From: a virus
Length of the DNA: 64,000 nt
Strand: one strand, 5' to 3'
IMG/VR virus record: IMGVR_UViG_3300043399_000877
Coordinates: 1-64,000 of that record
A program made the translations under genes and the position numbers. Below the pieces are notes generated by a model. It saw nothing but the letters and a program-made list of their open reading frames with translations, did not search any database and was not told the origin of the DNA. Positions 1 through 64,000 of this stretch are shown here, piece after piece (position 1 is the first letter of the stretch; the number at the start of each line of letters is the position of its first letter).

Positions 1-858
1 GTCTTTGAGTTTTCCACCCCAGAGATCACGAGTTGCTGCATAAATGTCGAAACTGTCCGACACACATGCAAGGATCTTTCCGGGTCCGCCGAAGGTGTTA
101 AGCATATTTTCATATGCATCCACTTCACGATCACGGCCCCAGCTAGTAATAGTGCTATGTTCCGAAGCCGGAATACTGAAGCCAACCACTTCATCAGTGT
201 TGTAGTAGGCCATGACACCTTCGATGGCTTCAAACGTGTCGGTGCCCATGAAGTTGACAAGGTGTCCCATGCCGCCAAGGATTGCCGTTTCTCCCGAGCT
301 CGCACCGCGAGCACCGAAGTCGTGCAGCTTGAACATCAACTGATCCCGAACCGGAACATCAGACGTCTGTTCAAGATACTTTGCAATCACAACCTTCATC
401 TTGCGGCTCTTGGTCGCAACAGTGGAAGGATACCAAACGCCGCGCAGCATAATGGTCTCGATGTAGCTGGTCAACCACCACAGCCGTGGATCAGTGTTGA
501 CGACCTGCACCTGAACGTTGCGGGTTTCCATAACCGTACCTTCTGGCACAGCCTGGATTGCCAAAGGCAGCAAACCGCGGTATTCATTCACAATGATTTC
601 CCAACCAGCACGGTTAAACGGGAGCCCGTGTGCAGTAACAATGCGTTCTGCACGGTCGATGTCAGCCATCGTAATCGGCGTGGTCAGGTAGTCTTTCATG
701 AATGCTTGAAGGCCAAAAAATACCGACCGTTCTTCTCCACCGCGGCTCTCGATATAAGAGCTGATGTGAGTAGTTTCCGGAGGGTATTGCATCCACTGGC
801 TGAATTTGTAGCTATCGGTTCTAACGATAGTGCTGATGAAACTTAGTACTGTTTTCAT
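1..858 (-). CDS. nadV: Nicotinamide phosphoribosyltransferase, N-terminal part (cut by window edge)
   Basis: This enzyme joins nicotinamide to PRPP to make NMN, the first step of one-enzyme NAD+ salvage. The 286 visible residues carry family hallmarks: DSYKFSQWMQYPP and SYIESRGG near the N-terminus, HDFGARGASSGETA around residue 200 with the conserved Asp, and PASEHSTITSWG with the active-site His. The start ATG at 858 has a GAGGAG ribosome site eight bases upstream. NadV proteins are usually about 490 residues, so roughly 40 percent lies beyond the left edge. With the NadM-Nudix gene at 2055 it would make NAD+ from nicotinamide in two steps. The family is clear from motifs; a role against NAD-depleting defence is inference. 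Confidence 0.93.
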   Translation of the reverse strand, partial: MKTVLSFISTIVRTDSYKFSQWMQYPPETTHISSYIESRGGEERSVFFGLQAFMKDYLTTPITMADIDRAERIVTAHGLPFNRAGWEIIVNEYRGLLPLAIQAVPEGTVMETRNVQVQVVNTDPRLWWLTSYIETIMLRGVWYPSTVATKSRKMKVVIAKYLEQTSDVPVRDQLMFKLHDFGARGASSGETAILGGMGHLVNFMGTDTFEAIEGVMAYYNTDEVVGFSIPASEHSTITSWGRDREVDAYENMLNTFGGPGKILACVSDSFDIYAATRDLWGGKLKD

Positions 859-937
859 TTTAGAACTCCTCTAAATGTTATGCGCCTGCTCACTGCTGGC
901 GGCTTTGTTGGTGTGGGCGACTCTCTCGCCCACACTG

Positions 938-1492
938 TTAAAGTTCTTCAGTAAGAACCTTAATTCCTTTGAAAGTGCTGTTTGCACCTTTGTTTTTGGT
1001 ATCAACGGCAGTCACCATAGCGATCTCTACCTTATCAGCACCGTTACCGGTATAGATAAGCACATCGCCTTTCTTGAACTTCCCGGGCTCCCCTTGGAAG
1101 TGTTGGTCACGGCCGTTGACGCGTACCTTGAAAGTGTAAGGAACAACCTCTTCCAGCTGAGCTTTGTCAGCAAGGATAATCTCGTTGGTTCCTTTGACTT
1201 CTATCAGGAACTTGTTCTGACTGTTGGTTCCCACATGCACACCGTACACAATGGTACCATCTTCCCTTGTCAGACTATATAGTGTCTTGCTGTCTGCCAC
1301 GTCATTCTCCTCGTAAATCTTAATTCTTGAACAATCAAACCTAACGCTTGTGCCGTTATGCAAGTACTTTGCATTCACATAACCTGTATTACCATATGTG
1401 GTAACATTGTTATAGGCATAGGTAACCTGAGCGGGTCTCTTGCCGTTGTGTGCGATAACAATATCACCTGCTTTATACTTAATGTCGCTCAT
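938..1492 (-). CDS. Hypothetical protein with repeated small beta-domain pattern
   Basis: This 184-residue protein is not recognised. Short hydrophobic-glycine stretches such as YKAGDIVIAHNGKRPAQV near the N-terminus and KFKKGDVLIYTG near residue 145 look like SH3/KOW-type beta barrels, which often bind nucleic acid or ribosomes. The start has GAGGTAGAAC just upstream and lies 24 bases below the -10 of a strong sigma70 promoter, so it probably heads its own early transcript. It sits between the two NAD+ salvage genes; no link to NAD is visible in the protein. Confidence 0.8.
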   Translation of the reverse strand: MSDIKYKAGDIVIAHNGKRPAQVTYAYNNVTTYGNTGYVNAKYLHNGTSVRFDCSRIKIYEENDVADSKTLYSLTREDGTIVYGVHVGTNSQNKFLIEVKGTNEIILADKAQLEEVVPYTFKVRVNGRDQHFQGEPGKFKKGDVLIYTGNGADKVEIAMVTAVDTKNKGANSTFKGIKVLTEEL

Positions 1493-1515
1493 GTTCTACC
1501 TCATGTTTATAATGC

Positions 1516-1544
1516 ATATTACGCTGCATTGCTGGTATTGTCAA
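1516..1544 (-). promoter_or_regulatory. Sigma70-type promoter for the gene at 938
   Basis: On the minus strand TTGACA is followed after 17 bases by TAATAT. The -10 overlaps the stop codon of the upstream gene. It is one of at least ten TTGACA-N16/17-TANNNT promoters on this strand. Confidence 0.75.
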
Positions 1545-1836
1545 CAGTTATTTCATCTCGCCACTCACTGCCGCTGCGGTATTGTTTCAGAGTGCGATAG
1601 TTTACGGGCCAGTCATTAAGGCCGAGGTCTGTAAGTTCACTACAGCATGGGCATTTGAAAGTCACTGCCGGATCGCGTGATCCCCAGCTATCACCGGGGA
1701 CTCCGGGGTAGTATCTGAGGTCGTCAAAATCCACTTGCAGTAGTGCATTGCAACCTTTACCACCGTTGCCCCAACCGGTGCAACGGTGTTTAATGGTCCA
1801 GTTTTCACCACGTATTCCAGGTTCAAGAATTTTCAT
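1519..1836 (-). CDS. Small cysteine-rich protein, probable zinc ribbon
   Basis: The 105-residue product begins MKILEPGIRGENWT and contains a HRCTGWGNGGKGC stretch near residue 17 and FKCPCCSEL near residue 70, two Cys pairs that could hold one zinc. A longer reading frame extends upstream, but the ATG at 1836 overlaps the end of the preceding gene by 14 bases, the usual arrangement here, so translation is probably coupled. Function unknown. Confidence 0.7.
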   Translation of the reverse strand: MKILEPGIRGENWTIKHRCTGWGNGGKGCNALLQVDFDDLRYYPGVPGDSWGSRDPAVTFKCPCCSELTDLGLNDWPVNYRTLKQYRSGSEWRDEITVDNTSNAA

Positions 1837-2050
1837 TTGATTGCCCATCCACAAAAGCGACACACAGGTCTTCCCAGTATGCAACGTCACTGACGTCCGG
1901 CCCAAAAACGGCCCCATACGCAAGTGCAACCGGTTTGCTGAACAGGATGTCGCCACCCTGTTCAATTTCTAGTTTACCAGTTGACCCGGATTCTCGAACA
2001 ACCCGGCAATGGTACTGATCATCCAGACGTGCTTCCCAAACTTTTTCCAT
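1823..2050 (-). CDS. Hypothetical acidic small protein
   Basis: This 75-residue protein begins MEKVWEARLDDQYHC. It lies four bases from the stop of the NadM-Nudix gene and overlaps the next gene, so it is in the same transcript. The middle (GKLEIEQGGDILFSKP) looks like beta strands. An in-frame start 51 bases upstream would overlap nadM, so the internal ATG is preferred. No family recognised. Confidence 0.6.
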   Translation of the reverse strand: MEKVWEARLDDQYHCRVVRESGSTGKLEIEQGGDILFSKPVALAYGAVFGPDVSDVAYWEDLCVAFVDGQSNENS

Positions 2051-2054
2051 GTTT

Positions 2055-3074
2055 TTACCCAATGTTAACAAAATGATCGATAATGTGGAAGTGATCTTCA
2101 AACATAAGTTCTTGTTTCACTTCGTGGAACGGTACCCAAAATGCCTTTTCAGCATCGTCCGAACCTTTGACTTTCGGCAGTTCTTCTGCAAAACCGAGGT
2201 CGATGTAAAACGCCTGAGTAATGGTACGCCCACGTTGGCTGCGGTTCGGAGCATCGAAGGTTCGAGAATCACGGATGCTACCACGCAGCACCGGAACCGG
2301 AACCTTGATCTTAGTTTCTTCACGAAGTTCACGCAGCGCACCGTCTAGCATGGTTTCGCCTTGGTTAAGGAAGCCACCGGGCAGTGCCCAGAGTCCTTTA
2401 CCCGGCATGTCACCGCGCTTAACAAGCAGAATGTGACCGCTTTGTACAACCACAGCATCAACAGTCATGAAGGTCGGCGGGAACGGAGCAACTTTCCACG
2501 CTTCCTTGTACTTCTTAACCATATGGTATTCGTCATACAGAGTGTTGAACCATGAACCAGAAGCGAACGAATGTTGCATTTTAGTAAAAGCAATATCTGG
2601 CATGCTCTTGTAGGCTACAGAAGAATCACCTTCAAAAAGAGCGTTACGAATATCAGTTGCGTTGATACCATCAACGTTAGGAACACTCACGTTGCCCCAG
2701 CCCAGCGGCTTGAAGATTTTCAGGTAGTAGCTGCTTCCGTCTTTTTCGTGGCCAATAAGACCGATACGGATTGGATCGGCACTCCAAGCAAGTGCGCCAT
2801 GAACGACGTTCTGCACTGCGCGAACCCACTTGTTGTCGTCGTACGGGTAATCGCTGACCGGAACAACTTTAACGTTGTTGTCCGGGAACACAGATTTAAT
2901 CATCTGTCTGCGTTCTTCAAATGTAAAGGGATTTCGAATATTTCGTGAAGCAAAGCTGGAACCAACAACAATGATTACTTCTCGTGCTTGCTTGATTGCG
3001 GCATCAATGATTGCCCGGTGTCCATTGTGAAACGGCTGGAACCTGCCAATAAAGACTAGTGCGTCATATTTCAT
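2055..3074 (-). CDS. nadM: Bifunctional NMN adenylyltransferase / Nudix hydrolase
   Basis: The N-terminal half (residues 1 to about 180) is a NadM-type nucleotidyltransferase with GRFQPFHNGH at the start and FTFEERRQMI near residue 50; it adenylates NMN to NAD+. The C-terminal half (about 200 to 335) is a Nudix domain with the box GGFLNQGETMLDGALRELRE followed by E-T, expected to cleave ADP-ribose or similar. The same fusion occurs in cyanobacteria and in vibriophage KVP40. The ATG at 3074 is chosen over a TTG two codons upstream because AAAGGAG is nine bases before it. With NadV at 1-858 it completes nicotinamide-to-NAD+ salvage. The two-domain assignment is secure; the substrate of the Nudix half is inferred. 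Confidence 0.95.
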   Translation of the reverse strand: MKYDALVFIGRFQPFHNGHRAIIDAAIKQAREVIIVVGSSFASRNIRNPFTFEERRQMIKSVFPDNNVKVVPVSDYPYDDNKWVRAVQNVVHGALAWSADPIRIGLIGHEKDGSSYYLKIFKPLGWGNVSVPNVDGINATDIRNALFEGDSSVAYKSMPDIAFTKMQHSFASGSWFNTLYDEYHMVKKYKEAWKVAPFPPTFMTVDAVVVQSGHILLVKRGDMPGKGLWALPGGFLNQGETMLDGALRELREETKIKVPVPVLRGSIRDSRTFDAPNRSQRGRTITQAFYIDLGFAEELPKVKGSDDAEKAFWVPFHEVKQELMFEDHFHIIDHFVNIG

Positions 3075-3124
3075 TTGCAAAAACTCCTTTTGCGGTTAAA
3101 TGCATGCCTCTCTGGCTTGCAGTA

Positions 3125-3155
3125 TATTTATACAGGAATGTCGCACACATGTCAA
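3125..3155 (-). promoter_or_regulatory. Overlapping early (sigma70) and late (TATAAATA) promoter before nadM
   Basis: TTGACA at 3155-3150 is followed after 17 bases by TATAAA, and that -10 is itself part of TATAAATA, the T4-type late motif. The gene could therefore be read early by host sigma70 and late by a phage gp55-like factor. Confidence 0.75.
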
Positions 3156-3772
3156 GAAAGATTGTGAAACTTTCCCAATGCAAGTTCATTGATTGCACAG
3201 GTCATTCTGACACCGGCACTGACTTGGCGCCAAAAATCAGCATGATCAGGATCAGCATACTGATTTTGCTCGACTCTCGGCAGCATCTTTCGCATAAACT
3301 CAAGATTTCCGTTCATACAAACCTGCATGTCTTTATCGTAGAGACTCATGCTTTCACGAACTATATTCCCGTGATTCACATAAACCTGCAATGGTTGCGC
3401 GAGTTGATGAAGATCACCGCGCACCATAGCAGCATGCCGCGTATCTGTAATTTCGTGACTGACAGTTGCCATGGTTTCGTAATATACGTCTGACCACAAC
3501 TGGCGACTCATTCCACGATCTTGTGCCAATTCGATAAAGAATTCAGCACTACGAAGTTCTTTTTCTGGTTCGGGATCGTAAACTACATCGTGAACTAAAA
3601 CAGCCCAATCTGTTGATTCACGATATGGTTCAGCCACCGCATCAAAATAATTGTAGATACTGACGATGTGGTTTATATTGTGATAGCGGAGTGAATACCG
3701 TTCGGTATTGTCCTGAATGCGGCCGCGCAACATGGCCGCCAGTTCAGTGTTCTGAATACGACTCCATCTCAT
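3152..3772 (-). CDS. HD-superfamily metal-dependent phosphohydrolase (COG4339-like)
   Basis: The 206-residue protein has RYHNINHI near residue 28, LVHDVVYDP near residue 60 (the HD dyad) and a later SHEITDT histidine, the order seen in predicted HD hydrolases of COG4339. Such enzymes usually act on nucleotides; the substrate cannot be told from sequence. It overlaps the preceding gene by four bases (ATGA) and is the last gene of a tight run that begins near 5536. The upstream promoter of nadM overlaps its stop codon. Confidence 0.8.
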   Translation of the reverse strand: MRWSRIQNTELAAMLRGRIQDNTERYSLRYHNINHIVSIYNYFDAVAEPYRESTDWAVLVHDVVYDPEPEKELRSAEFFIELAQDRGMSRQLWSDVYYETMATVSHEITDTRHAAMVRGDLHQLAQPLQVYVNHGNIVRESMSLYDKDMQVCMNGNLEFMRKMLPRVEQNQYADPDHADFWRQVSAGVRMTCAINELALGKFHNLS

Positions 3773-4251
3773 ACTGGTTCAAACTCAATCTGGTTGCAGT
3801 CTGCAAGCTTCACCCAAAACCTCGGTTTTTTCTTAAAAATGGCTTGTGGGTGTTTTTGCAGGTAGAAAGTAATCGAACTCCAATCGCTGGAACCTTTGCG
3901 AATATATATCCGATCAATTGTTAATTCAGACCCCGCAGGCAATGTTGCATCAATTTTAAAAGTTCTGAAGTTGACGTTATAAACAGTGTTTCTCAAAGTC
4001 TGCATTTCTTCGTATTCTTCTGCAGATAAAATTTGTTTTTGGTATCCGTAAATGTATCCTGCCTTGCGTTCCAGAACGTGCATACGATCACGAAGTGCGT
4101 CACACTCGGCCCGCTTGCGAACAACACCTGGATCCTCGTCTCCTTTAAAGAGGTCCCAGAGGCTTCGATTGCGGTACTCTTCAATAAGTTCAAAATTCCA
4201 GTCTTGGAGAAGACGGAAACCATCACCAATTTCAGGAATATACATTTTCAT
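3769..4251 (-). CDS. Hypothetical protein, coiled-coil middle
   Basis: The product of about 160 residues begins MKMYIPEIGDGFRLLQDW. A charged helical middle (residues about 50-100) may form a coiled coil; the end (WSSITFYLQKHPQAIFKKK) looks beta-rich. The start is taken at the ATG that overlaps the previous stop as ATGA, rather than one 15 bases upstream. Genes of this type are common uncharacterised early genes of T4-like phages. No function assigned. Confidence 0.75.
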   Translation of the reverse strand: MKMYIPEIGDGFRLLQDWNFELIEEYRNRSLWDLFKGDEDPGVVRKRAECDALRDRMHVLERKAGYIYGYQKQILSAEEYEEMQTLRNTVYNVNFRTFKIDATLPAGSELTIDRIYIRKGSSDWSSITFYLQKHPQAIFKKKPRFWVKLADCNQIEFEPV

Positions 4252-4541
4252 TTGAAAAAGTCCCATGTTTTGAGTTTATGCCAGTATGTATAGTAATCGT
4301 TTTCCAGTTGCACAAAGAATCTCTTTATCTTATGGCAAATGGTATTTGGCCTCAGAGATTTTTGATTCCAGTCCCTAGTTACTGACTCAATTGCCTCGTC
4401 TTCGGTTTCTTCGACAAACGTTCCGCCCTGAGCTGCACAGTGCAAACACCGGGCATGTGCTTCAAAATCAAGCCCGCACACATATCGAACTATTTCAATT
4501 TCATCAGATCCGCAAAACGGACAAAAATCAAGGTTTTTCAA
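4248..4541 (-). CDS. Lar-like zinc-ribbon protein (restriction alleviation family)
   Basis: The 97-residue protein has CPFCGSDE at residues 7-14 and ARCLHCAAQG around residue 33, two CxxC pairs, followed by EDEAIESVTRDWNQ. This spacing and the closing alternating E/W-N element match the Lar family, whose founding Rac-prophage member eases type I restriction. Translation starts at TTG inside a TTGA overlap with the upstream stop; there is no ATG before the first Cys pair. The family match is good; an anti-restriction role here is inferred. Confidence 0.72.
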   Translation of the reverse strand: MKNLDFCPFCGSDEIEIVRYVCGLDFEAHARCLHCAAQGGTFVEETEDEAIESVTRDWNQKSLRPNTICHKIKRFFVQLENDYYTYWHKLKTWDFFK

Positions 4542-5536
4542 TATTCAGCCGCCATGTCCTTGCCGAGATAGATACCAACCATACTAAACAGGTCATCTTC
4601 CCCGTCGTCATCGTCGTACTCGGATTCACGAGCATTCATAACATCGTTCATAACCGAGTTCAAGAACCGGTATTCCGGGTACTCCTCACTCTGACTACCC
4701 ATGTGCATGACCGGAAGCCAAGTTTTACGAGTGCATTCCATCATGCTGTTGACCATTACACCCACCATAAACGTGCGAATGAACTCCACAGCTTCGTCAA
4801 GTTTTCCTTCTTCGATAAAATTGAAAATGCACTCGCGACCATTGAGCAAGTCCCAAAACTCGAAGTTCTCAAATGCGCGGAAAGTGCTACTGAGAATGTG
4901 TTTTTCAGACGCAAAAAAGTCTCGTCTAAAATAACGAACGATCATCTTGTCTTCTTTGCCCAGAGCGGCAACAGCCGCGGCTGCACTAGCAACAAAATCG
5001 GGCAGCAAGGCCGCCAGTTTTGCATAGGTAACGTTTTTAATGTAATACTGATCAGATTCAAAACCGGCAGGAACGACCCCTTCTTTGCCCTTCCACATAT
5101 CAAATGTCCATTCGTTCCACATACGATCCACAACATCCTTGCGAATCATAGTGAAGTAAACCGGTCGATCAGTCCCACCAAAGCCGCGAACAAACAACCG
5201 ATTTTCGTGGACAGCTTCAAAAAACTTTTCATCGTCAAAGTCGTCACGTTTGACGGCAATGTCGTGATACTGGTTTTCACCAACCTCAAGTTCAACCAAT
5301 TCACGGCGAAGTTCTTCCACGATAAATTTGAGAGCGACACCGTTACAGCCTTCAGCGCCGCCATAGTCGTTGTATTTGGCAGCAAACGGGACCAGAACCG
5401 GTTGGTACAGAGCAGTACTGTAGCAGTGGCTACGATACTTACTCAAGTCGCGTTCACGAATAGGAAATACGTAAACTTCTTCCCCGGAGATAATCGGCAA
5501 ATTGGTAAGTCCGCAAGTGTTATTCCAGCTGCCCAT
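4538..5536 (-). CDS. Conserved phage protein of unknown function
   Basis: This 332-residue protein begins MGSWNNTCGLTNLPI and continues GEEVYVFPIRERD, an N-terminal pattern shared by uncharacterised proteins of several large phages. It is acidic, with a DDDDGEDD stretch near the C-terminus, and predicted globular. It lies just downstream of a rho-independent terminator, so it should have its own promoter; a TTGACT with a TAGTTT 17 bases further on overlaps the terminator. No function is evident. Confidence 0.85.
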   Translation of the reverse strand: MGSWNNTCGLTNLPIISGEEVYVFPIRERDLSKYRSHCYSTALYQPVLVPFAAKYNDYGGAEGCNGVALKFIVEELRRELVELEVGENQYHDIAVKRDDFDDEKFFEAVHENRLFVRGFGGTDRPVYFTMIRKDVVDRMWNEWTFDMWKGKEGVVPAGFESDQYYIKNVTYAKLAALLPDFVASAAAAVAALGKEDKMIVRYFRRDFFASEKHILSSTFRAFENFEFWDLLNGRECIFNFIEEGKLDEAVEFIRTFMVGVMVNSMMECTRKTWLPVMHMGSQSEEYPEYRFLNSVMNDVMNARESEYDDDDGEDDLFSMVGIYLGKDMAAEY

Positions 5537-5559
5537 GGCATCCTCGTGTTGCTAATGTT

Positions 5560-5591
5560 TAAAAGAAAACTACAGCATGTTTATGCTGTAG
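5560..5591 (-). terminator. Rho-independent terminator after the phosphoesterase gene
   Basis: A perfect 9-bp inverted repeat (CTACAGCAT / ATGCTGTAG, loop of four) at 5570-5591 is followed on the minus strand by TTTTCTTTT. It overlaps the phosphoesterase stop codon. Confidence 0.75.
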
Positions 5592-6135
5592 TCAATATTT
5601 TATTCGCTTTCTCAGCAAGTTCTTCGATCGGGACCGGCCGGTATCCAACTGCTTCAACACTCACGTTAATGTATCTGCCTTCCGGGCTGGGATTTTGATG
5701 TATATGTCCGTGGACGTTTACCATAAAATTGCCACTGCCCGGGGCACCGGTTTCGTGTTGGCTTTGATGCAGCGGAATATGGCTTAAGTGCAATTTGAAA
5801 TCACGGAACTTACGTTCCAGATAAATGCTCTTAAAAAATCCACCGCTGGCCATAAACTTGATGTCGTCGTGATTTCCAACGATTAAGTTTTTGCTGCCGT
5901 TAAATCGCGGCCAGATGCGTTTAAATTTATCCCTATCACCTATAAAAACGTCTCCGAGGTGATAAACTTTATCACCGGGTTTTACAACGCTGTTCCAGGT
6001 ATCCAGCATAAACTCGTCCATTTGATCTACATTGTCAAATTCCGGACGAACTCGTAAGCCGGTCTTACTATCTACAAAATTCAGTATATTTGCGTGATGT
6101 AAGTGTGTGTCTGATATTACGTAGATATCTCCCAT
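5581..6135 (-). CDS. Calcineurin-like metallophosphoesterase
   Basis: The 184-residue protein carries all motifs of the family: SDTHLHH at residue 8, GDVF near 61, GNHD near 92, a later SHIPLH, and HGHIHQ near 143. It hydrolyses phosphate monoesters or diesters with two metal ions. Its start lies 19 bases inside the 3' end of the P-loop kinase gene, so the two are co-translated. A kinase and a phosphoesterase side by side suggests RNA or nucleotide end processing, but that is inference. Confidence 0.9.
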   Translation of the reverse strand: MGDIYVISDTHLHHANILNFVDSKTGLRVRPEFDNVDQMDEFMLDTWNSVVKPGDKVYHLGDVFIGDRDKFKRIWPRFNGSKNLIVGNHDDIKFMASGGFFKSIYLERKFRDFKLHLSHIPLHQSQHETGAPGSGNFMVNVHGHIHQNPSPEGRYINVSVEAVGYRPVPIEELAEKANKILTTA

Positions 6136-6638
6136 GTTTCCATTCCATACATATTATATTTGACCACACGGTCAAATCCTTCACTGAGAGCCGGTTCCAC
6201 ATAGCTGTCGCACATGCTCTCGATAATGTGTCCCGGGATAGTCTTTCCCGGGCGATTCTCCAGTCGCCACTGCCAGTCACTGATCTGACTGTCACCCTGC
6301 GGCGGTTCAACAACCCAGCACTCGCGACGATATTCGCGAGGGAACCGGTTCAAAATGCTTTCACGCTTGCGAGCGCTGAGATTGGTCTGATCCCAGATAA
6401 CATCTTGACCAGTTTCAATAGCAGTACGAAGGCGACCGTTCATTTCAGTTGTTGCTTTTTTGATGTACTTGCTAAATGCAAAATCATAACTCCAACCCTG
6501 CCCGGCAGCCCATTCTTCAATAAGATTGTCGGTGCTGTAGACAAAAGTGCGGTCTCCACGATCGCGCAGGACAGTGTTCACCAAGGTGCTTTTGCCGGTA
6601 CCGGGAAGACCGACCATAACATAGAGCGTGGGCAACAT
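6117..6638 (-). CDS. P-loop kinase (polynucleotide-kinase-like)
   Basis: The 173-residue protein starts MLPTLYVMVGLPGTGKST, a Walker A motif, and has VIWDQTNLSARKR near residue 95, the DxTN signature of polynucleotide kinase and related AAA-type kinases. It lacks the C-terminal phosphatase domain of T4 Pnk; the neighbouring phosphoesterase may supply that activity. It could phosphorylate 5' ends of RNA or DNA, or a small nucleotide. Confidence 0.82.
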   Translation of the reverse strand: MLPTLYVMVGLPGTGKSTLVNTVLRDRGDRTFVYSTDNLIEEWAAGQGWSYDFAFSKYIKKATTEMNGRLRTAIETGQDVIWDQTNLSARKRESILNRFPREYRRECWVVEPPQGDSQISDWQWRLENRPGKTIPGHIIESMCDSYVEPALSEGFDRVVKYNMYGMETWEIST

Positions 6639-6641
6639 TTT

Positions 6642-6887
6642 TTAATCCTTTATCATGTATCTGCCATATTTCATAGACAGAAAAGTTTGCTCTCGTTCAG
6701 TAAACTGGCTCCAGTCTATCTGGGAAACCCATTCATCGTAACTCATGGGCGTGTTGTTTAGATAAAACGCTGAACGACCATCTGGGAATATCACTGCTGG
6801 CCCAGTTTCATTATGTAGCCCACCACGGGCTACATAGAGAACGGAACCGTCACTTGTTGTTATTGGCGTTGCGTTTTTTCCATTCAT
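6642..6887 (-). CDS. Small hypothetical protein with LHNETGPAV motif
   Basis: This 81-residue protein contains GGLHNETGPAVIFPDGR followed by a Y-L-N-N-TPMSYDEW stretch. The pattern (L-H-x-x-x-GPAV, then W/Y, then N-G-x-x-x-x-xEW) is found in many phage and bacterial proteins of unknown function built of short beta repeats. It overlaps the upstream gene by 38 bases. No function assigned. Confidence 0.7.
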   Translation of the reverse strand: MNGKNATPITTSDGSVLYVARGGLHNETGPAVIFPDGRSAFYLNNTPMSYDEWVSQIDWSQFTEREQTFLSMKYGRYMIKD

Positions 6888-7212
6888 CTTCTTTGAACTT
6901 TTTTACATCAACTATTGCTGCTTTGAGGGTTTCGGCATAGTTAAGTGCCGATTGCTCTTTAAGAACAATAGTAGTTTCCATTTCAGCATAGCCCTTTGTA
7001 AGAATCTGCCAAATTTGACTCCAGCGATTACGCTGCCACCATTTGGTATGATTTTTCATATACACATTAACTTGTACACCAAAATCATCTGCTTCAACTT
7101 CAACTTCATGGCTGCAAACGTCATTACCACAATCGCAGCGAACATGGTACCACTTGCTGTCGCCCCACTCGTTGGTTTTAAGAATGCCTTCTGCTGGCCG
7201 TTGTGCTCGCAT
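6850..7212 (-). CDS. Hypothetical protein with CDCG cysteine pair
   Basis: This 120-residue protein begins MRAQRPAEGILKTNEW and contains HVRCDCGNDVCSHEVEVEAD near residue 25, which may bind a metal, and a lysine-rich end. It lies three bases after the AdoMet-decarboxylase homologue and is surely co-transcribed. Not recognised beyond being a typical phage early gene. Confidence 0.75.
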   Translation of the reverse strand: MRAQRPAEGILKTNEWGDSKWYHVRCDCGNDVCSHEVEVEADDFGVQVNVYMKNHTKWWQRNRWSQIWQILTKGYAEMETTIVLKEQSALNYAETLKAAIVDVKKFKEDEWKKRNANNNK

Positions 7213-7215
7213 CGT

Positions 7216-7587
7216 TTACTCCAAAGGAACTTCTGTCAGTCCGTGTTCACGGTCCAGGTATTTGTATTCTACCTTGACTGGCTCGAATTGCTCGAGATAG
7301 CGGAAGATTATACTGGTATCCAAAGGACCGCAAGTATAAACATCCAGTTGCAACAGTCCGGGATCGGTTTCGTCCCACACATGCATGGCTACATGACTGG
7401 TCTCGATAATTGCAGCAACAGTGAGACCACGATTGCCCACGACATCCAGGTATTTTGCAAAAGGTCCAATCAAGACCTTCATGCCGATATCTCGAATGAG
7501 ATCCCCGATCCATTCAACGATCCGCCCTTCGTCACGGGGAGGATTTTTAACTTCTGCTCTAACAACCAAATGCTTATGTACTAACAT
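7216..7587 (-). CDS. speD: S-adenosylmethionine decarboxylase homologue (SpeD family)
   Basis: The 123-residue protein has the short prokaryotic AdoMet decarboxylase core: GLTVAAIIETSHVAMHVWDE near residue 54 and LDVYTCGPLD near residue 80. The Ser before the His, which becomes the pyruvoyl group after self-cleavage, the active-site His and the Cys of TCG are all kept. Length matches Bacillus and Thermotoga SpeD. It would make decarboxylated AdoMet for spermidine synthesis. The usual E-S-H is T-S-H here, so cleavage and substrate should not be taken for granted. SpeD homologues are known from marine cyanophages. Confidence 0.82.
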   Translation of the reverse strand: MLVHKHLVVRAEVKNPPRDEGRIVEWIGDLIRDIGMKVLIGPFAKYLDVVGNRGLTVAAIIETSHVAMHVWDETDPGLLQLDVYTCGPLDTSIIFRYLEQFEPVKVEYKYLDREHGLTEVPLE

Positions 7588-7595
7588 TCTATCTC

Positions 7596-7796
7596 CTAAT
7601 GAACTGTATAAACGCCATAATGGGTCTGGATTTTACCGGCTATTGCGTCATATAACCGATCTCGGACAGCCAGTATTTCATCGTCACTTACCCATTTAGC
7701 TTCGAGTTCACCATCGATTACTGCCTGTATTCTTTTTATGTCAATGTCGGTCAATTGATGTTCGACATTGGTCTGTTTTGTTGAGCGTTTCTTCAA
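7596..7796 (-). CDS. Small hypothetical protein (TTG start)
   Basis: This 66-residue charged protein begins with TTG preceded by GGTGAAGAT; no ATG lies near the start of the frame. It sits nine bases before the SpeD homologue. No motif is recognised. Confidence 0.55.
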   Translation of the reverse strand: MKKRSTKQTNVEHQLTDIDIKRIQAVIDGELEAKWVSDDEILAVRDRLYDAIAGKIQTHYGVYTVH

Positions 7797-7804
7797 ATCT
7801 TCAC

Positions 7805-8254
7805 CTAAATATATACTCTTACGTCAGTAATACCGCTAGTGCCAACACTATAGGAGTCGCTGAACTTTGTCAATACATTTTTTAGTTCTGCATCAGAAAC
7901 GCGATATAGTTCGCGTTGTCCTTGACTGCCGACAAAATGATGGTCTTTTAACAACTTGTGAAATACAGATTCTAAATGCCAGCTGTCACGATCAGTTTCA
8001 ACCATTATTTGTGCATATATTCTAAAATCTATACCGGATTGATTCCGTCCACGAGCTATGGTTTCTGTATATTTTGCTCGTCCCATTTTCACAGGGCCGC
8101 GAGCAAGAATTCCAGTTTCATGATCGTGTAAATGCGCTCTACCAATGTAAACGCAGTATTCTGCGTTTTCCGGCGTCTCAGTTCTACCTGCTGGTATCCC
8201 TTCGTCAAGTCTTCGTTGTTTTAACTCTTTATACCCTTTGCCTTGCATCACCAT
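7805..8254 (-). CDS. GIY-YIG-type (T5orf172-like) nuclease candidate
   Basis: The protein of about 149 residues has VYIGRAH, then VKMGRAKYTETIARGRNQSG, IYAQI, LESVFHKLLKDHH and GQRELYRV. This order (Y-I-G, K-x-G-x-x, R near the centre, E-x-x-x-H-x-x-L, ELY) resembles the T5orf172/MUG113 branch of the GIY-YIG superfamily. The start is uncertain: the ATG at 8254 follows GGGG by about 12 bases, but the frame is open further upstream into the sulfotransferase gene. Homing or defence-related roles are possible; none is shown. Confidence 0.6.
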   Translation of the reverse strand: MVMQGKGYKELKQRRLDEGIPAGRTETPENAEYCVYIGRAHLHDHETGILARGPVKMGRAKYTETIARGRNQSGIDFRIYAQIMVETDRDSWHLESVFHKLLKDHHFVGSQGQRELYRVSDAELKNVLTKFSDSYSVGTSGITDVRVYI

Positions 8255-8882
8255 ACCATTTACTATACCCCAATTTTTCAAATACACTGTCCGGTATTGA
8301 GGCGTTGACTATTGCCACTTGTTGAGCAGTAAGTCTGACCGGTCTTTGATCGAGATAATACTCAATCATACTATCCTGAAAACCCTCGGACATAAACAAC
8401 GATCCGGGTTCAGGAACTTGCCAAATCACGCGATCGCGGGAAACTGGCAAACGTTCTCTAAGGCGCTCACGGCCTTGATAGGTTACTATGTCCTCGTAAC
8501 GCAGCAACAGCACGTTGGGCTTGTCAGCGAGCGCGAGCCAGCGCTCTGCGTGTAGGGCGTACAGTGCAGCTAGCCTGCGCAAGTTAATGCTGTCGTGCCC
8601 AGCTAGAGCCTCTGCGTCTGTGCTGTCTTGCAGCCCATAGTCATGAAAACAAACCAGCATGTCTGCTGGTTCTCTAAAAACCACACTCTCTGTCCAAGTG
8701 TAGGGGTTTTTGTATATTAACAATACTGTTTCTTGAGTTTGTTTTATCTCTTCTGGAACTTCTAGACTGTGTTTCCAGGTTCCAGGTCCATTGAGCCAAC
8801 CGGCTGAGAAAGTATTTCTCAGCAGGTGGTCTAAGAAAGTTGTTCCTGAACGTTGTAATCCGAAAGTATAATGTTTAAACAT
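8229..8882 (-). CDS. Sulfotransferase-like protein
   Basis: The 217-residue protein begins MFKHYTFGLQRSGTTFLDH, the 5'-PSB loop that binds the PAPS sulfate donor, and has LLLRYEDIVTY near residue 125, typical of the 3'-phosphate region. Such enzymes sulfate sugars, lipids or proteins. It sits at the end of the early run and just before the tRNA island. In a phage it may modify the host envelope or phage glycans; this is inference. Confidence 0.75.
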   Translation of the reverse strand: MFKHYTFGLQRSGTTFLDHLLRNTFSAGWLNGPGTWKHSLEVPEEIKQTQETVLLIYKNPYTWTESVVFREPADMLVCFHDYGLQDSTDAEALAGHDSINLRRLAALYALHAERWLALADKPNVLLLRYEDIVTYQGRERLRERLPVSRDRVIWQVPEPGSLFMSEGFQDSMIEYYLDQRPVRLTAQQVAIVNASIPDSVFEKLGYSKWYGDARQRV

Positions 8883-8902
8883 GCATTATTTATTGTCGGT
8901 TA

Positions 8903-8989
8903 TGGTGCCCGTGGAGGGACTTGAACCCCCACTCCTGTTACGGAAACGGATTTTGAATCCGCCGCGTCTACCAATTCCACCACACGGGC
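8903..8989 (-). tRNA. tRNA-Leu (anticodon CAA)
   Basis: Acceptor GCCCGTG pairs with CACGGGC, followed by A and an encoded CCA. The anticodon loop is TTCAAAA and there is a long variable arm, as expected for Leu. Reads UUG. Confidence 0.95.
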
Positions 8990-8993
8990 AAAT

Positions 8994-9236
8994 ATTTTTC
9001 GAAGCCGGTATCAGCTCAATCTCTAGTAGAAATTTAACGGGCCCAGCTGCTTTCTGACAACTATGTCGTCTGTTTTTCCACCGTTTAAGTCAGTCCTAGA
9101 ATAGCAACCGCATTGCGGTATCCTGACTTCACTTCGAAATTTGTTTAGTGTTGCACGAGCTAAAACTTATAGTTTATTGCCGGATTCTTGTGCACCATCG
9201 TCCTCACACCCCCCTAGGTGCGGCGCAACACTATCT
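8994..9236 (-). ncRNA. Structured non-coding RNA(s) between tRNA-Leu and tRNA-Asp
   Basis: No gene fits here, but two nested structures are obvious. TTTCGAAG at 8997-9004 pairs perfectly with 9132-9139, enclosing an AAGTCAG/CTGACTT helix and an ACCGC-ATT-GCGGT hairpin. A second domain is closed by TAGTGTTGC at 9146-9154 pairing with 9225-9233, with an inner GCACGAG/CTTGTGC helix. It lies between tRNAs on the same transcript, so it is likely released by tRNA processing. No known RNA family is recognised. Compare the stable RNAs C and D of the T4 tRNA cluster. Confidence 0.6.
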
Positions 9237-9313
9237 TGGCGACCTGTACGGGGATTGAACCCGTGATCTCTAGCGTGACAGGCTAGCGTCTTCAACCACT
9301 CGACTAACAGGCC
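9237..9313 (-). tRNA. tRNA-Asp (anticodon GTC)
   Basis: Acceptor GGCCTGT pairs with ACAGGTC (one G-U), then G and encoded CCA. Anticodon stem CTAGC/GCTAG with loop CTGTCAC; T-loop TTCAATC. Confidence 0.95.
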
Positions 9314-9318
9314 AATTT

Positions 9319-9409
9319 TGGCGGATGGTGGAGGATTCGAACCTCCGCCAGGCTATTAACCTGGACTCCCTTTCCAGGGGAGTATAATAAGCCACTCTAA
9401 CAACCATCC
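9319..9409 (-). tRNA. tRNA-Ser (anticodon GGA)
   Basis: Acceptor GGATGGT/ACCATCC with G and encoded CCA; anticodon loop CTGGAAA; long variable arm. Reads UCC/UCU. Confidence 0.95.
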
Positions 9410-9416
9410 TGAAATC

Positions 9417-9492
9417 TGGTGCGGGATGAGGGATTCGAACCCCCGACATTTTCGGTGTAAACGAAACGCTACTACCACTGAGCTAATCCCGC
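9417..9492 (-). tRNA. tRNA-Val (anticodon TAC)
   Basis: Acceptor GCGGGAT/ATCCCGC, A, encoded CCA; anticodon arm TTTCG-TTTACAC-CGAAA; canonical TTCGAAT T-loop. Confidence 0.96.
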
Positions 9493-9519
9493 GTTATATT
9501 TAACATACACTAGACACGC

Positions 9520-9795
9520 TTAGTTGTCTAGTGTTTTTTCACTTGCAGTTTTATACTTTTCCAAGTATTCGTAAACCTGCTCGTAGGTCTCAAACATTCG
9601 TGTTCCCTGTTTTGACATCACACGAACGGTGGACCCAAAACACTGTATTAGGCCAAATCCCGGATATCTTCCGTTACCCAACCGTCTAGTGTTCCATCTA
9701 TTGCGTCTAGGAACCGGGTCCCTAAACTCGTGTTCTATGTTTAATAGTTCTGCGCATCGGGCGTAGAACGCTTTCTTCTCTTCTCTCGTTTTCAT
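9520..9795 (-). CDS. Small hypothetical protein inside the tRNA array
   Basis: The 91-residue basic protein begins MKTREEKKAFYARCAELL and is rich in Arg. The ATG lies two bases after the CCA end of the upstream tRNA-Ser(TGA), so there is no room for a ribosome site on processed RNA; it may be translated only from unprocessed transcript or as a leaderless message. A longer frame runs back into the tRNA and is artefactual. Function unknown. Confidence 0.6.
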   Translation of the reverse strand: MKTREEKKAFYARCAELLNIEHEFRDPVPRRNRWNTRRLGNGRYPGFGLIQCFGSTVRVMSKQGTRMFETYEQVYEYLEKYKTASEKTLDN

Positions 9796-9797
9796 CT

Positions 9798-9887
9798 TGG
9801 CGGACAGGGTGGGATTCGAACCCACGGTACCCTTGCGGGTACGCTGGTTTTCAAGACCAGAGCCTTAAACCACTCGGCCACCTGTCC
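9798..9887 (-). tRNA. tRNA-Ser (anticodon TGA)
   Basis: Acceptor GGACAGG/CCTGTCC, G, encoded CCA; anticodon arm CTGGT-CTTGAAA-ACCAG; long variable arm. Its first base follows directly after the stop codon of the gene at 9888. Confidence 0.96.
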
Positions 9888-10643
9888 TTATCTTTTATTT
9901 ATCAAATCCTCGACATAGCATCTATCAACATAATGATTAACACCAGTATCTACCGTAAAATGTGTCCTCGGTTGGTTCTTCATTATCCATAGCTCGTATG
10001 CATGCCTCTCTGATTCTGCTATTACTTTTGTGGGAGTGTAGCTGTATATATCAGTGGGTTTTGGAAGTTTACGTATGTAATCGTTCCTTGCCCACCATAC
10101 ATTTCCACTTGTTATAGTGTCCCCAGTTTCTTTAGACTGAAGATCGCGAACACAGACAACATCATGATCTACTAGATGCTTTATACATCGAGTCCATTCA
10201 GTTATTGTAAAATGGTCTAATACCTCTCGCCAATTCCACACATTGGTACTGGTACCAGTCATACCTTTGGAATGTGTATATAAAACATATCCATCGTTAT
10301 TTTGGCAGTGTTCATGCAAATAGTCTAACGTCTGTCCTTCGTAAAGATTCTTTTGACTTATGTCCCTGACTTCTAAGACTCTTATAAACGGATATCTGGC
10401 GTTAACGTAGTTGACTACTTTTTCACAAAACGGTATATTATCTCCACCGTTTTCAGGAAAAAATCCACCGCCGTATTCGTCAGTTTCCCACCACATGGGC
10501 ATGCTTACACACAAATTCAAGTCAGCTGCCTCGTGCAATCGTGCTTGTGTTATTAGACGCATTTGCGCATCAAACATCCAGTGCCAGCGTAGTCCGCGGC
10601 TATCTGGCGGAATAAACAAATGGTAAAACAATTCTATTTTCAT
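9888..10643 (-). CDS. Glycosyltransferase-like protein (HSKG family)
   Basis: The 251-residue protein has YVLYTHSKGMTG near residue 120, NWREVLDHFTI soon after, and SGNVWWARNDYIRKL near residue 180. This trio (H-S-K-G, W-R-x-x-L-x-x-F, S-G-N-x-W-W-A) marks a family of putative glycosyltransferases found in marine phages and bacteria. Its stop codon abuts tRNA-Ser(TGA), so tRNA 5' maturation by RNase P would define the mRNA end. Likely substrate: a surface sugar; not shown. Confidence 0.7.
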   Translation of the reverse strand: MKIELFYHLFIPPDSRGLRWHWMFDAQMRLITQARLHEAADLNLCVSMPMWWETDEYGGGFFPENGGDNIPFCEKVVNYVNARYPFIRVLEVRDISQKNLYEGQTLDYLHEHCQNNDGYVLYTHSKGMTGTSTNVWNWREVLDHFTITEWTRCIKHLVDHDVVCVRDLQSKETGDTITSGNVWWARNDYIRKLPKPTDIYSYTPTKVIAESERHAYELWIMKNQPRTHFTVDTGVNHYVDRCYVEDLINKR

Positions 10644-10649
10644 TACGAT

Positions 10650-10870
10650 ATTTATTTTGGCGCCGGGCGGGGATTACTGCCTCCTGACTTCTCATCGAAG
10701 GGTCATGACCCTCTCAAAGCCATTTTCTCCATTCGCCTTTGGGTCATGACTCCCATCAGCCACACCTATGTGATACCCAGCTAACTTAATTGGAAGAACA
10801 GTCTCGGAATCGGAGCAGTGCCAGCACCGCGTCCAGTGGGTCGGTAACACGAAAACTGTTCTTCAAGTTA
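10650..10870 (-). ncRNA. Structured intergenic RNA with 10-bp closing helix
   Basis: No gene fits between the glycosyltransferase-like and methyltransferase genes. GAAGAACAGT at 10793-10802 pairs perfectly with 10855-10864, enclosing about 50 bases, and a 14-base perfect palindrome AGGGTCATGACCCT sits at 10699-10712 with a related GGGTCATGACTCCC at 10741-10754. It lies in the tRNA island, so it is probably one more small stable RNA. The helix reaches two bases into the methyltransferase stop codon. Confidence 0.5.
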
Positions 10871-11489
10871 AGTTTTTTAGTGCAGTTATTATCTGGTCTC
10901 TAGTCCAAATACACACATTTCGTTTTACAAACGACGGAAGAGTGTCATTTATAGAAAACACTGGATCAGGAAAATTAAATGGGTGTTTTTTAAAGTTAAG
11001 CTCTGCATAACCGCCAGTCGTTATGTTTACATTTTCTGCAGGAGTATCGTGGCAGGTAGTAAACAGAAGTGGCGTACCACTTCTTAAAAAATTATTTAAC
11101 GTTGCATATATGTCTTTGAAAGACATATGAAACATGCAATCTCTACAAAGCATCATATCTGCTTGCGGTAACGGGTCAACTGTTATATCCATAACTCTAA
11201 GATCCAGGTTTGGAAACTTAGCCCGGTTTTTTTCTATCAAAAAATCAACTACGTCGGCACCGATATACTTTATATCAAGGGTGTCAACTAATGTTCCCAT
11301 CCACGTAAGGTCACCACATCCAGCATCAAAAAGTGTTTTTACATTAAACTGCTCGATTATGCCGGGAAAGGCTGATCTTAATTGTTCTGTGTACCATAAA
11401 GAAGATCCGGGACCACTCAAAGGTGTATCACCCTGTCCGCCCCATTCTTCATTTTTGTATATTTTTGAAAATATTTCTTTATTGCTCAT
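10863..11489 (-). CDS. Class I SAM-dependent methyltransferase
   Basis: The 208-residue protein has LFDAGCGDLTWM (motif I, SAM binding) near residue 52, YIGADVVD (motif II) and ADMMLCRDCMFHM (motif IV region). It begins MSNKEIFSKIYKNEEWGG, as in small sugar or metabolite methyltransferases. A CTAAATA late-like motif lies just before the start. The substrate is unknown; with the glycosyltransferase-like neighbours a glycan is plausible. Confidence 0.8.
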   Translation of the reverse strand: MSNKEIFSKIYKNEEWGGQGDTPLSGPGSSLWYTEQLRSAFPGIIEQFNVKTLFDAGCGDLTWMGTLVDTLDIKYIGADVVDFLIEKNRAKFPNLDLRVMDITVDPLPQADMMLCRDCMFHMSFKDIYATLNNFLRSGTPLLFTTCHDTPAENVNITTGGYAELNFKKHPFNFPDPVFSINDTLPSFVKRNVCIWTRDQIITALKNLT

Positions 11490-11519
11490 ACAATATTTAG
11501 TCGTTTTTGCATAGCTTGA

Positions 11520-12543
11520 GATTACAGCATGCTTCGAGTGCCTTTCTGGAGTACCACCGGCCTTGCGAGCCGTGTTGCCAGTTTATCCACTAAAGCCAGT
11601 TACGGTCATTCAGTATCACTCATGGTCGCCTTGTTGAGGAGTGGCATTTCTCCTGTCGCACGTTGCTATTCGTCCATCAATCCTTCGCCTGCCTTGCGAG
11701 CAGTTCACTTCCGCTAAGAAGTTACGCTATCTTTCCGAACAACTACATCAGCCTTGCGAGCATCCGTAGACCACATTCTCTTTCGAGTGTGGTATTAGAC
11801 CACTTTCACAACGTACCGGGACAGTCTTTCGCTTTTGAGTCAATAGTAGGACTTGAACCTACAGTCGACGGTTCCATAAAACCGTTGCATTACCATTATG
11901 CAATATTGCGAACCTACTTCGATGTGCTGTCCCAGTTGCACCATGTCTTGTTAGACACAGTATACAACACACCGACTGTCTTTCAGCTTGCGGCTTACTC
12001 AACCTTACTTCACGAGTCCGGGGCCTAACCCTTCTTCGCTTGTAATGCTACCTAGCCTTTGCTTGCGGGCTCAGACAGTGTAGCTACCTGTTGATATTCA
12101 GCACTCGTTAGTTTGGCTGAAAGCTGTTCGGGCGCCAACCCTCTTACCACTCACCGACTGGCTCTGTGGCTATCCTTTCGGACAACTCTCCTAACTTAAT
12201 GCCTACCGCCATTCTACTGACGGGACTTGCTTTCGCGTCATTGCGAGTCAAGTCTAATCCAGGCTTGTATGAACGAACCATTGCTGGTGCCAGTTTATAG
12301 GAAACCTGGCCTTGGGTGTGTTACCACACTTATTCTAGTGACGTCATACCGCCAATCTTTAACACAAAGCCCACGTTTCACAACGTTAACTTTGCGAGTC
12401 TCTGTTTTTAACTGTACCCCAAAACGTTGCCAATTGACTGGCTGGTTATACCTTGTTGGGTAGGATACGGATAAACTCCGTTTTTTGCCACATACAGTTA
12501 AAAACAGAGCGTTTACTCTGTTTGCTAAATTTTCAAAGAGCGT
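11520..12543 (-). ncRNA. Large ornate non-coding RNA (about 1 kb; GOLLD/ROOL-like class)
   Basis: No minus-strand gene fits in over 1 kb, yet the sequence is full of designed structure. A 17-bp perfect helix joins 12493-12509 to 12400-12416. Many GNRA-capped hairpins occur: CTCGCAAG recurs at least five times, two copies sitting on stems that covary (CGGC/GCCG and CTGC/GCAG), and GAAA loops appear in CTCGAAAGAG and TCCGAAAGGA. A tRNA-like element is embedded in the 3' half and clasped by a GGGACAG/CTGTCCC helix. It is headed by tandem promoters, a boxB-like hairpin and boxA. Size, tetraloops, phage tRNA-cluster context and an internal tRNA-like insert match the GOLLD class of giant phage RNAs, but I cannot align it to the consensus; it may be a new family. 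Confidence 0.72.
11838..11912 (-). ncRNA. tRNA-like element inside the large RNA (8-base anticodon loop)
   Basis: A canonical T-arm GTAGG-TTCAAGT-CCTAC, a D-arm GCAT...ATGC and an anticodon-like stem ACGGT/ACCGT are present. The anticodon loop is TTTATGGA, eight bases instead of seven, and the acceptor pairs at only five positions (CAATA/TATTG). No CCA. It is probably a structural insert rather than a working tRNA. Confidence 0.5.
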
Positions 12544-12557
12544 GTAACTACTGTTAC
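12526..12557 (-). promoter_or_regulatory. boxB-like hairpin plus boxA antitermination signal (unit 1)
   Basis: In transcript order GTAAC-AGTA-GTTAC forms a perfect 5-bp hairpin, then after AC comes GCTCTTTGAAAATTTA, close to the bacterial rRNA boxA (TGCTCTTTAACA). The same pair occurs at 21588-21615. In rRNA operons boxA recruits NusB/NusE and protects untranslated RNA from Rho. Here it precedes the 1-kb RNA and tRNAs. Confidence 0.72.
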
Positions 12558-12568
12558 GTTATGTTGTT

Positions 12569-12596
12569 AATATAGCAGCTAGTGCAGCAATGTCAA
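12569..12596 (-). promoter_or_regulatory. Sigma70 promoter, proximal, of stable-RNA unit 1
   Basis: TTGACA, 16 bases, TATATT, then AACAACATAACG, on the minus strand. The bases from -10 onward are shared with the proximal promoter at 21637. Confidence 0.82.
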
Positions 12597-12754
12597 CAAC
12601 TATTTTGGTCTTGTTGCGGACTGTGTTTTTCTTTGCACAAAAATGTAAGGAACAGTCTTTGCAACGTCGTTTTAGTATACCGCGCAGTGTGTTTTTTCAT
12701 CCAAAGAAAGTATTTTAAGGAACACTGTTTGCGGCGTCGTTTTGTCGTGTTGTT

Positions 12755-12782
12755 AATATAGCAGCTCTTGCAAGTTTGTCAA
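12755..12782 (-). promoter_or_regulatory. Sigma70 promoter, distal, of stable-RNA unit 1
   Basis: TTGACA, 16 bases, TATATT followed by AACAACACGAC. It stands about 185 bases upstream of the proximal promoter, like P1/P2 of rRNA operons. A weaker TATACT near 12674-12679 may be a third start. Confidence 0.8.
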
Positions 12783-12792
12783 CAACTAAATT

Positions 12793-12873
12793 GGTACACA
12801 CATCGTCTGCAGAATTGAACTGCGATCAGTCCCTATAGGACTAGCACGACCTTTGTGCTATGAACGATGTGCG
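12793..12873 (-). ncRNA. tRNA-like element with encoded CCA
   Basis: GCACATC can pair with GATGTGT, followed by A and CCA, and a GTTCAATTC T-loop is present. However the D-arm is over-long, the anticodon stem (AGTCC/GGACT) leaves a five-base loop, and the T-stem has a C-A mismatch. It is a degenerate tRNA or a tRNA-like processing signal upstream of the promoters. Confidence 0.45.
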
Positions 12874-12951
12874 TATAATTTAACTTGCGGCGTGTGTTTT
12901 GCTGATTTAAAGGTCAATTATTAAGGAACACGCTATGCAAGTATTGTGTAA

Positions 12952-13013
12952 CCGGGCCGCGGATTGTGAGTTTTTTCCAAATAAAAATATAAGGAACAAT
13001 CTGTGCGGCCCGG
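12952..13013 (-). other. Long hairpin after the gene at 13021
   Basis: CCGGGCCGC at 12952-12960 pairs perfectly with 13005-13013, with further GATTGT/ACAATC pairing inside. There is no T-run, so it looks more like an RNase III or mRNA 3'-end structure than a classic terminator. Confidence 0.55.
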
Positions 13014-13020
13014 TATTCTG

Positions 13021-14757
13021 TTAGTTCAGCAGCAGGTTTTCCAACCGGTCGTAGCTGAAGCTGCCGTAGCTGAGATCGTGATCGTATTCTACACCGTCTG
13101 CGCGATCCAAGTCGTAGCTGATGCCGGCGGCATCCAACAGTTGGCTCACAGTCCAGAAACGGCTGGTACCACGAGCAACAACAGCAGTTGACTTGTTGTC
13201 CACACTCCAACGGTTATCGTTGAGACGACCCTGGTAGACAGTGAAGGTGTTGTTGTTGACAAAACCGATCACATTACCGCGGCTATCCAGCGAACCCTTT
13301 TCGCGAATTACGACGTCCTCAATCCAACGATCCTTGCCGTCACGACCCACGACCAGTTCAAACCCAGCACCGTTGTTACCACTGAAGATGTTAACAAACA
13401 GGCCGTATTCGACACCGGTACTGGTCATGAATTCCATAGCACCGTTGCGAGCGCTGGTCATATCACCACTGAAGGTAACCGGATTGCTCTTGCTGTAACC
13501 ACTCCATGCACCCCAACCAGTACGATGACCGCTGCGGTCAATAGTGCTGAGATCGAGGTCATGTGCGCCCCAGTCGTCTTGCCAGTAAACACCGGCGCTG
13601 ATACGTCCACCACTCACGGTGATGTTGGTACCGTAGGGCAGGTTACCCAGTGCTTGCTTGCGGCTGATCGGAAGACCGTAATCAACAGTGCTATCCAGCA
13701 AAATACGCTTGCCCTGAAGACCAGCAAGATCGCGGCGGAGGCTAGCAACAATCATGTCACGGACACGATTCAGTCCAGCAGTATCACGAACCGCGCGGCC
13801 TGTTTCAAGATGCACTTTACCGTTGCGAACAATAAATGCGTCGGTATCCTGACCGGTGTGCTTGTACTCGATCAAGTTCAGGATCTTGAAGCGGTCACGA
13901 AGGCTAACCTTCTCAAGCGCCGTCTGGTCTGCACGACCAGCCAGTGCCAGTGCAAGGAACCGCTTGCCGATCGGTTCGTGAACCGGGACATGGTTGCGCT
14001 TGCTGAGTCGGGTGATACGGTTAATCACGTTACGATTGACAGCTCGCTTTGCAGCAAGGATCAACGGCTTGTGGCGGTTGAACACCTGTGCCAGCGGCAT
14101 TTCGTGTGCTTCTAGAAACTTGGTAGTAATCTGGCTGCAAACTTTGATGCTGTCAATAACCTGACGGCTCTTGATCAGCAGGGTTTTTCCGGTTGCAACC
14201 TTCACCATATAACGAACAGCGTCGTCACCGTTGTTGAAACGGTCGCGATTGGGATTGAACAGTTCAACCCGCAGTTCGTTATTACGAATCTGGTTTACAT
14301 CGTAGTCGATGTTGAAGTCCTGGATGATCTGACGAACAAGATCAGAATCTTTAACCGGAGCATTTGCATAAATCAGTGCGCGAACACGATCAGCAAGTTG
14401 CTCAACAGTGATACCCTGAACATAGGTCATAACCATAACCTGGCCTTCTTCAACTTCCAGGTCAAACAGGCCCGGACGATTGAGACCGTAAACTTCCACG
14501 TAGTGGAGCAGTTGCTTGGTCACCAGCTGAACAAGGCTGGCAGTATCACGCTCAACACGCCCGAAAAGGGTGCGAATAGCGAGCGGACTGCGGGTTGCCA
14601 TCAACACAGCCCTATGAACCGAGTTGGGTTCAAAGTCGGTGACAACAGCCAGTTTTTCAACCAACGAAGTGTTAACCACGCCGGTCGTCGCTCCGGGTTC
14701 TACAACCAGAGCATTGAACAGTTTAAGAACGTTTGCTTGTGCAGTCTGATTGTACAT
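13021..14757 (-). CDS. Large conserved protein with C-terminal DLDLS beta-domain
   Basis: The 578-residue protein begins MYNQTAQANVLKLFNAL; AAAGGAG lies seven bases before this ATG, so a GTG 21 bases upstream is rejected. Residues about 1-370 are helical and repetitive. Residues about 390-480 hold VYWQDDWGAHDLDLSTID, then VTFSGDMTSARNGAMEF, a pattern seen in the C-terminal domain of the MXAN_6230/SCO0854 group and reminiscent of TerD-type metal-binding beta sandwiches. Large and well expressed (its own strong promoter at 14781), it may bind host components. True function unknown; the domain resemblance is from memory of motifs. Confidence 0.78.
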   Translation of the reverse strand: MYNQTAQANVLKLFNALVVEPGATTGVVNTSLVEKLAVVTDFEPNSVHRAVLMATRSPLAIRTLFGRVERDTASLVQLVTKQLLHYVEVYGLNRPGLFDLEVEEGQVMVMTYVQGITVEQLADRVRALIYANAPVKDSDLVRQIIQDFNIDYDVNQIRNNELRVELFNPNRDRFNNGDDAVRYMVKVATGKTLLIKSRQVIDSIKVCSQITTKFLEAHEMPLAQVFNRHKPLILAAKRAVNRNVINRITRLSKRNHVPVHEPIGKRFLALALAGRADQTALEKVSLRDRFKILNLIEYKHTGQDTDAFIVRNGKVHLETGRAVRDTAGLNRVRDMIVASLRRDLAGLQGKRILLDSTVDYGLPISRKQALGNLPYGTNITVSGGRISAGVYWQDDWGAHDLDLSTIDRSGHRTGWGAWSGYSKSNPVTFSGDMTSARNGAMEFMTSTGVEYGLFVNIFSGNNGAGFELVVGRDGKDRWIEDVVIREKGSLDSRGNVIGFVNNNTFTVYQGRLNDNRWSVDNKSTAVVARGTSRFWTVSQLLDAAGISYDLDRADGVEYDHDLSYGSFSYDRLENLLLN

Positions 14758-14780
14758 CGTTGTCTCCTTTGTATGCACAC

Positions 14781-14809
14781 TTTATAACAGTTGTCGCGTG
14801 TTGCGTCAA
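14781..14809 (-). promoter_or_regulatory. Sigma70 promoter for the gene at 13021
   Basis: TTGACG, 17 bases, TATAAA on the minus strand, about 24 bases before the start codon. Confidence 0.75.
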
Positions 14810-14831
14810 GTGTTATTTTGAAGTCTTTATT

Positions 14832-15227
14832 TTAGTCTTTATGGTGTTGCCAAAGTTTGTCTGAACCACCTAGGTGACCCCAGTCAGAGTCGACAACCAT
14901 TTTTGAACTAATACCGCCGCGCGGGCGGAAAGTAATTTCAAGACGAATACGAAATGGATCGTAGGCTTCCATCAAATGCTTATACATCACGTCTGTAGCC
15001 CTCTCGTATGAAATTACGGTATCTCGATATTGTATCAGATACTCTTTGAGAGATTTTAGTTCAATTGTTTTTTCTTTACCATGAAACCAAATCTTGATAT
15101 GTCCAAAGTCTGGTTGGTTTTTCACCCCAAGAAATGTAAATTCCGGAATATCAATCTGTTGTTCATATCCAGCGGCAGCATTTGGTAAAGATTTTAGTGT
15201 ATTTTCAATTGTATTCCAAAGTTTCAT
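14832..15227 (-). CDS. QueF-fold protein lacking the catalytic cysteine
   Basis: The 131-residue protein matches the T-fold 7-cyano-7-deazaguanine reductase: PEFTFLGVKNQPDFG near residue 28, the QueF signature ELKSLKEYLIQYRD near residue 56, and FRPRGGISSKMVV near residue 100. In active QueF the first motif reads L-C-P and its Cys forms the thioimide with preQ0; here that position is Gly. The His of the F-H-E-D segment also appears replaced by Tyr (SYERATD), while the Asp of QPDF and the following Glu remain. So the fold and perhaps deazapurine binding are kept but nitrile reduction is not expected. It overlaps the upstream stop by one base (TAATG). Confidence 0.82.
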   Translation of the reverse strand: MKLWNTIENTLKSLPNAAAGYEQQIDIPEFTFLGVKNQPDFGHIKIWFHGKEKTIELKSLKEYLIQYRDTVISYERATDVMYKHLMEAYDPFRIRLEITFRPRGGISSKMVVDSDWGHLGGSDKLWQHHKD

Positions 15228-15802
15228 TACTGCTCCGTTTTGTTATTGAGTCTTTGTTTGAGTCTTTTCTTATAAGTTTCTGTATTGCAATAAGGCTCAA
15301 TAGCCGCAATTACCGCAGTTTCAACATCGCTGATGGTTTTTGGATCATCTGACATGTTCCAAACCAATACCGGAATATCGGAAATTTTAATCAGCGGTTG
15401 ATACTGATGTTCTGTTATTACAGGTTCTACTCGACGGCGTCCAACCGTCTTATAGTATTCCGGATACTCTGGCATGTCTGAATAAATGAATCGGGCGACA
15501 CCTTCGCGCCATCCCTGAGGTGTTTCAATCCTGGGTTGCACTTTGGGTTTCAAGGGCCCGTACAACTCAGCGGGATTTGCTCTCAACTTACTACCATGGT
15601 TTTTATAAAACCTTCCAAAAACTGTCGCCGTTGGCGAGTGACACTTACCAAAGTAAAAATTCACTTCAGGATAAATGTAATAGAGTCCGCGATGCACACC
15701 GTGCAGGCCTGCTTCGAGGGATCCTACAGTAGATTCATAAGGACGTTGTTTACGTCCAGTGAATCGTTCAACGAGATTGATAATTGTGTCTACGTGTTGC
15801 AT
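15227..15802 (-). CDS. Hypothetical protein, possible GIY-YIG-like N-terminal half
   Basis: The 191-residue protein has RGLYYIYPEVNFYFGKC near residue 38 and VFGRFYKNHGSKL soon after, weakly recalling GIY-YIG nucleases (Y-Y-I, then G-K-x, then R-F-x-x-H). The rest is not recognised. It starts its own operon with the QueF-fold gene from a strong promoter at 15809. Confidence 0.65.
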   Translation of the reverse strand: MQHVDTIINLVERFTGRKQRPYESTVGSLEAGLHGVHRGLYYIYPEVNFYFGKCHSPTATVFGRFYKNHGSKLRANPAELYGPLKPKVQPRIETPQGWREGVARFIYSDMPEYPEYYKTVGRRRVEPVITEHQYQPLIKISDIPVLVWNMSDDPKTISDVETAVIAAIEPYCNTETYKKRLKQRLNNKTEQ

Positions 15803-15808
15803 TTTGCT

Positions 15809-15837
15809 AATCTAGCAGTGCCGTCAGCAAATGTCAA
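15809..15837 (-). promoter_or_regulatory. Sigma70 promoter for the 15802-14832 operon
   Basis: TTGACA, 17 bases, TAGATT on the minus strand, just inside the gap between tRNA-Thr and the gene start. Confidence 0.75.
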
Positions 15838-15846
15838 CAAGTTTTA

Positions 15847-15922
15847 TGGTGCTGCTAGACGGGTTCGAACCGCCGACCTGATGATTACTAATCAACTGCT
15901 CTACCAGCTGAGCTACAGCAGC
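15847..15922 (-). tRNA. tRNA-Thr (anticodon AGT)
   Basis: Acceptor GCTGCTG/TAGCAGC, A and encoded CCA; the body resembles bacterial tRNA-Thr. The anticodon loop reads TTAGTAA, giving AGT, and the stem has one T-T mismatch. An A34 is unusual in bacteria outside Arg. Confidence 0.85.
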
Positions 15923-15927
15923 GTTAT

Positions 15928-16002
15928 TGGAGCGGGCGATGGGATTCGAACCCACGACCTGAGGCTTGGCAAGCCGCCGCTCTACCCCTGAGCTACGCCC
16001 GC
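15928..16002 (-). tRNA. tRNA-Gly (anticodon GCC)
   Basis: Acceptor GCGGGCG/CGCCCGC, T, encoded CCA; anticodon loop TTGCCAA. Its 5' end overlaps the last codons of the gene at 15993. Confidence 0.95.
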
Positions 16003-16613
16003 ATATTTTTATTTAGTTCTCTCATTTTCATCAACGTCTTTTTTGGACCGCCAGATGAGTGTAAATGAATTATGTTTTTGCTATAGTCTATACCAGTAAA
16101 TTTTTCATATATCGGAGCCTGTTGAACAATATCAGTAATTGCCTTTCCTGAACGATACATGCTAATATAGATATCTTGTTCATAATCATACTTGTTATAA
16201 TTCCATTTACTGACATGCTCAAAAACCTGGTCCCATATGCTACTATCCATATCATGCGGGAAATATCTTACTCCACAGTTATGTCTACAACCAGCCACAA
16301 AATCTTCATTAAAAACCTGTGTAGGTTTTATACACAGTGTGTCTGGATCGGTATAAAGTATGTTGCATTTTTCATTTTTCCATATTTTATACGTTTTCTC
16401 GAGAGTAAAAATAAAAGATTCTTGGAGAGTGTCTTTAGTACCGGTTAAATGTATTAGAGACCACTCTCCGAGAAGGTTTTCTTTAAAAGAGCTTATACTT
16501 AACTTTTGCATTTTTTTATAATCTTTGTAATTAGTTAAACCAAAAACAAAATCATCAAAAACGGCTGTTTCACCAGGAATTTCATATGTGCTCTTTAACA
16601 TGTAGTTTTTCAT
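15993..16613 (-). CDS. Putative glycosyltransferase-like protein
   Basis: The 206-residue protein contains NILYTDPDTLCIKPTQVF near residue 83, in which the D-P-D after Y-T looks like the metal-binding DxD of glycosyltransferases, and YEQDIYIS later. The stop codon TAG lies inside tRNA-Gly (bases 8-10 of the tRNA), so protein end and tRNA start share DNA. With an amber suppressor tRNA nearby, this TAG is also a possible read-through site. Confidence 0.65.
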   Translation of the reverse strand: MKNYMLKSTYEIPGETAVFDDFVFGLTNYKDYKKMQKLSISSFKENLLGEWSLIHLTGTKDTLQESFIFTLEKTYKIWKNEKCNILYTDPDTLCIKPTQVFNEDFVAGCRHNCGVRYFPHDMDSSIWDQVFEHVSKWNYNKYDYEQDIYISMYRSGKAITDIVQQAPIYEKFTGIDYSKNIIHLHSSGGPKKTLMKMRELNKNMRA

Positions 16614-16616
16614 ATT

Positions 16617-16808
16617 TTATTTATCTATATCCAACACGTCTAATTCTTGACCGCCAAGAGTCAGTAAAAACAGTGTGTTTTTATTGTCAGGATACAGATA
16701 TATAATGTATTCATTGCCCGTTCTTTCAAACGGGCCATGCCGTAGGCGATACCTTTTTATAAGGTTCTGGACTGTTCTAAGACTGTGATATGGAACTTTA
16801 ATTCTCAT
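16617..16808 (-). CDS. Small hypothetical protein
   Basis: The 63-residue protein begins MRIKVPYHSLRTVQNLIKRY and overlaps the upstream gene by 11 bases. Basic N-terminal half, acidic end. Not recognised. Confidence 0.65.
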   Translation of the reverse strand: MRIKVPYHSLRTVQNLIKRYRLRHGPFERTGNEYIIYLYPDNKNTLFLLTLGGQELDVLDIDK

Positions 16809-17331
16809 ATAGGTCATCATAGTCATCAATCTCGTCAAGCCAATCGTCTCCGGTCAGTGCCGATCGATCGTACTGCTTGTAGTAATCCTCGTTTGGTTTA
16901 AGGATTCTCACATCTGGTATTTGCATTTGCAGAATCAAAAAATGCCGCATGCTTGGAATATCGGTGATATACCAAGTCGTCCCACATCCGCCACCTGCCA
17001 GTTTTATGGCGCCGTGTGCCATGTTGGCGACGGCAGTTCTAAGTTTACTACCGTATTCGGTAATAACCCTCACTGTTTGACTTTTGACATATGCTGCATG
17101 ATCCTCGGCCGTTGCAGGCCTAATTGTTGCGCAATTATCGTCGTCGATTGTTACTGTACAATCTCGGACTTTAATTGCTCCCTTGGTGTGTGCGTTATCC
17201 GGCGTCTCTTTTGTACTCCACGGAACCGAGCAGTCCACATGGTTTACATAAAAGGTTTCCCCTCGCAATTTAAGCACCCACATCGGGATAGTTGCATCTT
17301 CCAGATGTTTTTTGTTGAAGTGGAAAACCAC
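16798..17331 (-). CDS. Conserved hypothetical protein; possible amber-containing N-terminus
   Basis: Read from GTG at 17331 the protein has 177 residues (MVFHFNKKHLEDATIP), with an acidic tail. A much better ribosome site, AAAAGGAG, precedes an ATG at 17361 that is exactly in frame 30 bases upstream; from there the message reads ATG TCG TAG and then runs open into the gene. A tRNA with anticodon CTA lies only 330 bases upstream on the same strand, so the longer form could be made by amber suppression. Otherwise translation starts at the GTG. Function unknown. Confidence 0.75.
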   Translation of the reverse strand: MVFHFNKKHLEDATIPMWVLKLRGETFYVNHVDCSVPWSTKETPDNAHTKGAIKVRDCTVTIDDDNCATIRPATAEDHAAYVKSQTVRVITEYGSKLRTAVANMAHGAIKLAGGGCGTTWYITDIPSMRHFLILQMQIPDVRILKPNEDYYKQYDRSALTGDDWLDEIDDYDDLYEN

Positions 17332-17404
17332 GTCTCTACAAGGTATAGCAATCTACGACATTTCTTTCTCCTTTTGTCATATATGGTGACAGCCTAACAG
17401 TCGA

Positions 17405-17686
17405 TCTTAATGGGTATTAGCACTGGCAGGTTCCCATTTCCTGCATCTCTTCGCTTTCGCTACTTTACCGTTTCTGGTGTGTGAGGCGGGTGTTCTCACC
17501 TCAGTGCCGCAGGGTTTCTGGTTTGCTGTCTCTACTACAAACCCTTTTTCGAATTGGCGACCACTGTTAGCCGCTGTTGCGACCCCCAACACGTTGTCCT
17601 GCCCCATCGGGGGCCTTGGCGTGTTTTTGTATTGGGATTTAGCATCCAAGTATCCAATCGCGACAGTGGGGGCGCATGGATACTGA
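17405..17686 (-). ncRNA. Structured RNA following the suppressor tRNA
   Basis: About 280 bases without a credible gene; an open frame here is just tRNA plus RNA read through. Helices: AGTATCCA at 17649-17656 with TGGATACT at 17676-17683, GCCCC-ATC-GGGGGC near 17603, and GCAGG/CCTGC near 17430. It is one of several such elements between tRNAs. No family recognised. Confidence 0.55.
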
Positions 17687-17687
17687 T

Positions 17688-17762
17688 TGGCGCGTGTGGA
17701 GGGACTCGAACCCACAACTGTACGCTTTAGAGGCGTCTGCTCTACCATTGAGCTACACATGC
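17688..17762 (-). tRNA. Amber suppressor tRNA (anticodon CTA)
   Basis: Anticodon stem ACGC/GCGT holds the loop CTCTAAA, so bases 34-36 are CTA, which reads UAG stop codons. D-arm GCTC-AATGGTA-GAGC and T-loop TTCGAGT are canonical, and discriminator G and CCA are encoded. The acceptor GCATGTG/CACACGC has one A-C mismatch and the T-stem one T-T mismatch. The amino acid cannot be told from sequence. Confidence 0.87.
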
Positions 17763-17862
17763 ATTATCTTGTAAGGCAAGTTCTTAAACCCGTGATACAG
17801 GTTCGGCTTGCCCGCCCGTGGTTTTCACACCACGGACTTGACCACTGAGTTATCAGCCCCAT
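17763..17862 (-). ncRNA. tRNA-like element with 8-base anticodon loop
   Basis: From 17860 the strand reads GGGGCTGATAACTCAGTGGT, a typical tRNA start, then a CCGTGG/CCACGG stem with loop TGTGAAAA. A 6-bp GGCAAG/CTTGCC helix follows, but no T-loop or matching acceptor 3' strand is found before the suppressor tRNA. Either a tRNA-Phe/His remnant or a tRNA-like structural RNA. Confidence 0.45.
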
Positions 17863-17867
17863 TTTTA

Positions 17868-18092
17868 TACACCCTGGGTCTAAAGCAGGGTGTTTTACAA
17901 CACCGGTCCTATGCCGGTGAGCCGCAGCCGGACCGGCGGACTATTACCCCCTGCCCTCCCGAAACTATATTCCGGTACATTGAGCGGCGTTGTAAAAGTG
18001 GAGTTGGCAAGGGTTCCGACCCCTACTTTAGTTGCAACCTACGCCTGCCCGGCGATCCTAGCTGCAACTGACAATCCGTGTCAATCCAACAT
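17868..18092 (-). ncRNA. Structured RNA between tRNA-like element and tRNA-Pro
   Basis: A long-range helix TTTTACAAC at 17893-17901 with GTTGTAAAA at 17989-17997 encloses a CACCGG/CCGGTG hairpin. It is flanked by an ACACCCTG/CAGGGTGT hairpin at 17869-17893 and an AGTTGCA/TGCAACT hairpin further on. No coding potential. Not assigned to a known family. Confidence 0.6.
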
Positions 18093-18095
18093 AAT

Positions 18096-18172
18096 TGGTC
18101 TGTCTGAGAGGACTCGAACCTCCGACCTATGGTACCCAAAACCATCGCACTACCAGGCTGTGCTACAGACAG
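18096..18172 (-). tRNA. tRNA-Pro (anticodon TGG)
   Basis: Acceptor CTGTCTG/CAGACAG, A, encoded CCA; anticodon arm ATGGT-TTTGGGT-ACCAT. Confidence 0.96.
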
Positions 18173-18190
18173 TCTATATAATTATCCATG

Positions 18191-18871
18191 TCAACAATTT
18201 TTTGTAACTTTAAAAAACAATTGCATTTCGTTGTCTTTTAAAACTTGTATATCACCTGATATAGTGTACATATCTAACAAATTCCTCAAGTAAGGAACAT
18301 CTGCGTCGTCAAATAACACTACGTCATTGGGAGCGGCTAAATCTATCACATTGGAGATATCTGCATTAGCATCATGCACAGTATGTGATCCATCAATTAC
18401 CCATCCAATTTTTTTGTTTCTAATTTCTGGATAAAAATTAAAAATATTTGGTAACACATTTTTTGAGTCGCCAATTCTTAATTCAATTCTATCGCCATAG
18501 ATCTGTTTTAGGTAATTGAAGCACGGAACTGTATATCTGTGAATGCCAACATCTATGCCCACATAGTTCAAAGATTTATTTGCAGTTAGGGCCAACATGG
18601 CGCTGTGTCCACCGTTAAATCCAATTTCAACCACAACATCACATACAGATGCAAACATTGCATAAAGTTTACGTTTATCAGAAAAACCTTTATGTAATGA
18701 TGATCTATCTTTTTCTAGATCATAATAAAAAATATTTCCTTCTAAAGGTTCTTTTGTTTTTGATATTGTTTTGTTTAACCCATGTAGTATTTTTTTATAC
18801 TCTTGATAAAAAACTTCTTCATGGTTACATTGTTCATTTAACAGATGGCGTATTTCATTATTAATAATCAT
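18191..18871 (-). CDS. Class I SAM-dependent methyltransferase (Methyltransf_24-like)
   Basis: The 226-residue protein has VVVEIGFNGGHSAML (SAM site) near residue 80, YVGIDVG after it, and GWVIDGSHTVHDANADI near residue 155, matching O-methyltransferase-type enzymes found beside glycan genes. Low GC and many AT-rich codons compared with neighbours hint at separate acquisition. Substrate unknown. Confidence 0.8.
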   Translation of the reverse strand: MIINNEIRHLLNEQCNHEEVFYQEYKKILHGLNKTISKTKEPLEGNIFYYDLEKDRSSLHKGFSDKRKLYAMFASVCDVVVEIGFNGGHSAMLALTANKSLNYVGIDVGIHRYTVPCFNYLKQIYGDRIELRIGDSKNVLPNIFNFYPEIRNKKIGWVIDGSHTVHDANADISNVIDLAAPNDVVLFDDADVPYLRNLLDMYTISGDIQVLKDNEMQLFFKVTKNC

Positions 18872-18889
18872 TTAAAATTCCATAGTAAG

Positions 18890-18961
18890 AAGGATATTTG
18901 GATTCGAACCAAAATCACATGAATCTAAATCATGCCACTCTATCCACTTGAGTTATATCCT
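18890..18961 (-). tRNA. Short-arm tRNA with anticodon TAG (identity unclear)
   Basis: Acceptor AGGATAT/ATATCCT, D-arm ACTC/GAGT, anticodon arm CATGA-TTTAGAT-TCATG and T-arm TTTGG-TTCGAAT-CCAAA all pair well. The anticodon reads the Leu codon CUA, but bacterial tRNA-Leu has a long variable arm and this one does not. CCA is not encoded, unlike nearly all neighbours. A normal tRNA-Leu(TAG) is present at 19281. Confidence 0.8.
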
Positions 18962-18991
18962 GTCACTATGTATTTACGCAGATTATATAAA

Positions 18992-19066
18992 TGGCTGGGG
19001 ATGGAGGGGTCGAACCTCCGTATGTCGGGACCAAAGCCCGATGCCTTACCACTTGGCTAATCCCCA
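18992..19066 (-). tRNA. tRNA-Gln (anticodon TTG)
   Basis: Acceptor TGGGGAT/ATCCCCA, G, encoded CCA; anticodon arm TCGGG-CTTTGGT-CCCGA. Confidence 0.96.
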
Positions 19067-19073
19067 AGAATTT

Positions 19074-19265
19074 TTATCGACGGTTCTCTACTACGTCTTT
19101 GACAGTCTCTAATACTGCATCCAAGCTAGTAAGCACCAGCTTTGCACTTTGCCAATCTTCTTGATCATCTTGTCCGCTGTATTCAACAACGAACCCGTTA
19201 TCGGCGAAGCTGATGCTAATATCAGTAACTCCGCTGACGATTTCATTCTTACTACGTTTCCCCAT
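19074..19265 (-). CDS. Small conserved hypothetical protein
   Basis: The 63-residue acidic protein begins MGKRSKNEIVSGVTDISI and contains EYSGQDDQEDWQSAKLVL. It lies between two tRNAs with GAGGAAAAT before its start. Similar tiny acidic proteins are common in marine T4-like phages; no function known. Confidence 0.7.
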   Translation of the reverse strand: MGKRSKNEIVSGVTDISISFADNGFVVEYSGQDDQEDWQSAKLVLTSLDAVLETVKDVVENRR

Positions 19266-19280
19266 ATTTTCCTCTTGTTA

Positions 19281-19365
19281 TGGTGCGGGTGGAGGGACTT
19301 GAACCCCCACGCCTTGCGGCGCTTGAACCTAAATCAAGTGTGTCTGCCAATTCCACCACACCCGC
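19281..19365 (-). tRNA. tRNA-Leu (anticodon TAG)
   Basis: Acceptor GCGGGTG/CACCCGC, A, encoded CCA; anticodon loop TTTAGGT; long variable arm as expected for Leu. Confidence 0.96.
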
Positions 19366-19371
19366 GTTCTA

Positions 19372-19569
19372 TTATTGCTTAACACTAACACCCATTGGCG
19401 TATCTGTCAAGTATCTTAATACCAAGTTAGCAACACCAACCGCCAGTAATACAAGTGGGGTATACTGTGGTGCTATTATGTTGATCAAGTCAACATATTG
19501 TGCAAGACCTGCTATGATCACTGCAACGTTAAATAAAGTTGTTCTCCAACCTTTTAAAAAGTTCTTCAT
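19372..19569 (-). CDS. Small holin-like membrane protein
   Basis: The 65-residue protein begins MKNFLKGWRTTLFNVAVIIAG with two hydrophobic segments (about residues 11-28 and 38-55) and ends LRYLTDTPMGVSVKQ. The K-x-W-R-T-x-x-F-N opening and T-D-T-P-M-G close are shared by many tiny phage membrane proteins often annotated as holins. GGGAGG lies seven bases before the ATG. It is far from the lysis cassette at 55.3 kb, so a holin role is uncertain. Confidence 0.75.
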   Translation of the reverse strand: MKNFLKGWRTTLFNVAVIIAGLAQYVDLINIIAPQYTPLVLLAVGVANLVLRYLTDTPMGVSVKQ

Positions 19570-19598
19570 TTCGATGCCTCCCGTGTGCATCGTATTTA

Positions 19599-19674
19599 TG
19601 GAGGCGCGTCGGGGAGTTTAACCACCGTCCTTGGCCCTTGCACAGGCCACGCATTAACCCTTTGCTAACGCGCC
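19599..19674 (-). ncRNA. tRNA-like element, 8-base anticodon loop, encoded CCA
   Basis: Acceptor GGCGCGT/ACGCGCC is perfect and is followed by T and CCA. The anticodon stem TGGCC/GGCCA encloses TGTGCAAG, eight bases, containing overlapping TGC (Ala) and GCA (Cys) triplets. The T-loop is TTAAACT, without the usual C56. It may be a damaged tRNA or an unusual decoder. Confidence 0.55.
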
Positions 19675-19680
19675 ACTGTT

Positions 19681-19774
19681 TAGAAGATAACAGCAGGGTA
19701 CGCAAACTCCCTGAAGGGCCCACTTCAAAGCGAACTCAATCACCCAAGCCCCGGCTGTGTACTGTTATCTTCTA
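19681..19774 (-). ncRNA. Small RNA closed by a perfect 13-bp helix
   Basis: TAGAAGATAACAG at 19681-19693 is the exact complement of 19762-19774, enclosing about 68 bases with internal pairing (CAGGG...CCCTG region). It fills the gap between a tRNA-like element and tRNA-Leu and has no reading frame of note. Confidence 0.65.
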
Positions 19775-19780
19775 AATAGT

Positions 19781-19863
19781 TGGTACCCGCGGCCGGACTC
19801 GAACCGGCACACCTGTGGCGGGAGATTTTAAGTCTCCTGTGTCTACCGTTCCACCACGCGGGC
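19781..19863 (-). tRNA. tRNA-Leu (anticodon TAA)
   Basis: Acceptor GCCCGCG/CGCGGGT, A, encoded CCA; anticodon arm GGAGA-CTTAAAA-TCTCC; long variable arm. Confidence 0.96.
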
Positions 19864-19867
19864 ATAT

Positions 19868-19944
19868 TGGTGCTCCCACAGGGACTCGAACCCCGAACCT
19901 GCAGATTATGAGTCTGTCGCTCTAACCAATTGAGCTATAAGAGC
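19868..19944 (-). tRNA. tRNA with anticodon CAT (elongator Met or Ile2)
   Basis: Acceptor GCTCTTA/TGGGAGC, A, encoded CCA; anticodon loop CTCATAA. Both elongator tRNA-Met and tRNA-Ile2 carry this loop. The presence of a TilS homologue at 27286, which converts C34 of Ile2 to lysidine, makes Ile2 a real option. Confidence 0.92.
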
Positions 19945-19951
19945 AGTATAA

Positions 19952-20027
19952 TGGTGCCGCCACGAGGGCTTGAACCCCGGACATCCTGATTACAAATCAG
20001 GCGCTCTACCAGCTGAGCTATGACGGC
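19952..20027 (-). tRNA. tRNA-Thr (anticodon TGT)
   Basis: Acceptor GCCGTCA/TGGCGGC, A, encoded CCA; anticodon arm CCTGA-TTTGTAA-TCAGG. Confidence 0.96.
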
Positions 20028-20036
20028 TTAAGAAAC

Positions 20037-20111
20037 TGGAGCGGGTAGCCGGCATCGAACCGGTCCTCATCAGCTTGGAAGGCTGAGGCACATCCCCTAT
20101 ACCATACCCGC
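20037..20111 (-). tRNA. tRNA-Gly (anticodon TCC)
   Basis: Acceptor GCGGGTA/TACCCGC, T, encoded CCA; anticodon arm TCAGC-CTTCCAA-GCTGA. Confidence 0.96.
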
Positions 20112-20278
20112 AGTTCGAGGGGTAAGCCGGTCGCTAGCAATTACCCTCGTTAAACACCTTCACGGCTCGAATGTTCCGTGCAAGGGACGCCTAAAAATGC
20201 ATAAGTGGCGGGGAGCGTATTTGACACTGTAGTAGTGTCCTTGCCGGCCATATCCCTCTTATCTAACTGCCACTTATC
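20112..20278 (-). ncRNA. Two small structured RNAs before tRNA-Trp
   Basis: The first domain is closed by CGAGGG(G)TAA at 20116-20125 with TTACCCTCG at 20141-20149. The second is closed by ATAAGTGGC at 20201-20209 with GCCACTTAT at 20269-20277 and contains a GACACT/AGTGTC hairpin. No gene fits; both would be freed by tRNA end processing. Confidence 0.6.
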
Positions 20279-20279
20279 T

Positions 20280-20354
20280 TGGCACCGGTGGAAGGAATCG
20301 AACCCTCTACGCGCGGTTTTGGAGACCGCCGCTCTACCACTGAGCTACACCGAT
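20280..20354 (-). tRNA. tRNA-Trp (anticodon CCA)
   Basis: Acceptor ATCGGTG/CACCGGT, G, encoded CCA; anticodon arm GCGGT-CTCCAAA-ACCGC. Confidence 0.95.
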
Positions 20355-20355
20355 A

Positions 20356-20544
20356 TTATTCTGATGGTGCTGTTGATGTCACCGAGTCTGTTATTTGTGG
20401 GTCAACTGTTGTTGACTCTTCTGTCGTGTAGTTAACATAATTAACTGTTACGAACTCCACAACCGTATCGTAAAACACTGCAAATGCTGCCAAAAACGCA
20501 GCAGCCAAAGTGCTGATTATTTTTCCTTTGTGTTGTGCTAACAT
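20356..20544 (-). CDS. Tiny single-pass membrane protein
   Basis: The 62-residue protein begins MLAQHKGKIISTLAAAFLAAF, a basic stub followed by one membrane span, then a Thr/Glu-rich tail. AAGGAG lies seven bases before the ATG; a CTAAATA late-type motif is upstream at 20573-20579. Function unknown. Confidence 0.7.
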   Translation of the reverse strand: MLAQHKGKIISTLAAAFLAAFAVFYDTVVEFVTVNYVNYTTEESTTVDPQITDSVTSTAPSE

Positions 20545-20587
20545 TATATCTCCTTGTATTTTATCTGGAGTATTTAGCATTTAAATT

Positions 20588-20663
20588 TGGTGGACCCTAC
20601 CGGTTTCGAACCGGTCGCCTCCTGCTTGCAAGGCAGGCGCTCTCCCAACTGAGCTAAGAGCCC
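20588..20663 (-). tRNA. tRNA-Ala (anticodon TGC)
   Basis: Acceptor GGGCTCT/AGGGTCC includes the G3-U70 pair that marks Ala; A and encoded CCA; anticodon arm CCTGC-CTTGCAA-GCAGG. Confidence 0.96.
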
Positions 20664-20757
20664 GAAATTCCGCTGGTTCTCACGTTTTGAACCGAATGTT
20701 GTCCGGAATTTCGACCACTGTTCGATAGGCAAGCTATCTTGGTACCCGGATCAAACT
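20664..20757 (-). ncRNA. Small structured RNA between tRNA-Ala and tRNA-Ser
   Basis: CGAAATTCCG at 20663-20672 pairs perfectly with 20704-20713, enclosing a GGTTC/GAACC hairpin, and a GATAG/CTATC hairpin follows. No reading frame. Confidence 0.55.
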
Positions 20758-20758
20758 C

Positions 20759-20848
20759 TGGCGGAACGTACAGGATTCGAACCTGTGGGCCCCTTTCGGG
20801 GCCGATGGTTTAGCAAACCACTGGTTTAAGCCACTCACCCAACGCTCC
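20759..20848 (-). tRNA. tRNA-Ser (anticodon GCT)
   Basis: Acceptor GGAGCGT/ACGTTCC, G, encoded CCA; anticodon loop TTGCTAA; long variable arm. Reads AGC/AGU. Confidence 0.95.
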
Positions 20849-20855
20849 AGTATCT

Positions 20856-20932
20856 TGGTTGCGGGGACAGGATTTGAACCTGTGACCTCTTGGTTATGAG
20901 CCAAGCGAGCTACCGGACTGCTCTACCCCGCA
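20856..20932 (-). tRNA. Initiator tRNA-fMet (anticodon CAT)
   Basis: The D-region GAGCAGTCCGGTAGCTCG and the TTCAAAT T-loop match bacterial initiator tRNA closely. Acceptor TGCGGGG/CCCCGCA has a weak T1-A72 pair in place of the usual C-A mismatch, and the anticodon stem has two of the three G-C pairs typical of initiators. CCA encoded. Confidence 0.9.
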
Positions 20933-21033
20933 AAAATCGTGTATACAATGGAGTACCGAGTGCTGATAGCGAATCAACTTCCTAGTAATTTGCGTGTTAA
21001 GAATGTCTCTACTCTAACACAACCATCGTATTT

Positions 21034-21109
21034 TGGCTCCCTGACCAGGGCTCGAACCTGGGACCCGCTGATTAACAGTCAGCTGCTCTACCTACTGAGC
21101 TATCAGGAA
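21034..21109 (-). tRNA. tRNA-Asn (anticodon GTT)
   Basis: Acceptor TTCCTGA/TCAGGGA, G, encoded CCA; anticodon arm GCTGA-CTGTTAA-TCAGC. Confidence 0.96.
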
Positions 21110-21110
21110 A

Positions 21111-21333
21111 TATAGTTGTTGGCTCTAGCACCTAATTGCCGACTTAGCTTCGTAAAGGTTAACACGAAGTACCGTTATGCTTGCGGCTTACGGGTTCAGC
21201 ACCCTGCGCTAGTTAGTATAATTCGCGCCTCGGTGTAGCCTAGGCTGCTACAAATGGTCACTTAAGACGTTGCAACCTCAGTTGCTTATGGCCTTTTTAT
21301 TTTAGTATCCGATATTTGTATCGGGCGCGAATC
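21111..21333 (-). ncRNA. Structured RNA near the head of stable-RNA unit 2
   Basis: ATTCGCGCC at 21221-21229 pairs with GGCGCGAAT at 21324-21332; inside are hairpins GTAGCC/GGCTGC-type, GCAAC-CTCA-GTTGC and CCGATA-TTTG-TATCGG. A second domain toward 21111 contains the AGCCGCAAGC motif also found in the 1-kb RNA. No gene fits. Confidence 0.6.
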
Positions 21334-21460
21334 ATTCTGTTTTCAGCTACACTGCGTCCGGGATTCGAACCCGGCTTGCTCCCGAAAGGCGTCGCCCAAG
21401 GAGTATTATGGATTCAGGCCAGCCACTTGGCCCCAACCACAGTGTATGTGAAAACAGAAT
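21334..21460 (-). ncRNA. tRNA-like RNA clasped by a long processing-type helix
   Basis: TGAAAACAGAAT at 21449-21460 pairs over 12 bases with 21334-21345 and the stem continues as TACACTG/CAGTGTA. Inside is a perfect T-arm CCGGG-TTCGAAT-CCCGG and a D-like arm GGCC/GGCC, but no normal anticodon arm. The long stem recalls RNase III stems that flank rRNAs. Confidence 0.6.
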
Positions 21461-21587
21461 TGTTAACACTCTTGCGAGTGTCTTCAACGAGGAACTCACG
21501 GGCACATTCGCCAGTTTGTTCTTCTGTTTCAGCCCTGTCATCGCTTACGCTCGGGGCCGGTCCTGTTTCCAGGAACAACTTTCCAAA

Positions 21588-21615
21588 TTTTTAAAGAGCG
21601 TGTAGCTTGCGCTAC
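21588..21615 (-). promoter_or_regulatory. boxB-like hairpin plus boxA antitermination signal (unit 2)
   Basis: GTAGC-GCAA-GCTAC is followed by AC and GCTCTTTAAAAATTTGG, within two bases of the rRNA boxA core. The hairpin sequence differs from unit 1 (GTAAC/GTTAC) while pairing is kept, which is covariation in favour of a real RNA structure. Confidence 0.75.
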
Positions 21616-21636
21616 TGTTTGTTACGTTATGTTGTT

Positions 21637-21665
21637 AACATACTGTATCTCTACTGCGTTGTCAA
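21637..21665 (-). promoter_or_regulatory. Sigma70 promoter, proximal, of stable-RNA unit 2
   Basis: TTGACA, 17 bases, TATGTT, then AACAACATAACG as in unit 1. Confidence 0.8.
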
Positions 21666-21728
21666 CAACTTTTTCATGCTTGCTGCAAAAACTTTCTTTT
21701 GGAACGTTGTTTGCTGCGTTGTCCTGTG

Positions 21729-21757
21729 TTTATATAGTGTGCTGCCGCTGCTGTCAA
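21729..21757 (-). promoter_or_regulatory. Sigma70 promoter, distal, of stable-RNA unit 2
   Basis: TTGACA, 17 bases, TATAAA. The -35 contains the TGA stop of a small upstream frame. About 92 bases separate it from the proximal promoter. Confidence 0.8.
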
Positions 21758-21912
21758 CTGTTTTTTTGGTCTAGTCCAAACAACTTGTTTATTCTATCCC
21801 ACAGTGGGAGTGTCAGTTCTACATATGTCAGATAGTCTATCTCGCCTTGATTATATTGCCTTAGTATCTTTTTGTATTCTTGTAGTGCTTGTGTCTGTTC
21901 TGGTGTGTACAA
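21754..21912 (-). CDS. Possible 52-residue protein with TTG start
   Basis: From TTG at 21912 the frame encodes a peptide beginning (M)YTPEQTQALQEYKKIL and continuing NQGEIDYLTYVELTLPLWD, with good amphipathic character. GGGAGGG, eight bases before the TTG, is the 3' arm of the terminator hairpin at 21917, so translation would need read-through. Tentative. Confidence 0.45.
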   Translation of the reverse strand: MYTPEQTQALQEYKKILRQYNQGEIDYLTYVELTLPLWDRINKLFGLDQKNS

Positions 21913-21916
21913 TGGA

Positions 21917-21946
21917 AAAACCCTCCCGTTTTACTGGGAGGGTTTT
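21917..21946. terminator. Bidirectional rho-independent terminator
   Basis: AAAACCCTCCC, an eight-base loop and GGGAGGGTTTT form a strong hairpin with A- and T-runs on both sides. It separates the 22-kb genes from the promoters of stable-RNA unit 2. Confidence 0.9.
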
Positions 21947-21956
21947 GAAACTTTTG

Positions 21957-22062
21957 AACTTTCGCCGTTCTTAGCTTCGCAATCCCCCCAGGCACTTGGT
22001 GCTACCTGGATTTGAATCCTGGCCCCATCCTAATGCTATTACTGTTGCGAGTGCGAAAGTCA
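21957..22062 (-). ncRNA. Small structured RNA with tRNA-like T-hairpin
   Basis: ACTTTCGC at 21958-21965 pairs with GCGAAAGT at 22053-22060. Inside are a GCAC-CAA-GTGC hairpin and a GGATTCAAATCC hairpin like a tRNA T-arm. It sits just before the terminator, at the end of the transcript from 22.8 kb. Confidence 0.5.
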
Positions 22063-22113
22063 TCGACATTTTCATTCCTTTAATTGTATTTTATTTATCT
22101 TTTTGGTTGTATT

Positions 22114-22302
22114 TTATTTATCTTTTCGAATGAATTTCGGTGTAGAATTTGTAAATTTTTTCTTTGGCCTCGCAACGCCGTTTATTACTATCATTTCCTC
22201 CGATTCTTTCGGAATATCCACAGGGTCTTTGTATTTTACATCTTTTGCTTCTGATGTTTTTATATACCCCAAAACTCTTAACAAATTACCTATAATTTTC
22301 AT
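22114..22302 (-). CDS. Small basic hypothetical protein
   Basis: The 62-residue protein begins MKIIGNLLRVLGYIKTSEAK and is Lys-rich. The ATG at 22302 is preferred to a GTG six bases earlier. Not recognised. Confidence 0.6.
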   Translation of the reverse strand: MKIIGNLLRVLGYIKTSEAKDVKYKDPVDIPKESEEMIVINGVARPKKKFTNSTPKFIRKDK

Positions 22303-22315
22303 GTTCACTCAACCA

Positions 22316-22343
22316 GGAAAACCGTGCAATTTAATGCACGGTT
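22316..22343 (-). terminator. Terminator overlapping the end of the glycine-zipper gene
   Basis: AACCGTGCA and TGCACGGTT form a 9-bp stem followed on the minus strand by TTTTCC. The stop codon of the gene at 22331 lies in the stem-loop. Confidence 0.65.
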
Positions 22344-22840
22344 ACATTTAACATCACACGATCACCTACCTGATAATTATCACGATTTGTGACAAAACTT
22401 CCGGTAACGTCCTTCCAACGATAATACACTCGCCAGCCGGCGATTTCCTGGTAGTTATTGCGGACATATTCTGTTCGGCACTGTTGTTCTAACTGATACC
22501 CAACAACTACATCGCGACCGCGGCGACCGGCAGCATCAGCGCCGAGAATGACTCCCAACGCTGTGGCCAAATCTTGGCCATCTCCGCTACCAAACTGGTG
22601 GCCGATGGCTCCGCCGACAATAGCACCAACAACCACATCTCCGGGTTGTGCTGGACCACGACCGTAAACCGGCACCTCTACCTGATGGCAATAAGTGCGC
22701 GGTTCGTCTACAGGTACATTTGTGTATATGGGATCAACCGCAGTAACCCGGCCTGTGACTGTGGTTGTCTGGGCAAAAACCGGTACTGACAAAAAAATCA
22801 GTACGATTGCAATTAAACACAGTAAGGGTGTTATACGCAT
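22331..22840 (-). CDS. Exported glycine-zipper protein
   Basis: The 169-residue protein has a signal peptide (MRITPLLCLIAIVLIFLS, cleavage after VFA) and a glycine zipper VVGAIVGGAIGHQFGSG near residue 70, as in 17-kDa-antigen-like surface proteins. The C-terminal part (WRVYYRWKDVTGSF) is beta-rich. It should reach the periplasm or outer membrane. Similar genes occur in marine phages; a role in envelope alteration or superinfection is speculative. Confidence 0.82.
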   Translation of the reverse strand: MRITPLLCLIAIVLIFLSVPVFAQTTTVTGRVTAVDPIYTNVPVDEPRTYCHQVEVPVYGRGPAQPGDVVVGAIVGGAIGHQFGSGDGQDLATALGVILGADAAGRRGRDVVVGYQLEQQCRTEYVRNNYQEIAGWRVYYRWKDVTGSFVTNRDNYQVGDRVMLNVTVH

Positions 22841-22865
22841 GTTAGATCCTCCGCGTTATGTATAT

Positions 22866-22894
22866 ACACTATATATACCTGACGGCTGTGTCAA
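22866..22894 (-). promoter_or_regulatory. Sigma70 promoter for the glycine-zipper gene
   Basis: TTGACA, 17 bases, TAGTGT, with AT-rich TATATATAGTGTATATAC around the -10. Confidence 0.65.
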
Positions 22895-22907
22895 GTGCAA
22901 AAGCGAA

Positions 22908-23498
22908 TTAACGCCGTTGCACAATCGTATCAACCAGTCCGTAGTCAAGAGCTTCTTGTGCGCTCATAAATGTGTCGCGGTCCATGTCACGCTCAAAGTC
23001 AGCATAGGTCTTACCGCGTGTATTGTGCTGGACATACAGTTCGGTAAGCATCTGCTTCATCTTGGTGATTTCACGATATTGAATCTCAATATCACTCTGC
23101 ATACCACGGGCGCCGCCACTTGGTTGGTGAATCATATGACGAGCATAGGGCAGCATGTAACGATGCCCGGGTTCACCGGCTTGTGCAAGGAAACTGCCCA
23201 TGCTGCAAGCCTGTCCGATAACAATTGTATGCACCGGAGGTTTAACAAACTGCATGGTATCGTAAATTGCCATGCCGGCAGTGATAACACCGCCCGGGCT
23301 ATTGATGTAGAATTTGATCGGACTGTTGGGATCTTGACTTTCCAGAAACAGCATCTGAGCAACAATCAAACTTGCACTGTGATCGTCAACACCGGTGTCC
23401 AGCATGACGATGCGATCTTTGAGCAATCGACTGTAAATGTCGTATGCACGTTCGCCACGGCTTTCACTTTCAATAACTGTAGGGATTAGATTAGGCAT
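22908..23498 (-). CDS. clpP: ATP-dependent Clp protease proteolytic subunit
   Basis: The 196-residue protein is a full Clp[12 protein letters not shown] near residue 67, nucleophile Ser in GQACSMGSF near residue 98, His in [10 protein letters not shown] near 122 and Asp in [18 protein letters not shown] near 172. The ATG at 23498 follows GAGGAAAAAA; a longer frame upstream is not used. ClpP works with host ClpX or ClpA. This phage also has ClpS and a tmRNA, both of which feed Clp. It overlaps the upstream gene by eight bases. Confidence 0.96.
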
Positions 23499-23913
23499 TT
23501 TTTTCCTCTTGATTTGCGACCAGACCGGCCACTGTTTTATAGCGTTCCCAGGCGTTTCTCGCTGCCGGGTTTGATTCATGTAATTCTGCTGTAAGCACTA
23601 GGTCGTACCATTCGTGCTGAGTTCGTAACGGATATGCACCGAACTGTCGCGGCTGATGTAATTTGCCATCGCGCTTGAGACGTATGCTCATTTCACGAAA
23701 TTCAGCTTCCTGTTCTTGATGGTTGATCCATTCAGGGTTGCTCCATAGTCCACCAACTCCGTCACCGGCGTAGCCTCGCCAAATTCCCGTCCATTGCGCG
23801 TCGTCCTCGGGATCAAAGTCGGTGCGGGTCACAATAACCATAACATCGTTGTAATCGACTTTACCGTCAACCAGATCGCGGACGCAACGACTATAGCTGG
23901 TTCCTACTTTCAT
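23491..23913 (-). CDS. Conserved phage protein of unknown function
   Basis: The 140-residue protein begins [20 protein letters not shown] and has [16 protein letters not shown]; this opening is conserved in T4-like marine phages. It is cotranscribed with clpP. Function unknown. Confidence 0.82.
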
Positions 23914-24161
23914 GTGTGTTTTCCTTGCAGTTTGATGTTTAGTACAAAGTTTTCAACCAGCAATTTGGTCATGCTGGCCATGGCTATCAGTAATTTACGA
24001 TCGTCCGGCAATCCGGCAATCTGATCTATAACAGTAGCAGCCATGAGATTGTAAGCCTGACGTTCTTCAATGCTGAGCATGCCCCAGTCAATAGGGTCTG
24101 CTATCTCTGCTTGCATAGCAAGATCTACGAGAGTGTCAACAGTTATCTTAGTAGAGTTCAT
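23910..24161 (-). CDS. Small hypothetical protein
   Basis: The 83-residue helical protein begins MNSTKITVDTLVDLAMQAE. It overlaps both neighbours by a few bases. No family recognised. Confidence 0.75.
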   Translation of the reverse strand: MNSTKITVDTLVDLAMQAEIADPIDWGMLSIEERQAYNLMAATVIDQIAGLPDDRKLLIAMASMTKLLVENFVLNIKLQGKHT

Positions 24162-24888
24162 AATTTTTTCCTAGATGATAAAATTGGAAGTCGTTGTAGC
24201 CGGTTTCACGATAAACTGTTACATTTCCGCGAACTCCCATACCATCGGATTTATTAATAAAGTAGTTGATCATAGGCAGAAATTGGCTTTCATTCTCAAC
24301 TCGTATGCATAGCAGATTGTTGTTGCTGTTACGGAAATAATACCGATGGTATGGATTCCTGCGATTTACTCGAGAAACCCGATCCACATAATAAAAACGC
24401 TCGTCAATATCCACCAGCGTTTTATCTTTGTCCAATGACTGATGATTTTTGAGAAGATTTTCCATAACTTGATCTTCCAGATAAAAGTCCGGCAGGCGCA
24501 ATATTACTGGTATATCTGAGTCCTGTAAGGCGTTGGGATTATCCACAACTTCAGTAACTCTCTGTCTGAAACTGCTAACCGTATGACCACGCAAACTGGT
24601 GATCATTAACTTATTTTTAAAATGTCTGCGAATGTCATCAGCTTGTTTGACAAATTCAGGCTCTATATCCGCTTTTAGGTATTCTCCACCGCGAACAGTA
24701 TTTCCAAAAATCATGTTTGCGTATCGAGTGTTGTTGGGATTGTCTGCCCGCAAACGCATAAGCCATGCCAGCGCATCAAAATCCAGATGGTGAACTTTGG
24801 TTTCCGGTAGTGCTATATTAACATCAAATTCATCAGATGCTAAATCTGAAAACCAATCCGGAAATTTAACAGTGTTGCTTGTTGTCAT
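24148..24888 (-). CDS. Conserved hypothetical protein
   Basis: The 246-residue protein begins MTTSNTVKFPDWFSDLASDE. Motifs include HHLDFDALAWLMRLR near residue 30 and YHRYYFRNSNNNLLCIRVEN near 180. The start is placed two bases after the stop of the upstream gene. Probably a conserved T4-type phage protein; function unknown. Confidence 0.8.
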   Translation of the reverse strand: MTTSNTVKFPDWFSDLASDEFDVNIALPETKVHHLDFDALAWLMRLRADNPNNTRYANMIFGNTVRGGEYLKADIEPEFVKQADDIRRHFKNKLMITSLRGHTVSSFRQRVTEVVDNPNALQDSDIPVILRLPDFYLEDQVMENLLKNHQSLDKDKTLVDIDERFYYVDRVSRVNRRNPYHRYYFRNSNNNLLCIRVENESQFLPMINYFINKSDGMGVRGNVTVYRETGYNDFQFYHLGKNYELY

Positions 24889-24890
24889 AC

Positions 24891-25613
24891 TTAATCCCAC
24901 AATGATTGATAGTACTTGCCGAAGAGTCGAAAGCCGTTCTGGATACGGTTTGCATAAGCCCGGCGGGCATCCCAATCAGTAACCGCCGTGTGTCCGGGAC
25001 CTTCTACCATTTGACTGGTCCCGTCTTCGCTAATCTTTTTAAATCTAAAGTCATGTTCACCAGTGGTAAACTGATCTTCCCAATCCTGCAGATCACCAGC
25101 TTCGGTCTCGAAAGCATGGATCATTTCATCAAGAACCCAATCCCAACGCTTAAAATGATTGTCGTCAGTGTCCCATTCGTTCTCTTTGGGTGGCGCTGCG
25201 GTGCTGCGCAGATGTTCCGGGACGTCTTCGTCATCAACATACGGCGCACCGTGTGTGGTTGCTTTCAGCTGTTTGAGCATGGGGAGGATAATATAAGCAA
25301 GAGTGTTGTCCATGCTCCAGGTATCCCAGCGATCAATATGGACCGAGATCTTGCGCTTTTTCTTTTGGTCAATCCACAGCAGCAAACGATATAGCCAAGT
25401 GTTAGGACGGTCGTCACGCAATCCTGAAACATCACCAACAGCAGGTTCAGGAAGTACACTGCCATGTGCCAGCCATTCGCCAAATCGATGAACACGATCA
25501 GCAGTATGCGGGAACCCGTATTCATCCTTTTCTTTAGGAACCCAAAACATGATTTTTTCAGCCAGCTGATAAGGGCCGAACCAGTTCTTATAAGGTCCAA
25601 TTTTTACCCGCAT
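24891..25613 (-). CDS. Conserved phage protein (ISVHIDRWDTWSMDNTLA family)
   Basis: The 240-residue protein has KISVHIDRWDTWSMDNTLAY near residue 88, PEHLRSTAAPPKEN near 130 and FKRWDWVLDEMIHAFE near 155, strongly conserved in T4-like cyanophages and other large phages. AAAAGGAG precedes the ATG. Function is not known. Confidence 0.88.
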   Translation of the reverse strand: MRVKIGPYKNWFGPYQLAEKIMFWVPKEKDEYGFPHTADRVHRFGEWLAHGSVLPEPAVGDVSGLRDDRPNTWLYRLLLWIDQKKKRKISVHIDRWDTWSMDNTLAYIILPMLKQLKATTHGAPYVDDEDVPEHLRSTAAPPKENEWDTDDNHFKRWDWVLDEMIHAFETEAGDLQDWEDQFTTGEHDFRFKKISEDGTSQMVEGPGHTAVTDWDARRAYANRIQNGFRLFGKYYQSLWD

Positions 25614-25631
25614 GTATTTCTCCTTTTCTAT

Positions 25632-25660
25632 AAGCTAACATCTAACTGCCGGGTTGTCAA
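25632..25660 (-). promoter_or_regulatory. Sigma70 promoter for the 25613-22908 gene run
   Basis: TTGACA, 17 bases, TAGCTT on the minus strand, 20 bases before the start. Confidence 0.6.
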
Positions 25661-25714
25661 TCAGTGTTTCAGTCAGAATTATCACAAACCTCAGGTAGTT
25701 TGGTGATATTCTTG

Positions 25715-26150
25715 GTTAGCTAACGCTAACCAGTTGTTTACTTCATTTCGCTCTTAGCATCGCTCATTCAGTCAACAACGATTTTTTATCTGATCTTTTT
25801 CTAGATTCCAATTCACACTTAGCCTTCCGACGGCCGAGTGCAAAATGACTTTTTCTGAGTTCGTCATCACAGTCATATTCAAAAACCTATTAACGTAAGG
25901 GAAAGGCGGTTACGCGGTACCTTTTTACTTTGTGCTTATCATAGCGCAGACAAAGACCAACAATAACATGACCAACTGTTGATCGTCCGTAGGATCCAAG
26001 TGTCAGGAGAGCCTACTCATTCGCTCCGGTCAGGGAGCCACGAAAGGGGACATACAAGGCGTGCTAAACCCACGCCAGGAAACAACACCAGATCTGCTCG
26101 CCGGTCAGGCTAGCTCAAGGTGGCCACTGGGCAACGATTGTTTTTATATA
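25715..26150 (-). ncRNA. 435-base region with strong secondary structure, no gene
   Basis: No reading frame fits either strand. Seen here: a perfect hairpin GGTTAGC-GTTA-GCTAACC at 25726-25743, GGCGTG/CACGCC near 26055-26080, and CCTGACCGG in two places (near 26018 and 26100). ACAATCGTTG-type ends near 25770 and 26130 could close the whole region. It looks like another non-coding RNA, separate from the tRNA island. RNase P and 6S signatures are absent. Confidence 0.45.
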
Positions 26151-26153
26151 GCC

Positions 26154-26420
26154 TTAGTGTGCCTTTTCATTGGAATAACGAGTCAGTGCCTGTTCAATAA
26201 ATGTTAGTGCCTGTTCTTCTGACATCCAGCCGGCCTCAAACGGTTCATCACCGTAAGGCTCGCCGTAAGTCCATGCGTCAACTGTAAATGGATCTGGATT
26301 GCCTATATAAACTGTCCAACTGTTGCCTCTTGCCCTGAAATAAAATTTTGTGCCTTGAAATGTGCCTTCAGCTTGCACTGGACAAACTCCGCCGATCCAG
26401 TCCAACGTGTATTCTATCAT
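26154..26420 (-). CDS. Small conserved hypothetical protein
   Basis: The 88-residue acidic protein begins MIEYTLDWIGGVCPVQAEG and has TFQGTKFYFRARGNSWTVYI, a pattern seen in marine phage proteins. It overlaps the upstream gene by four bases. Confidence 0.75.
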   Translation of the reverse strand: MIEYTLDWIGGVCPVQAEGTFQGTKFYFRARGNSWTVYIGNPDPFTVDAWTYGEPYGDEPFEAGWMSEEQALTFIEQALTRYSNEKAH

Positions 26421-26830
26421 TTTATGTCTTCCAATATTCTCATAACACCGTCACGCACCAGAAGCGTTACAAAGGATCCTCCGCTGGATCGTGTATATTC
26501 GCGCCCGCCGTCAATAAAAACACTGCCATCGGGACTTTTGTTAAAGTGGTGGCGATAAGCACTGTATATTACATCTCCGTTATCTGCCATTATACCGGTA
26601 ATCTCCTGTTCTTCAACGAAAGCACCGTTGGTGATCATTAGAGTTCCAGCATTGTCACGATATAGTGCAAAATAACGACTGTTGCTCACCGGATGTGGTT
26701 CGGCGCCGTAGAAAACTGCAACGTGAATTCCTTTGTGTTCGGTATCGCATACATACGTTGCGTTGCGCACACTCTCAATTGCGGCTATGTTTTCTGCCGA
26801 AAACAACAGGCTTTCATTTATCAGTTTCAT
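26417..26830 (-). CDS. Conserved phage protein (SVFIDGGREYTR family)
   Basis: The 137-residue protein has HVAVFYGAEPHPVSNSRYFA, MITNGAFVEEQEITG and VFIDGGREYTRSSGG, blocks conserved among T4-like and other phages. Mostly beta strand by pattern. Function unknown. Confidence 0.82.
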   Translation of the reverse strand: MKLINESLLFSAENIAAIESVRNATYVCDTEHKGIHVAVFYGAEPHPVSNSRYFALYRDNAGTLMITNGAFVEEQEITGIMADNGDVIYSAYRHHFNKSPDGSVFIDGGREYTRSSGGSFVTLLVRDGVMRILEDIK

Positions 26831-27296
26831 TGTTCAATCCTTGTAGGTGTTCGAAGTTGCGATACTTGTCCAGACGACGATGGTATTCGTCAGCAGCTTC
26901 TTTGAGTTTGGGATATTTAGATTCAAGATTGAAATCTCGATTTATAATAACAGCCAAACTACGTTGAATATCTTCCAACGTTCTCTGATACTGCAAAACC
27001 GGGTCCAGCTTTTCTCTATCCACGTCGTCAACTTTTGTATACCCGTGTGCTGGGCCCGGGAGGTAACTGCCCGTGGGAACCACACCGACGTCAATCCAGT
27101 TGCGCTTTGCTTCATTTATGCCTTTGTGATCATGATAGTCAGGACGGTCGTCAGTGTGACGTCTTGCCCCGCACTGACATTTGTAAAATCTCTGATTCCA
27201 ATTGCGAGTTTTTCCAGTATCAGTATAGTTGGTCTGGTACTGATCGTTGACTGCCATCAGTTCCCAAGTATGGGTATGAAAAAACTTACTGAGCAT
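26814..27296 (-). CDS. Conserved hypothetical protein, possible metal site
   Basis: The 160-residue protein begins MLSKFFHTHTWELMAVNDQY; YKCQCGARRH near residue 38 plus the early HTHTW may bind metal. The C-terminal half is helical. It overlaps tilS by 11 bases. Confidence 0.78.
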   Translation of the reverse strand: MLSKFFHTHTWELMAVNDQYQTNYTDTGKTRNWNQRFYKCQCGARRHTDDRPDYHDHKGINEAKRNWIDVGVVPTGSYLPGPAHGYTKVDDVDREKLDPVLQYQRTLEDIQRSLAVIINRDFNLESKYPKLKEAADEYHRRLDKYRNFEHLQGLNNETDK

Positions 27297-27891
27297 CTTT
27301 CAAGACCTTCTTCTTAACAGTTTTGTAAATCCCGGGATTTACTTTTAGTACGTGCGGCATCATTTGGTGCCGAATATAGTTCCTAGTATAGCGCAAATCA
27401 CCGTTGCTGTCATCCTGAATAAATGGGATATTTTGACTTGCTGCCCACAATTCAATGTCGCGTTTACGATTTAGTCTGAATGGGCGAATTACGTTTCCGT
27501 TGCGGTAAGGAACAATTCTACCATAACCGTGCAAACTGCTCCACACCCAAGTCTCAACACAATCATCCAAATGATGTGCTGTAACCACCGGTCGCCCCTG
27601 ACATCTATCTTCAAAAAATCGATAACGCTCGTTACGCCAGTGTTCCTCTTGGCTCATGCCAATCGGTGTTTCGGCGTTTTCAATAGTACCGTGAATGCAT
27701 TTGATGTTGCGTTGCAAACAGTGTTCACCAACAAATTGCTCTTCATACAGGCTGTAGTGGTTTCCATGATTAAAATGGAGAACTGTAACGTCGTGGTTCT
27801 TACGAAGAAACTCAAGAGCCACCATGCTGTCAACACCGCCGCTGACAGCAACACAAATTTCTCTAGGCAAGCGCCCTTGCAGCTTGATCAC
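27286..27891 (-). CDS. tilS: tRNA(Ile)-lysidine synthase, catalytic domain
   Basis: The 201-residue protein has AVSGGVDSMVALEFL (PP-loop ATP site) at residue 15, VTAHHLDDCVETW near 103 and IPFIQDDSNGDLRYTRN followed by YIRH near 158, the full set of TilS N-terminal motifs. It lacks the C-terminal domains of E. coli TilS, so it is a minimal form. It adds lysidine to C34 of tRNA-Ile2 so that CAU reads AUA. A CAT-anticodon tRNA in this phage (19868) is a possible substrate. Confidence 0.92.
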   Translation of the reverse strand: MIKLQGRLPREICVAVSGGVDSMVALEFLRKNHDVTVLHFNHGNHYSLYEEQFVGEHCLQRNIKCIHGTIENAETPIGMSQEEHWRNERYRFFEDRCQGRPVVTAHHLDDCVETWVWSSLHGYGRIVPYRNGNVIRPFRLNRKRDIELWAASQNIPFIQDDSNGDLRYTRNYIRHQMMPHVLKVNPGIYKTVKKKVLKDAQ

Positions 27892-28169
27892 AGCTTGTCT
27901 CCGTCGTATAGCCTGCTGCGTAACTGTACTATAAAAAACTCGCGCATGTCAACAGGAATTTGCTTCGGGTTAAAAGGGGTTGTTCTGTTTTTAAGATAAA
28001 ACACCGTGTCATCGCATTGCATCCATGCTCGATCGCTCATATACATTAACTGTTGTTTAAAAGTGTAAGATCTGGGAATTCGTGTCTCATGAGAATACCA
28101 ATAGCGAACTCCGCCAAACCTTTCAGCTGCTGCTGGTGAAAGCTCATAATACACTACAGTTTTATCCAT
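27888..28169 (-). CDS. Small hypothetical protein
   Basis: The 93-residue protein begins MDKTVVYYELSPAAAERFGG. It overlaps tilS by four bases (ATGA), so it is translationally coupled. Not recognised. Confidence 0.75.
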   Translation of the reverse strand: MDKTVVYYELSPAAAERFGGVRYWYSHETRIPRSYTFKQQLMYMSDRAWMQCDDTVFYLKNRTTPFNPKQIPVDMREFFIVQLRSRLYDGDKL

Positions 28170-28551
28170 GTTCTTCTACTCGGATTCCTTGAATCCGCAT
28201 CAATGTCACGTGTTTGGGTTTAAGCCATTTTACTGTATATTTTGGTTCCTGCTTGGTCACAATATCGTCAAAAATGACTTGATATACTGTTGGATAGAGA
28301 TACTGCAAAGAACTTCCACCCACCACATTAAGAATTCTGGGTGATCGACCTCGGCCCCGCAAAACTCGACCGTAAGATTGCAAACCGTACTGTCCATTTT
28401 TTGCGATCTTGTCCGCTTTCTTTTCAGGCTCATATACGCGGTATTGCTGGTATCCGATCTTGGGCATCCGTAGTGCATCTGTGGCAGAACGACTTTGTGC
28501 TAGTCGCTCCTGGAGATCGACTTCAAAACGGATAGTCTTTTTCTTTGACAT
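28162..28551 (-). CDS. Hypothetical protein
   Basis: The 129-residue basic protein begins MSKKKTIRFEVDLQERLAQS and contains GRVLRGRGRSPRILNVVGGS. Its basic character suggests nucleic-acid contact, but no family is recognised. Confidence 0.75.
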   Translation of the reverse strand: MSKKKTIRFEVDLQERLAQSRSATDALRMPKIGYQQYRVYEPEKKADKIAKNGQYGLQSYGRVLRGRGRSPRILNVVGGSSLQYLYPTVYQVIFDDIVTKQEPKYTVKWLKPKHVTLMRIQGIRVEEHG

Positions 28552-28879
28552 TGGCAGTGCCCTTCATTAGTTTCAGTAAACGCCGATTACGACATTTTTG
28601 TTCTGCTTTTGGACGAGTTTTGGCAGTTCTCAGTCCTATCCGAGTGTCGTAATCTCTAGCCCATTCAATCCCATACAGGAATGATTCAACTTGCTCTAGA
28701 TCTCCACCAAATACTGAAAGTTCTTTATTAAAAACTGGAAGACTGTCTTCGTCTTTGGGCTTTAATAGAAATATGTCCTCAGTTCTGTTGTAGTTTCCAC
28801 TAAGTCTAAATCCCAGGCGTTCGGCAGACGTTTCCAACTTTTTAATTCGTTCGTATGTGTTAAAACCCACTTTGCTCAT
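28523..28879 (-). CDS. Hypothetical protein
   Basis: The 118-residue protein begins MSKVGFNTYERIKKLETSAE, with a helical basic end. It overlaps both neighbours. No function assigned. Confidence 0.75.
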   Translation of the reverse strand: MSKVGFNTYERIKKLETSAERLGFRLSGNYNRTEDIFLLKPKDEDSLPVFNKELSVFGGDLEQVESFLYGIEWARDYDTRIGLRTAKTRPKAEQKCRNRRLLKLMKGTANVKEKDYPF

Positions 28880-29223
28880 TTGATCCTCTGCTCACCCGCT
28901 GGAGTTGTTCTAAAGACATTTGTACCGTTTGCGCGAATTAGGTCCACCAGGGATTGCGGATTTTCTTCAGCAACTGTACGAAGTGTTTCTACATCCACTG
29001 TGCTGTTAAACACCCAAATTTCCGGATTGCGTTGTGGATTGAACCTTGCTCGCAAAGTCATGTGTTGGAGATTCGGCGCGGGTGATGGATCACGTCCGGT
29101 TAAATCTTCCAATAACCGAGTACGCTCGTAGCTTGTCATGTCAAAGATTGTTTCAAATCCCAGACAATCCCAATATGCCACAAACGTATGCAGTTTTTCG
29201 TTGTGTTCAGAATCTGTTGTCAC
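28876..29223 (-). CDS. Conserved phage hypothetical protein
   Basis: The 115-residue protein has HTFVAYWDCLGFETIFDMT near the start and RARFNPQRNPEIWVF in the middle; similar genes occur in T4-like marine phages. Function unknown. Confidence 0.78.
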   Translation of the reverse strand: MTTDSEHNEKLHTFVAYWDCLGFETIFDMTSYERTRLLEDLTGRDPSPAPNLQHMTLRARFNPQRNPEIWVFNSTVDVETLRTVAEENPQSLVDLIRANGTNVFRTTPAGEQRIK

Positions 29224-29473
29224 CGGGTTTTAACTCCAAAAAGCTTCCGTATTTCATTACAAAGTAAGTATACTTTTTCTCACTGTAGAAGTCAAGACAT
29301 ATACAGTGCTTGTACTTTCCAGTGATTTTATCGTAGTCTCGAAATTCGCGATCGACAAACCCCAGATGTTTTTTCATACGTTCGCGTACTAGAATGTAGC
29401 TGGGACGATAATCTTTGCGCAATTGCTCTTTGAGCGAGGCCCATTGCGGAAGTGTGAGTTCTACGGCTTTCAT
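29207..29473 (-). CDS. Small hypothetical protein
   Basis: The 88-residue protein begins MKAVELTLPQWASLKEQLRK. It overlaps its neighbours and is part of the run transcribed from the promoter at 30216. Confidence 0.75.
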   Translation of the reverse strand: MKAVELTLPQWASLKEQLRKDYRPSYILVRERMKKHLGFVDREFRDYDKITGKYKHCICLDFYSEKKYTYFVMKYGSFLELKPGDNRF

Positions 29474-30186
29474 AGTGGTTTCAACTTTACATAATTGATT
29501 CTGCTTTTGGGAACCTTGGTAAATTCACAAGAATCCTTCGCAGAAAACTTTGCAGTAATGTGAAACTTGTCTCCGGGCTTGTGTTTCTTATCATGCATAA
29601 ATGACACAAGGTTTCCGTTGATACCACCAGTATATGCATATTTCTCAAAACGTTGGATGTAAAACGTCCGCAGAATTTCGACAACACCTGTAACACGGCC
29701 AGCCAAATATTCACTTTCGGCAAACTCGGTCTTAAGACGCTTCCGCAACTGTGCTTCTGCATCCTCGCGATTATACAATTCCGGAATGTACCCAACAATG
29801 CCCAGTTTGTGACTTGGTGCTGTTTCTTCGCTGATGATGTTCAGCACGTCACGCTTAAACGGACTAAACTCGCCAGTCATAGCATCGAGGGTGTATCTCT
29901 TAAAGAACTTGATAGCAAGTTCCGCATTTTCAAGGTCTTCTTCAGTTACCTCAAGTGGAACAAACTTTTCAGGAATCCAGTTTTTTTGAACTGAATTGGG
30001 ATCATTTTCCATATGAGCAAGCGTATAGAAAATTTGTTCTTTGTTACAAAGAACCCGTTTTCCTTCTTCGCTAAAGGTTTGTTTGATGTATTTGCCACCG
30101 TTTGCGCGGTATGCAGCAAAGGACAATGCTATTACGAACCGGGTATTGTAAGAACCATCGTTTTGTTTAGCAGTATGCAGATTCAT
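29470..30186 (-). CDS. Hypothetical protein
   Basis: The 238-residue protein begins MNLHTAKQNDGSYNTRFVIA and is basic with a beta-rich C-terminus (GDKFHITAKFSAKDSCEFTK). It is first in its operon after a strong promoter, so it is likely made early. It overlaps the next gene by four bases. No family recognised. Confidence 0.8.
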   Translation of the reverse strand: MNLHTAKQNDGSYNTRFVIALSFAAYRANGGKYIKQTFSEEGKRVLCNKEQIFYTLAHMENDPNSVQKNWIPEKFVPLEVTEEDLENAELAIKFFKRYTLDAMTGEFSPFKRDVLNIISEETAPSHKLGIVGYIPELYNREDAEAQLRKRLKTEFAESEYLAGRVTGVVEILRTFYIQRFEKYAYTGGINGNLVSFMHDKKHKPGDKFHITAKFSAKDSCEFTKVPKSRINYVKLKPL

Positions 30187-30215
30187 CTTGTTGCCCTGAT
30201 CTAAGTTACTCGCTT

Positions 30216-30244
30216 ACAATAGCAGACGACAGGTGCGTTGTCAA
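30216..30244 (-). promoter_or_regulatory. Sigma70 promoter for the 30186-26154 run
   Basis: TTGACA, 17 bases, TATTGT on the minus strand. Confidence 0.75.
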
Positions 30245-30274
30245 GAGCTGTTGATAAAAAACATCATAACTGCA

Positions 30275-30493
30275 TCATAGGCGATGTATTATTCTGCCCT
30301 TGGTTAAATCATAGGGAGTCATTTCAACTCGAACGCGGTCACCCATGACCAACCGTATTTTGTGTTGTCTCATTTTTCCACCAGTGTATGCTGTTATCTG
30401 GTGCTCGTTGTCTAATTTTATTCTAAAAGTTTGATTTGGTAAAACCTCGATGATTTCACCTTCGTAGTCAAGCATGTCGTTAGCCTTGGCCAT
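30275..30493 (-). CDS. infA: Translation initiation factor IF-1
   Basis: The 72-residue protein is IF-1 by length and motifs: [36 protein letters not shown] and [18 protein letters not shown], the OB fold that binds the ribosomal A site. Phage copies are rare. With bS21, an initiator tRNA and many tRNAs it points to control of translation initiation. It overlaps the DUF1289 gene by 14 bases. Confidence 0.96.
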
Positions 30494-30710
30494 TTTGGTC
30501 CTTTGTGTTCAATGTAGAGTCCTTTCTTTTTCCACCTCTTCTCCTATATATCATTTTTTTACGATTTTCTAAGTCGTCTAGCACTTTTTTCTTTTGAGCA
30601 TCAGAAAAAAATTTCCATTTGGAAATTTCCTCTCGAGTCCGATAACATCCTACACAAATGTTTTCAACAGTGTGTATAACACATATTTTAACACATGGTG
30701 TCGGCGTCAT
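30480..30710 (-). CDS. DUF1289 protein
   Basis: The 76-residue protein begins [20 protein letters not shown] and continues [12 protein letters not shown], the Cys-containing DUF1289 signature (C-x-x-x-C ... C-x-G-C-x-R-T-x-x-E-I). In proteobacteria these small proteins are of unknown role, possibly metal binding. A frame extending further upstream lacks a credible start. Coupled to infA. Confidence 0.8.
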
Positions 30711-30833
30711 TTTTGGCGGCCCGTTAGCTTCCTTGGTTTTGGACCCCAAGAGTGAAACCTCTGCTGATGCAGAATTTGTAGATTCGCGCAGTAGTCCGCG
30801 ACGGGCCAACCGCGGCGCCCTACTGTCAACAAA

Positions 30834-30862
30834 TATTTAGCAAACAGAACGGCGACTGTCAA
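30834..30862 (-). promoter_or_regulatory. Sigma70 promoter for DUF1289-infA
   Basis: TTGACA, 17 bases, TAAATA on the minus strand; the -10 is also part of a CTAAATA late-type motif. Confidence 0.65.
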
Positions 30863-30880
30863 TAAAAAATAAATATTTTT

Positions 30881-31315
30881 ATGATGATTAATGACATTTA
30901 TATTGAAGCTTTTAGAAATGTAATTCATGAAACCGAGCGAGTCACGGGTTATACTGTACCTGAACCGGTCAAGACATATGTAGTAATGCTGTTGTCAAGT
31001 TATATGGATCGTACGAATTTTATGCCCAATCGTGCATTTATTGAAGAGTTGTTATCTCTGTACAGTCATCGTAAGGCCAAAGAGCTCGGAGATACGTGTC
31101 TGTTTTTAACCGGAGTTTTTCCAGAATACGGAAAGCGATACGGTATTGATAAAAACTACTACATGGGAATTGGCATGGAAAGTTATAACATTGCATCACG
31201 ACAGTTAAATGATCAATTGCTTAAAATGCTATCGGATAATTTTTCGTACTTGCAACGTTTTATTGAAATAAGCACTAAGCCGAATATATTACGAGAAATA
31301 AGCATTTGTAGATGA
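30881..31315 (+). CDS. Conserved hypothetical protein on the plus strand
   Basis: This 144-residue protein is one of few plus-strand genes. It begins MMINDIYIEAFRNVIHETER and carries LFLTGVFPEYGKRYGI, then MGIGMESYNIAS near residue 105, a block found in bacterial proteins of unknown function. It is bounded downstream by a strong terminator and reads away from the divergent DUF1289-infA promoter. It may be a captured host gene. Confidence 0.82.
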   Translation: MMINDIYIEAFRNVIHETERVTGYTVPEPVKTYVVMLLSSYMDRTNFMPNRAFIEELLSLYSHRKAKELGDTCLFLTGVFPEYGKRYGIDKNYYMGIGMESYNIASRQLNDQLLKMLSDNFSYLQRFIEISTKPNILREISICR

Positions 31316-31317
31316 AT

Positions 31318-31343
31318 GAAGCGGGCCTGGCCCGCTTCATCTT
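31318..31343. terminator. Terminator between convergent genes
   Basis: GAAGCGGGCC and GGCCCGCTTC form a 10-bp stem followed by ATCTTT. It serves the plus-strand gene and overlaps the stop of the minus-strand gene at 31337. Confidence 0.85.
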
Positions 31344-31525
31344 TCAGTAAATTTTTCGTAGAGTGTTACAATTACACCGGCGTATCCGCCTATGGTGAAA
31401 AACGCAAAAGTCAAAAGCCATTCACCCAGCGTTTCGTCACCCCTCCGGGCTGCATTGAAGTATTCATACAGAGCATGTAAGAATCCCACTACAAACCAAG
31501 ATATGACCCAAAAAGATAAACTCAT
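31337..31525 (-). CDS. Small two-span membrane protein
   Basis: The 62-residue protein begins MSLSFWVISWFVVGFLHALY and has a second span LLTFAFFTIGGYAGVIVTLY. It follows the barrel-protein gene. Function unknown. Confidence 0.72.
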   Translation of the reverse strand: MSLSFWVISWFVVGFLHALYEYFNAARRGDETLGEWLLTFAFFTIGGYAGVIVTLYEKFTER

Positions 31526-31542
31526 GTTACCTCACAGTAGTG

Positions 31543-31562
31543 GGCCGGGGTCTCCCCCGGCC
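31543..31562 (-). other. Strong GC hairpin after the barrel-protein gene
   Basis: GGCCGGGG-TCT-CCCCCGGCC sits just after the barrel stop codon. No T-run follows, so it may trim or protect the mRNA end or partly terminate, lowering expression of the membrane protein behind it. Confidence 0.55.
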
Positions 31563-31568
31563 GACCTA

Positions 31569-32159
31569 TCAGAAGCTAAACTTCACACCAAGGTGTGCTT
31601 GGGTGTTATCAGCAGCAGCACCGTCGAAGTTGTAACGGACGCTGGGAGTGATTGCGATGTTTTCGGCAACCGCAAAGTCAACGCCGACTTCAGCAAGTCC
31701 GCCCTGCTTTGCCCAGTCGTTGGTAGCATCCCAGGTGTAACCAACTTCACCCCAAACAGTGACAGCTTCGGCAGCAACGTACGAAGCACCGAGGGTCGGG
31801 GTCACAGCCAGCACTTCGCTGTTAACGAAGTATTCGGCATCAGCACGGCCGTAGAGGCTAAGTGCATCACGAGAGTAAGTCATGGTGTATTCAGCACCGA
31901 TCGAAAATTCGTCATCTGCACGATGAGTAGTTGCATACACATCGAGAGCACCGGTGGCGTTAGCACCAGCGTCGTAGGAAAGTGCTTCGTAGCCCACAGT
32001 CAGGCTATCATAACCATTATCAGCAGTACCTTCCAGCACAAATTCAAGTTTACCGGTTTCAGCAGTCAGCGTGACGCCAGTGTTGTCGAAGTCGTTGGCA
32101 GAAGCGACAGTGGCAGAGACGGCCATTGCGGCAGCGGCAACAAAAACAGTTTTCATCAT
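31569..32159 (-). CDS. Outer-membrane beta-barrel (porin-like) protein
   Basis: The 196-residue protein has a signal peptide (MMKTVFVAAAAMAVSATVAS, cleavage near ASA-N) and alternating hydrophobic strands throughout, ending VKFSF with the terminal Phe used for barrel assembly. It has its own promoter (TTGCAT, 17 bases, TAATTA near 32200-32228), AAGGAA ribosome site and GC hairpin after it, so it looks strongly expressed. Barrel genes in phages could change host permeability or block entry of other phages; that is inference. Confidence 0.85.
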   Translation of the reverse strand: MMKTVFVAAAAMAVSATVASANDFDNTGVTLTAETGKLEFVLEGTADNGYDSLTVGYEALSYDAGANATGALDVYATTHRADDEFSIGAEYTMTYSRDALSLYGRADAEYFVNSEVLAVTPTLGASYVAAEAVTVWGEVGYTWDATNDWAKQGGLAEVGVDFAVAENIAITPSVRYNFDGAAADNTQAHLGVKFSF

Positions 32160-32255
32160 CTTGTATAGTTTCCTTTTATGTTAAGCACAATTGCTTATGC
32201 ACTATAATTAGCACGAATGTTTCTATAATGCAACAAAAATATTGAGCTGAACGTG

Positions 32256-32933
32256 TTAGTGGGCTCTAGATGTTGCATTTATGCAACGCAATTTTTGGTC
32301 TATAACTGATACTGTTTGGTCAGAACAAACAACTTCGTAATGATTTACTGGAATTTCTACAATTTCCATCTTATCTTCGAGATATCGCATGCTTTCAATG
32401 GTTACCACACTGTCGTTTGGTTCGTTCATCCACGGGGCATGACCGCGAGTTGTAACTATCTGCGTCCAAGGAATATTTGAAATATCTACTTGTTGTGCTT
32501 CGATAATTGGGGCGCTCTTTCTACCGATGTCTTTAAATAACTGATACTTTGGAACGATGTACCTAGCCCAATCGGCCATGCTGGATCCGCGAAACGGAGT
32601 ACTTATGCTTATTCCCCCAATCACATTGAGATGTTTAGCCATATGCAATGCGTATATTCCACCTAGGCTGTGTCCAACAACAAATATTGGACCACGATCT
32701 TGAAGGTGACTTAGCATTTCATCTAAATTTTTATAAAAACCGTTATAACTTGAGTATTCAACAAAAGTAGAAGGAACGTGTGGAAGTTTTTCTTTTATGT
32801 ATTTAAAACTCAAACTAGACTGGTTAGCACCGTGCAACCAAACAACGTGCGGATATTCTACTGTCTCCGTTTGACTTAAAACAGATTCAGTTTCAACTTG
32901 TTTTGGTTTTAGTAAGTTTAGCAGCCAATTCAT
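32256..32933 (-). CDS. Alpha/beta hydrolase
   Basis: The 225-residue protein has HVVWLHGANQSS near residue 30, nucleophile elbow GHSLGG near 86, a candidate Asp in NEPNDSVVTI and a His in PVNHYEV, which together form a plausible triad. It begins MNWLLNLLKPKQ after a TATAAATA motif at 32939-32946. Most like lipase/esterase-type hydrolases; substrate unknown. Confidence 0.82.
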   Translation of the reverse strand: MNWLLNLLKPKQVETESVLSQTETVEYPHVVWLHGANQSSLSFKYIKEKLPHVPSTFVEYSSYNGFYKNLDEMLSHLQDRGPIFVVGHSLGGIYALHMAKHLNVIGGISISTPFRGSSMADWARYIVPKYQLFKDIGRKSAPIIEAQQVDISNIPWTQIVTTRGHAPWMNEPNDSVVTIESMRYLEDKMEIVEIPVNHYEVVCSDQTVSVIDQKLRCINATSRAH

Positions 32934-32938
32934 ACAAT

Positions 32939-32946
32939 TATTTATA
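32939..32946 (-). promoter_or_regulatory. T4-type late promoter motif
   Basis: TATAAATA lies six bases before the hydrolase start, so the message would be nearly leaderless if used. Other clear copies are at 35005, 39153, 48325, 52374, 57035 and 59343. Confidence 0.55.
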
Positions 32947-33622
32947 TGTCTGGAAACAGACATTCGCGAACAAACAGGTCAACATCAGCCTCATTGAGGC
33001 CCAACGCTTTCATAGTTTTTGGTGTGTGCGGATTTTGTTTTTGATAATGTGCGTAACGATTTTGCAGTTTTTTGCCAATTTCTGGATCGGACCGGTTATT
33101 ATAAGTTCCGATATCCATCAAATAGTTCGTTATACTTTCGTTACTGAAGTCAAAAAGTTTTTGAAGTTCTTCCGGATCGTTTATATTACCGGCAGCAATC
33201 ATCGATTCAGTAAAAATTTGTTTAGCCCAATCCGGAAGTTCTCTAGTTTTTTTCCAAACAGTTGAATCCGTAGCAACAGCAAAATCATCTATCATTTGAT
33301 GATGTGCATTTGTTGTGGGAGAATAATCGTGAAAGAAACCGGTAATCTTATGTTTACCGGCTATAACATCTAAACCGAAAATAGGACCGTCATTGTGCAA
33401 GTGTGGAAATACGCAACAATGCATCATCCACAATCCTTTAGATTGCCTTGCATCAACTACATCAACGTGAGCACGTCTATAACTATCACTAGTCCAAACA
33501 CGATTTACCCAACCCGGTTGGTTAAATCTCTCCATCCCGGGTTCTGATATTTCAGTTCCGGTTCGGTCAAAAGCTGCTTCCAGATTATTCTGGAGTAGTA
33601 TCAGTGTTTTCCATATTTCCAT
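32942..33622 (-). CDS. pcyX: Ferredoxin-dependent bilin reductase (PcyX/PebS-like)
   Basis: This protein of about 226 residues belongs to the FDBR family: NRVWTSDSYRRAHVDVVDAR near residue 40, GLWMMHCCVFPHLHNDGPIF near 65, GLDVIAGKHKITGFFHDYSP just after. The conserved Asp of F-G-L-D-V is present. FDBRs reduce biliverdin to phycobilins. It overlaps the heme oxygenase gene, so heme to biliverdin to bilin is encoded as one unit. PcyX is the branch described from phages of non-cyanobacterial hosts; I place it there by context rather than by phylogeny. The exact start (33622 or 33625) is uncertain. Confidence 0.88.
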   Translation of the reverse strand: MEIWKTLILLQNNLEAAFDRTGTEISEPGMERFNQPGWVNRVWTSDSYRRAHVDVVDARQSKGLWMMHCCVFPHLHNDGPIFGLDVIAGKHKITGFFHDYSPTTNAHHQMIDDFAVATDSTVWKKTRELPDWAKQIFTESMIAAGNINDPEELQKLFDFSNESITNYLMDIGTYNNRSDPEIGKKLQNRYAHYQKQNPHTPKTMKALGLNEADVDLFVRECLFPDI

Positions 33623-34148
33623 CATCAAGTTCTTCAAACAATCTAATGGCAAAATTGAAACACACTATTGCTTCGTCAGCCATTTCATCTTTAAGCATAG
33701 AACGTATTTTACGTTCTAGTTCTTCTCTGTTTTCAAATTCATACATTTTTCCCGACCCCGGGCTCTTTTTCTTAAGAATTTGACCACCATACATATCACC
33801 GAAGTGACGCACATATACATGTGCCAATAACCCATCGTGGTCCAGTGTATGAACATGCCGTTCGTATTCTCTTACCAATGGAGAAATAATATCCATGGTT
33901 GCGTGTGGGACTCCGAACTTATTTTCAAGTTCCATTAAATCCTCGTACATCTTGTTGCTTCTGCAAACTTCGCGTATACTCGGAATTTTGTTATAAACGT
34001 ATGTTTCTAATACGGAGTATATAAGATACTGATTATACAGATATCTGTAGTACTCTTCCGGAGTCAGTCCACGGATAAGCTTTCTTGCAAACGAAGTTCG
34101 TTCTGCTTTTTTATGTACTTCCCAGGTAAGTTCTTTTAGTTTACTCAT
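33585..34148 (-). CDS. ho1: Heme oxygenase
   Basis: The 187-residue protein has ELTWEVHKKAERTSFARKL with the heme-ligand His near residue 12 and AHVYVRHFGDMYGGQILKKK near 122, the distal-helix signature with the conserved G-G. It opens heme to biliverdin, releasing CO and iron. The ATG overlaps the clpS stop as ATGA, and its 3' end overlaps the bilin reductase. Confidence 0.95.
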   Translation of the reverse strand: MSKLKELTWEVHKKAERTSFARKLIRGLTPEEYYRYLYNQYLIYSVLETYVYNKIPSIREVCRSNKMYEDLMELENKFGVPHATMDIISPLVREYERHVHTLDHDGLLAHVYVRHFGDMYGGQILKKKSPGSGKMYEFENREELERKIRSMLKDEMADEAIVCFNFAIRLFEELDDGNMENTDTTPE

Positions 34149-34450
34149 GAATCTTCTTCTACTTTTATCTTTAACGGAAAACCGTTCTCTCTACTTATCC
34201 CAGTGGCCTCTAGAGCTTTTTGTTCTGCAATTTCATAACTGTAAATACCAACAACGCCACTGCCTTCTTCGTGAATACGAACTGTAATTGTACGAGCAAC
34301 TTCTTCGGTGTGCTTAAACAATTCAACAAGCAAACTTACAACAAAATCCATAGGAGTTTTGTCATCATTTAAGAACACAATTTTGTATTTTTTTGGTTCA
34401 GAAACAGTAATTTTTATTTTTTCGTCAAGTAAAACATCAGTAGCAGTCAT
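34145..34450 (-). CDS. clpS: ClpS-like protease adaptor
   Basis: The 101-residue protein begins MTATDVLLDEKIKITV and has YKIVFLNDDKTPMDFVVSLL near residue 20, then EEVARTITVRIHEEGSGVVG and YEIAEQKA, the ClpS core with its N-degron pocket. ACGGAG precedes the ATG. ClpS brings N-degron substrates to ClpAP; the phage supplies ClpP as well. The preceding hairpin and Hsp20 gene suggest stepped-down expression. Confidence 0.93.
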   Translation of the reverse strand: MTATDVLLDEKIKITVSEPKKYKIVFLNDDKTPMDFVVSLLVELFKHTEEVARTITVRIHEEGSGVVGIYSYEIAEQKALEATGISRENGFPLKIKVEEDS

Positions 34451-34470
34451 TATCATCTCCGTTTGAAAAT

Positions 34471-34493
34471 GGGGCGGCCAGCAGCGCCGCCCC
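34471..34493 (-). terminator. Hairpin between hsp20 and clpS (attenuator-like)
   Basis: GGGGCGGC and GCCGCCCC form an 8-bp GC stem followed by ATTTTC on the minus strand. Probably a leaky terminator reducing read-through from hsp20 into clpS-ho1-pcyX. Confidence 0.6.
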
Positions 34494-34500
34494 AACTTGA

Positions 34501-34950
34501 TTAGCCTTCGATTAGCTTTGTTGAGTTTATGGCTATCTTTTTGGGTTGTAGTTCTTCTGGAACATTTCTCTTTAAGTGAATGTTAAGAATGCCCAGCTCT
34601 AGTGTAGCATTAGCTACTTCGATATGATCTGCAAGTGTAAAACTTCTGCGGAAATTTCTGTTTCCGATTCCCTTGTGCAGATACTTTACGTCCTCCCCGC
34701 CTTTGGGCGTAAATCCTTCAACAGTTAAGACGTTTTTGTCTAGCGTTATGTCTAGATTATCCATTCCAAATCCGGCAACAGCAACGCTAATCATCCATTC
34801 GTCGTCGTTTATCTCAGCGACGTTATACGGAGGATAATTTGTGTTTTGGCTGCTTGCAAAGCTTCTTTCGATTTCATCAAACAAGCGTTCAAAACCTACT
34901 GCTGTGCGGGTGATTTGTGGAAAATCTAAAGTTAGTGTTCTTGGTGTCAT
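34501..34950 (-). CDS. hsp20: Small heat-shock protein, Hsp20/IbpA family
   Basis: The 149-residue protein begins MTPRTLTLDFPQITRTAVGF and has the alpha-crystallin domain: YNVAEINDDEWMISVAVAGF, LTVEGFTPK, YLHKGIGNRNFRRSFTLADH and LNIHLKRNVPEE. AAGGAG is six bases before the ATG. Hsp20 is a near-universal gene of marine T4-like phages, thought to aid virion protein folding. TATAAATA at 35005-35012 is a likely late promoter. Confidence 0.96.
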   Translation of the reverse strand: MTPRTLTLDFPQITRTAVGFERLFDEIERSFASSQNTNYPPYNVAEINDDEWMISVAVAGFGMDNLDITLDKNVLTVEGFTPKGGEDVKYLHKGIGNRNFRRSFTLADHIEVANATLELGILNIHLKRNVPEELQPKKIAINSTKLIEG

Positions 34951-34975
34951 TTTCATCTCCTTTTTAAGCAAGAAT

Positions 34976-35012
34976 CCGTAAAACCCTTTATGGCGTTTTA
35001 CATTTTATTTAT
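34976..35012 (-). promoter_or_regulatory. Late promoter and upstream hairpin before hsp20
   Basis: TATAAATA at 35005-35012 on the minus strand is followed in the leader by a GTAAAAC/GTTTTAC inverted repeat (34978-35000). Confidence 0.6.
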
Positions 35013-35044
35013 ACAGCTATTATTCAAAAACGTCAATTTTTATT

Positions 35045-35269
35045 TCATTCTTCGCGTTTTTGTTGATTTTTCTTATAACGACGGATTGATGCAAGGCGAG
35101 CGAGCCGGCGCTTGGTCCCTTTGCTTTGATAAAATTCTCGTTCACGAAGTTCTTGCATAACCCCTTCTTCAAGAATTTTCTTTTTAAGCTTTCGCATTGC
35201 ACGACCGATATCATTGTTGTGAACTGCCACTTTAAGACCATTAATCGGGAGTTCGTTACGATTATCCAT
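35045..35269 (-). CDS. rpsU: Ribosomal protein bS21
   Basis: The 74-residue protein matches bS21: LKVAVHNNDIGRAMRKLKKK, ILEEGVMQELREREFYQSKG and a basic tail RRLARLASIRRYKKNQQKRE. bS21 sits at the anti-Shine-Dalgarno on the 30S and helps choose start sites. Phage copies are known from pelagiphages and related viruses. It overlaps the upstream gene by eight bases. Confidence 0.95.
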   Translation of the reverse strand: MDNRNELPINGLKVAVHNNDIGRAMRKLKKKILEEGVMQELREREFYQSKGTKRRLARLASIRRYKKNQQKREE

Positions 35270-35657
35270 TATTATCCTCTTGTTTAAAAAAATTTGGCAA
35301 CCAACTTAGGTCATAAATTCTGTTGGTGCTAACCATATTATATGGCGTAAAATTGTCATTTGTCAAGTAAAAAACGTTTGGATACGAAATTAAATACGTT
35401 GCAAACGTTTTTATAAGTGAAGTGGTGTTGTCTATATCAATAATCACACAGTCTGCGATTTTAGAGATCTTCAATATCCAGTCAATACTTTCAACTTCAA
35501 TTTCAGGATCACAGAAGTACACATTCATAGGATTTGGATATTGCAGAAGAAAATCCTGCAATTGATTTTTTAAATCTTGATTGGGTGATACTATTAATAT
35601 TGATTTAGAACGATTATAAAGCACATCAGGCGGTGTTATTACCGTTATGTTGTCCAT
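35262..35657 (-). CDS. Conserved hypothetical protein, receiver-like fold
   Basis: The 131-residue protein begins MDNITVITPPDVLYNRSKSI and has SILIVSPNQDLKNQLQDFL, then CVIIDIDNTTSLIK, alternating strands and helices like a response-regulator receiver or Rossmann fold without clear catalytic residues. Overlaps the big membrane protein gene by 32 bases. Function unknown. Confidence 0.72.
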   Translation of the reverse strand: MDNITVITPPDVLYNRSKSILIVSPNQDLKNQLQDFLLQYPNPMNVYFCDPEIEVESIDWILKISKIADCVIIDIDNTTSLIKTFATYLISYPNVFYLTNDNFTPYNMVSTNRIYDLSWLPNFFKQEDNNG

Positions 35658-37251
35658 TAGCTTCTCTTATTCTCTTCCATAAACTATCAGGGCCCTGCTC
35701 TGAGTTTTGCACGTAATCAGTATTATAATCAACATACTGAGCCCAAGGCAATTCATCTATAACCCCATTTATATAGTCATCTTTGAATGCTTTTAAGTTC
35801 AAACCGGGATTTTGTTCTTTCCAGAGTTTTTTTGCATTTTTCCAAGCATCATGAGCTTCATATTCTTGTAATAGTTCTTCACGTTTTCTTTGCTCTTGCT
35901 CAGTGACTATTTGCGATATTGATTCTGCTGTTCCCGTTTCTTCTGATCGATCCAGGTCCGTAACTCTTCCATCTGTTTCTTTAGAAGCGGGTGAATCCGC
36001 ACTGGTGGGACCAGCATTTTTAGTAATTGATCTATCATTATAGTTTCCAACGTCAAAACTTGTATTGTTACCAGATCTGAGTGCAAATGTTTGTTGGCTG
36101 GCTATTAACAACAATACGGCCAGTGGGTCAAAAACAAATATAATCATTATTATAACCCATCTAACCGCCTTTTCAAGCAATGCTTTATCAGACGAGTCAC
36201 CATAAATAAATTCTGCAACGTATTTCAGAGGACCAACTTCAGCTTCCACCTTTTTATATTGAGTTTCCAAGTTTATTTTTTGTTCGGTAAGTGTGTTAAC
36301 GGATTGAGTAGTTGATGCAATTCTCTCCCGAAGATCAGTTATTTGCCCAACAGTTTCATCATTGTTGGTTTGTCCTAGCTGGTCCCGTAAGCGGTTAACG
36401 AGAGCATTACTATCGCTTACCTGTTGATCAACACCTTCTCGTATTCTTGTAATTTCATCACGTGATCGAGCAATTATTTGTTCAGACTCAGCCCTTAATG
36501 AACTAATTCTTTCCGATAGTGCTGTGCGATTTTGTTCTTCAGATTGACGATAATCGTCAATAGCACGTTCAGTTGCTGGTCCCAAACTACCATCCTGCCT
36601 CACACCGATAATTGCCTGTGCTGCTCTAACGTCGTTGGATGCAAGAGCAGAATCTAGTGCGGCGATTCTCGCCAAACTTGTTTGTATCTCGCTTTCGACA
36701 GACGCAATAAGTCGTTCAGATCTCTGAGTTTCTTGGTCTATTAATGCAGTTTGTTCATCGATTAATGGTTGAACACGAGCATATGCGCTGTCAATTCGAG
36801 ATTGTTCAGCATCAATTTGAGCCTGAATTTCACTGTCTCGGGTAGTGGGGGCGGATTCTAATCGTGCAATTTCACTTTGCCAGGATTCGATTTGTGATTC
36901 CTGTCTAGCTATTTCGGTAGTTATTTGTTCAATTTGAAGTAGAGATGATTCTAAATTTGAAGTTTGCTCGATATGCGCTTTACTTAGGAAACCAAAAATT
37001 CCCATACTGGTGATTAACATAAGAGTCACAACTGCAACTGACAAATATGTCTTTAACCACCAAACGGCTTGCCGCCAATATCGATGTAACCATACTGTGG
37101 TTACAAGTTTTGCAATTTCTAGAACCGTTCCCATTATAATGATTGGGATTGCAGATGCCGGAAATATAGCTACTAAACCAGCCACACTATAGAATATAGC
37201 TACAGACGATATCGAAAGAGCTGTAATTAAAACTAAAATACCCAGTAACAT
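35626..37251 (-). CDS. Large coiled-coil membrane protein
   Basis: About 541 residues. Three or four hydrophobic spans lie in residues 1-95 (including FPASAIPIIIMGTVLEIAKL), then a long Glu/Gln/Arg-rich coiled coil to about 335, another span VRWVIIMIIFVFDPLAVLLL, and a charged cytoplasmic tail. Within the coil a stretch AIIGVRQDGSLGPATERAI looks like a peptidoglycan-binding repeat. Similar proteins occur in T4-like cyanophages. It could link membrane and wall or act in lysis timing or superinfection; not known. The start is uncertain: ATG at 37251 or TTG at 37275, neither with a good ribosome site. Confidence 0.78.
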   Translation of the reverse strand: MLLGILVLITALSISSVAIFYSVAGLVAIFPASAIPIIIMGTVLEIAKLVTTVWLHRYWRQAVWWLKTYLSVAVVTLMLITSMGIFGFLSKAHIEQTSNLESSLLQIEQITTEIARQESQIESWQSEIARLESAPTTRDSEIQAQIDAEQSRIDSAYARVQPLIDEQTALIDQETQRSERLIASVESEIQTSLARIAALDSALASNDVRAAQAIIGVRQDGSLGPATERAIDDYRQSEEQNRTALSERISSLRAESEQIIARSRDEITRIREGVDQQVSDSNALVNRLRDQLGQTNNDETVGQITDLRERIASTTQSVNTLTEQKINLETQYKKVEAEVGPLKYVAEFIYGDSSDKALLEKAVRWVIIMIIFVFDPLAVLLLIASQQTFALRSGNNTSFDVGNYNDRSITKNAGPTSADSPASKETDGRVTDLDRSEETGTAESISQIVTEQEQRKREELLQEYEAHDAWKNAKKLWKEQNPGLNLKAFKDDYINGVIDELPWAQYVDYNTDYVQNSEQGPDSLWKRIREANGQHNGNNTA

Positions 37252-37286
37252 GATACAATATTTATTCTTTTTCAATAGAGAAAACT

Positions 37287-37317
37287 ATGCGAAGGGTATT
37301 ACCCTCTTCGCATAGTG
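37287..37317 (-). terminator. Terminator after the gene at 37299
   Basis: ACTATGCGAAG and CTTCGCATAGT form an 11-bp stem followed by TTTTC; it includes the stop codon of the 37299 gene. Confidence 0.7.
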
Positions 37318-37670
37318 CTTACTTCAATAGCCTGTTCTTTATTCAAAATAGGAACAGCATTACTCTTGTGCATCGTAGCGATGCCTTTGATAAGAGTGCC
37401 AGTATAACGTTTTTCAGTAACCTTTGCACCACTGCCGGCAACTGTATTGCTCAGTGGAATTGCTGATTCTACCTGATAATCAGGAATGTCATACAACCCT
37501 ACCCGACGGCCTTTGCGATCTGTAGGAAGTTTGGTCTTGCCAACACCCATGCGCTCTAAAAATCGATCGTGTGCTTCACGAGCGTCTCTGAGTTTTTGGG
37601 TATTGGCAACCTTCTTCTTCGAGTTGTACCTAGTGGTGGTCAGATGTGGACCAACAAGGTGCATACTCAT
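37299..37670 (-). CDS. Conserved T4-like phage protein
   Basis: The 123-residue basic protein begins MSMHLVGPHLTTTRYNSKKK, an opening conserved in marine T4-like phages. It follows the next gene by three bases. Function unknown; possibly virion or morphogenesis related. Confidence 0.82.
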   Translation of the reverse strand: MSMHLVGPHLTTTRYNSKKKVANTQKLRDAREAHDRFLERMGVGKTKLPTDRKGRRVGLYDIPDYQVESAIPLSNTVAGSGAKVTEKRYTGTLIKGIATMHKSNAVPILNKEQAIEVSTMRRG

Positions 37671-37673
37671 TGA

Positions 37674-37913
37674 TTACTTCCAACCGGCTTCTTGTGCTGT
37701 CACTCGAATAAAGCGACGGGAAGTGTCATTTTGGTTAGGGTTGGCGATAGTAACCATAACACGCTTGCGCTGGCGGAAAGCACGAAGCTGATTCATGAGC
37801 CTATCGCCGCTCTGCATGTATTCTCGATGAATAGCACCAAGGATACTCTGCTTCACATTGCTGTGAATGCCCTTAGAAGTGTAAGTCTTTCCGGAACTTT
37901 TGCCTTTTGCCAT
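37674..37913 (-). CDS. Small conserved basic protein
   Basis: The 79-residue protein begins MAKGKSSGKTYTSKGIHSNV and is highly basic. It travels with the gene at 37299 in related phages. GAGGATATC precedes the ATG. Role unknown, perhaps nucleic-acid binding. Confidence 0.8.
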   Translation of the reverse strand: MAKGKSSGKTYTSKGIHSNVKQSILGAIHREYMQSGDRLMNQLRAFRQRKRVMVTIANPNQNDTSRRFIRVTAQEAGWK

Positions 37914-37943
37914 GATATCCTCTTGTATTGCGTTGTATGTGTA

Positions 37944-37972
37944 AACTTAGCGCACTATCGCTAGTTTGTCAA
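37944..37972 (-). promoter_or_regulatory. Sigma70 promoter for 37913-37299
   Basis: TTGACA, 17 bases, TAAGTT on the minus strand. Confidence 0.7.
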
Positions 37973-37992
37973 CAACTATATCGCGTCAAGCA

Positions 37993-38637
37993 TTAATAAT
38001 TGGGGTCGCCTTTTTCGATATTTGTTATGCGAGTTTTCCCCCTAAACGTTATCGGTCTAGTTACTCGGACGTTGGTATACTTATCAACGGTGTTTACACG
38101 AGTTTTGTTTAGCAAATACGTCACAATCTTTCTTATTTTTTCGTCTGTAAGAATTTCTTCTTCAACTTCCATCCAGCTTTCGCCGTTGGCTATTCGCTTC
38201 ACTCTGTTGTAGAACGAGATCAAATACTTGTAGTCACCCGGTGGTAAATTTCCACCCAATATTGCTGGGGCACGTTTAACAAATGTTTTACTAGTACCGA
38301 TGTCGTCAATAATATCAAACATGTTATATATTATTTGGTCTTCGTCAGCACCGCCACTGCCGATAACATATTGAACCGTAATTATAATAGGTTCTCCGCC
38401 GGTTCTTTCGGCAACTTCGACCGCAGCTGATTCAGCAGTTTCGCGGTCAGCAGTTAAATAAACTCCCCCATAGCTCTCCTTTCCGGGTTCGTCACTCCCG
38501 TATCCGGTTCCCGGACGGTCAGGCAACAGCCCATGAACTTTGATTGATTGGAGATACACAGAACTGGTACCATGATACATGATCGCAGTTTTTTGTCGGC
38601 CCGGTCGTCCTTCGAATAAAATTTCATAAAATCTCAT
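37993..38637 (-). CDS. ART-like (ADP-ribosyltransferase-fold) protein with head-targeting-type N-terminus
   Basis: The 214-residue protein begins MRFYEILFEGRPGR. Residues about 18-95 read MYHGTSSVYLQSIKVHGLLP, GGVYLTADRETAESAA and EPIIITVQY, the strand-helix pattern (H-G-T, G-L, V-Y-L-T, A-x-x-x-A) of ADP-ribosyltransferase/KptA-like folds. NAD use is not shown. The N-terminus M-R/K-x-x-E-I-L-x-E recurs in other proteins here and resembles T4 capsid-targeting sequences, so it may be packed in the head and injected like T4 Alt. A CTAAATA late motif lies upstream. Confidence 0.68.
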   Translation of the reverse strand: MRFYEILFEGRPGRQKTAIMYHGTSSVYLQSIKVHGLLPDRPGTGYGSDEPGKESYGGVYLTADRETAESAAVEVAERTGGEPIIITVQYVIGSGGADEDQIIYNMFDIIDDIGTSKTFVKRAPAILGGNLPPGDYKYLISFYNRVKRIANGESWMEVEEEILTDEKIRKIVTYLLNKTRVNTVDKYTNVRVTRPITFRGKTRITNIEKGDPNY

Positions 38638-38689
38638 AACTAACCTCTTTACGAATATTTAGTTAATTATGAAATAGTTCACTTACAGT

Positions 38690-39145
38690 TTCAGAGTGGT
38701 GCGTTTTGTATGTCCACTATTCGAATCCTGTCGGTGCAGAACCGATTATATCTGCACAAGACTACATTCCCAGCCTCTCAGACTATGTCATCGATTTTTG
38801 CCGTCTGTAAGTAAGTGCAACGGTTCTGTTGCTAGGTCCGTTGCCAACCCCCGGTCGCTTATTAGGCGGCCATTGCCATTTCTGGCGCTGCGTTAATATT
38901 TGCAGTTATCATTTTCTTCGCGGTAACGGCGCTTAGATCCCGGTGACTCCATCCTGCCTAGTTCGTACATCGATCCTGTTTCGGCCCCATCAAAGATACA
39001 TGCACATACGTCCTACTCCTGCTTCCAGCGTGTCGCTATCAACATAGGTTTTCGGAAAATCGCTGTACCTAGTATGACATGTATCTATGGTGGAGCCGTC
39101 GGGTACCGCCCCCGAGTCTGTCCCGTGTTCGGTGAACTTCAACGT
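38690..39145 (-). ncRNA. ssrA: Circularly permuted (two-piece) tmRNA
   Basis: In transcript order the acceptor piece comes first and ends CGGCTCC-A-CCA (39098 to 39088). A spacer whose ends pair perfectly over nine bases (AGATACATG, 38994-39002, with 39078-39086) follows. The coding piece then starts GGGGCCGAAACAGGATCGAT at 38988, as in bacterial tmRNA 5' ends. GGGGCCG pairs with CGGCTCC over seven bases with G3-U70, the alanine identity pair. The tag frame at 38903-38859 reads A-N-I-N-A-A-P-E-M-A-M-A-A then TAA TAA. Hairpins follow (GCAACGG/CCGTTGC and GTGCAG/CTGCAC). This order is that of alphaproteobacterial and cyanobacterial tmRNA. The T-loop next to the acceptor (TCGGG-GGCGGTA-CCCGA) lacks TTC, which is odd. 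Confidence 0.87.
38859..38903 (-). other. tmRNA tag-peptide reading frame
   Basis: Thirteen codons (ANINAAPEMAMAA) followed by two TAA stops. The A-A end fits recognition by ClpXP; the -M-A-A close differs from the common -L-A-A. Confidence 0.85.
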
Positions 39146-39152
39146 CACATGT

Positions 39153-39160
39153 TATTTATA
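39153..39160 (-). promoter_or_regulatory. Late promoter motif before the tmRNA
   Basis: TATAAATA on the minus strand lies about ten bases before the inferred tmRNA precursor, which would place tmRNA among late transcripts. Confidence 0.6.
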
Positions 39161-39163
39161 CAC

Positions 39164-39400
39164 TTATTCTATACTAGCGTCAAGATATTTCTTGTATTCT
39201 TCCAATTTGTCTTTTTCCAAAACCTCGTCAAGGACAATATTAGGGTATTTAAGGTAAGCAAAAGTCTTTTCTCGATCAGTCAGCCAAACCACTTTACCAC
39301 CTGCTACTACAAACTTAGAGAGTAGTTTCCAGTATATATAGCATCGTTTTCGCTTATCATTGCTTGGGGGTTTTGGTATCTGTGCTTGCCAGGGTTTCAT
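39164..39400 (-). CDS. Small hypothetical protein
   Basis: The 78-residue protein begins MKPWQAQIPKPPSNDKRKRC and has a helical acidic end. It overlaps the zinc-ribbon gene by 44 bases. Not recognised. Confidence 0.65.
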   Translation of the reverse strand: MKPWQAQIPKPPSNDKRKRCYIYWKLLSKFVVAGGKVVWLTDREKTFAYLKYPNIVLDEVLEKDKLEEYKKYLDASIE

Positions 39401-39545
39401 CTTTTTTCGCTATGTTGCGCAATGCATGATTGAGAATCAATCGTTCCTCTTGGCTGAGATTTTTATTGATTTCACTTAGACATTCGTCACAAAAATCTGA
39501 CCCGTATTCTGCACAGTCTCGGCAAACTTCCGGTAACTTTTCCAT
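39357..39545 (-). CDS. Small Cys4 zinc-binding protein
   Basis: The 62-residue protein begins MEKLPEVCRDCAEYGSDFCD and continues ECLSEIN, giving C-x-x-C and C-x-x-C pairs for one zinc. CTAAATA lies upstream at 39569-39575. Function unknown. Confidence 0.7.
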   Translation of the reverse strand: MEKLPEVCRDCAEYGSDFCDECLSEINKNLSQEERLILNHALRNIAKKDETLASTDTKTPKQ

Positions 39546-39567
39546 GCTAACTTCTCCAAAACAATAT

Positions 39568-39783
39568 TTAGCGAAAACGATAACAGCTTTCGTGGCTAAC
39601 TAGTTCTGGTTCCATGTTCAGGCTTTCAGTGTAATCAAAAACCTGAACCCCACGAAGGCGCAACAAGGTCACGTCTTGCGGTTGCATTAATATTGGCAGG
39701 TTGATTTCCAAACATGGATTAGTTTTTACAGGCCAATCGACATCAACTAAATGTGCCAATACCTTATTTGCTTGTTGCGGCAT
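39568..39783 (-). CDS. Small hypothetical protein
   Basis: The 71-residue protein begins MPQQANKVLAHLVDVDWPVK. It overlaps the upstream gene by 20 bases. Not recognised. Confidence 0.65.
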   Translation of the reverse strand: MPQQANKVLAHLVDVDWPVKTNPCLEINLPILMQPQDVTLLRLRGVQVFDYTESLNMEPELVSHESCYRFR

Positions 39784-40123
39784 AGACAGTATCCATTAAC
39801 TTCATGAGAGGCATGTTTTTTAATTCTGGATCCAAACTCATAAACGTGGACGTTTCCATTTCATTTGTGGAACCCAGAATAACCAAAATATCATTTTCTG
39901 TAAGATGGTCACCTAATTTTTCGGCAGTCCAAAGTACACTCATGATAACAAGGTTTGTTATTTTCCCCTCGTCACGTATGCGTTTTTTGGAAATATACTG
40001 CTTGACTGAACCAATATTTGTGTGATATTGGTTCATCTTTTTGATCAAGTTATTGAAGTAAGCGACTGTATCTTCACTGGGTACCATATCAAAACTTTCT
40101 TTATTACTATTTATTTTATTCAT
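39764..40123 (-). CDS. Hypothetical protein
   Basis: The 119-residue mostly helical protein begins MNKINSNKESFDMVPSEDTV. It overlaps the HAD gene by eight bases. Not recognised. Confidence 0.72.
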   Translation of the reverse strand: MNKINSNKESFDMVPSEDTVAYFNNLIKKMNQYHTNIGSVKQYISKKRIRDEGKITNLVIMSVLWTAEKLGDHLTENDILVILGSTNEMETSTFMSLDPELKNMPLMKLMDTVYAATSK

Positions 40124-40688
40124 TCGTTATTAACTCAACTATCTCACGCCAAGTGTCTACACGATGTAGACGATCATCCTCATAAAATTGATTATGGGGA
40201 TGATTTATAAGTATACTTTTCAATCCCATGTCAGCACCGAGGCTGGCATTTTCAGGTTTGTCTTCAATCCACCATAGTCCGCTATCTCGATAGGGTTCTA
40301 GGGAGTGCTGTTTGTCTCCACCGGTATCCAGGCATACTAGGTCATCAAATGCTTGGTTTCCAAAAACTGAATGTAAATTATGCCATCTTAACCGTTTAGT
40401 GTAAGGGTCAAGACTCACGCTTGTGATACAAGTAAAGTTGAAACCTTTTTCTGCTAGTGATGCTACACCAGTTCTAGAATCTCTAAAAGCTGGTAAGAAC
40501 CCCATCCAGGAACAGTTGTTAAATTCCCTAATAAGTTGCTTGCTTCGATTTCGAGCAATACCGTAAACCAACTCCATTTCATAGTAACCCTGGTCTACCT
40601 GATCATATCCACGGTCACGCATCCATTCATGAAATGGGTTCTCCCAATCAAGGAGAACTCCGTCGCAGTCTGTTAAAATTTTCTTCAT
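40116..40688 (-). CDS. HAD-superfamily hydrolase (5'-nucleotidase-like)
   Basis: The 190-residue protein begins MKKILTDCDGVLLDWENPFH, motif I (D-x-D-G-V/T) of HAD enzymes; T-C-I-T-S is motif II and WWIEDKPENA carries the acidic motif IV. It most resembles small nucleotidase or phosphatase members seen in T4-like phages. Substrate unknown. Confidence 0.85.
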   Translation of the reverse strand: MKKILTDCDGVLLDWENPFHEWMRDRGYDQVDQGYYEMELVYGIARNRSKQLIREFNNCSWMGFLPAFRDSRTGVASLAEKGFNFTCITSVSLDPYTKRLRWHNLHSVFGNQAFDDLVCLDTGGDKQHSLEPYRDSGLWWIEDKPENASLGADMGLKSILINHPHNQFYEDDRLHRVDTWREIVELITNE

Positions 40689-40751
40689 GTTAAACCCCAT
40701 GCCTAAATACTAAACTACCTAAACAAAGAAGTCAAAGAAAATTTATTCGTC

Positions 40752-41066
40752 TCAAAGAAGGTTGTTGGCCACATCAGTAGATACGCTTATTATAGTGGCT
40801 ATGTAAATGCCATTCTGGCCTACTTCATCGTTTAGCCGGGCAGTTCGTATACCGTCTGCATATGTATCACCGCTGGCTGTTTTTATAGTATCCTTGTGTC
40901 CACAGTCAGTGGTCACTTCATCACCCAGTCTTGCAACACCTTTGCCGTTTACAAAGACTGACGTACTGGCAGATGTTATGGTTCCGCCAGTGGGATTTGG
41001 TACTATGTGTGAAGGATGATAGCAAATGCCATCAGTTCTATCATCCTTTCTAGCAGAACCGCGCAT
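40752..41066 (-). CDS. PAAR-motif spike-tip protein
   Basis: The 104-residue protein has SVFVNGKGVARLGDEVTTDC, SGDTYADGIRTARLNDEV and a C-terminal strand, the PAAR repeat pattern (P-N-P early, D-x-V-x-C-G-H). It caps the contractile-tail spike (T4 gp5.4 role) with a metal-held tip. It overlaps the next gene by one base. Confidence 0.9.
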   Translation of the reverse strand: MRGSARKDDRTDGICYHPSHIVPNPTGGTITSASTSVFVNGKGVARLGDEVTTDCGHKDTIKTASGDTYADGIRTARLNDEVGQNGIYIATIISVSTDVANNLL

Positions 41067-41356
41067 TATACCAATTTAATCCCAGTTGTGCTGCTGATGT
41101 ATTGTTTGGCCATTTCGCTATCAGTTTTGGCTACAAACAACACTGTATTTGTGTTTAGTTCAATTTTGGTGTCTGGGTTTACTGTAAAAGTAAACGGGCC
41201 CAATCCCAATCCGTTTTGTGTAACCATAATAGCCATCGGCTTGGACAACACTAGCTTTCCGGGTTTTTCTTCAACCAGTCTTGCTATTAACTCTTCTCCG
41301 GTCACTGTTTTTACAGTAACGGTGTCACCAGCCTTATAGGGTGCTTCAATTAACAT
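41066..41356 (-). CDS. Sm-like conserved phage protein
   Basis: The 96-residue beta-rich protein has KAGDTVTVKTVTGEELIARL and LVLSKPMAIMVTQNGLGLGP, blocks common to T4-like phages and reminiscent of an Sm/SH3 barrel. It lies between the PAAR and glutaredoxin genes with one-base overlaps. Function unknown. Confidence 0.8.
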   Translation of the reverse strand: MLIEAPYKAGDTVTVKTVTGEELIARLVEEKPGKLVLSKPMAIMVTQNGLGLGPFTFTVNPDTKIELNTNTVLFVAKTDSEMAKQYISSTTGIKLV

Positions 41357-41622
41357 TAATCATTTCTCCACATATCGTGTGATTCCATATAGGCCTCGAG
41401 ATTGTCACAAGTGCCTATGTACTCGCCATATAGCCATATTTGCGGTACTGTGCGAGCGTTGGGTGCAACTTCGAGAAGATCTTCTCGAGTCCAAACTCCG
41501 CCATCGGGCCGCTCAGCACCGATGCGACGCTCTTCGTATGCTATTCCTTTGCTTTCAAGAAGCAATTTTGCCCGCACACAATACGGGCAATTGTCTTTAC
41601 TCCAAACAACTGTGTTTGTCAT
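41356..41622 (-). CDS. grx: Glutaredoxin
   Basis: The 88-residue protein has the CPYC active site at residues 12-15 (SKDNCPYCVRAKLLLE), TVPQIWLYGEYIG with the cis-Pro, and a G-x-C-D-N-L-E end. It supplies electrons to the ribonucleotide reductase encoded just upstream; the genes overlap by four bases. Confidence 0.95.
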   Translation of the reverse strand: MTNTVVWSKDNCPYCVRAKLLLESKGIAYEERRIGAERPDGGVWTREDLLEVAPNARTVPQIWLYGEYIGTCDNLEAYMESHDMWRND

Positions 41623-42746
41623 AGTTCCAATCCTTTAAATGTATCTGACCCTACATCCTGTTTGATAGCACCGATAGTATAGCTGCTTATCTCAGTTTCT
41701 TGAGGTGCAACCTGTACTTCTGCACCGCTAATCCATTTTTGGGTCCAGGGCAATGGGTTGTTTTTTACAGAATACGGGCTGGTCAATCCAACATTCTGCA
41801 TTCTACGAGAGGCAATCCATTCAATGTACTCATTCAGTAATTGTACATTTAGGCCAATCATGCTGCCGCCTTTAAACAGATACTCAGCCCAAACTTTTTC
41901 CTGATTTACTGCATCTACAAACATTTTAATGCATTCGGCTTCGGTTTCTACGGCGATTCTTGCGTAGTCAGGGTCGTCTTTTTTAAGTATTTTAAGCAGC
42001 ATTTGAGTGCCGGCAAGATGCAGATTTTCATCTCTTGCAATTAGTTTGATGATCTTTGCATTGCCTTCCATCTTTTTGAGTTCGGCAAACGCCCAACTGC
42101 AAGCAAAGCTAACATAGAAGCGAACCCCCTCAAGAATGTTAACACTCATCAGTGCAAGCCATAGCTTTTTCTTGAGATCATAAAGATCAACTACTATTTC
42201 TTTACCGTTAACCGTGTGCTTGCCCGCGCCGAGTAAGTTGTACCAGTGAGCAAGCTCGATTAATTCGTCATAGTTTTTGCTAATGTCTTCGGCGCAATCG
42301 ATAATTTCTTCAATGTCCATAAGTTCATCAAAGATTTTACTTGGGTTGCTGTACACGTTTTTGATAATATGAGTATAGCTTCTGCTGTGAATAGTTTCAC
42401 TAAATGTCCAGGTTTGTATCCAGTTCTCTAGTTCTGGAAGACTGCAAATTGGACTAAAAGCTTCAACCGGTGCTCGTCCTTGCACACTATCCAGTAGAAT
42501 TTGACGTTTTAGATTGCTAGTAAAGATGTGCTGCTCGTGTACCGGAAGGCTACGAAAATCTTTGCTGTCTTTATAAATGTCAACTTCTTCAGGACGCCAG
42601 AAGAATCCCAACTGTTTATCAGTTAGTTGATCCAGCTGTTTGTATTTCATAGTGTCGTAACGCTGGATGGTTGGACCCCCGCTGGGGTCCAAAAATGCTA
42701 AAACTTGAGTATGATCGGCTTTGTTTGATGTATCAAAAACGCTCAT
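41619..42746 (-). CDS. nrdB: Ribonucleotide reductase class Ia, beta subunit
   Basis: The 375-residue protein has WTFSETIHSRSYTHII with the iron-ligand Glu and His and the radical Tyr, EGVRFYVSFACSW, and RDENLHLAGTQ with further metal ligands. The C-terminus GSDTFKGLEL docks to the alpha subunit. With nrdA it makes dNTPs for phage DNA. Confidence 0.97.
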   Translation of the reverse strand: MSVFDTSNKADHTQVLAFLDPSGGPTIQRYDTMKYKQLDQLTDKQLGFFWRPEEVDIYKDSKDFRSLPVHEQHIFTSNLKRQILLDSVQGRAPVEAFSPICSLPELENWIQTWTFSETIHSRSYTHIIKNVYSNPSKIFDELMDIEEIIDCAEDISKNYDELIELAHWYNLLGAGKHTVNGKEIVVDLYDLKKKLWLALMSVNILEGVRFYVSFACSWAFAELKKMEGNAKIIKLIARDENLHLAGTQMLLKILKKDDPDYARIAVETEAECIKMFVDAVNQEKVWAEYLFKGGSMIGLNVQLLNEYIEWIASRRMQNVGLTSPYSVKNNPLPWTQKWISGAEVQVAPQETEISSYTIGAIKQDVGSDTFKGLEL

Positions 42747-42769
42747 GTATTTTCCTTTTCTTATAGCTT

Positions 42770-42799
42770 AAAGGTAGCACAGATTTTACGACTGTCAAT
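42770..42799 (-). promoter_or_regulatory. Sigma70 promoter between nrdA and nrdB
   Basis: TTGACA, about 16 bases, TACCTT on the minus strand; the -35 lies at the nrdA stop. It would let nrdB-grx be transcribed separately. Confidence 0.55.
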
Positions 42800-45105
42800 T
42801 ATATTGTGCAGCTTTCGCAAACTTCATCTTGACCAGCAGTATCAGTCTCAGATACAGGAGTTTCAAAAACCATTTTGCTTACATCAACTTCGCCGGCGCC
42901 GTCGTTAGTATTGAAATAATACAATTGCTTACCACCGTATTTGTAGAACAGAACCATATGCTGCAACATTACGCTCATCGGAATCTTCTCATCTTCAAAA
43001 AATTGTGGGTTGTAACTGGTATTGACGCTAATGCCTTGATCAATATATTTTTGAAGTACGGCCATAATCTTTAGATATCCTTCGGGACTACGCTGATCCC
43101 ACAAAAGGTCGTACTTGTTTTTAAGGCGCTTGAATTCCGGAACAACTTGTTTAAGCACACCGTGCTTGCTTTGTTTTACACTGATATATGCGCGCGGTGG
43201 TTCAACACCGTTCGTGGCATTTGCAATCTGTGCGCTGGTCTCGCTGGGCATCAATGCCATAAGTGTGCTGTTGCGAATACCGGTTTCTCTTAACTGATTT
43301 CTGAGACCTTCCCAATTCATACGCTCGGTATGCGGTACCAGTTCATCAAGTGTACGCTTGTAAGTCTGATTTGGGGTAACACCTATACCGTATTTGGTTT
43401 CCCAATTGCCCGGGCAGGCTCCCTGTTCGATTGCAAGATCTGCACTGGCTTTGATCAAATAATAACTCCAGGCTTCAGCCCATTCGTCAACCAATGCAAG
43501 TCCCTCGCTGTCTATATTTTGATAGCTAAGACCGTTCTTTGCCATCCAGTATGCAAAGTTAATAATACCAATTCCCAACGGTCTGCGCTTCTCTGTGGAT
43601 TTACGGGCGGCAAGAACCGGGTAATCTTGATACGAAAGAAGAGCATCTAATCCGCGAACAGCCAATGTGCAAACTTTTTCAAACTCCGAGGGGTTGCGTA
43701 TATTACCCCAATTGATTGCGCTGAGTGTGCATAGTGCTATTTCACCATCGGGATCGTTTAGATCATTAAGTGGCTTTGTGGGTAGGTCAATTTCTGCACA
43801 TAAGTTGCTCTGTCGTATTGGCGCTAATTCTGCAATAAAACTACCGTGATCGTTGGCATTATCCACGTTTTGTAGATATATGCGACCGGTTGCTTTTCTT
43901 TCTTCCATAAACGAACTGAAAAGGTCCAGTGCTTTTACCGATTTCTTTCTCAGTTTGGGATTCTTTTCAGCAGCTTCGTAGAGCTTGCGGAATTCATCTT
44001 GATTTGTAAAGAAAGCTTCATAAAGTCCCGGAACATCCTTGGGGCTGAACAATGTTATACTGTCACCAGTAATCAATCGTTCGTACATTAGCTTGTTGAA
44101 CTGTACTCCATAATCCATATGTCGTACACGAGTTTCTTCTGTGCCTTTGTTGTTTTTAAGAACCAGCAAATCTTCTACTTCAAGGTGCCAAGCCGGATAG
44201 TATACTGTGGCAGCACCACCACGAACGCCGCCCTGACTGCAACTTTTAACCGCAGCTTGGAACATTTTATAAAAAGGAATAATGCCGGTATGGTATGCAT
44301 CACCACTCCGAATTGGCGAGCCAATTGCACGGATCTTCCCGCCGCCGATGCCGATGCCGGCCTTTTGACTTACATATTTAACGATAGCACTTGTGGTGGC
44401 ATTAATGCTATCAAGGCTATCATCAGACTCGATAAGGACACAACTGCTAAACTGGCGCTGCGGTGTGCGAACTCCTGCCATAACCGGCGTGGGTAAGCTG
44501 ATATCATGCGTAGAGATCGCATCATAGTAATCCTTTATCCAATGCAGTCTAGTTTCTTTTGGATACCCGTGAAAAAGAGTTGCTGCAATGAGAATATAAC
44601 ACATTTGCGGTGTTTCAAATATCTCACCAGTTACACGATTTTGAACCAAGTATTTTCCACGGAATTGCTCCATAGCTACATAAGTCAAGTTTTCATCACG
44701 CTCGTGTTTAACAAAACTGTTGATTTTTGCCCATTCGTCGTCGTTATAGTAATTAATCAAATCTGGATCGTAAAACCCGCGGGCGATGTTCTTTTCAACC
44801 AATTCTTTTACTGTGCAAGGAAGATAGCCACCATAAACTTCCTTTCTCAAACCGTAATTTATAAGACGTCCACCCACATATTGGTAATTGGGCGTCTCTT
44901 CTGAAATAAGATCTGCTGCTGCCTTGATTAGTGTTTCTTGAATTTCACTGCTTTTAATACCGTTATAAAACTGTATCTGACTTTTGATTTCTACTTCGCT
45001 GGGACTTACACCGGTAATTCCCTCACAGGCAAAAAATACAACCTTGTGGAGTTTTTCAATATTCAATGGCTCCTTAGAGCCATTTCGCTTGGTGACTTGA
45101 ATCAT
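42799..45105 (-). CDS. nrdA: Ribonucleotide reductase class Ia, alpha subunit
   Basis: The 768-residue protein begins MIQVTKRNGSKEPLNIEKLH with the ATP-cone domain, has the catalytic-site strands SNLCAEIDLPTKPLND and NSTLMALMPSETSAQIANAT, and ends DEVCESCTI with the redox Cys pair that reduces the active site. Full length and apparently active. No inteins or introns are seen. Confidence 0.97.
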   Translation of the reverse strand: MIQVTKRNGSKEPLNIEKLHKVVFFACEGITGVSPSEVEIKSQIQFYNGIKSSEIQETLIKAAADLISEETPNYQYVGGRLINYGLRKEVYGGYLPCTVKELVEKNIARGFYDPDLINYYNDDEWAKINSFVKHERDENLTYVAMEQFRGKYLVQNRVTGEIFETPQMCYILIAATLFHGYPKETRLHWIKDYYDAISTHDISLPTPVMAGVRTPQRQFSSCVLIESDDSLDSINATTSAIVKYVSQKAGIGIGGGKIRAIGSPIRSGDAYHTGIIPFYKMFQAAVKSCSQGGVRGGAATVYYPAWHLEVEDLLVLKNNKGTEETRVRHMDYGVQFNKLMYERLITGDSITLFSPKDVPGLYEAFFTNQDEFRKLYEAAEKNPKLRKKSVKALDLFSSFMEERKATGRIYLQNVDNANDHGSFIAELAPIRQSNLCAEIDLPTKPLNDLNDPDGEIALCTLSAINWGNIRNPSEFEKVCTLAVRGLDALLSYQDYPVLAARKSTEKRRPLGIGIINFAYWMAKNGLSYQNIDSEGLALVDEWAEAWSYYLIKASADLAIEQGACPGNWETKYGIGVTPNQTYKRTLDELVPHTERMNWEGLRNQLRETGIRNSTLMALMPSETSAQIANATNGVEPPRAYISVKQSKHGVLKQVVPEFKRLKNKYDLLWDQRSPEGYLKIMAVLQKYIDQGISVNTSYNPQFFEDEKIPMSVMLQHMVLFYKYGGKQLYYFNTNDGAGEVDVSKMVFETPVSETDTAGQDEVCESCTI

Positions 45106-45148
45106 TTTTTTACGTTCCTTTAACTATAACAAACAATGGTAAGATTAT

Positions 45149-45574
45149 TTACTGAAGACTAGGCATAATATAAACGGTTTCGACAAAAATGTTTTCTGGT
45201 ATTTCATTTTTATATACAGTTCGTTCCATGTCGTAACCTATTACAAAATCGTCCACATACAGAAGATATTTTACTTCGGAGTCTTCTGCATTGGTACAGA
45301 TATGTATCTTAAAGACGGTGTCCTTAAACCTGTCGGTTAATTGTAAACTATAACAAATACCAAGTAATTTACAAAAATTGCAATATTGATTATCATAGAG
45401 CAATTCCCAGGGATCGGGCCACGTTTTCTGGTCCCATGGATCCGCTTGAATTGATACCAGCGGCGCTCGTTTATAAAACTCTATGACTGAGGAATATGGA
45501 TCATTAGACGTTTCTAGTGTGGAACGAAACTCGCTCCACAAACGCATTCTATCTTCAAATTTTTTATCAAACAT
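45149..45574 (-). CDS. Conserved hypothetical protein
   Basis: The 141-residue protein begins MFDKKFEDRMRLWSEFRSTL and contains FCKLLGICYSLQLTDRF. It lies between the fibre and nrdA genes; similar proteins are seen in marine T4-like phages. Function unknown. Confidence 0.78.
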   Translation of the reverse strand: MFDKKFEDRMRLWSEFRSTLETSNDPYSSVIEFYKRAPLVSIQADPWDQKTWPDPWELLYDNQYCNFCKLLGICYSLQLTDRFKDTVFKIHICTNAEDSEVKYLLYVDDFVIGYDMERTVYKNEIPENIFVETVYIMPSLQ

Positions 45575-45579
45575 TTTTA

Positions 45580-47208
45580 TTACGATTTTAGTCGTATTGT
45601 ATAAGAAAATCTATCGTTTGTCAATCCTGGAATAGTATTCTGTGCTTGTAAAATAATAGTTTCTTTGATACCATTACTGTCTAAATCTTCTAACACTGCT
45701 CTAAATTTTAGTAGTCTACTAAAATTTCCCTCACCGTTATAGGTATAACGATCATTTACCACAACAGTTTCTCTTTGTGAGTTGCACACAAGTTCGATAG
45801 TCCCTTCTCGTACAAAAAATTCATCCCGATATACATAATCTAGATAAACTGTACCATTTTCTGTAGGTGCAGGAACCTTTATTATGTTTCCGTAATCGTT
45901 TCTAAACCCAATAAATGTTGTGTTTGCAAAACGATTCTCGTATCTAACACTGCCTTCTATTTCAGGAATATATCTCACAGTGCTATTTGGTTCGAGCGAA
46001 TCTGCAAATGGTATATCTTTGCTTCTTTGAAAATAGTCTGAATCACTTACGTTGTTGTCGGAATCTAATTTTATAATTGATGTAAGAGTGCTTTCAGCAC
46101 TACCGTCATCGTTACCTACTAGAAGATATCTATTGTTTTTACTCACGTTATATTTGCCGTATGCAACCCACAATGCCTGTAAAGTTATCCTATCAAAAAC
46201 TGAATTTTCTATTGTGTTAAATGACGGGCCGAAGTTCTGAGCAACTGTGCCCTGTAAGCTATCTCTACCAAAAACGATTCCCTGTCTTGCCCATTTAAAG
46301 GTACATCCACTAAACACATTTTCAACAATGTCATCATCACTGTAAACTAGTATACTGAAATGATCCAAGTCAACATTTATAAAACGATTGTTATTTGAAG
46401 ATACCTGTGTGCTTGTACTAGATAATTTGATACCAAATTGTGAAAAATTATCTTCTCCAGGCTGCCAACTTCCGGATATTCGTAAATCTTTAAACACACT
46501 ATCGCGGCATGAATCTAGGATAATTGCCGGATTGTCTCCACTACTAATAATGGTCATACCCTCAATAAGTACATCTCTGGTTTGATTATCAAAAGTGTTT
46601 GATTCAGCACCGCTGTAGTCACCGATTTCGCTTAATGCGTTAACTGTTTGAAAAACAGTAACTTCATCAGATATTAATATTGTACGGCCCTTGCCGGCAC
46701 CGACAATTGACACATAAGGTGGTACAAAAATAGTACCGGTTACGCGATAGGTTCCCGGTGGAATGTGAACCGTTACACGGTTTGTTACAGTAGTTTCACC
46801 GTTTGTTTTATTTTTTAAATAGTGTTGATCTATTGCACGTTGAATTGCTGCTGATTGATCAGTACCGTCACCTTTAGCACCAAATGCCACAACAGAAACG
46901 TAATCATCCAATCTCTCTTGTAGAGTTCTCGATATTTTTAACGCTTCTGTATCACCAGTCTGTATATCCTGATTATTTCTATAAGAATACTTTGCAACAT
47001 AATCCAGCATATTGACGGTGTCGTGCTCGGTCAATAGTCGAGTGTTCCCTACATAAGGAGCACCTTCGGCTACACTACCGTTACCTATGTAAAGTTTTTG
47101 TGTGTCTATGGCCCAGCCAAGTTCACCGCTAGCCAATTGTGGCATTCCGGTTCCTTCTCGCTCTCTGCCACGGCGGTGTTGTATCTTTGAAATCTGTACA
47201 ATAGCCAC
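45580..47208 (-). CDS. Tail fibre/spike protein with beta-helix
   Basis: The 542-residue protein begins MAIVQISKIQHRRGREREG, then QLASGELGWAIDTQKLYIGN, the attachment-type N-terminus of many phage fibres. Residues about 105-400 have SVVAFGAKGDGTDQSAAIQR and short beta repeats (VLIEGMTIISSGDNPAIILD), the right-handed beta-helix of pectate-lyase-like spikes. It probably binds or degrades host surface sugars. Confidence 0.88.
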   Translation of the reverse strand: MAIVQISKIQHRRGREREGTGMPQLASGELGWAIDTQKLYIGNGSVAEGAPYVGNTRLLTEHDTVNMLDYVAKYSYRNNQDIQTGDTEALKISRTLQERLDDYVSVVAFGAKGDGTDQSAAIQRAIDQHYLKNKTNGETTVTNRVTVHIPPGTYRVTGTIFVPPYVSIVGAGKGRTILISDEVTVFQTVNALSEIGDYSGAESNTFDNQTRDVLIEGMTIISSGDNPAIILDSCRDSVFKDLRISGSWQPGEDNFSQFGIKLSSTSTQVSSNNNRFINVDLDHFSILVYSDDDIVENVFSGCTFKWARQGIVFGRDSLQGTVAQNFGPSFNTIENSVFDRITLQALWVAYGKYNVSKNNRYLLVGNDDGSAESTLTSIIKLDSDNNVSDSDYFQRSKDIPFADSLEPNSTVRYIPEIEGSVRYENRFANTTFIGFRNDYGNIIKVPAPTENGTVYLDYVYRDEFFVREGTIELVCNSQRETVVVNDRYTYNGEGNFSRLLKFRAVLEDLDSNGIKETIILQAQNTIPGLTNDRFSYTIRLKS

Positions 47209-47235
47209 GTTAAATACTCCTATTCTTTAGTGTAT

Positions 47236-47937
47236 TTATCCGTGATTCATATAATACTGTTCCACCCTGTTCCACCAAGCATCGCACCAGTCGTCAAAGG
47301 TTCTACCAAAATATAGGTCTGGTTCGGGTGAAAGATCAAATTGCTGATATTCAAGATCTTTACTACACATGAAAATATGCCCATGTTTTATGTCTGTACC
47401 GTGAACCTCGTTATGTGCTATAGCATAAGCAGTTAATTGCAAGAAGTAATCTTCAATCCATTCGCCTTTTTTTGGTTTGTTTGTCTGTTTAAAATCAAGT
47501 ATTGCATCGTGATTTCTATAAACACCCACAAGATCTGTTGTTCCAGCATATATCTTGGGAAAATACAGCGGAACTTCACTTCCCCATACTTCGCTTATGT
47601 GCGTTATGGCTTGATCTCGAATAAGTGTAGCCATGTTGTGTGCTTGCTGCGCATATGGATTGCTGCCAGCAGACGGCCATACACCGGTTCCCACATAGTC
47701 TTCGAGATACTTGTGCATTCGAGTCCCACGTCCTGCGGCTTCAACAGTAATTTGAGTTGCGGTGCGCTCACCCACACGTTTTCGCCATTCATATATGTGC
47801 GTTTTGTCTTTTGTACTGTCAAGGATTGTTGTAACACTGGGTACCGGAACATCACCGCCCCAATCATAGCGACGTTTACCGTCCACCTCAATTCTTTTTA
47901 GTGGACGGTATGTGTATTTTTCAACTACTAAACTCAT
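47236..47937 (-). CDS. PD-(D/E)XK nuclease
   Basis: The 233-residue protein has VPSVTTILDSTKDK near the start, a GRGTRMHKYLEDY helix with the early His/Glu, YAGTTDLVGVYRNHDAILDF then K-Q-T giving D...D-x-K, and YFLQLTAYAIAHNE, the Q-x-x-x-Y motif of RecB/Cas4-like exonucleases. It is likely a recombination or degradation exonuclease; common in cyanophages. It overlaps nfuA by four bases. Confidence 0.87.
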   Translation of the reverse strand: MSLVVEKYTYRPLKRIEVDGKRRYDWGGDVPVPSVTTILDSTKDKTHIYEWRKRVGERTATQITVEAAGRGTRMHKYLEDYVGTGVWPSAGSNPYAQQAHNMATLIRDQAITHISEVWGSEVPLYFPKIYAGTTDLVGVYRNHDAILDFKQTNKPKKGEWIEDYFLQLTAYAIAHNEVHGTDIKHGHIFMCSKDLEYQQFDLSPEPDLYFGRTFDDWCDAWWNRVEQYYMNHG

Positions 47938-48269
47938 TTGCTGTCCGGGTCGAAGTCGTCCAGGTAGTCATCAAAATAGTAAGCATCTGAAATGTAAGGT
48001 GCAACTGAACTGAACGGGTCGTCCATACCTTCTACATTTTCAACTTCCGGAATCATGGCCTTGAGGAGATTTTCTATACCATATTTTAAAGTCATAGTGC
48101 TGCTGGCGCATCCACTGCAAGCACCACTCATCTCTAATACAACAGTACCATTATTGTAATCTTTGAATTTAACTTCACCACCGTGTTGAGAAACATACGG
48201 ACCAACATGTGTGGTTAACAGAGATTCTATCTCTAATATAATTTCTTCTTTTGAACGAACTTCAGCCAT
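47934..48269 (-). CDS. nfuA: NfuA/NifU C-terminal-type iron-sulfur scaffold
   Basis: The 111-residue protein has YVSQHGGEVKFKDYNNGTVV and SGACSGCASSTMTLKYGIEN with the C-x-x-C that holds a shared Fe-S cluster. It might help load Fe-S enzymes needed by the phage. A TATAAATA motif lies upstream at 48325-48332. An acidic tail extends the usual domain. Confidence 0.92.
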   Translation of the reverse strand: MAEVRSKEEIILEIESLLTTHVGPYVSQHGGEVKFKDYNNGTVVLEMSGACSGCASSTMTLKYGIENLLKAMIPEVENVEGMDDPFSSVAPYISDAYYFDDYLDDFDPDSK

Positions 48270-48324
48270 AAAATATCCCTTTTCTTAGACTATACAATGT
48301 ATTTTGTAAAAGTCAAATGCTGAA

Positions 48325-48332
48325 TATTTATA
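48325..48332 (-). promoter_or_regulatory. Late promoter motif before nfuA
   Basis: TATAAATA on the minus strand, 56 bases before the start codon. The 190-base gap at 48270-48458 holds this motif and nothing else I can identify. Confidence 0.6.
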
Positions 48333-48458
48333 GCTCTGTGTGGTTTTCTTCAATTAAAACTGTAGTACTATTAACTATCTAAGTTATGCAAGGTCATGCA
48401 CACAACTACACATAGTTTATTGTGTCGTCAATGTTTGTTTCGCTATTAATGTAGAGAT

Positions 48459-48728
48459 TTACTTTTTTAAATCAACGGCCTGCATGGCCATTTGTTTAAC
48501 TTTTGATCCACTTGAATCAACATCTTTGGTAAGATTGTCAATAGAACCTCGACTAAATTCTATAGAATTTTGATCAAAGTTTTTTATTATTTGCTGTAAG
48601 CGTGGATCAGTGTCATATGCCATTTTAAGCATGTCATAATTAAACTCGGGAATCTTACTGTTGCGCATGTACTTAATCAAAGCAGGCAGCGGAACTTTAG
48701 ATTTACCCGAGTTTTTTATTAGACTCAA
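48459..48728 (-). CDS. Small hypothetical protein
   Basis: The 89-residue helical protein begins MSLIKNSGKSKVPLPALIKY. It lies just after the scaffold-like gene. Not recognised. Confidence 0.68.
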   Translation of the reverse strand: MSLIKNSGKSKVPLPALIKYMRNSKIPEFNYDMLKMAYDTDPRLQQIIKNFDQNSIEFSRGSIDNLTKDVDSSGSKVKQMAMQAVDLKK

Positions 48729-48763
48729 TACTTGAAAAACTTTGTCTACACTAGCAGACTCAG

Positions 48764-49699
48764 TTACTTTTTTTTTGAAAGGATCATTCCCAGTCTGCGT
48801 GGGTCTATGCTTTCACGCTTTGGGCGTGGTTCAGTTTCCGGTTCGCTGGCTGCGAGCTCAGCATCCAGATCATCATCGTCAAGCTCGTCGCCACCGGCTT
48901 CTGCATCGAGATCACTCATGCCAGCTTCAGCACCGAGTTCATCTGTGCCCGGTGCCGGCTCAGCCATGCCCTCTTCACCACCCAAAGTATCTTGAGCAGC
49001 CGCGTCACCGGTTAGCAAACCAACACCGGTGGTTAATGCTTTACGGGTTTCTTCCATAACACCGTAGAGACTTTCAAAACTGGGTTTTACAGTATTAACA
49101 AACTGTTCGCTTACTTCACTGCCTAACTCTTCACGAATGCTATCGGCCAATTCTAGCATGGATTGAGTTTGCATTTCAGCAACATCTTCCATCCAACCGG
49201 TTAGTCTTTCTACCATCTGCTTTGCAGCCATGACCAACTCGGCTTCGTCTTCGGTTCCTTCAGCTACATAGGATTCGTTTCGTAGTTTTTTCAATACAGC
49301 ACCGGCAACTTTTTCACCACGTTCCTTGGAACCATAACGACTTGCAGCATCTTTTGCAATTTTGCTAAATTGTTTGCCGGGCTTGCCGATGTCTTTACCG
49401 GCGCGGGCTTTTTTAGCACTGTAATCTCCGGTAGATGCTTCGGTAAATCCACCGCGCTCGGAAATTTCTGCATTTAGCACATCCAAGTACATCTTGGTTT
49501 TTTGATAAACGTCATTGTGAACGCTTTCAAAACTCTCCATAGTTTCGACAGCTTTGAGCTTGGTTCTCAACTTGTTTCTGGTGTCTTCTAGTTGTTCAAG
49601 AGTAAACTTTTCTAGATCAATTTTAGATCCGTAGCGAGCTGCTAGACTTTCGTTTAGCGACTTAGATGTAACTGGTTTTCCGATATCTTTGATTTTCAT
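48764..49699 (-). CDS. Scaffold/prohead-core-like acidic protein
   Basis: The 311-residue protein begins MKIKDIGKPVTSKSLNESLA. A block KQFSKIAKDAASRYGSKERG then EKVAGAVLKKLR is widely conserved in T4-like marine phages. The second half is helical, followed by a very acidic low-complexity stretch (about 250-295) and a basic end, typical of head scaffold or core proteins. A GATAAATA late motif lies upstream. Confidence 0.75.
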   Translation of the reverse strand: MKIKDIGKPVTSKSLNESLAARYGSKIDLEKFTLEQLEDTRNKLRTKLKAVETMESFESVHNDVYQKTKMYLDVLNAEISERGGFTEASTGDYSAKKARAGKDIGKPGKQFSKIAKDAASRYGSKERGEKVAGAVLKKLRNESYVAEGTEDEAELVMAAKQMVERLTGWMEDVAEMQTQSMLELADSIREELGSEVSEQFVNTVKPSFESLYGVMEETRKALTTGVGLLTGDAAAQDTLGGEEGMAEPAPGTDELGAEAGMSDLDAEAGGDELDDDDLDAELAASEPETEPRPKRESIDPRRLGMILSKKK

Positions 49700-49726
49700 G
49701 GTTTGTTCCTATGATGTTTGTTATAT

Positions 49727-50152
49727 TTATTTATCTAACAACAAAGATTCCAGTTTTTGTTTTGTGTTGTCGATCACCAATTCACAATTTTTTAAACGAT
49801 CAGTTGCTATAGCCCTGCGTATTTCATTGCGAGTTGTTTCAATCGTATGTTGAAAAAATATGACGTCCATCTCGTTTTTTTCTAAACAACGATCGAGGTC
49901 TAAAACTGCTCTATTATCTCGATTGTTTATGTAGTTTTTTGCATATACCAGAGCTGCATGCTTGCTGTATATGTTGGCAATTTGCTGTTGCTTACGTACG
50001 TCAAAAACCAAGTATCCAGCTGTTTTGCTTTTGCGGATTATGGTATGGCCCAATTTAATTGTGCCACCGTCTTTTTCCGGCAACACATAATCATGGATAT
50101 TGCTATCAATGATGGTCTTAAGTTCTTCAACTGCTACGGTTAAGTCTATCAT
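49727..50152 (-). CDS. Conserved hypothetical protein
   Basis: The 141-residue helical protein begins MIDLTVAVEELKTIIDSNIH. It overlaps the next gene by 26 bases. Part of the virion-type late block; function unknown. Confidence 0.75.
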   Translation of the reverse strand: MIDLTVAVEELKTIIDSNIHDYVLPEKDGGTIKLGHTIIRKSKTAGYLVFDVRKQQQIANIYSKHAALVYAKNYINNRDNRAVLDLDRCLEKNEMDVIFFQHTIETTRNEIRRAIATDRLKNCELVIDNTKQKLESLLLDK

Positions 50153-50345
50153 CTGGAACTACTACTACCTCACCTTTATAATATACCTTTGAAACTAAAT
50201 TTTTGCGTATTAGATTTTCTAATACGTATTGTTCACGTTCCTGGAAGTTTTTAATATACTCAGGTTCTTTCAATTTGTCAAGAACTATTTTTTCTTCGTT
50301 AGTAATAGCTATTCTGAAGTCTGATATCAGATCATTAATTTTCAT
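50127..50345 (-). CDS. Small hypothetical protein
   Basis: The 72-residue protein begins MKINDLISDFRIAITNEEKI, similar to the M-K/R-x-x-D/E-I/L-I/L opening of nearby proteins. Overlaps both neighbours. Function unknown. Confidence 0.7.
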   Translation of the reverse strand: MKINDLISDFRIAITNEEKIVLDKLKEPEYIKNFQEREQYVLENLIRKNLVSKVYYKGEVVVVPDDRLNRSS

Positions 50346-50878
50346 CTTTGGCCACCCATCAGTTTGGCCAACTCATCTCTGGTGAATGTCATCTTGTCGG
50401 GTTCACCACTTAGTTTATATTTGTCTGGATTTTCAATCTCAATGTCGTTTCCAGTTACTTTTGTTACTTTAAAATTTCCCACTCGCCCGGTGGTTGTTGG
50501 AAGATTGACTTTCGCGCCTGGACGGAAATCAATCGAGGGAGACGTTTGTTTTGCTGCGGTCTGCGGTCGTTGCTGTTGACCGGGCCGTACAGTTCCGGCT
50601 GAAGGCTTTGGTTGCATCTGTGTTCCGACCTTTGCATTTGGCCCTTGTTCGGCATCTTCTTCATCATCCGACCCAAAAGCGCCAGCAGCGGCGCCGGCCA
50701 CTCCGGACACTGCCGAACCTACTCCTCTTGCCAACGCACCGGCTCCCTTTAATGCGGCGCGACCAGCCAAACGTGCAGCACCTCCGGCCAATGCACCGGC
50801 ACCGCGAGCAGCCAAGCCGATTAGCGGGAGTATTTCATCCAATTTTTCTTCTTCTTTAATGAAATCCTTGGCTCTCAT
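50342..50878 (-). CDS. Putative internal head protein with Ala/Gly-rich segment
   Basis: The 178-residue protein begins MRAKDFIKEEEKLDEILPLI, followed by an Ala/Gly-rich helix-like stretch (residues about 20-68), a Gln/Pro-rich linker and a KOW/SH3-like end (GAKVNLPTTTGRVGNFKV). The N-terminus resembles a T4-style head-targeting peptide. ATGA overlaps link it to both neighbours. Confidence 0.72.
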   Translation of the reverse strand: MRAKDFIKEEEKLDEILPLIGLAARGAGALAGGAARLAGRAALKGAGALARGVGSAVSGVAGAAAGAFGSDDEEDAEQGPNAKVGTQMQPKPSAGTVRPGQQQRPQTAAKQTSPSIDFRPGAKVNLPTTTGRVGNFKVTKVTGNDIEIENPDKYKLSGEPDKMTFTRDELAKLMGGQR

Positions 50879-51162
50879 CTGCTTCGTTTTTTGATACCTT
50901 TGTTTATTCTAACTATACGCTTGTACTGTGGTCTTTTGGTGGTTATGGATCGTTTTATTGCCTGGTGTGCCCGGTGGGTACGACGGGTTTTCTTAAATGT
51001 AGCTGACTTTTTTTGATTTATCGGACTGTTGCAAGTTGCCGGTTTTGATACTACACGACCGGACTTTTTACCACTTGTGCAGCGATACTTTCTTACAGGC
51101 CCATGCTTGCTGCGACCCCATACCTGCGTGTAACCTTCGGAAAGTATCTCTAGTATTTTCAT
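50875..51162 (-). CDS. Highly basic putative internal DNA-binding protein
   Basis: The 95-residue protein begins MKILEILSEGYTQVWGRSKH. After the head-targeting-like N-terminus it is extremely Lys/Arg-rich (RCTSGKKSGRVVSKPATC, then K-K-T-R-R). Proteins of this layout are found in T4-like cyanophages and are good candidates for packaged DNA-binding proteins. Confidence 0.78.
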   Translation of the reverse strand: MKILEILSEGYTQVWGRSKHGPVRKYRCTSGKKSGRVVSKPATCNSPINQKKSATFKKTRRTHRAHQAIKRSITTKRPQYKRIVRINKGIKKRSR

Positions 51163-51164
51163 TT

Positions 51165-51398
51165 TTAAAACTTCATAATAATAACTACGATGGTACTCAA
51201 TAATCCAGCAATTATAGTTCCGGTTGTTCCTACAATAACTTTGACCAAACTGCTGTTACCAGTTTTAATATCATCACTTATCGACTTAAGTTCATTTTCA
51301 ACATTGGTTAGTCGTTTATCCAGTGCTTCGTATCGCTGGGCGCACAAATCAACATGCGCTTCGAGGTTAGTTCTTTCCAACTCAGTGGGCTTTGACAT
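51165..51398 (-). CDS. Coiled-coil protein with C-terminal membrane anchor
   Basis: The 77-residue protein begins MSKPTELERTNLEAHVDLCA, has a coiled coil to about residue 50, then one span VKVIVGTTGTIIAGLLSTIV. The layout resembles XhlA-type small phage proteins. A GATAAATA late motif lies upstream. Function unproven. Confidence 0.72.
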   Translation of the reverse strand: MSKPTELERTNLEAHVDLCAQRYEALDKRLTNVENELKSISDDIKTGNSSLVKVIVGTTGTIIAGLLSTIVVIIMKF

Positions 51399-51475
51399 CT
51401 TTATCTCCTTGTTGTCTTTTTGTTTTTTAAATGTGAGCCTTAGATGTGCCTTAATATTTTTATATATTTATCATT

Positions 51476-51868
51476 TTACTCTTGTTTTAAAAAGACAATA
51501 TTTTTAAGGCGAGCATCACGAGATCTAAAAACCCAATCCTCTATTTCTATTTTTTCTTCTAACCCACCGATAACCGGTACTAGCTCAAAGTCTTCTTCGA
51601 GATCTTCTACGCTGTGATACTGGTTTAATCCAAATGAAAAGTCCAGTGTCCAGACTGGTTTGGTTCCTTTAAATTCCGATCCAAAACCTATTTTAGATAA
51701 GTTTACAACTTCTTTCTTTGGTGGTTGGTCTATTTCTGGGTTTGACCGTATACCGATAGTTTGTAATACTGTCAAATAATTTTGTTGTTGTTTTACCAAC
51801 ACCGAATCATCTCCACGACGGGCACCGGTTTCGGTAATGTCTATCAGGGTGTATAATTTGAATTTCAT
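51476..51868 (-). CDS. Conserved hypothetical protein
   Basis: The 130-residue protein begins MKFKLYTLIDITETGARRGD and has VWTLDFSFGLNQYHSVEDLE. Similar genes occur in marine T4-like phages. There is no visible ribosome site before the ATG, which follows a TTAAATA motif by eight bases, so it may be leaderless. Confidence 0.75.
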   Translation of the reverse strand: MKFKLYTLIDITETGARRGDDSVLVKQQQNYLTVLQTIGIRSNPEIDQPPKKEVVNLSKIGFGSEFKGTKPVWTLDFSFGLNQYHSVEDLEEDFELVPVIGGLEEKIEIEDWVFRSRDARLKNIVFLKQE

Positions 51869-51888
51869 AAAGTATTTAACGGTCATAA

Positions 51889-51917
51889 AAAAAGGCCCAC
51901 CAAAAGTGGGCCTTCTT
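51889..51917 (-). terminator. Rho-independent terminator
   Basis: GGCCCAC, a short loop and GTGGGCC, followed by TTTTTTT on the minus strand, directly after the gene at 51934. Confidence 0.92.
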
Positions 51918-51933
51918 TGAGTAATTTACTCGA

Positions 51934-52317
51934 TTATGACTGCTTTAGGTTAGCTTGCTTGAATACGGCTACGATTGAAGTAGCTGCACCAGTTACACCA
52001 TGAGCGTCACTTAGGTCAGCAGTGTATTCACCGGTTCCCTGTACTCTCAAGAACACTTCGTCAGTAACGCCTGAAACGAAGTCTGAACCATCAGCAGTAC
52101 CCATACCAGCAACTACGAATGCGCTGTCGCCGGTTCCGTTTGAACCATGGGATAGAGTTAGGTAGCTAACGATAGTGTTTAGTTCTGCATTAGTGAGGTT
52201 AGTCTTTGCAATCTTAACGATAAGCGTGGTACCTGCGTCGCTAGTGAAGATTGTATTCTTGAGGTAGTTAGCACCAACGGTGGTTCCACCAACTTGTAAA
52301 TTTGTTACGTCTGCCAT
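51934..52317 (-). CDS. Probable abundant virion protein
   Basis: The 127-residue protein begins MADVTNLQVGGTTVGANYLK and is rich in Thr, Ala and Gly with beta patterning. It has its own late promoter (TATAAATA at 52374-52381), a strong GGAG site and its own terminator, which together suggest high late expression, for example a capsid decoration protein. No family recognised. Confidence 0.75.
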   Translation of the reverse strand: MADVTNLQVGGTTVGANYLKNTIFTSDAGTTLIVKIAKTNLTNAELNTIVSYLTLSHGSNGTGDSAFVVAGMGTADGSDFVSGVTDEVFLRVQGTGEYTADLSDAHGVTGAATSIVAVFKQANLKQS

Positions 52318-52373
52318 TTCTTTTCTCCTTGATCGTATGGCACAAAATTGCGCTCCGCAATCTTTGCTATAGA

Positions 52374-52381
52374 TATTTATA
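52374..52381 (-). promoter_or_regulatory. Late promoter for the gene at 51934
   Basis: TATAAATA on the minus strand, 57 bases before the start; the gene is a single-cistron unit ended by a strong terminator. Confidence 0.75.
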
Positions 52382-52422
52382 CAGGAGAGCGAAAAACTAT
52401 TAATAACGCTCGAAAATCGTTA

Positions 52423-53487
52423 TTAATTAGGAACCCATTGCCGGCGTGGTACCAATTTAATGTAAAATCTAGTGGTAACATATCCTTCGCTACCGGGCTG
52501 GCCGTTTACTGTTGACTTAAATGTAACATTATTCTCATCTAACTGCCGTATTAGATCGTCTTTTATATCCATAACTTGATGGTAAATGTCAAACATGAGA
52601 GACATCTGTGCGGAATTCTGTTTTAGCAGGGCTTCTATTTTTCCCTGTTTATTAAAAGACACGCTCGATTGGCTAAGCCAGTCTCTGAAGTTTTCAACAG
52701 ATATAAGATCTATGCTGTGTGCTTTCACCATGCTATTGGTATATTTGTAAATTATTTCTCTAAAATCGGAAAGCCCCGGACGGCTTTCAAACAAGAACTG
52801 ATTTAACGGCAGGTAGTGCTTTTCATCTAAGAGCTCGTCAAGAGCCTTTAATTTTTCGGAATCTAAAGAAATTTTACCTTTGACGGCAGTCTGGCTCATA
52901 ACTACGATGCTGCTGGAATTTTTAAATAGGTTTTCTTGGGGCGGATATCCGTATGCATTTTTATGAAAATCACGATAGTGTTTGTGAATTGCGAGGCCTA
53001 CCGAACTTTTCATTATTGTGTCAGCAAGATCACTGTCTTGATCTATACTGTAAGTGGTCTTGTTTGGGGCAAAATGCAAATGTTTGCCGTCAACTTCATA
53101 AGGCTTTCCCGGATGCCACAATACGTCTGCATAATAGAATCCAGTTTCTGTTTCGGGAAAATTACTTTCAATTATTCTCCAGAGTTTAGCTAAATCCTCT
53201 GCAAACCTACCGCGCCATCCTTCTTGTTTTCCACGTGACATGGTCCAACTAACTAATTCATCAACAGATCCAATCCATTCATGACCCCATCCGTTTTTGC
53301 CCACAAGGGTAAACCTACCACTGTTGTCACGCCCGAAGTATATAGTGGGGTTTCCATCCCACTTTATACTCATATTCACGTTATGAATATTCTTTAGAAT
53401 AAACTGGGCCCGCAGCGCGCCGCGCGTCTCTGTAAAAACCAGATCTTCTGGATGCTGATACTCACGGCCTATTCTTTTTATTCTCAT
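52423..53487 (-). CDS. Conserved phage protein with KWDG motif (ligase/nucleotidyltransferase-like)
   Basis: The 354-residue protein begins MRIKRIGREYQHPEDLVFTE and has NMSIKWDGNPTIYFGRDNSG near residue 37. K-x-D-G is the nucleotidyl-lysine motif of DNA and RNA ligases, and later blocks (GFYYADVLWHP, HLHFAPNK) could fit. The family is widespread in T4-like cyanophages and is unassigned. It overlaps the nucleotidyltransferase-like gene, suggesting shared work. A start three codons upstream (53496) is possible. Confidence 0.78.
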   Translation of the reverse strand: MRIKRIGREYQHPEDLVFTETRGALRAQFILKNIHNVNMSIKWDGNPTIYFGRDNSGRFTLVGKNGWGHEWIGSVDELVSWTMSRGKQEGWRGRFAEDLAKLWRIIESNFPETETGFYYADVLWHPGKPYEVDGKHLHFAPNKTTYSIDQDSDLADTIMKSSVGLAIHKHYRDFHKNAYGYPPQENLFKNSSSIVVMSQTAVKGKISLDSEKLKALDELLDEKHYLPLNQFLFESRPGLSDFREIIYKYTNSMVKAHSIDLISVENFRDWLSQSSVSFNKQGKIEALLKQNSAQMSLMFDIYHQVMDIKDDLIRQLDENNVTFKSTVNGQPGSEGYVTTRFYIKLVPRRQWVPN

Positions 53488-54181
53488 CGTATTCATCCAT
53501 TAGTGATAGACCTTCGTGGCCCAGCGTTTCTTCAGCCTCGGCAATCAACTGTTGCCAATTTGGTTTGCGTTTGACATAATGCATTATACTGTCAATATTT
53601 TCTAAGTCATCCAGTATTGCATCGTTTCCCAACAAATAACCGGGCATTGCAGTTATCTTATCGGAAAGCAGAACACCTTCACGGGTGAGCACACCTTTTA
53701 GTGCGCTCCAACGATATCCACGAGATTTTGCAATACTTGCTAGAAGAATGTGCCGATGTCTGCCTTTAAAACCGTGGGTGCTTTCCCCACGCAGGCTCCA
53801 CTTTAGCCAATCTGGATCGCCAAACATGAGATCAACTTGCACATAACCAAATTCACGATTTCCGCAAATAGGAGTGCGAATGTGAACACAATTTCCGCTT
53901 CTGGCGACCCAGGATTTTAATGGGTCGTCTGGGTACCGGTGTTTTATGTATTCTGATACAGTTTTATACACCGAGTCTTTGCTGTGGTAATCTTCGTTAA
54001 CTGCTAGATCAATGTCGTTTGACTGTTCAGCTTGACCGGCAGACCCTAGGAGATTTTTTGAAAGACCAGGAATTTTTACCAACAGCTCTATCCACATGAC
54101 AGTGCTGGGTATATCATCTCGTTTTATGGGTTGTGTTAATGGTTGTCGTGTCGCGGGATCTTTAAAAACATGGCCACCCAT
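53462..54181 (-). CDS. Nucleotidyltransferase-like conserved phage protein
   Basis: The 239-residue protein has LLGSAGQAEQSNDIDLAVNE near residue 42 and FGYVQVDLMFGDPDW near 110: G-S then D-x-D and a third acidic residue, the catalytic pattern of the polymerase-beta nucleotidyltransferase fold. Common in cyanophages and without assigned function. With the KWDG protein it may modify nucleic-acid ends. Confidence 0.8.
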   Translation of the reverse strand: MGGHVFKDPATRQPLTQPIKRDDIPSTVMWIELLVKIPGLSKNLLGSAGQAEQSNDIDLAVNEDYHSKDSVYKTVSEYIKHRYPDDPLKSWVARSGNCVHIRTPICGNREFGYVQVDLMFGDPDWLKWSLRGESTHGFKGRHRHILLASIAKSRGYRWSALKGVLTREGVLLSDKITAMPGYLLGNDAILDDLENIDSIMHYVKRKPNWQQLIAEAEETLGHEGLSLMDEYDENKKNRP

Positions 54182-54194
54182 GTACAGTCCACTT

Positions 54195-54446
54195 CTATTT
54201 TTTTCTAGATTCGATTATTCGTTCAACACCGGCTCTAAATTTTTTTGGATTTGCGTTTTTAATGGCACTCAAAAAACGTTTTTCCAAATCGATTGCAGTG
54301 TCGGGGTCGTATGTTTCGTGTATGTTTACAAGAAAATTAATGGCACTTTCGATAATATTATTACCAGTGGTAGATAAACGTTCTTCACCATGCAAACGAT
54401 TCATGGAGTTTAATTCTTCTAAAATGCTTCTGGTTCGTTTCTTCAT
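54195..54446 (-). CDS. Small conserved helical protein
   Basis: The 83-residue protein begins MKKRTRSILEELNSMNRLHG. AGGAG lies nine bases before this ATG but directly against an earlier ATG at 54455, so the internal start is chosen. A CTAAATA late motif is upstream. Function unknown. Confidence 0.75.
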   Translation of the reverse strand: MKKRTRSILEELNSMNRLHGEERLSTTGNNIIESAINFLVNIHETYDPDTAIDLEKRFLSAIKNANPKKFRAGVERIIESRKK

Positions 54447-54633
54447 TGGTGCCATCTCCTAATATATTTAGCTTATTAACAACGGCTTGTCAAGACAAAT
54501 TTCGTTTCTGTCAGTTATGCTGCATGTGCATACCGCGATTGCACAGATACCCCTAGATTTCTTTGCTTTCCTGTGTTAAATATAGTGTGCATGTGCAGCA
54601 TTTGCGCATTAATCACACAGGAACATACAGAAA

Positions 54634-54807
54634 ATGATGACAATGAACTTTTTTAACGGATTGGTTAAAGTATTAAAATCCAACAGCGAACGAGATGACT
54701 CAGGGCTTCGCAGTTGGGCGCGGTTAGAATACAAAGGCGATGCGGAATACGCATACAACTATTATAAGTCGACTGGACAGATTCCGGCACTGGGAGTATG
54801 CTCATAA
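54634..54807 (+). CDS. Micro-gene 1 of plus-strand operon
   Basis: The 57-residue frame begins MMTMNFFNGLVKVLKSNSER and ends ALGVCS. AGGAA precedes it. Its TAA overlaps the ATG of the next gene (TAATG), so the genes are coupled. The 150 bases upstream (54480-54630) hold an inverted GCTGCATGTGCA/TGCATGTGCAGC-type repeat and a -10-like TATAGT, so the promoter is probably there. Confidence 0.6.
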   Translation: MMTMNFFNGLVKVLKSNSERDDSGLRSWARLEYKGDAEYAYNYYKSTGQIPALGVCS

Positions 54808-54977
54808 TGTTCAAGTTACATGAATGGTACAAGAAGCGTAGAATGTTTAAGACAACCTACAACGAACTTAATCGCCTTTCCGATTATGAGCTTGCTGATT
54901 TAGGTTTGGATCGCAGCATGATTGAATACATAGCTAAAAACTCGAGTTATGGGAGCGATAAGAATGTTTTCCTTTAA
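54807..54977 (+). CDS. DUF1127-like small protein
   Basis: The 56-residue protein has ELNRLSDYELADLGLDRSMI, the DUF1127 core (L-x-x-L-S-D-x-E-L-x-D-[IL]-G-L-x-R-x-x-I). In alphaproteobacteria DUF1127 proteins such as CcaF1 act in RNA maturation and turnover. It overlaps the next gene by 14 bases. Confidence 0.82.
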   Translation: MFKLHEWYKKRRMFKTTYNELNRLSDYELADLGLDRSMIEYIAKNSSYGSDKNVFL

Positions 54978-55134
54978 AAACTGGTTTAAAACAAAAACAG
55001 AACAAGAACGTATTGAAGACTATCTTGCAGATAGCTTGAGCTTGGAAGACCTCGAACGCCGGCAGCGATCGATTAGTCGCGGAGAAGCACCTTGGCAGGT
55101 TCGCGCAAACCTAAATCTCAAAGGATGGGCATAA
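54964..55134 (+). CDS. DUF3563-like small protein
   Basis: The 56-residue protein begins MFSFKNWFKTKTEQERIEDY and has LADSLSLEDLERRQRSISRG, as in DUF3563. GGGAG is eight bases before the ATG. TAATG joins it to the next micro-gene. Confidence 0.78.
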   Translation: MFSFKNWFKTKTEQERIEDYLADSLSLEDLERRQRSISRGEAPWQVRANLNLKGWA

Positions 55135-55196
55135 TGTTAGATCCCGATCACAGTTATTTCCGCCAGACTAAGGATGGCAAGAAAGGTGGCAAGTAA
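55134..55196 (+). CDS. 20-residue micro-protein
   Basis: MLDPDHSYFRQTKDGKKGGK, TAATG overlaps on both sides. Coding status rests on the coupled layout only. Confidence 0.45.
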   Translation: MLDPDHSYFRQTKDGKKGGK

Positions 55197-55267
55197 TGTC
55201 ACATATACCATATTACGGTGAAGACACCAAAGAAGAAAAGAAGTCCAAACCGCAGCCTAAAGAATAA
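55196..55267 (+). CDS. 23-residue micro-protein
   Basis: Begins MSHIPYYGEDTKEEKKSK, preceded by AAAGGTGG and coupled by TAATG. Last of the micro-gene run. Confidence 0.45.
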   Translation: MSHIPYYGEDTKEEKKSKPQPKE

Positions 55268-55281
55268 TATACTAACTTTTT

Positions 55282-55321
55282 GATAGCCTCCCGACTAAAT
55301 AACAGTAATCGGGAGGCTATC
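55282..55321 (+). promoter_or_regulatory. RBS-sequestering hairpin with internal late-promoter motif before the endolysin
   Basis: GATAGCCTCCCGA (55282-55294) and TCGGGAGGCTATC (55309-55321) form a perfect 13-bp stem that buries the GGGAGG ribosome site (55311-55316) next to the start ATG at 55322. The loop contains ACTAAATAAC, a late-promoter-like motif; a transcript starting about ten bases later would lack the left arm and leave the site free. T4 gene e is controlled this way. Confidence 0.75.
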
Positions 55322-56170
55322 ATGTCATTTACTTTCAATTTTACAGAAGACCAACTAAAACAGATACTCAAAGGAAACCCGGAAGTTTCCGAATGGTACC
55401 GTGCAATGGTGGAGATATTACCCAAATGGGAAATAAACACACCACAACGTGTCGCAGCGTTCCTTGCCCAAACTGCACACGAAAGCCAGAACTTTAAAGT
55501 TCTAGAAGAAAACCTAAATTATAGTTGGAAGGGATTGCGCCAGGTATTTGGCAGGTATTTCCCAACTGACGCGATGGCTAAGGAATACGAGCGCAAACCT
55601 GAAAAGATAGCCAATCGTGTATACGATGATGCAAACCGGTCGTCAAAGTTAGGTAACACATCGCCCGGTGATGGGTGGAAATACCGTGGGCGCGGCATTA
55701 TTCAGCTAACTGGTAAAAACAACTATTCGGCATTCGCCAAGTCTATTGGAAAAACTTTAGACGAGACTATCGCACATCTTCAAACCAAACAGGGTGCTCT
55801 AGAAAGTGCTGCATGGTTCTGGAATCAAAGAAACATAAATCGACCAGCAGACGCGGGTCAGATAGACCAAGTATCAAAACTTGTTAACGGTGGTGACATC
55901 GGTTTAACCGAGCGTCGAAATAATTACAATCAGGCATTGCAAGTTCTAAACGGCAAGACAACTGCGCCAGCCGCTGCGCCGGTCCCCACTACATTGCGAT
56001 TGGGATCACGCGGTGATGAAGTAAAACGTTTACAAGCCGCACTGGGAATCACAGCTGATGGCGTGTTCGGTCCCGGAACTGAACGTGCATTAAAGCAATG
56101 GCAGGCTGGTGCTGGATTGACTGCCGATGGTATAGCTGGCCCAGCAACTTTGAGAAAGCTCTATAACTGA
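55322..56170 (+). CDS. Endolysin: GH19 lysozyme/chitinase-type domain plus peptidoglycan-binding domain
   Basis: The 282-residue protein has a glycoside hydrolase 19 domain (AAFLAQTAHESQNF with the catalytic Glu, then DGWKYRGRGIIQLTGKNNY, NQRNINR) in residues 1-205. A C-terminal peptidoglycan-binding domain follows (LRLGSRGDEVKRLQAALGIT, DGVFGPGTERALKQWQ). There is no signal peptide, so release needs a holin. The spanin genes follow directly. Expression is probably held back until late by the hairpin at its start. Confidence 0.95.
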   Translation: MSFTFNFTEDQLKQILKGNPEVSEWYRAMVEILPKWEINTPQRVAAFLAQTAHESQNFKVLEENLNYSWKGLRQVFGRYFPTDAMAKEYERKPEKIANRVYDDANRSSKLGNTSPGDGWKYRGRGIIQLTGKNNYSAFAKSIGKTLDETIAHLQTKQGALESAAWFWNQRNINRPADAGQIDQVSKLVNGGDIGLTERRNNYNQALQVLNGKTTAPAAAPVPTTLRLGSRGDEVKRLQAALGITADGVFGPGTERALKQWQAGAGLTADGIAGPATLRKLYN

Positions 56171-56631
56171 TGTTTGGCAGTTTTAAACTCATAGGCATTT
56201 TTGCTATCGTTATGGCCGTGACGCTGTCGGGATTCTATTGGTATTATCAAAATTCTCAAAAAACAATAGCAACCCTAACCGGCAATGTTGCGCGACTAGA
56301 GGTGGCAACTCAGATTCAAACTGAAACCATCAACAGTTTACAAGCGGATTTTCAATTGGCAAATCAAGAATTGGCGAAAGTAAACACCACTCTCGCCGAA
56401 ACTCGAGAACAGAATCGTATATTGGTTGATAAATTGTCCGAACACGACCTCGGTTATCTGGCAGAAAGTCGTCCAGGATTGGTAGAGCGAACGATCAATC
56501 GAGCAAGCGACCAGGCCGGGCGATGCTTCGAGTTGCTCAGTGGCGCCCAGTTAACTGAACAAGAAAGCCGGGCAGCATCAGCTAGAGAATTTAATAGTGA
56601 ATGTCCTTGGCTGTGGCCCGGGCAACAATAG
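56170..56631 (+). CDS. Inner-membrane spanin (Rz-like)
   Basis: The 153-residue protein has one N-terminal span (KLIGIFAIVMAVTLSGFYWY), a coiled coil to about residue 95, and a periplasmic end with two Cys (RCFELLSGAQ, ECPWLWPG). This is the i-spanin layout. It shares a base with the endolysin stop and overlaps no part of the o-spanin start. Confidence 0.85.
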   Translation: MFGSFKLIGIFAIVMAVTLSGFYWYYQNSQKTIATLTGNVARLEVATQIQTETINSLQADFQLANQELAKVNTTLAETREQNRILVDKLSEHDLGYLAESRPGLVERTINRASDQAGRCFELLSGAQLTEQESRAASAREFNSECPWLWPGQQ

Positions 56632-56639
56632 GTGATATT

Positions 56640-57020
56640 ATGAAAGCATACATTTTAACAGCGGCGTTACTGTTTGTAGCAGCATGTGGTGCTAAGGCTC
56701 CGGAACCGATTAAGATAAGCACTTCTCCGGTTGAAAGGCCAGAATTAGTGTTGCCGGAGGCTGACCCGTTGAAGTTAAGAGACGTTAAATGGATTGTTAT
56801 AACTGGCGAAAACTACGAAACTGTTTTTAAAGAACTTGCTGATTCCGGAGAAAACATAGTTTTAATCGGTCTCACAGACCAGGGTTATCAAAATCTGTCG
56901 CTTAATTTAAACGACCTGCGCACATACATACAACAGCAAAATGCCATAATACTTGCATACCGGAATTACTATATACGGTCACAGAGTGCTCTTGATGGTG
57001 CTGTCAAGTTAGATCAATAA
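56640..57020 (+). CDS. Outer-membrane lipoprotein spanin (Rz1-like)
   Basis: The 126-residue protein begins MKAYILTAALLFVAACGAKA with a lipobox ending in Cys, then a Pro-rich stretch, and continues as a short periplasmic domain. Position right after the i-spanin supports an o-spanin role, though it is longer than classic Rz1. Confidence 0.78.
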   Translation: MKAYILTAALLFVAACGAKAPEPIKISTSPVERPELVLPEADPLKLRDVKWIVITGENYETVFKELADSGENIVLIGLTDQGYQNLSLNLNDLRTYIQQQNAIILAYRNYYIRSQSALDGAVKLDQ

Positions 57021-57025
57021 ACTTG

Positions 57026-57066
57026 TTGACAGTCTATAAATATTGTGTTACTTTTGTAACATAGTT
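57026..57066 (+). promoter_or_regulatory. Overlapping early and late promoters plus small palindrome before the 57081 gene
   Basis: TTGACA at 57026 with TACTTT 17 bases on gives a sigma70 promoter; TATAAATA at 57035-57042 lies inside the spacer. TGTTAC-TTTT-GTAACA at 57046-57061 is a perfect inverted repeat that could be an operator. Confidence 0.65.
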
Positions 57067-57080
57067 AAGGAGACACACAC

Positions 57081-57386
57081 ATGCAAGACTACACTAAGCA
57101 AATGCAAGATATGGCTTCGGCTTTTGCCGAGCAGTTCAAGGCAGCGATGCCGAAAGTACACTTCAACAAAAACGGATACGAGATCCGTGCCCAGGTATTG
57201 GAAATGGCACAATCTCAGGTTTGGCAAGACTATCACACCAAGTGTGGCCAGTATGAAACCAGCGTCCGCAAGGAAGGTGACAATATGGTTGTCAGGGTTG
57301 ATCTTCCGCAAGTTCCCGGAGTCGACCAGGTTCTTGAAGCTGCTGAAAAGTTTTACAACTTCGTCAACGGCACTAATAATAAATAA
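57081..57386 (+). CDS. Conserved phage protein (VHFNKNGYEIRAQVLEMA family)
   Basis: The 101-residue protein begins MQDYTKQMQDMASAFAEQFK and has VHFNKNGYEIRAQVLEMAQS, then VPGVDQVLEAAEKFYNFVNG. It is strongly conserved in T4-like cyanophages, and looks like a small phasin-type helical protein with a strand core. AAGGAGAC precedes the ATG. Function unknown. Confidence 0.85.
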   Translation: MQDYTKQMQDMASAFAEQFKAAMPKVHFNKNGYEIRAQVLEMAQSQVWQDYHTKCGQYETSVRKEGDNMVVRVDLPQVPGVDQVLEAAEKFYNFVNGTNNK

Positions 57387-57455
57387 AAGACAGTAAAAAT
57401 TTTATGTAGGTCAGAGCATAGCTCTTTTTAGTATTAAATATTGTATAATGACACG

Positions 57456-57485
57456 CCCCGGTTAGTGCAAACTAGCCGGGGTTAA
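57456..57485. terminator. Terminator between convergent genes
   Basis: CCCCGGTTAG and CTAGCCGGGG form a 10-bp stem with flanking T-rich bases on both sides. Confidence 0.8.
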
Positions 57486-58901
57486 TCATTTTACTTCCAA
57501 CCAGCTCAACGATGCTCTTATAGTAGCATTTGATCCAATATAATAACAAATTATAGCAATACACTGACTGTCTGTTGAATCGTAATTTTGATATATAGTG
57601 CTTATTCTGTTGACGACGTCGGCTGTACCGACCACTGCATTATTGTTTCCCTTGGTACCTAATGCAAAATCATCATATAATATATTATAATCTGGCCTAC
57701 TTTGCCAATTTGAATTAAGAGCAGCATTGACAGTATATTGTGTCCATCCTGCCCCGGGGACGTCATTCCAAACCGGAGATCCATCAAAAACGGTAGTACT
57801 GTTTGGAAGTAAAACAATACAATATCTTATGTCGACATCGGTTATTATGTTAAATCCCTTTAATCTAGCCAGTGATCTGTTTGGATGGCCCTGTTGGGTG
57901 TTTGTGAGTTTTAAAGCTATAGCACATTTTCCATATGATTGACTATTTGCTTGAGTTAATGATACCGTTGTTGAACCAGTGCTAACACCACGTTGCCATC
58001 CGGTTTCAAAATCTGACCCTTCACAATAAACACTCCCACAAATCATCATTAGTTCACTGGAACTAGATGTGTCCCCCACATTTTTTATTTCCCATCGTAT
58101 TGGTAAACTGGGCTGAATCATATAAACTTCAGTTACTGAGTTTGCGTGATTAAAATGATGTACATGATGTACCACCCCGTCAACAACAAACCCTATTCTA
58201 ACTCGTCCAACACCCAACCATTGATAGTCTAATGTGAGAATTTGTGCCTTTGAAAAATCTAAATTTACATGGCTTGGGTTTCCTTCAGGATCAGATTCCC
58301 AACTTCCGTCCATTCTATCCATATTCCAATTGTTTTGTGATACAATTTCAGTATCGGTACCATTCTTTCTAATAACAACTTCTGGAACGGTTCCGTTCAT
58401 TCTAAAAAATATTCCATTCAGATCATCAAATGCACCAACTGCCTGTACTAGATTTTCTTTTGCCTGATCCATCACGTAAGTAATAAAAAATAGGTTACTT
58501 GTACCTGAAATGTATGGATGATACTGTTTTGTTTGTCGTACAGCTCGATCACCAGATGCTGTGCCTATAGTAGCTAATGCACACACTCTTGGATAATCCA
58601 CTGTTATACTTGCCGTCCCCGAGGTGAGATCATTCATCTCAAAAAGAGTACCTTCGCCATACATGTATCTGTATTCGCCCAGGATTCTACTATCCGATAC
58701 TCTACCCCTGCCGAATGAAGTTATAGTCGGACTGTCTGCCCAACTTATTCCAACACCGTATGTTTCTGTTCCTCCTTGGACTCGTACAACTGGTTTGCCC
58801 TGTGCGTTGTATTCCATTGCTTTATGTAAATCCCAAAGATTACTTTCGTTTGGGTGTGCATAGGGTGTGCTATTGTTTTCGTTACGGTTTTTCCAACTCA
58901 T
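57486..58901 (-). CDS. Virion structural (tail/fibre-type) protein
   Basis: The 471-residue protein begins MSWKNRNENNSTPYAHPNES. The beta-rich body has VGRVRIGFVVDGVVHHVHHF near 250 and IQPSLPIRWEIKNVGDTSSS, conserved blocks in phage tail or baseplate-fibre proteins. The end is a lectin-like beta domain. It overlaps the small gene upstream by four bases. Confidence 0.8.
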   Translation of the reverse strand: MSWKNRNENNSTPYAHPNESNLWDLHKAMEYNAQGKPVVRVQGGTETYGVGISWADSPTITSFGRGRVSDSRILGEYRYMYGEGTLFEMNDLTSGTASITVDYPRVCALATIGTASGDRAVRQTKQYHPYISGTSNLFFITYVMDQAKENLVQAVGAFDDLNGIFFRMNGTVPEVVIRKNGTDTEIVSQNNWNMDRMDGSWESDPEGNPSHVNLDFSKAQILTLDYQWLGVGRVRIGFVVDGVVHHVHHFNHANSVTEVYMIQPSLPIRWEIKNVGDTSSSSELMMICGSVYCEGSDFETGWQRGVSTGSTTVSLTQANSQSYGKCAIALKLTNTQQGHPNRSLARLKGFNIITDVDIRYCIVLLPNSTTVFDGSPVWNDVPGAGWTQYTVNAALNSNWQSRPDYNILYDDFALGTKGNNNAVVGTADVVNRISTIYQNYDSTDSQCIAIICYYIGSNATIRASLSWLEVK

Positions 58902-59101
58902 GGTGCCCAAGGTCTTCCAGGTTTTAATCCACCCACGTTTGGATTATCAACTACGTTGTTGGTGTCGTTGTCGTTTTCTGCGTAAACAGTGGGTAGCTGT
59001 GTTAAATCATAGGACTCAGAACGCTTTGCGCTGGCCGCATCTAACTTTGCAATTTGGCGATCACGCTTGTAGGGTAATGTGCTGATCCCGTTTGCGCTCA
59101 T
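58898..59101 (-). CDS. Small conserved phage protein
   Basis: The 67-residue protein begins MSANGISTLPYKRDRQIAKL and ends GLKPGRPWAP. It is coupled (TGATG) to the gene at 59101 and sits with the structural gene, as in related phages. Possibly a virion connector; unknown. Confidence 0.75.
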   Translation of the reverse strand: MSANGISTLPYKRDRQIAKLDAASAKRSESYDLTQLPTVYAENDNDTNNVVDNPNVGGLKPGRPWAP

Positions 59102-59325
59102 CACAAACCTCCCAGTCTTTTTATATCTTCTAGTTCGTTTTTCTTTCTGCTGTGTTTAACATGCTGCATGATTTCATCGTAATCATCCATGGTTATTACT
59201 TTGTGCTTGCTGAGTCCTGTCACCTTTTCAGTCACAAAGTGCAGTGTCATGTCATCTTTGACTTCTTCTCTAGCCAGCTCAAGCAGACGTAAAAATGTCG
59301 GAACATCTAGTTTTATTATATCCAT
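59101..59325 (-). CDS. Small conserved helical protein
   Basis: The 74-residue protein begins MDIIKLDVPTFLRLLELARE. AAGGAG precedes it and TATAAATA lies at 59343-59350. Function unknown. Confidence 0.78.
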   Translation of the reverse strand: MDIIKLDVPTFLRLLELAREEVKDDMTLHFVTEKVTGLSKHKVITMDDYDEIMQHVKHSRKKNELEDIKRLGGL

Positions 59326-59342
59326 TTGTCATCTCCTTGTGG

Positions 59343-59358
59343 TATTTATAGATAAATA
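59343..59358. promoter_or_regulatory. Back-to-back late promoter motifs
   Basis: TATAAATA on the minus strand (59343-59350) and GATAAATA on the plus strand (59351-59358) lie next to each other and face divergent genes at 59325 and 59363. Confidence 0.55.
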
Positions 59359-59362
59359 AAAT

Positions 59363-59536
59363 ATGATTAAGCGTTTCTTAAAATGGTTTGACGATTACAA
59401 TCTTGCAATGCAAGAAATGGGGTATCCGCCGGGATATCCGTTTACTTACGCATACGGCGCATACATCATGCCGTTGCCGCCCATTGATGAATTAAAAGAA
59501 CCGACAAAAGATAAAGATGAAAAAACTGGCGTATAG
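59363..59536 (+). CDS. Small hypothetical protein, Pro/Tyr-rich
   Basis: The 57-residue protein begins MIKRFLKWFDDYNLAMQEMG, then YPPGYPFTYAYGAYIMPLPP and a charged end. It ends in TAG and overlaps the DUF454 gene by 20 bases. Function unknown. Confidence 0.6.
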   Translation: MIKRFLKWFDDYNLAMQEMGYPPGYPFTYAYGAYIMPLPPIDELKEPTKDKDEKTGV

Positions 59537-59945
59537 AACCCTTGGGATAATATGCGTGGGGTTTGCCTACGTGGGATTGGTCACGCCCGGTATCCCATTT
59601 AGTATATTTTTAGTCATTGCTGCATGGGCTTTTGCAAAAAGTTCGGAAACTTGGCATGACTGGATATACAATCATCCAATCTTTGGTGAATTTTTAACCA
59701 ATTGGAATACAAAAAGAATATTCCCAACTCGAGGAAAATACATAATGATTGCAACTATGGCTAGTACTTTAATCATAACTTGGTTTATGACCGAAAACCT
59801 AAAAGCCATAATGTGGAGCGGTGGGTTTATGGGACTGGTTGCTGTGTGGGCTTGGCGTTATCCGGGAAGCGAAGCTGAATACCAGAGTCGCATAGAAAAA
59901 AACCAGCCCGTAGGCTGGTCTAGTCCACGCGAATGGTTTCGTTAA
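59517..59945 (+). CDS. DUF454/YbaN-family inner-membrane protein
   Basis: The 142-residue protein begins MKKLAYRTLGIICVGFAYVG, then LVTPGIPFSIFLVIAAWAFA, WIYNHPIFGEFLTNWN and two more spans, matching DUF454. These proteins are common in proteobacteria and of unknown role. A host-derived gene is likely. Confidence 0.85.
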   Translation: MKKLAYRTLGIICVGFAYVGLVTPGIPFSIFLVIAAWAFAKSSETWHDWIYNHPIFGEFLTNWNTKRIFPTRGKYIMIATMASTLIITWFMTENLKAIMWSGGFMGLVAVWAWRYPGSEAEYQSRIEKNQPVGWSSPREWFR

Positions 59946-60472
59946 AAATATCTATCAACAGCGTTTCTAGATAATTCATTAACTACAAAATCCCATTGTT
60001 CTGGTGCCGGAACGGCGAATATACTGGTGTTGTTCATACTAACCTGTATCCAAAGCTTTTGATCCAACTCTCGATCCAATCTTTCCGGAGTCCACCACAC
60101 ACAACCAGCAACAAACCTATAGTATTCTGGTACTTGATGTATTTTAAATAAATCTATAGCCGAGTTGTCGTTTGTGACTGCAACTTTGTTATAAAACACT
60201 TCGGTTTTTTCAGTTTGCCAATCGGTAGTGTGCAACAACCGAATTTCTCTGGGATTGACTGGTCCTCCCAGATAAACAGGACTGTTTTCGTAATCGTAAG
60301 GCAAATCAAATCCCAGTATGTCAATACCAACTGTGCTTATCTGATTTATTATAACACCAATAATGCGTTTGGAGTTTAGTGAAACTGGCATAACCAAAGT
60401 TCGGTGCCAAGCACTGCCATCTAACTGAGTGCTTGCAAGTAATACTGACCCCGTTGTTATGTTATGTTTCAC
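59942..60472 (-). CDS. YqgE/AlgH-family protein (DUF179)
   Basis: The 176-residue protein begins MKHNITTGSVLLASTQLDGS and has PVYLGGPVNPREIRLLHTTD near residue 67 and GCVWWTPERLDRELDQKLWI near 128, the family blocks. Role in bacteria is unclear (transcription or stress linked). Its 3' end overlaps the convergent DUF454 gene by four bases. Confidence 0.87.
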   Translation of the reverse strand: MKHNITTGSVLLASTQLDGSAWHRTLVMPVSLNSKRIIGVIINQISTVGIDILGFDLPYDYENSPVYLGGPVNPREIRLLHTTDWQTEKTEVFYNKVAVTNDNSAIDLFKIHQVPEYYRFVAGCVWWTPERLDRELDQKLWIQVSMNNTSIFAVPAPEQWDFVVNELSRNAVDRYF

Positions 60473-60477
60473 TACCC

Positions 60478-60726
60478 TTAACCTTTATTTGGGATTATCG
60501 GTCCCCCGTATTTTTGAGCTTTTAGTTTTTTACCGGACATACGTACTCTTTTCTTACCGATACGTTGAATTTTTCCACCTTCTCTAGCTCTATAGCCTTG
60601 CCCTTTACAACTTGCAAGAGCACTTGCACCGAGACTTTTGTTGCTTCGGCTGCTTTTGCACAGTGCCTTACTGGCCTTCCATTCTTCGATATCGTCTTCT
60701 TGTGTTAGTACTTCATCTAATCTCAT
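60478..60726 (-). CDS. Basic putative internal head protein
   Basis: The 82-residue protein begins MRLDEVLTQEDDIEEWKASK and then becomes very basic (GKIQRIGKKRVRMSGKKLK). Like the gene at 50875 it joins a head-targeting-like N-terminus to a DNA-binding-type body. A GATAAATA late motif lies upstream at 60745. Confidence 0.75.
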   Translation of the reverse strand: MRLDEVLTQEDDIEEWKASKALCKSSRSNKSLGASALASCKGQGYRAREGGKIQRIGKKRVRMSGKKLKAQKYGGPIIPNKG

Positions 60727-60757
60727 AGGTTTAACTCCATTTATTATATTTATCCGA

Positions 60758-60976
60758 TTAACGATACCTGTCTGCAGGGTTAGTCACTTCACGATCCTCG
60801 TCGGCAGCCAATCTAAATGTTAACGCACTACGAGGTCCACGGGTGGTATTGAGTGATATTTCTCCAGTTTTAGGATGGAACTCAATTTTTGTAATCTGAG
60901 CTGGTCTGTTATTTGGACCTACCAAAATAGTTTGTCCAAGTTCAAGATCTACAGTTATACGATTTAGTGTGCTCAT
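60758..60976 (-). CDS. Small conserved beta-barrel-type protein
   Basis: The 72-residue protein begins MSTLNRITVDLELGQTILVG and has beta patterning. GAGGAG lies about seven bases before this ATG, so an ATG six bases upstream is rejected. Seen in T4-like marine phages; function unknown. Confidence 0.75.
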   Translation of the reverse strand: MSTLNRITVDLELGQTILVGPNNRPAQITKIEFHPKTGEISLNTTRGPRSALTFRLAADEDREVTNPADRYR

Positions 60977-61033
60977 GACCATTCTCCTCTATAAATGCGT
61001 ATGCACCGAGTATTTATTTGTATAAATAATTAC

Positions 61034-61348
61034 ATGCACTTGTTTATTAGTAACCTTAACATAACAACTCCACCCTGGTCTGTCAATCAAGTGGATGATG
61101 TTTACGAAATAGTAAACTCAGATCAAACACTTGTTGCGGCTGTCCCGATAGATCCAAGAGAAGATTTATCAAGAATACAAGCGAACGCCGCGGTGTTGGC
61201 GGCTGCGCCAGAGCTGCTGGCAGCTCTTAAGGAGGCGGCGTTTATACTGGAATCACGCGGGGAACCCCTGGGCGAACCGTATTTTGAATTGATCAACCGC
61301 GCAAGTCCAGCGTTGCCGCCTATACCTTATCCGAGACCGCAACGTTAA
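61034..61348 (+). CDS. Small protein with NAAVLAAAPELLAALKEA motif
   Basis: The 104-residue protein begins MHLFISNLNITTPPWSVNQV. The stretch NAAVLAAAPELLAALKEAAF is a very common phage motif of unknown role. TATAAATA at 61020-61027 is so close to the ATG that the message would be leaderless; no ribosome site is seen. It is convergent with the giant gene. Confidence 0.72.
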   Translation: MHLFISNLNITTPPWSVNQVDDVYEIVNSDQTLVAAVPIDPREDLSRIQANAAVLAAAPELLAALKEAAFILESRGEPLGEPYFELINRASPALPPIPYPRPQR

Positions 61349-64000
61349 TTAAATTTCTCGAAATCTTTAGCTGTGGCATGCCTTATGCTATGGTCGTCAA
61401 AATAAGAATAACCGCCGTTTTTGTTAATTACGGCAATTTCATTAAATGACGATCGCACCACTTGCAATAGGTCTCCGGTTTGTTGTCCTCCGGGTCTAGT
61501 TACAACTATCCAATCACCTGGTATAAATCCAGATTCAGGAGTTTTGTAACGATCCAAGTTTGCTGCAAATACTGTCTGTTTTGGAACCACCTTTTCGTTA
61601 TTGGTTCCTTTTTCCACCAACACATAATTATTATACTCTCGGTCGTCAATAACTATCATGTAGTCTCGGTCGTCGTTTTTGGAAATTTTAACAGTGTCAC
61701 CCAACGCAAAGCCATTGCGTCCTTTGGTAACTGGCATGGCGTTAATGGCATATATTGTACCGGCATAATCATTAGTACCAACGTCTTCTATTTCTATTCC
61801 CGGATCCCCGTAACGATCAACAAGACCGTCTTGAGTAATTTTTGCAAGAATATATTTACCTTGGCGTTCGTAAACAACATACGAGCCGGCTTTTACATCT
61901 GAGTCTTTGGCAAATAACGGGAATTTGCTTCTGTATTTTGCATAAGCAGAGCGGTCACTCATTATGATGGGTTCGGCTTCCGGCCAAGGAGAGTTTAATA
62001 CTTCGATAGCATATGTTGCAGATTTGTCGGGATCTTCTTTTATTTTTTCTTCGCCTGCTGGTATCCTAACATCGAAATACTTTGCATATCTCATATAATT
62101 GCGTGTATTTTTTGCTATAGCTGCTTCGCCCTTTTCAAATCTCTTACCCAGCACATGTATCGCATACCAGGTTGCCTCTTCTGAATCAGTTGCAAGTGCG
62201 GCTTCGCCTTCGGGGAAACTGTGAGCATCATGATCGAACGTCTGCAAATAATATTTTGCAAGTCCAGCGTTGTCGGCAAAACGCATACGCATCTTTTTAA
62301 AGTCATAACCGACATCAAAATACGCTGCACTCTCGGCGGCGTTCATTAGGTCACTTATTTTAGAATTTGGATCTTTTACCAGCTTATCTAGATTGTCTCG
62401 AATTTCTTTCTTAACTGTTGGTGAAATACTTGCAAGTTTGGTAGCCCATTCTTTACTGCGCTTTATAAGTGCCATTTGCAATTTGGGTGATGCAAGTTCA
62501 AGACTACCGTCTTCGTAGTCCCACACCCGCTGATTCTTGAGGTTCTTCTTAAACCAACGCTCGAATGCCACCCGGTCGTAAGACTTTCCGGGACCGATTT
62601 GTTTTGGTAAAACTGGAGCATTTTCAGAGCGGTTGCGTTCGCTGTTGTATATTTTTTCAATTGGAACAATGTACTTCCCGGAAAAGAACACAGCCTGGTG
62701 TGGTTCGTTGCTGTGTATAACACCGGCGCCCCGACTATCGGTTGCGTACTCGTACCCGAGTATTCGCATAATGCGATTCCATTCAACTGTTTTTTTAGGT
62801 GCAGGCTTGCTGCGTCCTTTTTGCCATTCAGTGATCATGTTTTGTACTGGGTCTGCTGATTCTTTTATCTCAATTCCCATTGCTGCGGCTTTTGATATAA
62901 ATTGTTCAACATCATCGGCTGAAACATTATCAGCTGGAAATGCTGCGTCAAGCTCAGCGTATGTTATAACTCCGGTTTGTTTGCCTTTTTTAAGTAACTC
63001 GTTCTTTTTGTCGACACCGGGTGCCGCCGGAGCGGCGGGGGTGTTGCCCAACGGTTCAAACTCAGTCTCCGGTGGTTCTGGTGCTGTTGGGGTGTTAGGT
63101 GCGTAATCCGGATTAGCTTTATAAAAGATCGCAAACGGTCGTTTTAACACGGTGCCATTTTCTTTATTTTTAAGAACAACACCATCCTTCTCGATACCGA
63201 TAACAGTAAAAAGTTTCTTGCCTTTTGGGCTGGTCGCGTTGGCATCATCACCGATTTTAAATTTTAATCCGGTTGTGTCTTTGACGTCGTTTCCGTAATC
63301 TTTGTTGGGATCATACAACTCAACATCTCCGTATGTTAAATCGAAGACCTCAGGGCCGTTATCCATGTCAATTTCTAAAGAACCCGATGATTTATATGCA
63401 TAAGAAACCGTTCCGGTTTTTTTATAATATTCATGACCGGGTTTTGTCACTATAACTTTATCACCATGGTGTATTAACTCCGTTTTTGGTAGGTTTTTTG
63501 GAGGCGCAGTCTTTTTCAGGTATTTGAGCGGTACCTCGATGTAATTGCTTTTAGGAGAACCAACCAAAGCCACTGATGCATGTGGCTGATCCATGTTATA
63601 GTCGTTGCCGTCAAAATGCATGCTCACAACCTTAGCCACAACTTTATCCGGTGCTTGGCTGTTGGACCAAGGTTTACTGTAATCCGTAAAAGCTGGGTTT
63701 ATTTCAACAAAATCACCCTTGCCAAAGTCGACCTTTATATCGCCCATTTTTTTCTTCTTGGCTAATTCCGCACCCATTACGCGAGTCACGTTCCACAACT
63801 TTGATATGTCAGGCCCGGCCTTGTCTTCTTCAAAACTAAATGCATTACTTAATGCTTCTTTTTCGATACGACTATATTCTTCTGGATCAAAGCCCTGTGA
63901 CGTCATATACTGACGCAATTTAGCCATATCGCGTTTGAACTGTTGTTCGGTATATCTTGCAATATCCAGTCCTGCATTGGCGTTACGCGGTGTAAACACC
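61345..64000 (-). CDS. Giant virion-type protein with sigma70-region-1.1-like domain (partial)
   Basis: At least 884 residues; the N-terminus is beyond the right edge. Early residues are helical, then several SH3-like beta units (GDFVEINPAFTD, HGDKVIVTKPGHEYYKKTG, GLKFKIGDDANATSPKGKKL). Around residues 338-382 TGVITYAELDAAFPADNVSA then DDVEQFISKAAAMGIEIKES is a close match to region 1.1 of housekeeping sigma factors. Residues about 590-690 have repeated A-x-x-Y-A-x-x-V-L-x-x-x-x-x-x-x-E units like DUF4116, and more SH3-like units (GDTVKISKNDDRDYMIVIDD) end the protein. Probably a packaged or structural protein; the sigma-like part suggests contact with RNA polymerase. Confidence 0.82.
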   Translation of the reverse strand, partial: VFTPRNANAGLDIARYTEQQFKRDMAKLRQYMTSQGFDPEEYSRIEKEALSNAFSFEEDKAGPDISKLWNVTRVMGAELAKKKKMGDIKVDFGKGDFVEINPAFTDYSKPWSNSQAPDKVVAKVVSMHFDGNDYNMDQPHASVALVGSPKSNYIEVPLKYLKKTAPPKNLPKTELIHHGDKVIVTKPGHEYYKKTGTVSYAYKSSGSLEIDMDNGPEVFDLTYGDVELYDPNKDYGNDVKDTTGLKFKIGDDANATSPKGKKLFTVIGIEKDGVVLKNKENGTVLKRPFAIFYKANPDYAPNTPTAPEPPETEFEPLGNTPAAPAAPGVDKKNELLKKGKQTGVITYAELDAAFPADNVSADDVEQFISKAAAMGIEIKESADPVQNMITEWQKGRSKPAPKKTVEWNRIMRILGYEYATDSRGAGVIHSNEPHQAVFFSGKYIVPIEKIYNSERNRSENAPVLPKQIGPGKSYDRVAFERWFKKNLKNQRVWDYEDGSLELASPKLQMALIKRSKEWATKLASISPTVKKEIRDNLDKLVKDPNSKISDLMNAAESAAYFDVGYDFKKMRMRFADNAGLAKYYLQTFDHDAHSFPEGEAALATDSEEATWYAIHVLGKRFEKGEAAIAKNTRNYMRYAKYFDVRIPAGEEKIKEDPDKSATYAIEVLNSPWPEAEPIIMSDRSAYAKYRSKFPLFAKDSDVKAGSYVVYERQGKYILAKITQDGLVDRYGDPGIEIEDVGTNDYAGTIYAINAMPVTKGRNGFALGDTVKISKNDDRDYMIVIDDREYNNYVLVEKGTNNEKVVPKQTVFAANLDRYKTPESGFIPGDWIVVTRPGGQQTGDLLQVVRSSFNEIAVINKNGGYSYFDDHSIRHATAKDFEKFN

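What the first reader, a model, noticed from the sequence alone, without database searches (positions are those of the whole stretch)
11520..12543. A 1-kb ornate non-coding RNA with an embedded tRNA-like insert
Over 1 kb without genes but with a 17-bp perfect helix (12400-12416 with 12493-12509), many GNRA hairpins, a recurring CTCGCAAG element on covarying stems, and a tRNA-like insert held by a GGGACAG/CTGTCCC stem. Giant phage RNAs of the GOLLD and ROOL classes are known beside tRNAs, and GOLLD can carry an internal tRNA. This may be a divergent GOLLD or a new class.
Basis: partly seen in the sequence, partly recalled or inferred. Interest (0 to 1): 0.9.

Follow-up and report, generated by a model that had tools for sequence, protein, structure and literature searches.

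The report
Phage GOLLD RNA with disarmed tRNA
A very large phage makes a member of a known giant RNA class (GOLLD, which builds hollow RNA cages), and in this branch of the class the part that faces the inside of the cage holds a tRNA whose working end is gone and which relatives swap for other tRNAs.

Summary
The finding is real. Window 11513-11975 (minus strand) matches the Rfam GOLLD model over its full length (187.4 bits, cut-off 150), in a 382-kb virus record. GOLLDs with an internal tRNA were already known, so this is not a new class.

What relatives add: (1) Seventy-four distinct linkers hold a tRNA in the same slot, with strong covariation. Nearly all lack a working end: 1 of 74 encodes CCA and 8 of 74 keep a full acceptor stem, against 726 and 641 of 751 free tRNAs on the same contigs. 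(2) The insert behaves as a swappable cassette: two GOLLDs identical over 630 flanking bases carry different tRNAs, and anticodons change at least 36 times on a 72-row tree. Most inserts (about 54 of 74) have NUU anticodons. (3) Two relatives carry a circularly permuted tRNA with CCA. (4) GOLLD leaders from several phage groups, this one included, carry promoter - hairpin - boxA in the order of rRNA leaders.

Most likely it is a GOLLD cage RNA holding tRNA bodies in its lumen that cannot be charged. This window's insert has a defective acceptor and an 8-base anticodon loop.

The parts
12569..12596 (-). Predicted promoter: TTGACA (12596-12591), 16-bp spacer, TATATT (12574-12569); start of transcription expected near 12560
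   Evidence: 11 of 12 consensus bases. Relatives have a sigma-70-type promoter at the matching place. The start site is inferred.
12544..12557 (-). Leader hairpin GTAAC-AGTA-GTTAC just before boxA (boxB-like position)
   Evidence: 23 of 31 boxA-bearing relatives have a hairpin of at least 5 bp within 32 nt upstream of boxA, with different stem sequences
12527..12541 (-). boxA-like antitermination motif GCTCTTTGAAAATTT
   Evidence: Motif in 31/63 tRNA-bearing and 41/56 other GOLLD leaders on the sense strand, against 2/63 and 3/56 antisense
12502..12523 (-). AAACAGAG/CTCTGTTT hairpin followed by U run (terminator-like); mutually exclusive with the 17-bp helix
   Evidence: sequence; the same palindrome is listed on the + strand by the terminator scan. 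Function inferred.
12400..12509 (-). Leader hairpin closed by the 17-bp perfect helix (12493-12509 with 12400-12416)
   Evidence: No sequence match in relatives; L074 and L028 have long leader hairpins of other sequence at this place
11934..12357 (-). Conserved 5' domain and start of the 3' domain, up to the clamp
   Evidence: alignment A2 of 12 relatives; 95.9% of cells paired, 69/105 pairs with compensatory changes, covariation score 0.548 against 0.07-0.08 when slid
11513..11975 (-). GOLLD 3' domain, Rfam RF02032 positions 1-416
   Evidence: 187.4 bits, gathering 150, E 3.5e-51
11919..11975 (-). First helix of the 3' domain: UCGGUGUGUUG (11975-11965) with CAGCACAUCGA (11929-11919), enclosing a hairpin
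   Evidence: Rfam alignment and sequence
11927..11933 (-). Clamp, 5' strand GGGACAG; crosses the first helix, so it is a pseudoknot and is absent from the Rfam structure line
   Evidence: a 7-bp clamp candidate is also found in 51 of 65 GOLLDs without a tRNA, against 1.7 in shuffles
11818..11824 (-). Clamp, 3' strand CTGTCCC
   Evidence: as above; 99.8% of clamp cells paired over 74 sequences
11837..11910 (-). tRNA-like cassette in the linker: D, anticodon and T arms present, lower acceptor pairs only, no CCA, 8-nt anticodon loop (or 6-nt with one more pair)
11562..11760 (-). Three hairpins with the CTCGCAAG element (11562-11569, 11693-11700, 11753-11760)

Best explanation
A GOLLD RNA of a very large phage, about 1,045 nt from predicted start to 3' end. 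Shown by sequence and comparison: it has the GOLLD 3' domain, a covarying 5' domain, the clamp helix, and a tRNA body in the variable linker; the tRNA fold is kept by selection while CCA and the upper acceptor pairs are usually lost; relatives swap the whole tRNA while the rest of the RNA stays the same. Inferred from the solved env-38 structure: copies assemble into a hollow cage with the linker inside, so the lumen would be lined with tRNA bodies that cannot be charged. Inferred from the leader: RNA polymerase starts at the promoter at 12596-12569, reads the hairpin plus boxA, and is converted to the Nus-factor antitermination form used for rRNA, so that a long untranslated, highly structured RNA is made and folded completely. 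Most likely role of the cassette: a bait or docking body for proteins or ribosomes that recognise the tRNA elbow and anticodon arm, with the anticodon deciding the target; it is not a supply of tRNA for translation.
For: GOLLD: full-length Rfam match; 5' domain covariation; clamp covariation in tRNA-bearing and other GOLLDs. tRNA body kept: lower acceptor, D, anticodon and T stems 96-98% paired, 17 of their 18 pairs with compensatory changes. Disarmed: full 7-bp acceptor 8/74 and CCA 1/74, against 641/751 and 726/751 for free tRNAs on the same contigs. Exchange: L169 and L280 identical over 300 + 330 nt flanks, inserts 68% identical; L202 and L282 99%/96% flanks, 60% inserts; at least 36 anticodon changes on the tree. 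Inserts are not close copies of free tRNAs on the same contig (mean best identity 0.61). Linker inside the cage: PMC12286853. boxA; hairpin-boxA order as described for rRNA leaders (PMC10250234 abstract); gamma-proteobacterial boxA consensus GYTCTTTAANA (PMC5725501).
Against: No expression, structure or binding data for this RNA. Cage formation is known for one GOLLD (env-38) whose linker is shorter and not resolved. A minority of inserts are irregular or degenerate (L007, L048, L269, L129), which also fits slow decay. boxA matched in only about half of the tRNA-bearing leaders. The search patterns fixed parts of the flanks and the insert length, and ARAGORN favours well-paired free tRNAs, so some contrasts are exaggerated; the CCA contrast does not depend on either. 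Contigs are metagenome assemblies, so a swap could be an assembly chimera, although L169 and L280 come from different metagenomes.
Confidence: 0.5

Rival explanations
1. The insert is a real tRNA gene that travels inside GOLLD and is cut out by RNase P and 3' nucleases, so that GOLLD is a carrier or a co-transcript of tRNAs.
For: GOLLD lies in tRNA arrays. The rare permuted inserts (L087 = L263, L262) have CCA and a perfect 7-bp acceptor. Free phage tRNAs are encoded in the same region.
Against: In the canonical inserts CCA is encoded in 1 of 74, against 97% of free tRNAs on the same contigs, and the three upper acceptor pairs are mostly unpaired. The window insert also has an 8-nt anticodon loop, and the DSS3_MAL1 insert lacks U33. 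Cutting would split the cage RNA. No expression of the pseudo-tRNA inside the mycobacterial GOLLD was detected (PMC6582537).
Confidence: 0.12
2. The insert is a neutral filler: any compact fold serves as spacer in the linker, and tRNA pieces were captured because GOLLD sits among tRNA genes.
For: Only about one GOLLD in five has a tRNA; others have short A/U-rich linkers or remnants (L048, L269, L085, L129). The upper acceptor and CCA decay freely.
Against: The D, anticodon and T arms covary at about 97% paired over very diverged sequences, T-loop TTCRANT is kept, and most inserts have anticodons of one kind, NUU (about 54/74 against 62/825 of free tRNAs). Recent captures would resemble local free tRNAs, and they do not.
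Confidence: 0.22
3. The anticodon loop is a structural contact: UUAA in most loops is self-complementary and could pair loop to loop between two protomers across the cage.
For: 53 of 74 loops are of the form NTNTTAA; symmetric kissing loops hold GOLLD half-shells together (PMC12286853).
Against: About a quarter of loops, including that of the window (TTTATGGA), are not self-complementary. No partner was shown.
Confidence: 0.1

Closest known systems
GOLLD RNA (Rfam RF02032; env-38 structure, Kretsch et al. 2025, PMC12286853)
   Same: Full-length 3' domain, upstream 5' domain, phage genome rich in tRNAs, variable linker in the same position; tRNAs in the linker mentioned there
   Different: Linker carries a full tRNA body with defective acceptor; longer 5' leader with a 17-bp helix; boxA leader not described in the held literature (no paper holds both words)
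GOLLD with pseudo-tRNA in Mycobacterium (PMC6582537)
   Same: A tRNA-like gene predicted inside GOLLD, no separate expression detected
   Different: Chromosomal tRNA cluster, one case; no survey of acceptor, anticodon or exchange
GOLLDs of Phaeobacter phage MD18 and phage DSS3_MAL1
   Same: tRNA annotated as tRNA-Arg lies inside the GOLLD linker
   Different: Annotators listed it as an ordinary tRNA gene; in DSS3_MAL1 the anticodon loop CGTCTAA lacks U33
YrlA, bacterial Y RNA (Rfam RF02553)
   Same: A structured RNA that carries a permuted tRNA mimic (from general knowledge of YrlA); two units of contig L262 match the model at 43.8 and 37.0 bits, below its cut-off of 69
   Different: Not GOLLD; relevant only to the rare permuted inserts, not to the window
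rRNA operon leader (boxB-boxA) and phage nut/put sites
   Same: Promoter, hairpin, then boxA at fixed spacing in GOLLD leaders
   Different: The transcript is a phage non-coding RNA; Nus factor binding not tested

Membership tests
GOLLD (RF02032) | Score above the curated cut-off of the covariance model | tested here: met
   187.4 bits against 150, positions 1-416 of 416, not truncated
GOLLD (RF02032) | Conserved 3' domain preceded by a less conserved structured 5' domain | tested here: met
   5' domain covaries in 12 relatives. Its match to the 5' fold of env-38 was not tested.
GOLLD (RF02032) | Phage or prophage origin, next to tRNA genes | tested here: met
   IMG/VR record of 381,886 bp; 24 ARAGORN calls in the window, 40 tRNA matches in the record
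GOLLD (RF02032) | Length of many members above 800 nt | tested here: inconclusive
   Predicted about 1,045 nt from promoter to 3' end; ends not measured
GOLLD (RF02032) | Assembly into a 14-subunit cage | not testable with these tools
   Needs mass photometry or cryo-EM
ROOL and other giant RNAs | Match to the Rfam model | tested here: not met
   Only GOLLD and tRNA match at E up to 1
Functional tRNA gene (the insert) | 7-bp acceptor stem with encoded CCA, as in the free tRNAs around it | tested here: not met
   Five of the seven acceptor pairs form; no CCA
Functional tRNA gene (the insert) | 7-nt anticodon loop | tested here: not met
   8-nt loop, called as 4-base anticodon TATG
rRNA-type boxA antitermination site | boxA sequence after a promoter-proximal hairpin | tested here: met
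   GCTCTTTGAAA differs at position 8 from the gamma-proteobacterial consensus GYTCTTTAANA
rRNA-type boxA antitermination site | Binding of NusB/S10 and protection from Rho | not testable with these tools
   Experiment needed

The most novel reading that the evidence does not exclude
The GOLLD linker is a swappable payload slot: the phage displays, in the cage lumen, tRNA bodies without acceptor end whose anticodon is exchanged under selection (mostly Asn/Lys NUU). They would act as anticodon-specific bait, for example against host anticodon nucleases or for tRNA-binding factors, and the RNA would be made with the rRNA antitermination machinery.
Probability: 0.2. Interest if true: 0.88.

Novelty: new variant of a known kind. 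Interest (0 to 1): 0.62.

Why it matters
The function of GOLLD cages is unknown. Kretsch et al. suggested that they may enclose phage tRNAs. The data here sharpen that: in the common form the enclosed tRNA cannot be charged, its fold is under strong selection, and the whole tRNA is exchanged between near-identical RNAs. That points to recognition of the tRNA body or anticodon rather than to tRNA supply, and gives direct tests (swap or delete the cassette). The boxA leaders, if they work, would place these giant phage RNAs among the few non-ribosomal transcripts made by the Nus antitermination complex.

Tried and rejected
New RNA class: rejected, full-length Rfam match. ROOL: no match. Protein-coding stretch: no Pfam support above cut-off for its ORFs, and covariation argues for RNA. 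Bacterial prophage homologues of the tRNA-bearing form: the one genome-contig scan gave one chance hit in a coding stretch (L308). More permuted inserts: a dedicated scan found only the three known contigs; its other hits are unrelated sequences. boxA as a pairing partner of the conserved GOLLD loop UUCAAAAGA: disfavoured, because the loop becomes CUAACAAGG in the tRNA-bearing clade while boxA stays. The first strict motif GCTCTTTRA gave few hits; the wider G[CT]TCTTTRA was used after reading the leaders, so it was fitted to the data; the antisense and background controls were run with it afterwards. TROVE/Ro60 protein in the window phage or in six related contigs: none. The 585-aa protein upstream: no Pfam or PHROG family. 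Weinberg 2009 and Morgado 2020 are not held, so prior mention of details there cannot be excluded.

Full report
What is there. The window is the first 64 kb of an IMG/VR virus record of 381,886 bp. On the minus strand, 11513-11975 matches Rfam RF02032 (GOLLD) over positions 1-416 with 187.4 bits against a cut-off of 150. No other Rfam family than GOLLD and tRNA matches the stretch at E up to 1. ORFs in it have no supporting family: the only Pfam hit, PF21971 at 17.8 bits, is below its cut-off of 27.

Anatomy. In the 3' domain the segment UCGGUGUGUUG pairs with CAGCACAUCGA, and the 7 bases GGGACAG that overlap it pair with CUGUCCC on the far side of the linker. This clamp therefore crosses the first helix, which explains why it is absent from the Rfam structure line. 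It is not special to tRNA-bearing RNAs: 51 of 65 GOLLDs without a tRNA have a 7-bp clamp candidate, in many different sequences, against 1.7 in shuffled controls. The tRNA-like element lies in the loop between these strands, which is the variable linker of the class. In the solved env-38 GOLLD, a 14-mer cage, the linker is disordered and points into the lumen (PMC12286853).

The tRNA slot. A pattern for the GOLLD 3' end found 120 or more viral contigs. ARAGORN found a tRNA at the same place, about 395 to 322 nt before the 3' end, in some 15 of them besides the window, and more were seen by eye (L023, L112); this is about one GOLLD in five. A second and third pattern brought the set to 74 distinct linkers with a tRNA body (alignment A1). 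On A1 the clamp, lower acceptor, D, anticodon and T stems are 98.0% paired; 20 of 25 pairs have compensatory changes; the covariation score is 0.653 against 0.07 to 0.11 for slid controls. The search patterns fixed the inner CAG/CTG of the clamp and roughly the insert length, but none of the tRNA arms and none of the outer clamp pairs.

The tRNA is disarmed. In the 74 linkers the four lower acceptor pairs form in 72 or 73, but the three upper ones in only 41, 32 and 35; 8 keep all seven pairs; 1 has a possible CCA. Of 751 free tRNAs scored on the same contigs, 641 have all seven pairs and 726 encode CCA (Fisher p below 1e-39 for both, with the caution that related sequences are not independent and ARAGORN favours well-paired tRNAs). 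The window insert keeps five acceptor pairs, has no CCA and has an 8-nt anticodon loop; the insert of phage DSS3_MAL1, annotated as tRNA-Arg, has G at position 33.

Anticodons and exchange. Most inserts have the loop NTNTTAA, that is anticodons GUU, UUU or CUU (about 54 of 74, against 62 of 825 free tRNAs). Others read CTA, TCA, TTA, TAG, GAT, TGT, TGG, TTC, ATG. On a tree of the 3' domain without the linker, at least 36 anticodon changes are needed over 72 rows. L169 and L280, from different metagenomes, are identical over 300 nt before and 330 nt after the linker, but their inserts are 68% identical; L202 and L282 have 99%/96% identical flanks and 60% identical inserts. Thus whole cassettes are replaced. 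Inserts are not near copies of free tRNAs on the same contig (mean best identity 0.61).

Permuted inserts. In L087 (= L263) and L262 the linker holds T arm, acceptor 3' strand and CCA first, then a spacer of 8-9 nt, then acceptor 5' strand, D arm and anticodon arm. Acceptor strands pair perfectly with different sequences in the two cases, and ARAGORN accepts both when the order is restored. Such an insert is attached through the region of the variable loop, so its CCA end could be freed while it stays tied to GOLLD. L262 also holds two free permuted units that match YrlA, a Y RNA with a tRNA mimic, at 43.8 and 37.0 bits, below the cut-off of 69.

The leader. In relatives of the window a sigma-70-type promoter is followed by a hairpin and then by GCTCTTTGAAAATT or GTTCTTTAAAAATT. 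The motif G[CT]TCTTT[AG]A is on the sense strand of 31 of 63 tRNA-bearing leaders and on the antisense strand of 2, with a background of 0.048 per kb and strand; in 28 of the 31 a promoter ends 24 to 34 nt before it; 23 have a hairpin of at least 5 bp within 32 nt upstream. In GOLLDs without a tRNA, many with other promoter types, it is in 41 of 56 sense and 3 of 56 antisense; a few of these, such as L012 and L045, look like coding or tRNA sequence by chance. The motif was widened after reading the leaders, so it was fitted in part. The order hairpin-boxA is that of rRNA leaders (PMC10250234), and the gamma-proteobacterial boxA consensus is GYTCTTTAANA (PMC5725501). No held paper contains both GOLLD and boxA. 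In the window the parts are promoter 12596-12569, hairpin 12557-12544, boxA 12541-12527, then a terminator-like hairpin that excludes the 17-bp helix. The 17-bp helix belongs to this leader; its sequence is not shared, though L074 and L028 have long hairpins of other sequence at the same place.

The 5' domain. Twelve sequences align from window 12357 to 11934 (A2): 105 consensus pairs, 95.9% of cells paired, 69 pairs with compensatory changes, covariation score 0.548 against 0.07-0.08 slid. The structure was derived from this alignment, so the slid control is favourable to it.

Function. Shown: GOLLD membership by model, a conserved and covarying tRNA body without working end, exchange of cassettes, and a conserved leader motif. 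Inferred: cage formation, lumenal position, antitermination, and the role as bait or docking body. Supply of tRNAs for translation is an unlikely role for canonical inserts; decay of a neutral filler is the main rival. A contact between anticodon loops is possible for the UUAA loops, but not for the window's own.

Place among known things. The window RNA is a GOLLD with an internal tRNA, a form already mentioned in the literature. The loss of the acceptor end, the exchange, the permuted inserts and the boxA leader appear to be new, with the reservation that Weinberg 2009 and Morgado 2020 could not be read here.

Noticed in passing
window 12600-13012, minus strand: Four repeats with the plan 5-bp stem, AxA bulge opposite C, 6-bp stem, loop starting UCCUUA and ending in A-rich sequence; all stems differ in sequence but pair. 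Not found in related contigs. They lie between a 585-aa protein of no known family (13021-14778) and GOLLD.
   Followed up: partly
window 12755-12782, minus strand: A second promoter of the same build (TTGACA-16-TATATT) as the GOLLD promoter, before the last two of these repeats.
   Followed up: no
window 38814-39200, minus strand: Two-piece (permuted) alpha-proteobacterial type tmRNA gene in a phage, 109.6 bits; phage DSS3_MAL1 has tmRNA next to its GOLLD and L087 has one too.
   Followed up: no
window 17418-17509, minus strand: skipping-rope RNA, RF02924, 51.2 bits.
   Followed up: no
L262:4680-4815 and 10412-10550: Two free circularly permuted tRNA-like units (Asp GTC and Phe GAA type) whose anticodon stem is split between positions 29 and 30, closed by a covarying stem; they match YrlA at 43.8 and 37.0 bits, below its cut-off of 69.
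   Followed up: partly
L255:2567-2690, L255:4890-5020, L285:309-438, L262:10552-10668, L247:2259-2328, L297:4900-5035 (minus strand): More units with the same closing stem and flanks (AGGATNN-TTCAGCAA ... NNATCCTGTTA): three with permuted tRNA halves, one with a canonical-order tRNA-like body, two with other contents; probably phage Y RNAs of the YrlA kind. No TROVE/Ro60 gene on these contigs.
   Followed up: partly
window 14835-15227, minus strand: QueF-like protein, 69.2 bits.
   Followed up: no
window 6120-6638, minus strand: Protein matching ATPase and polynucleotide kinase families of phages.
   Followed up: no
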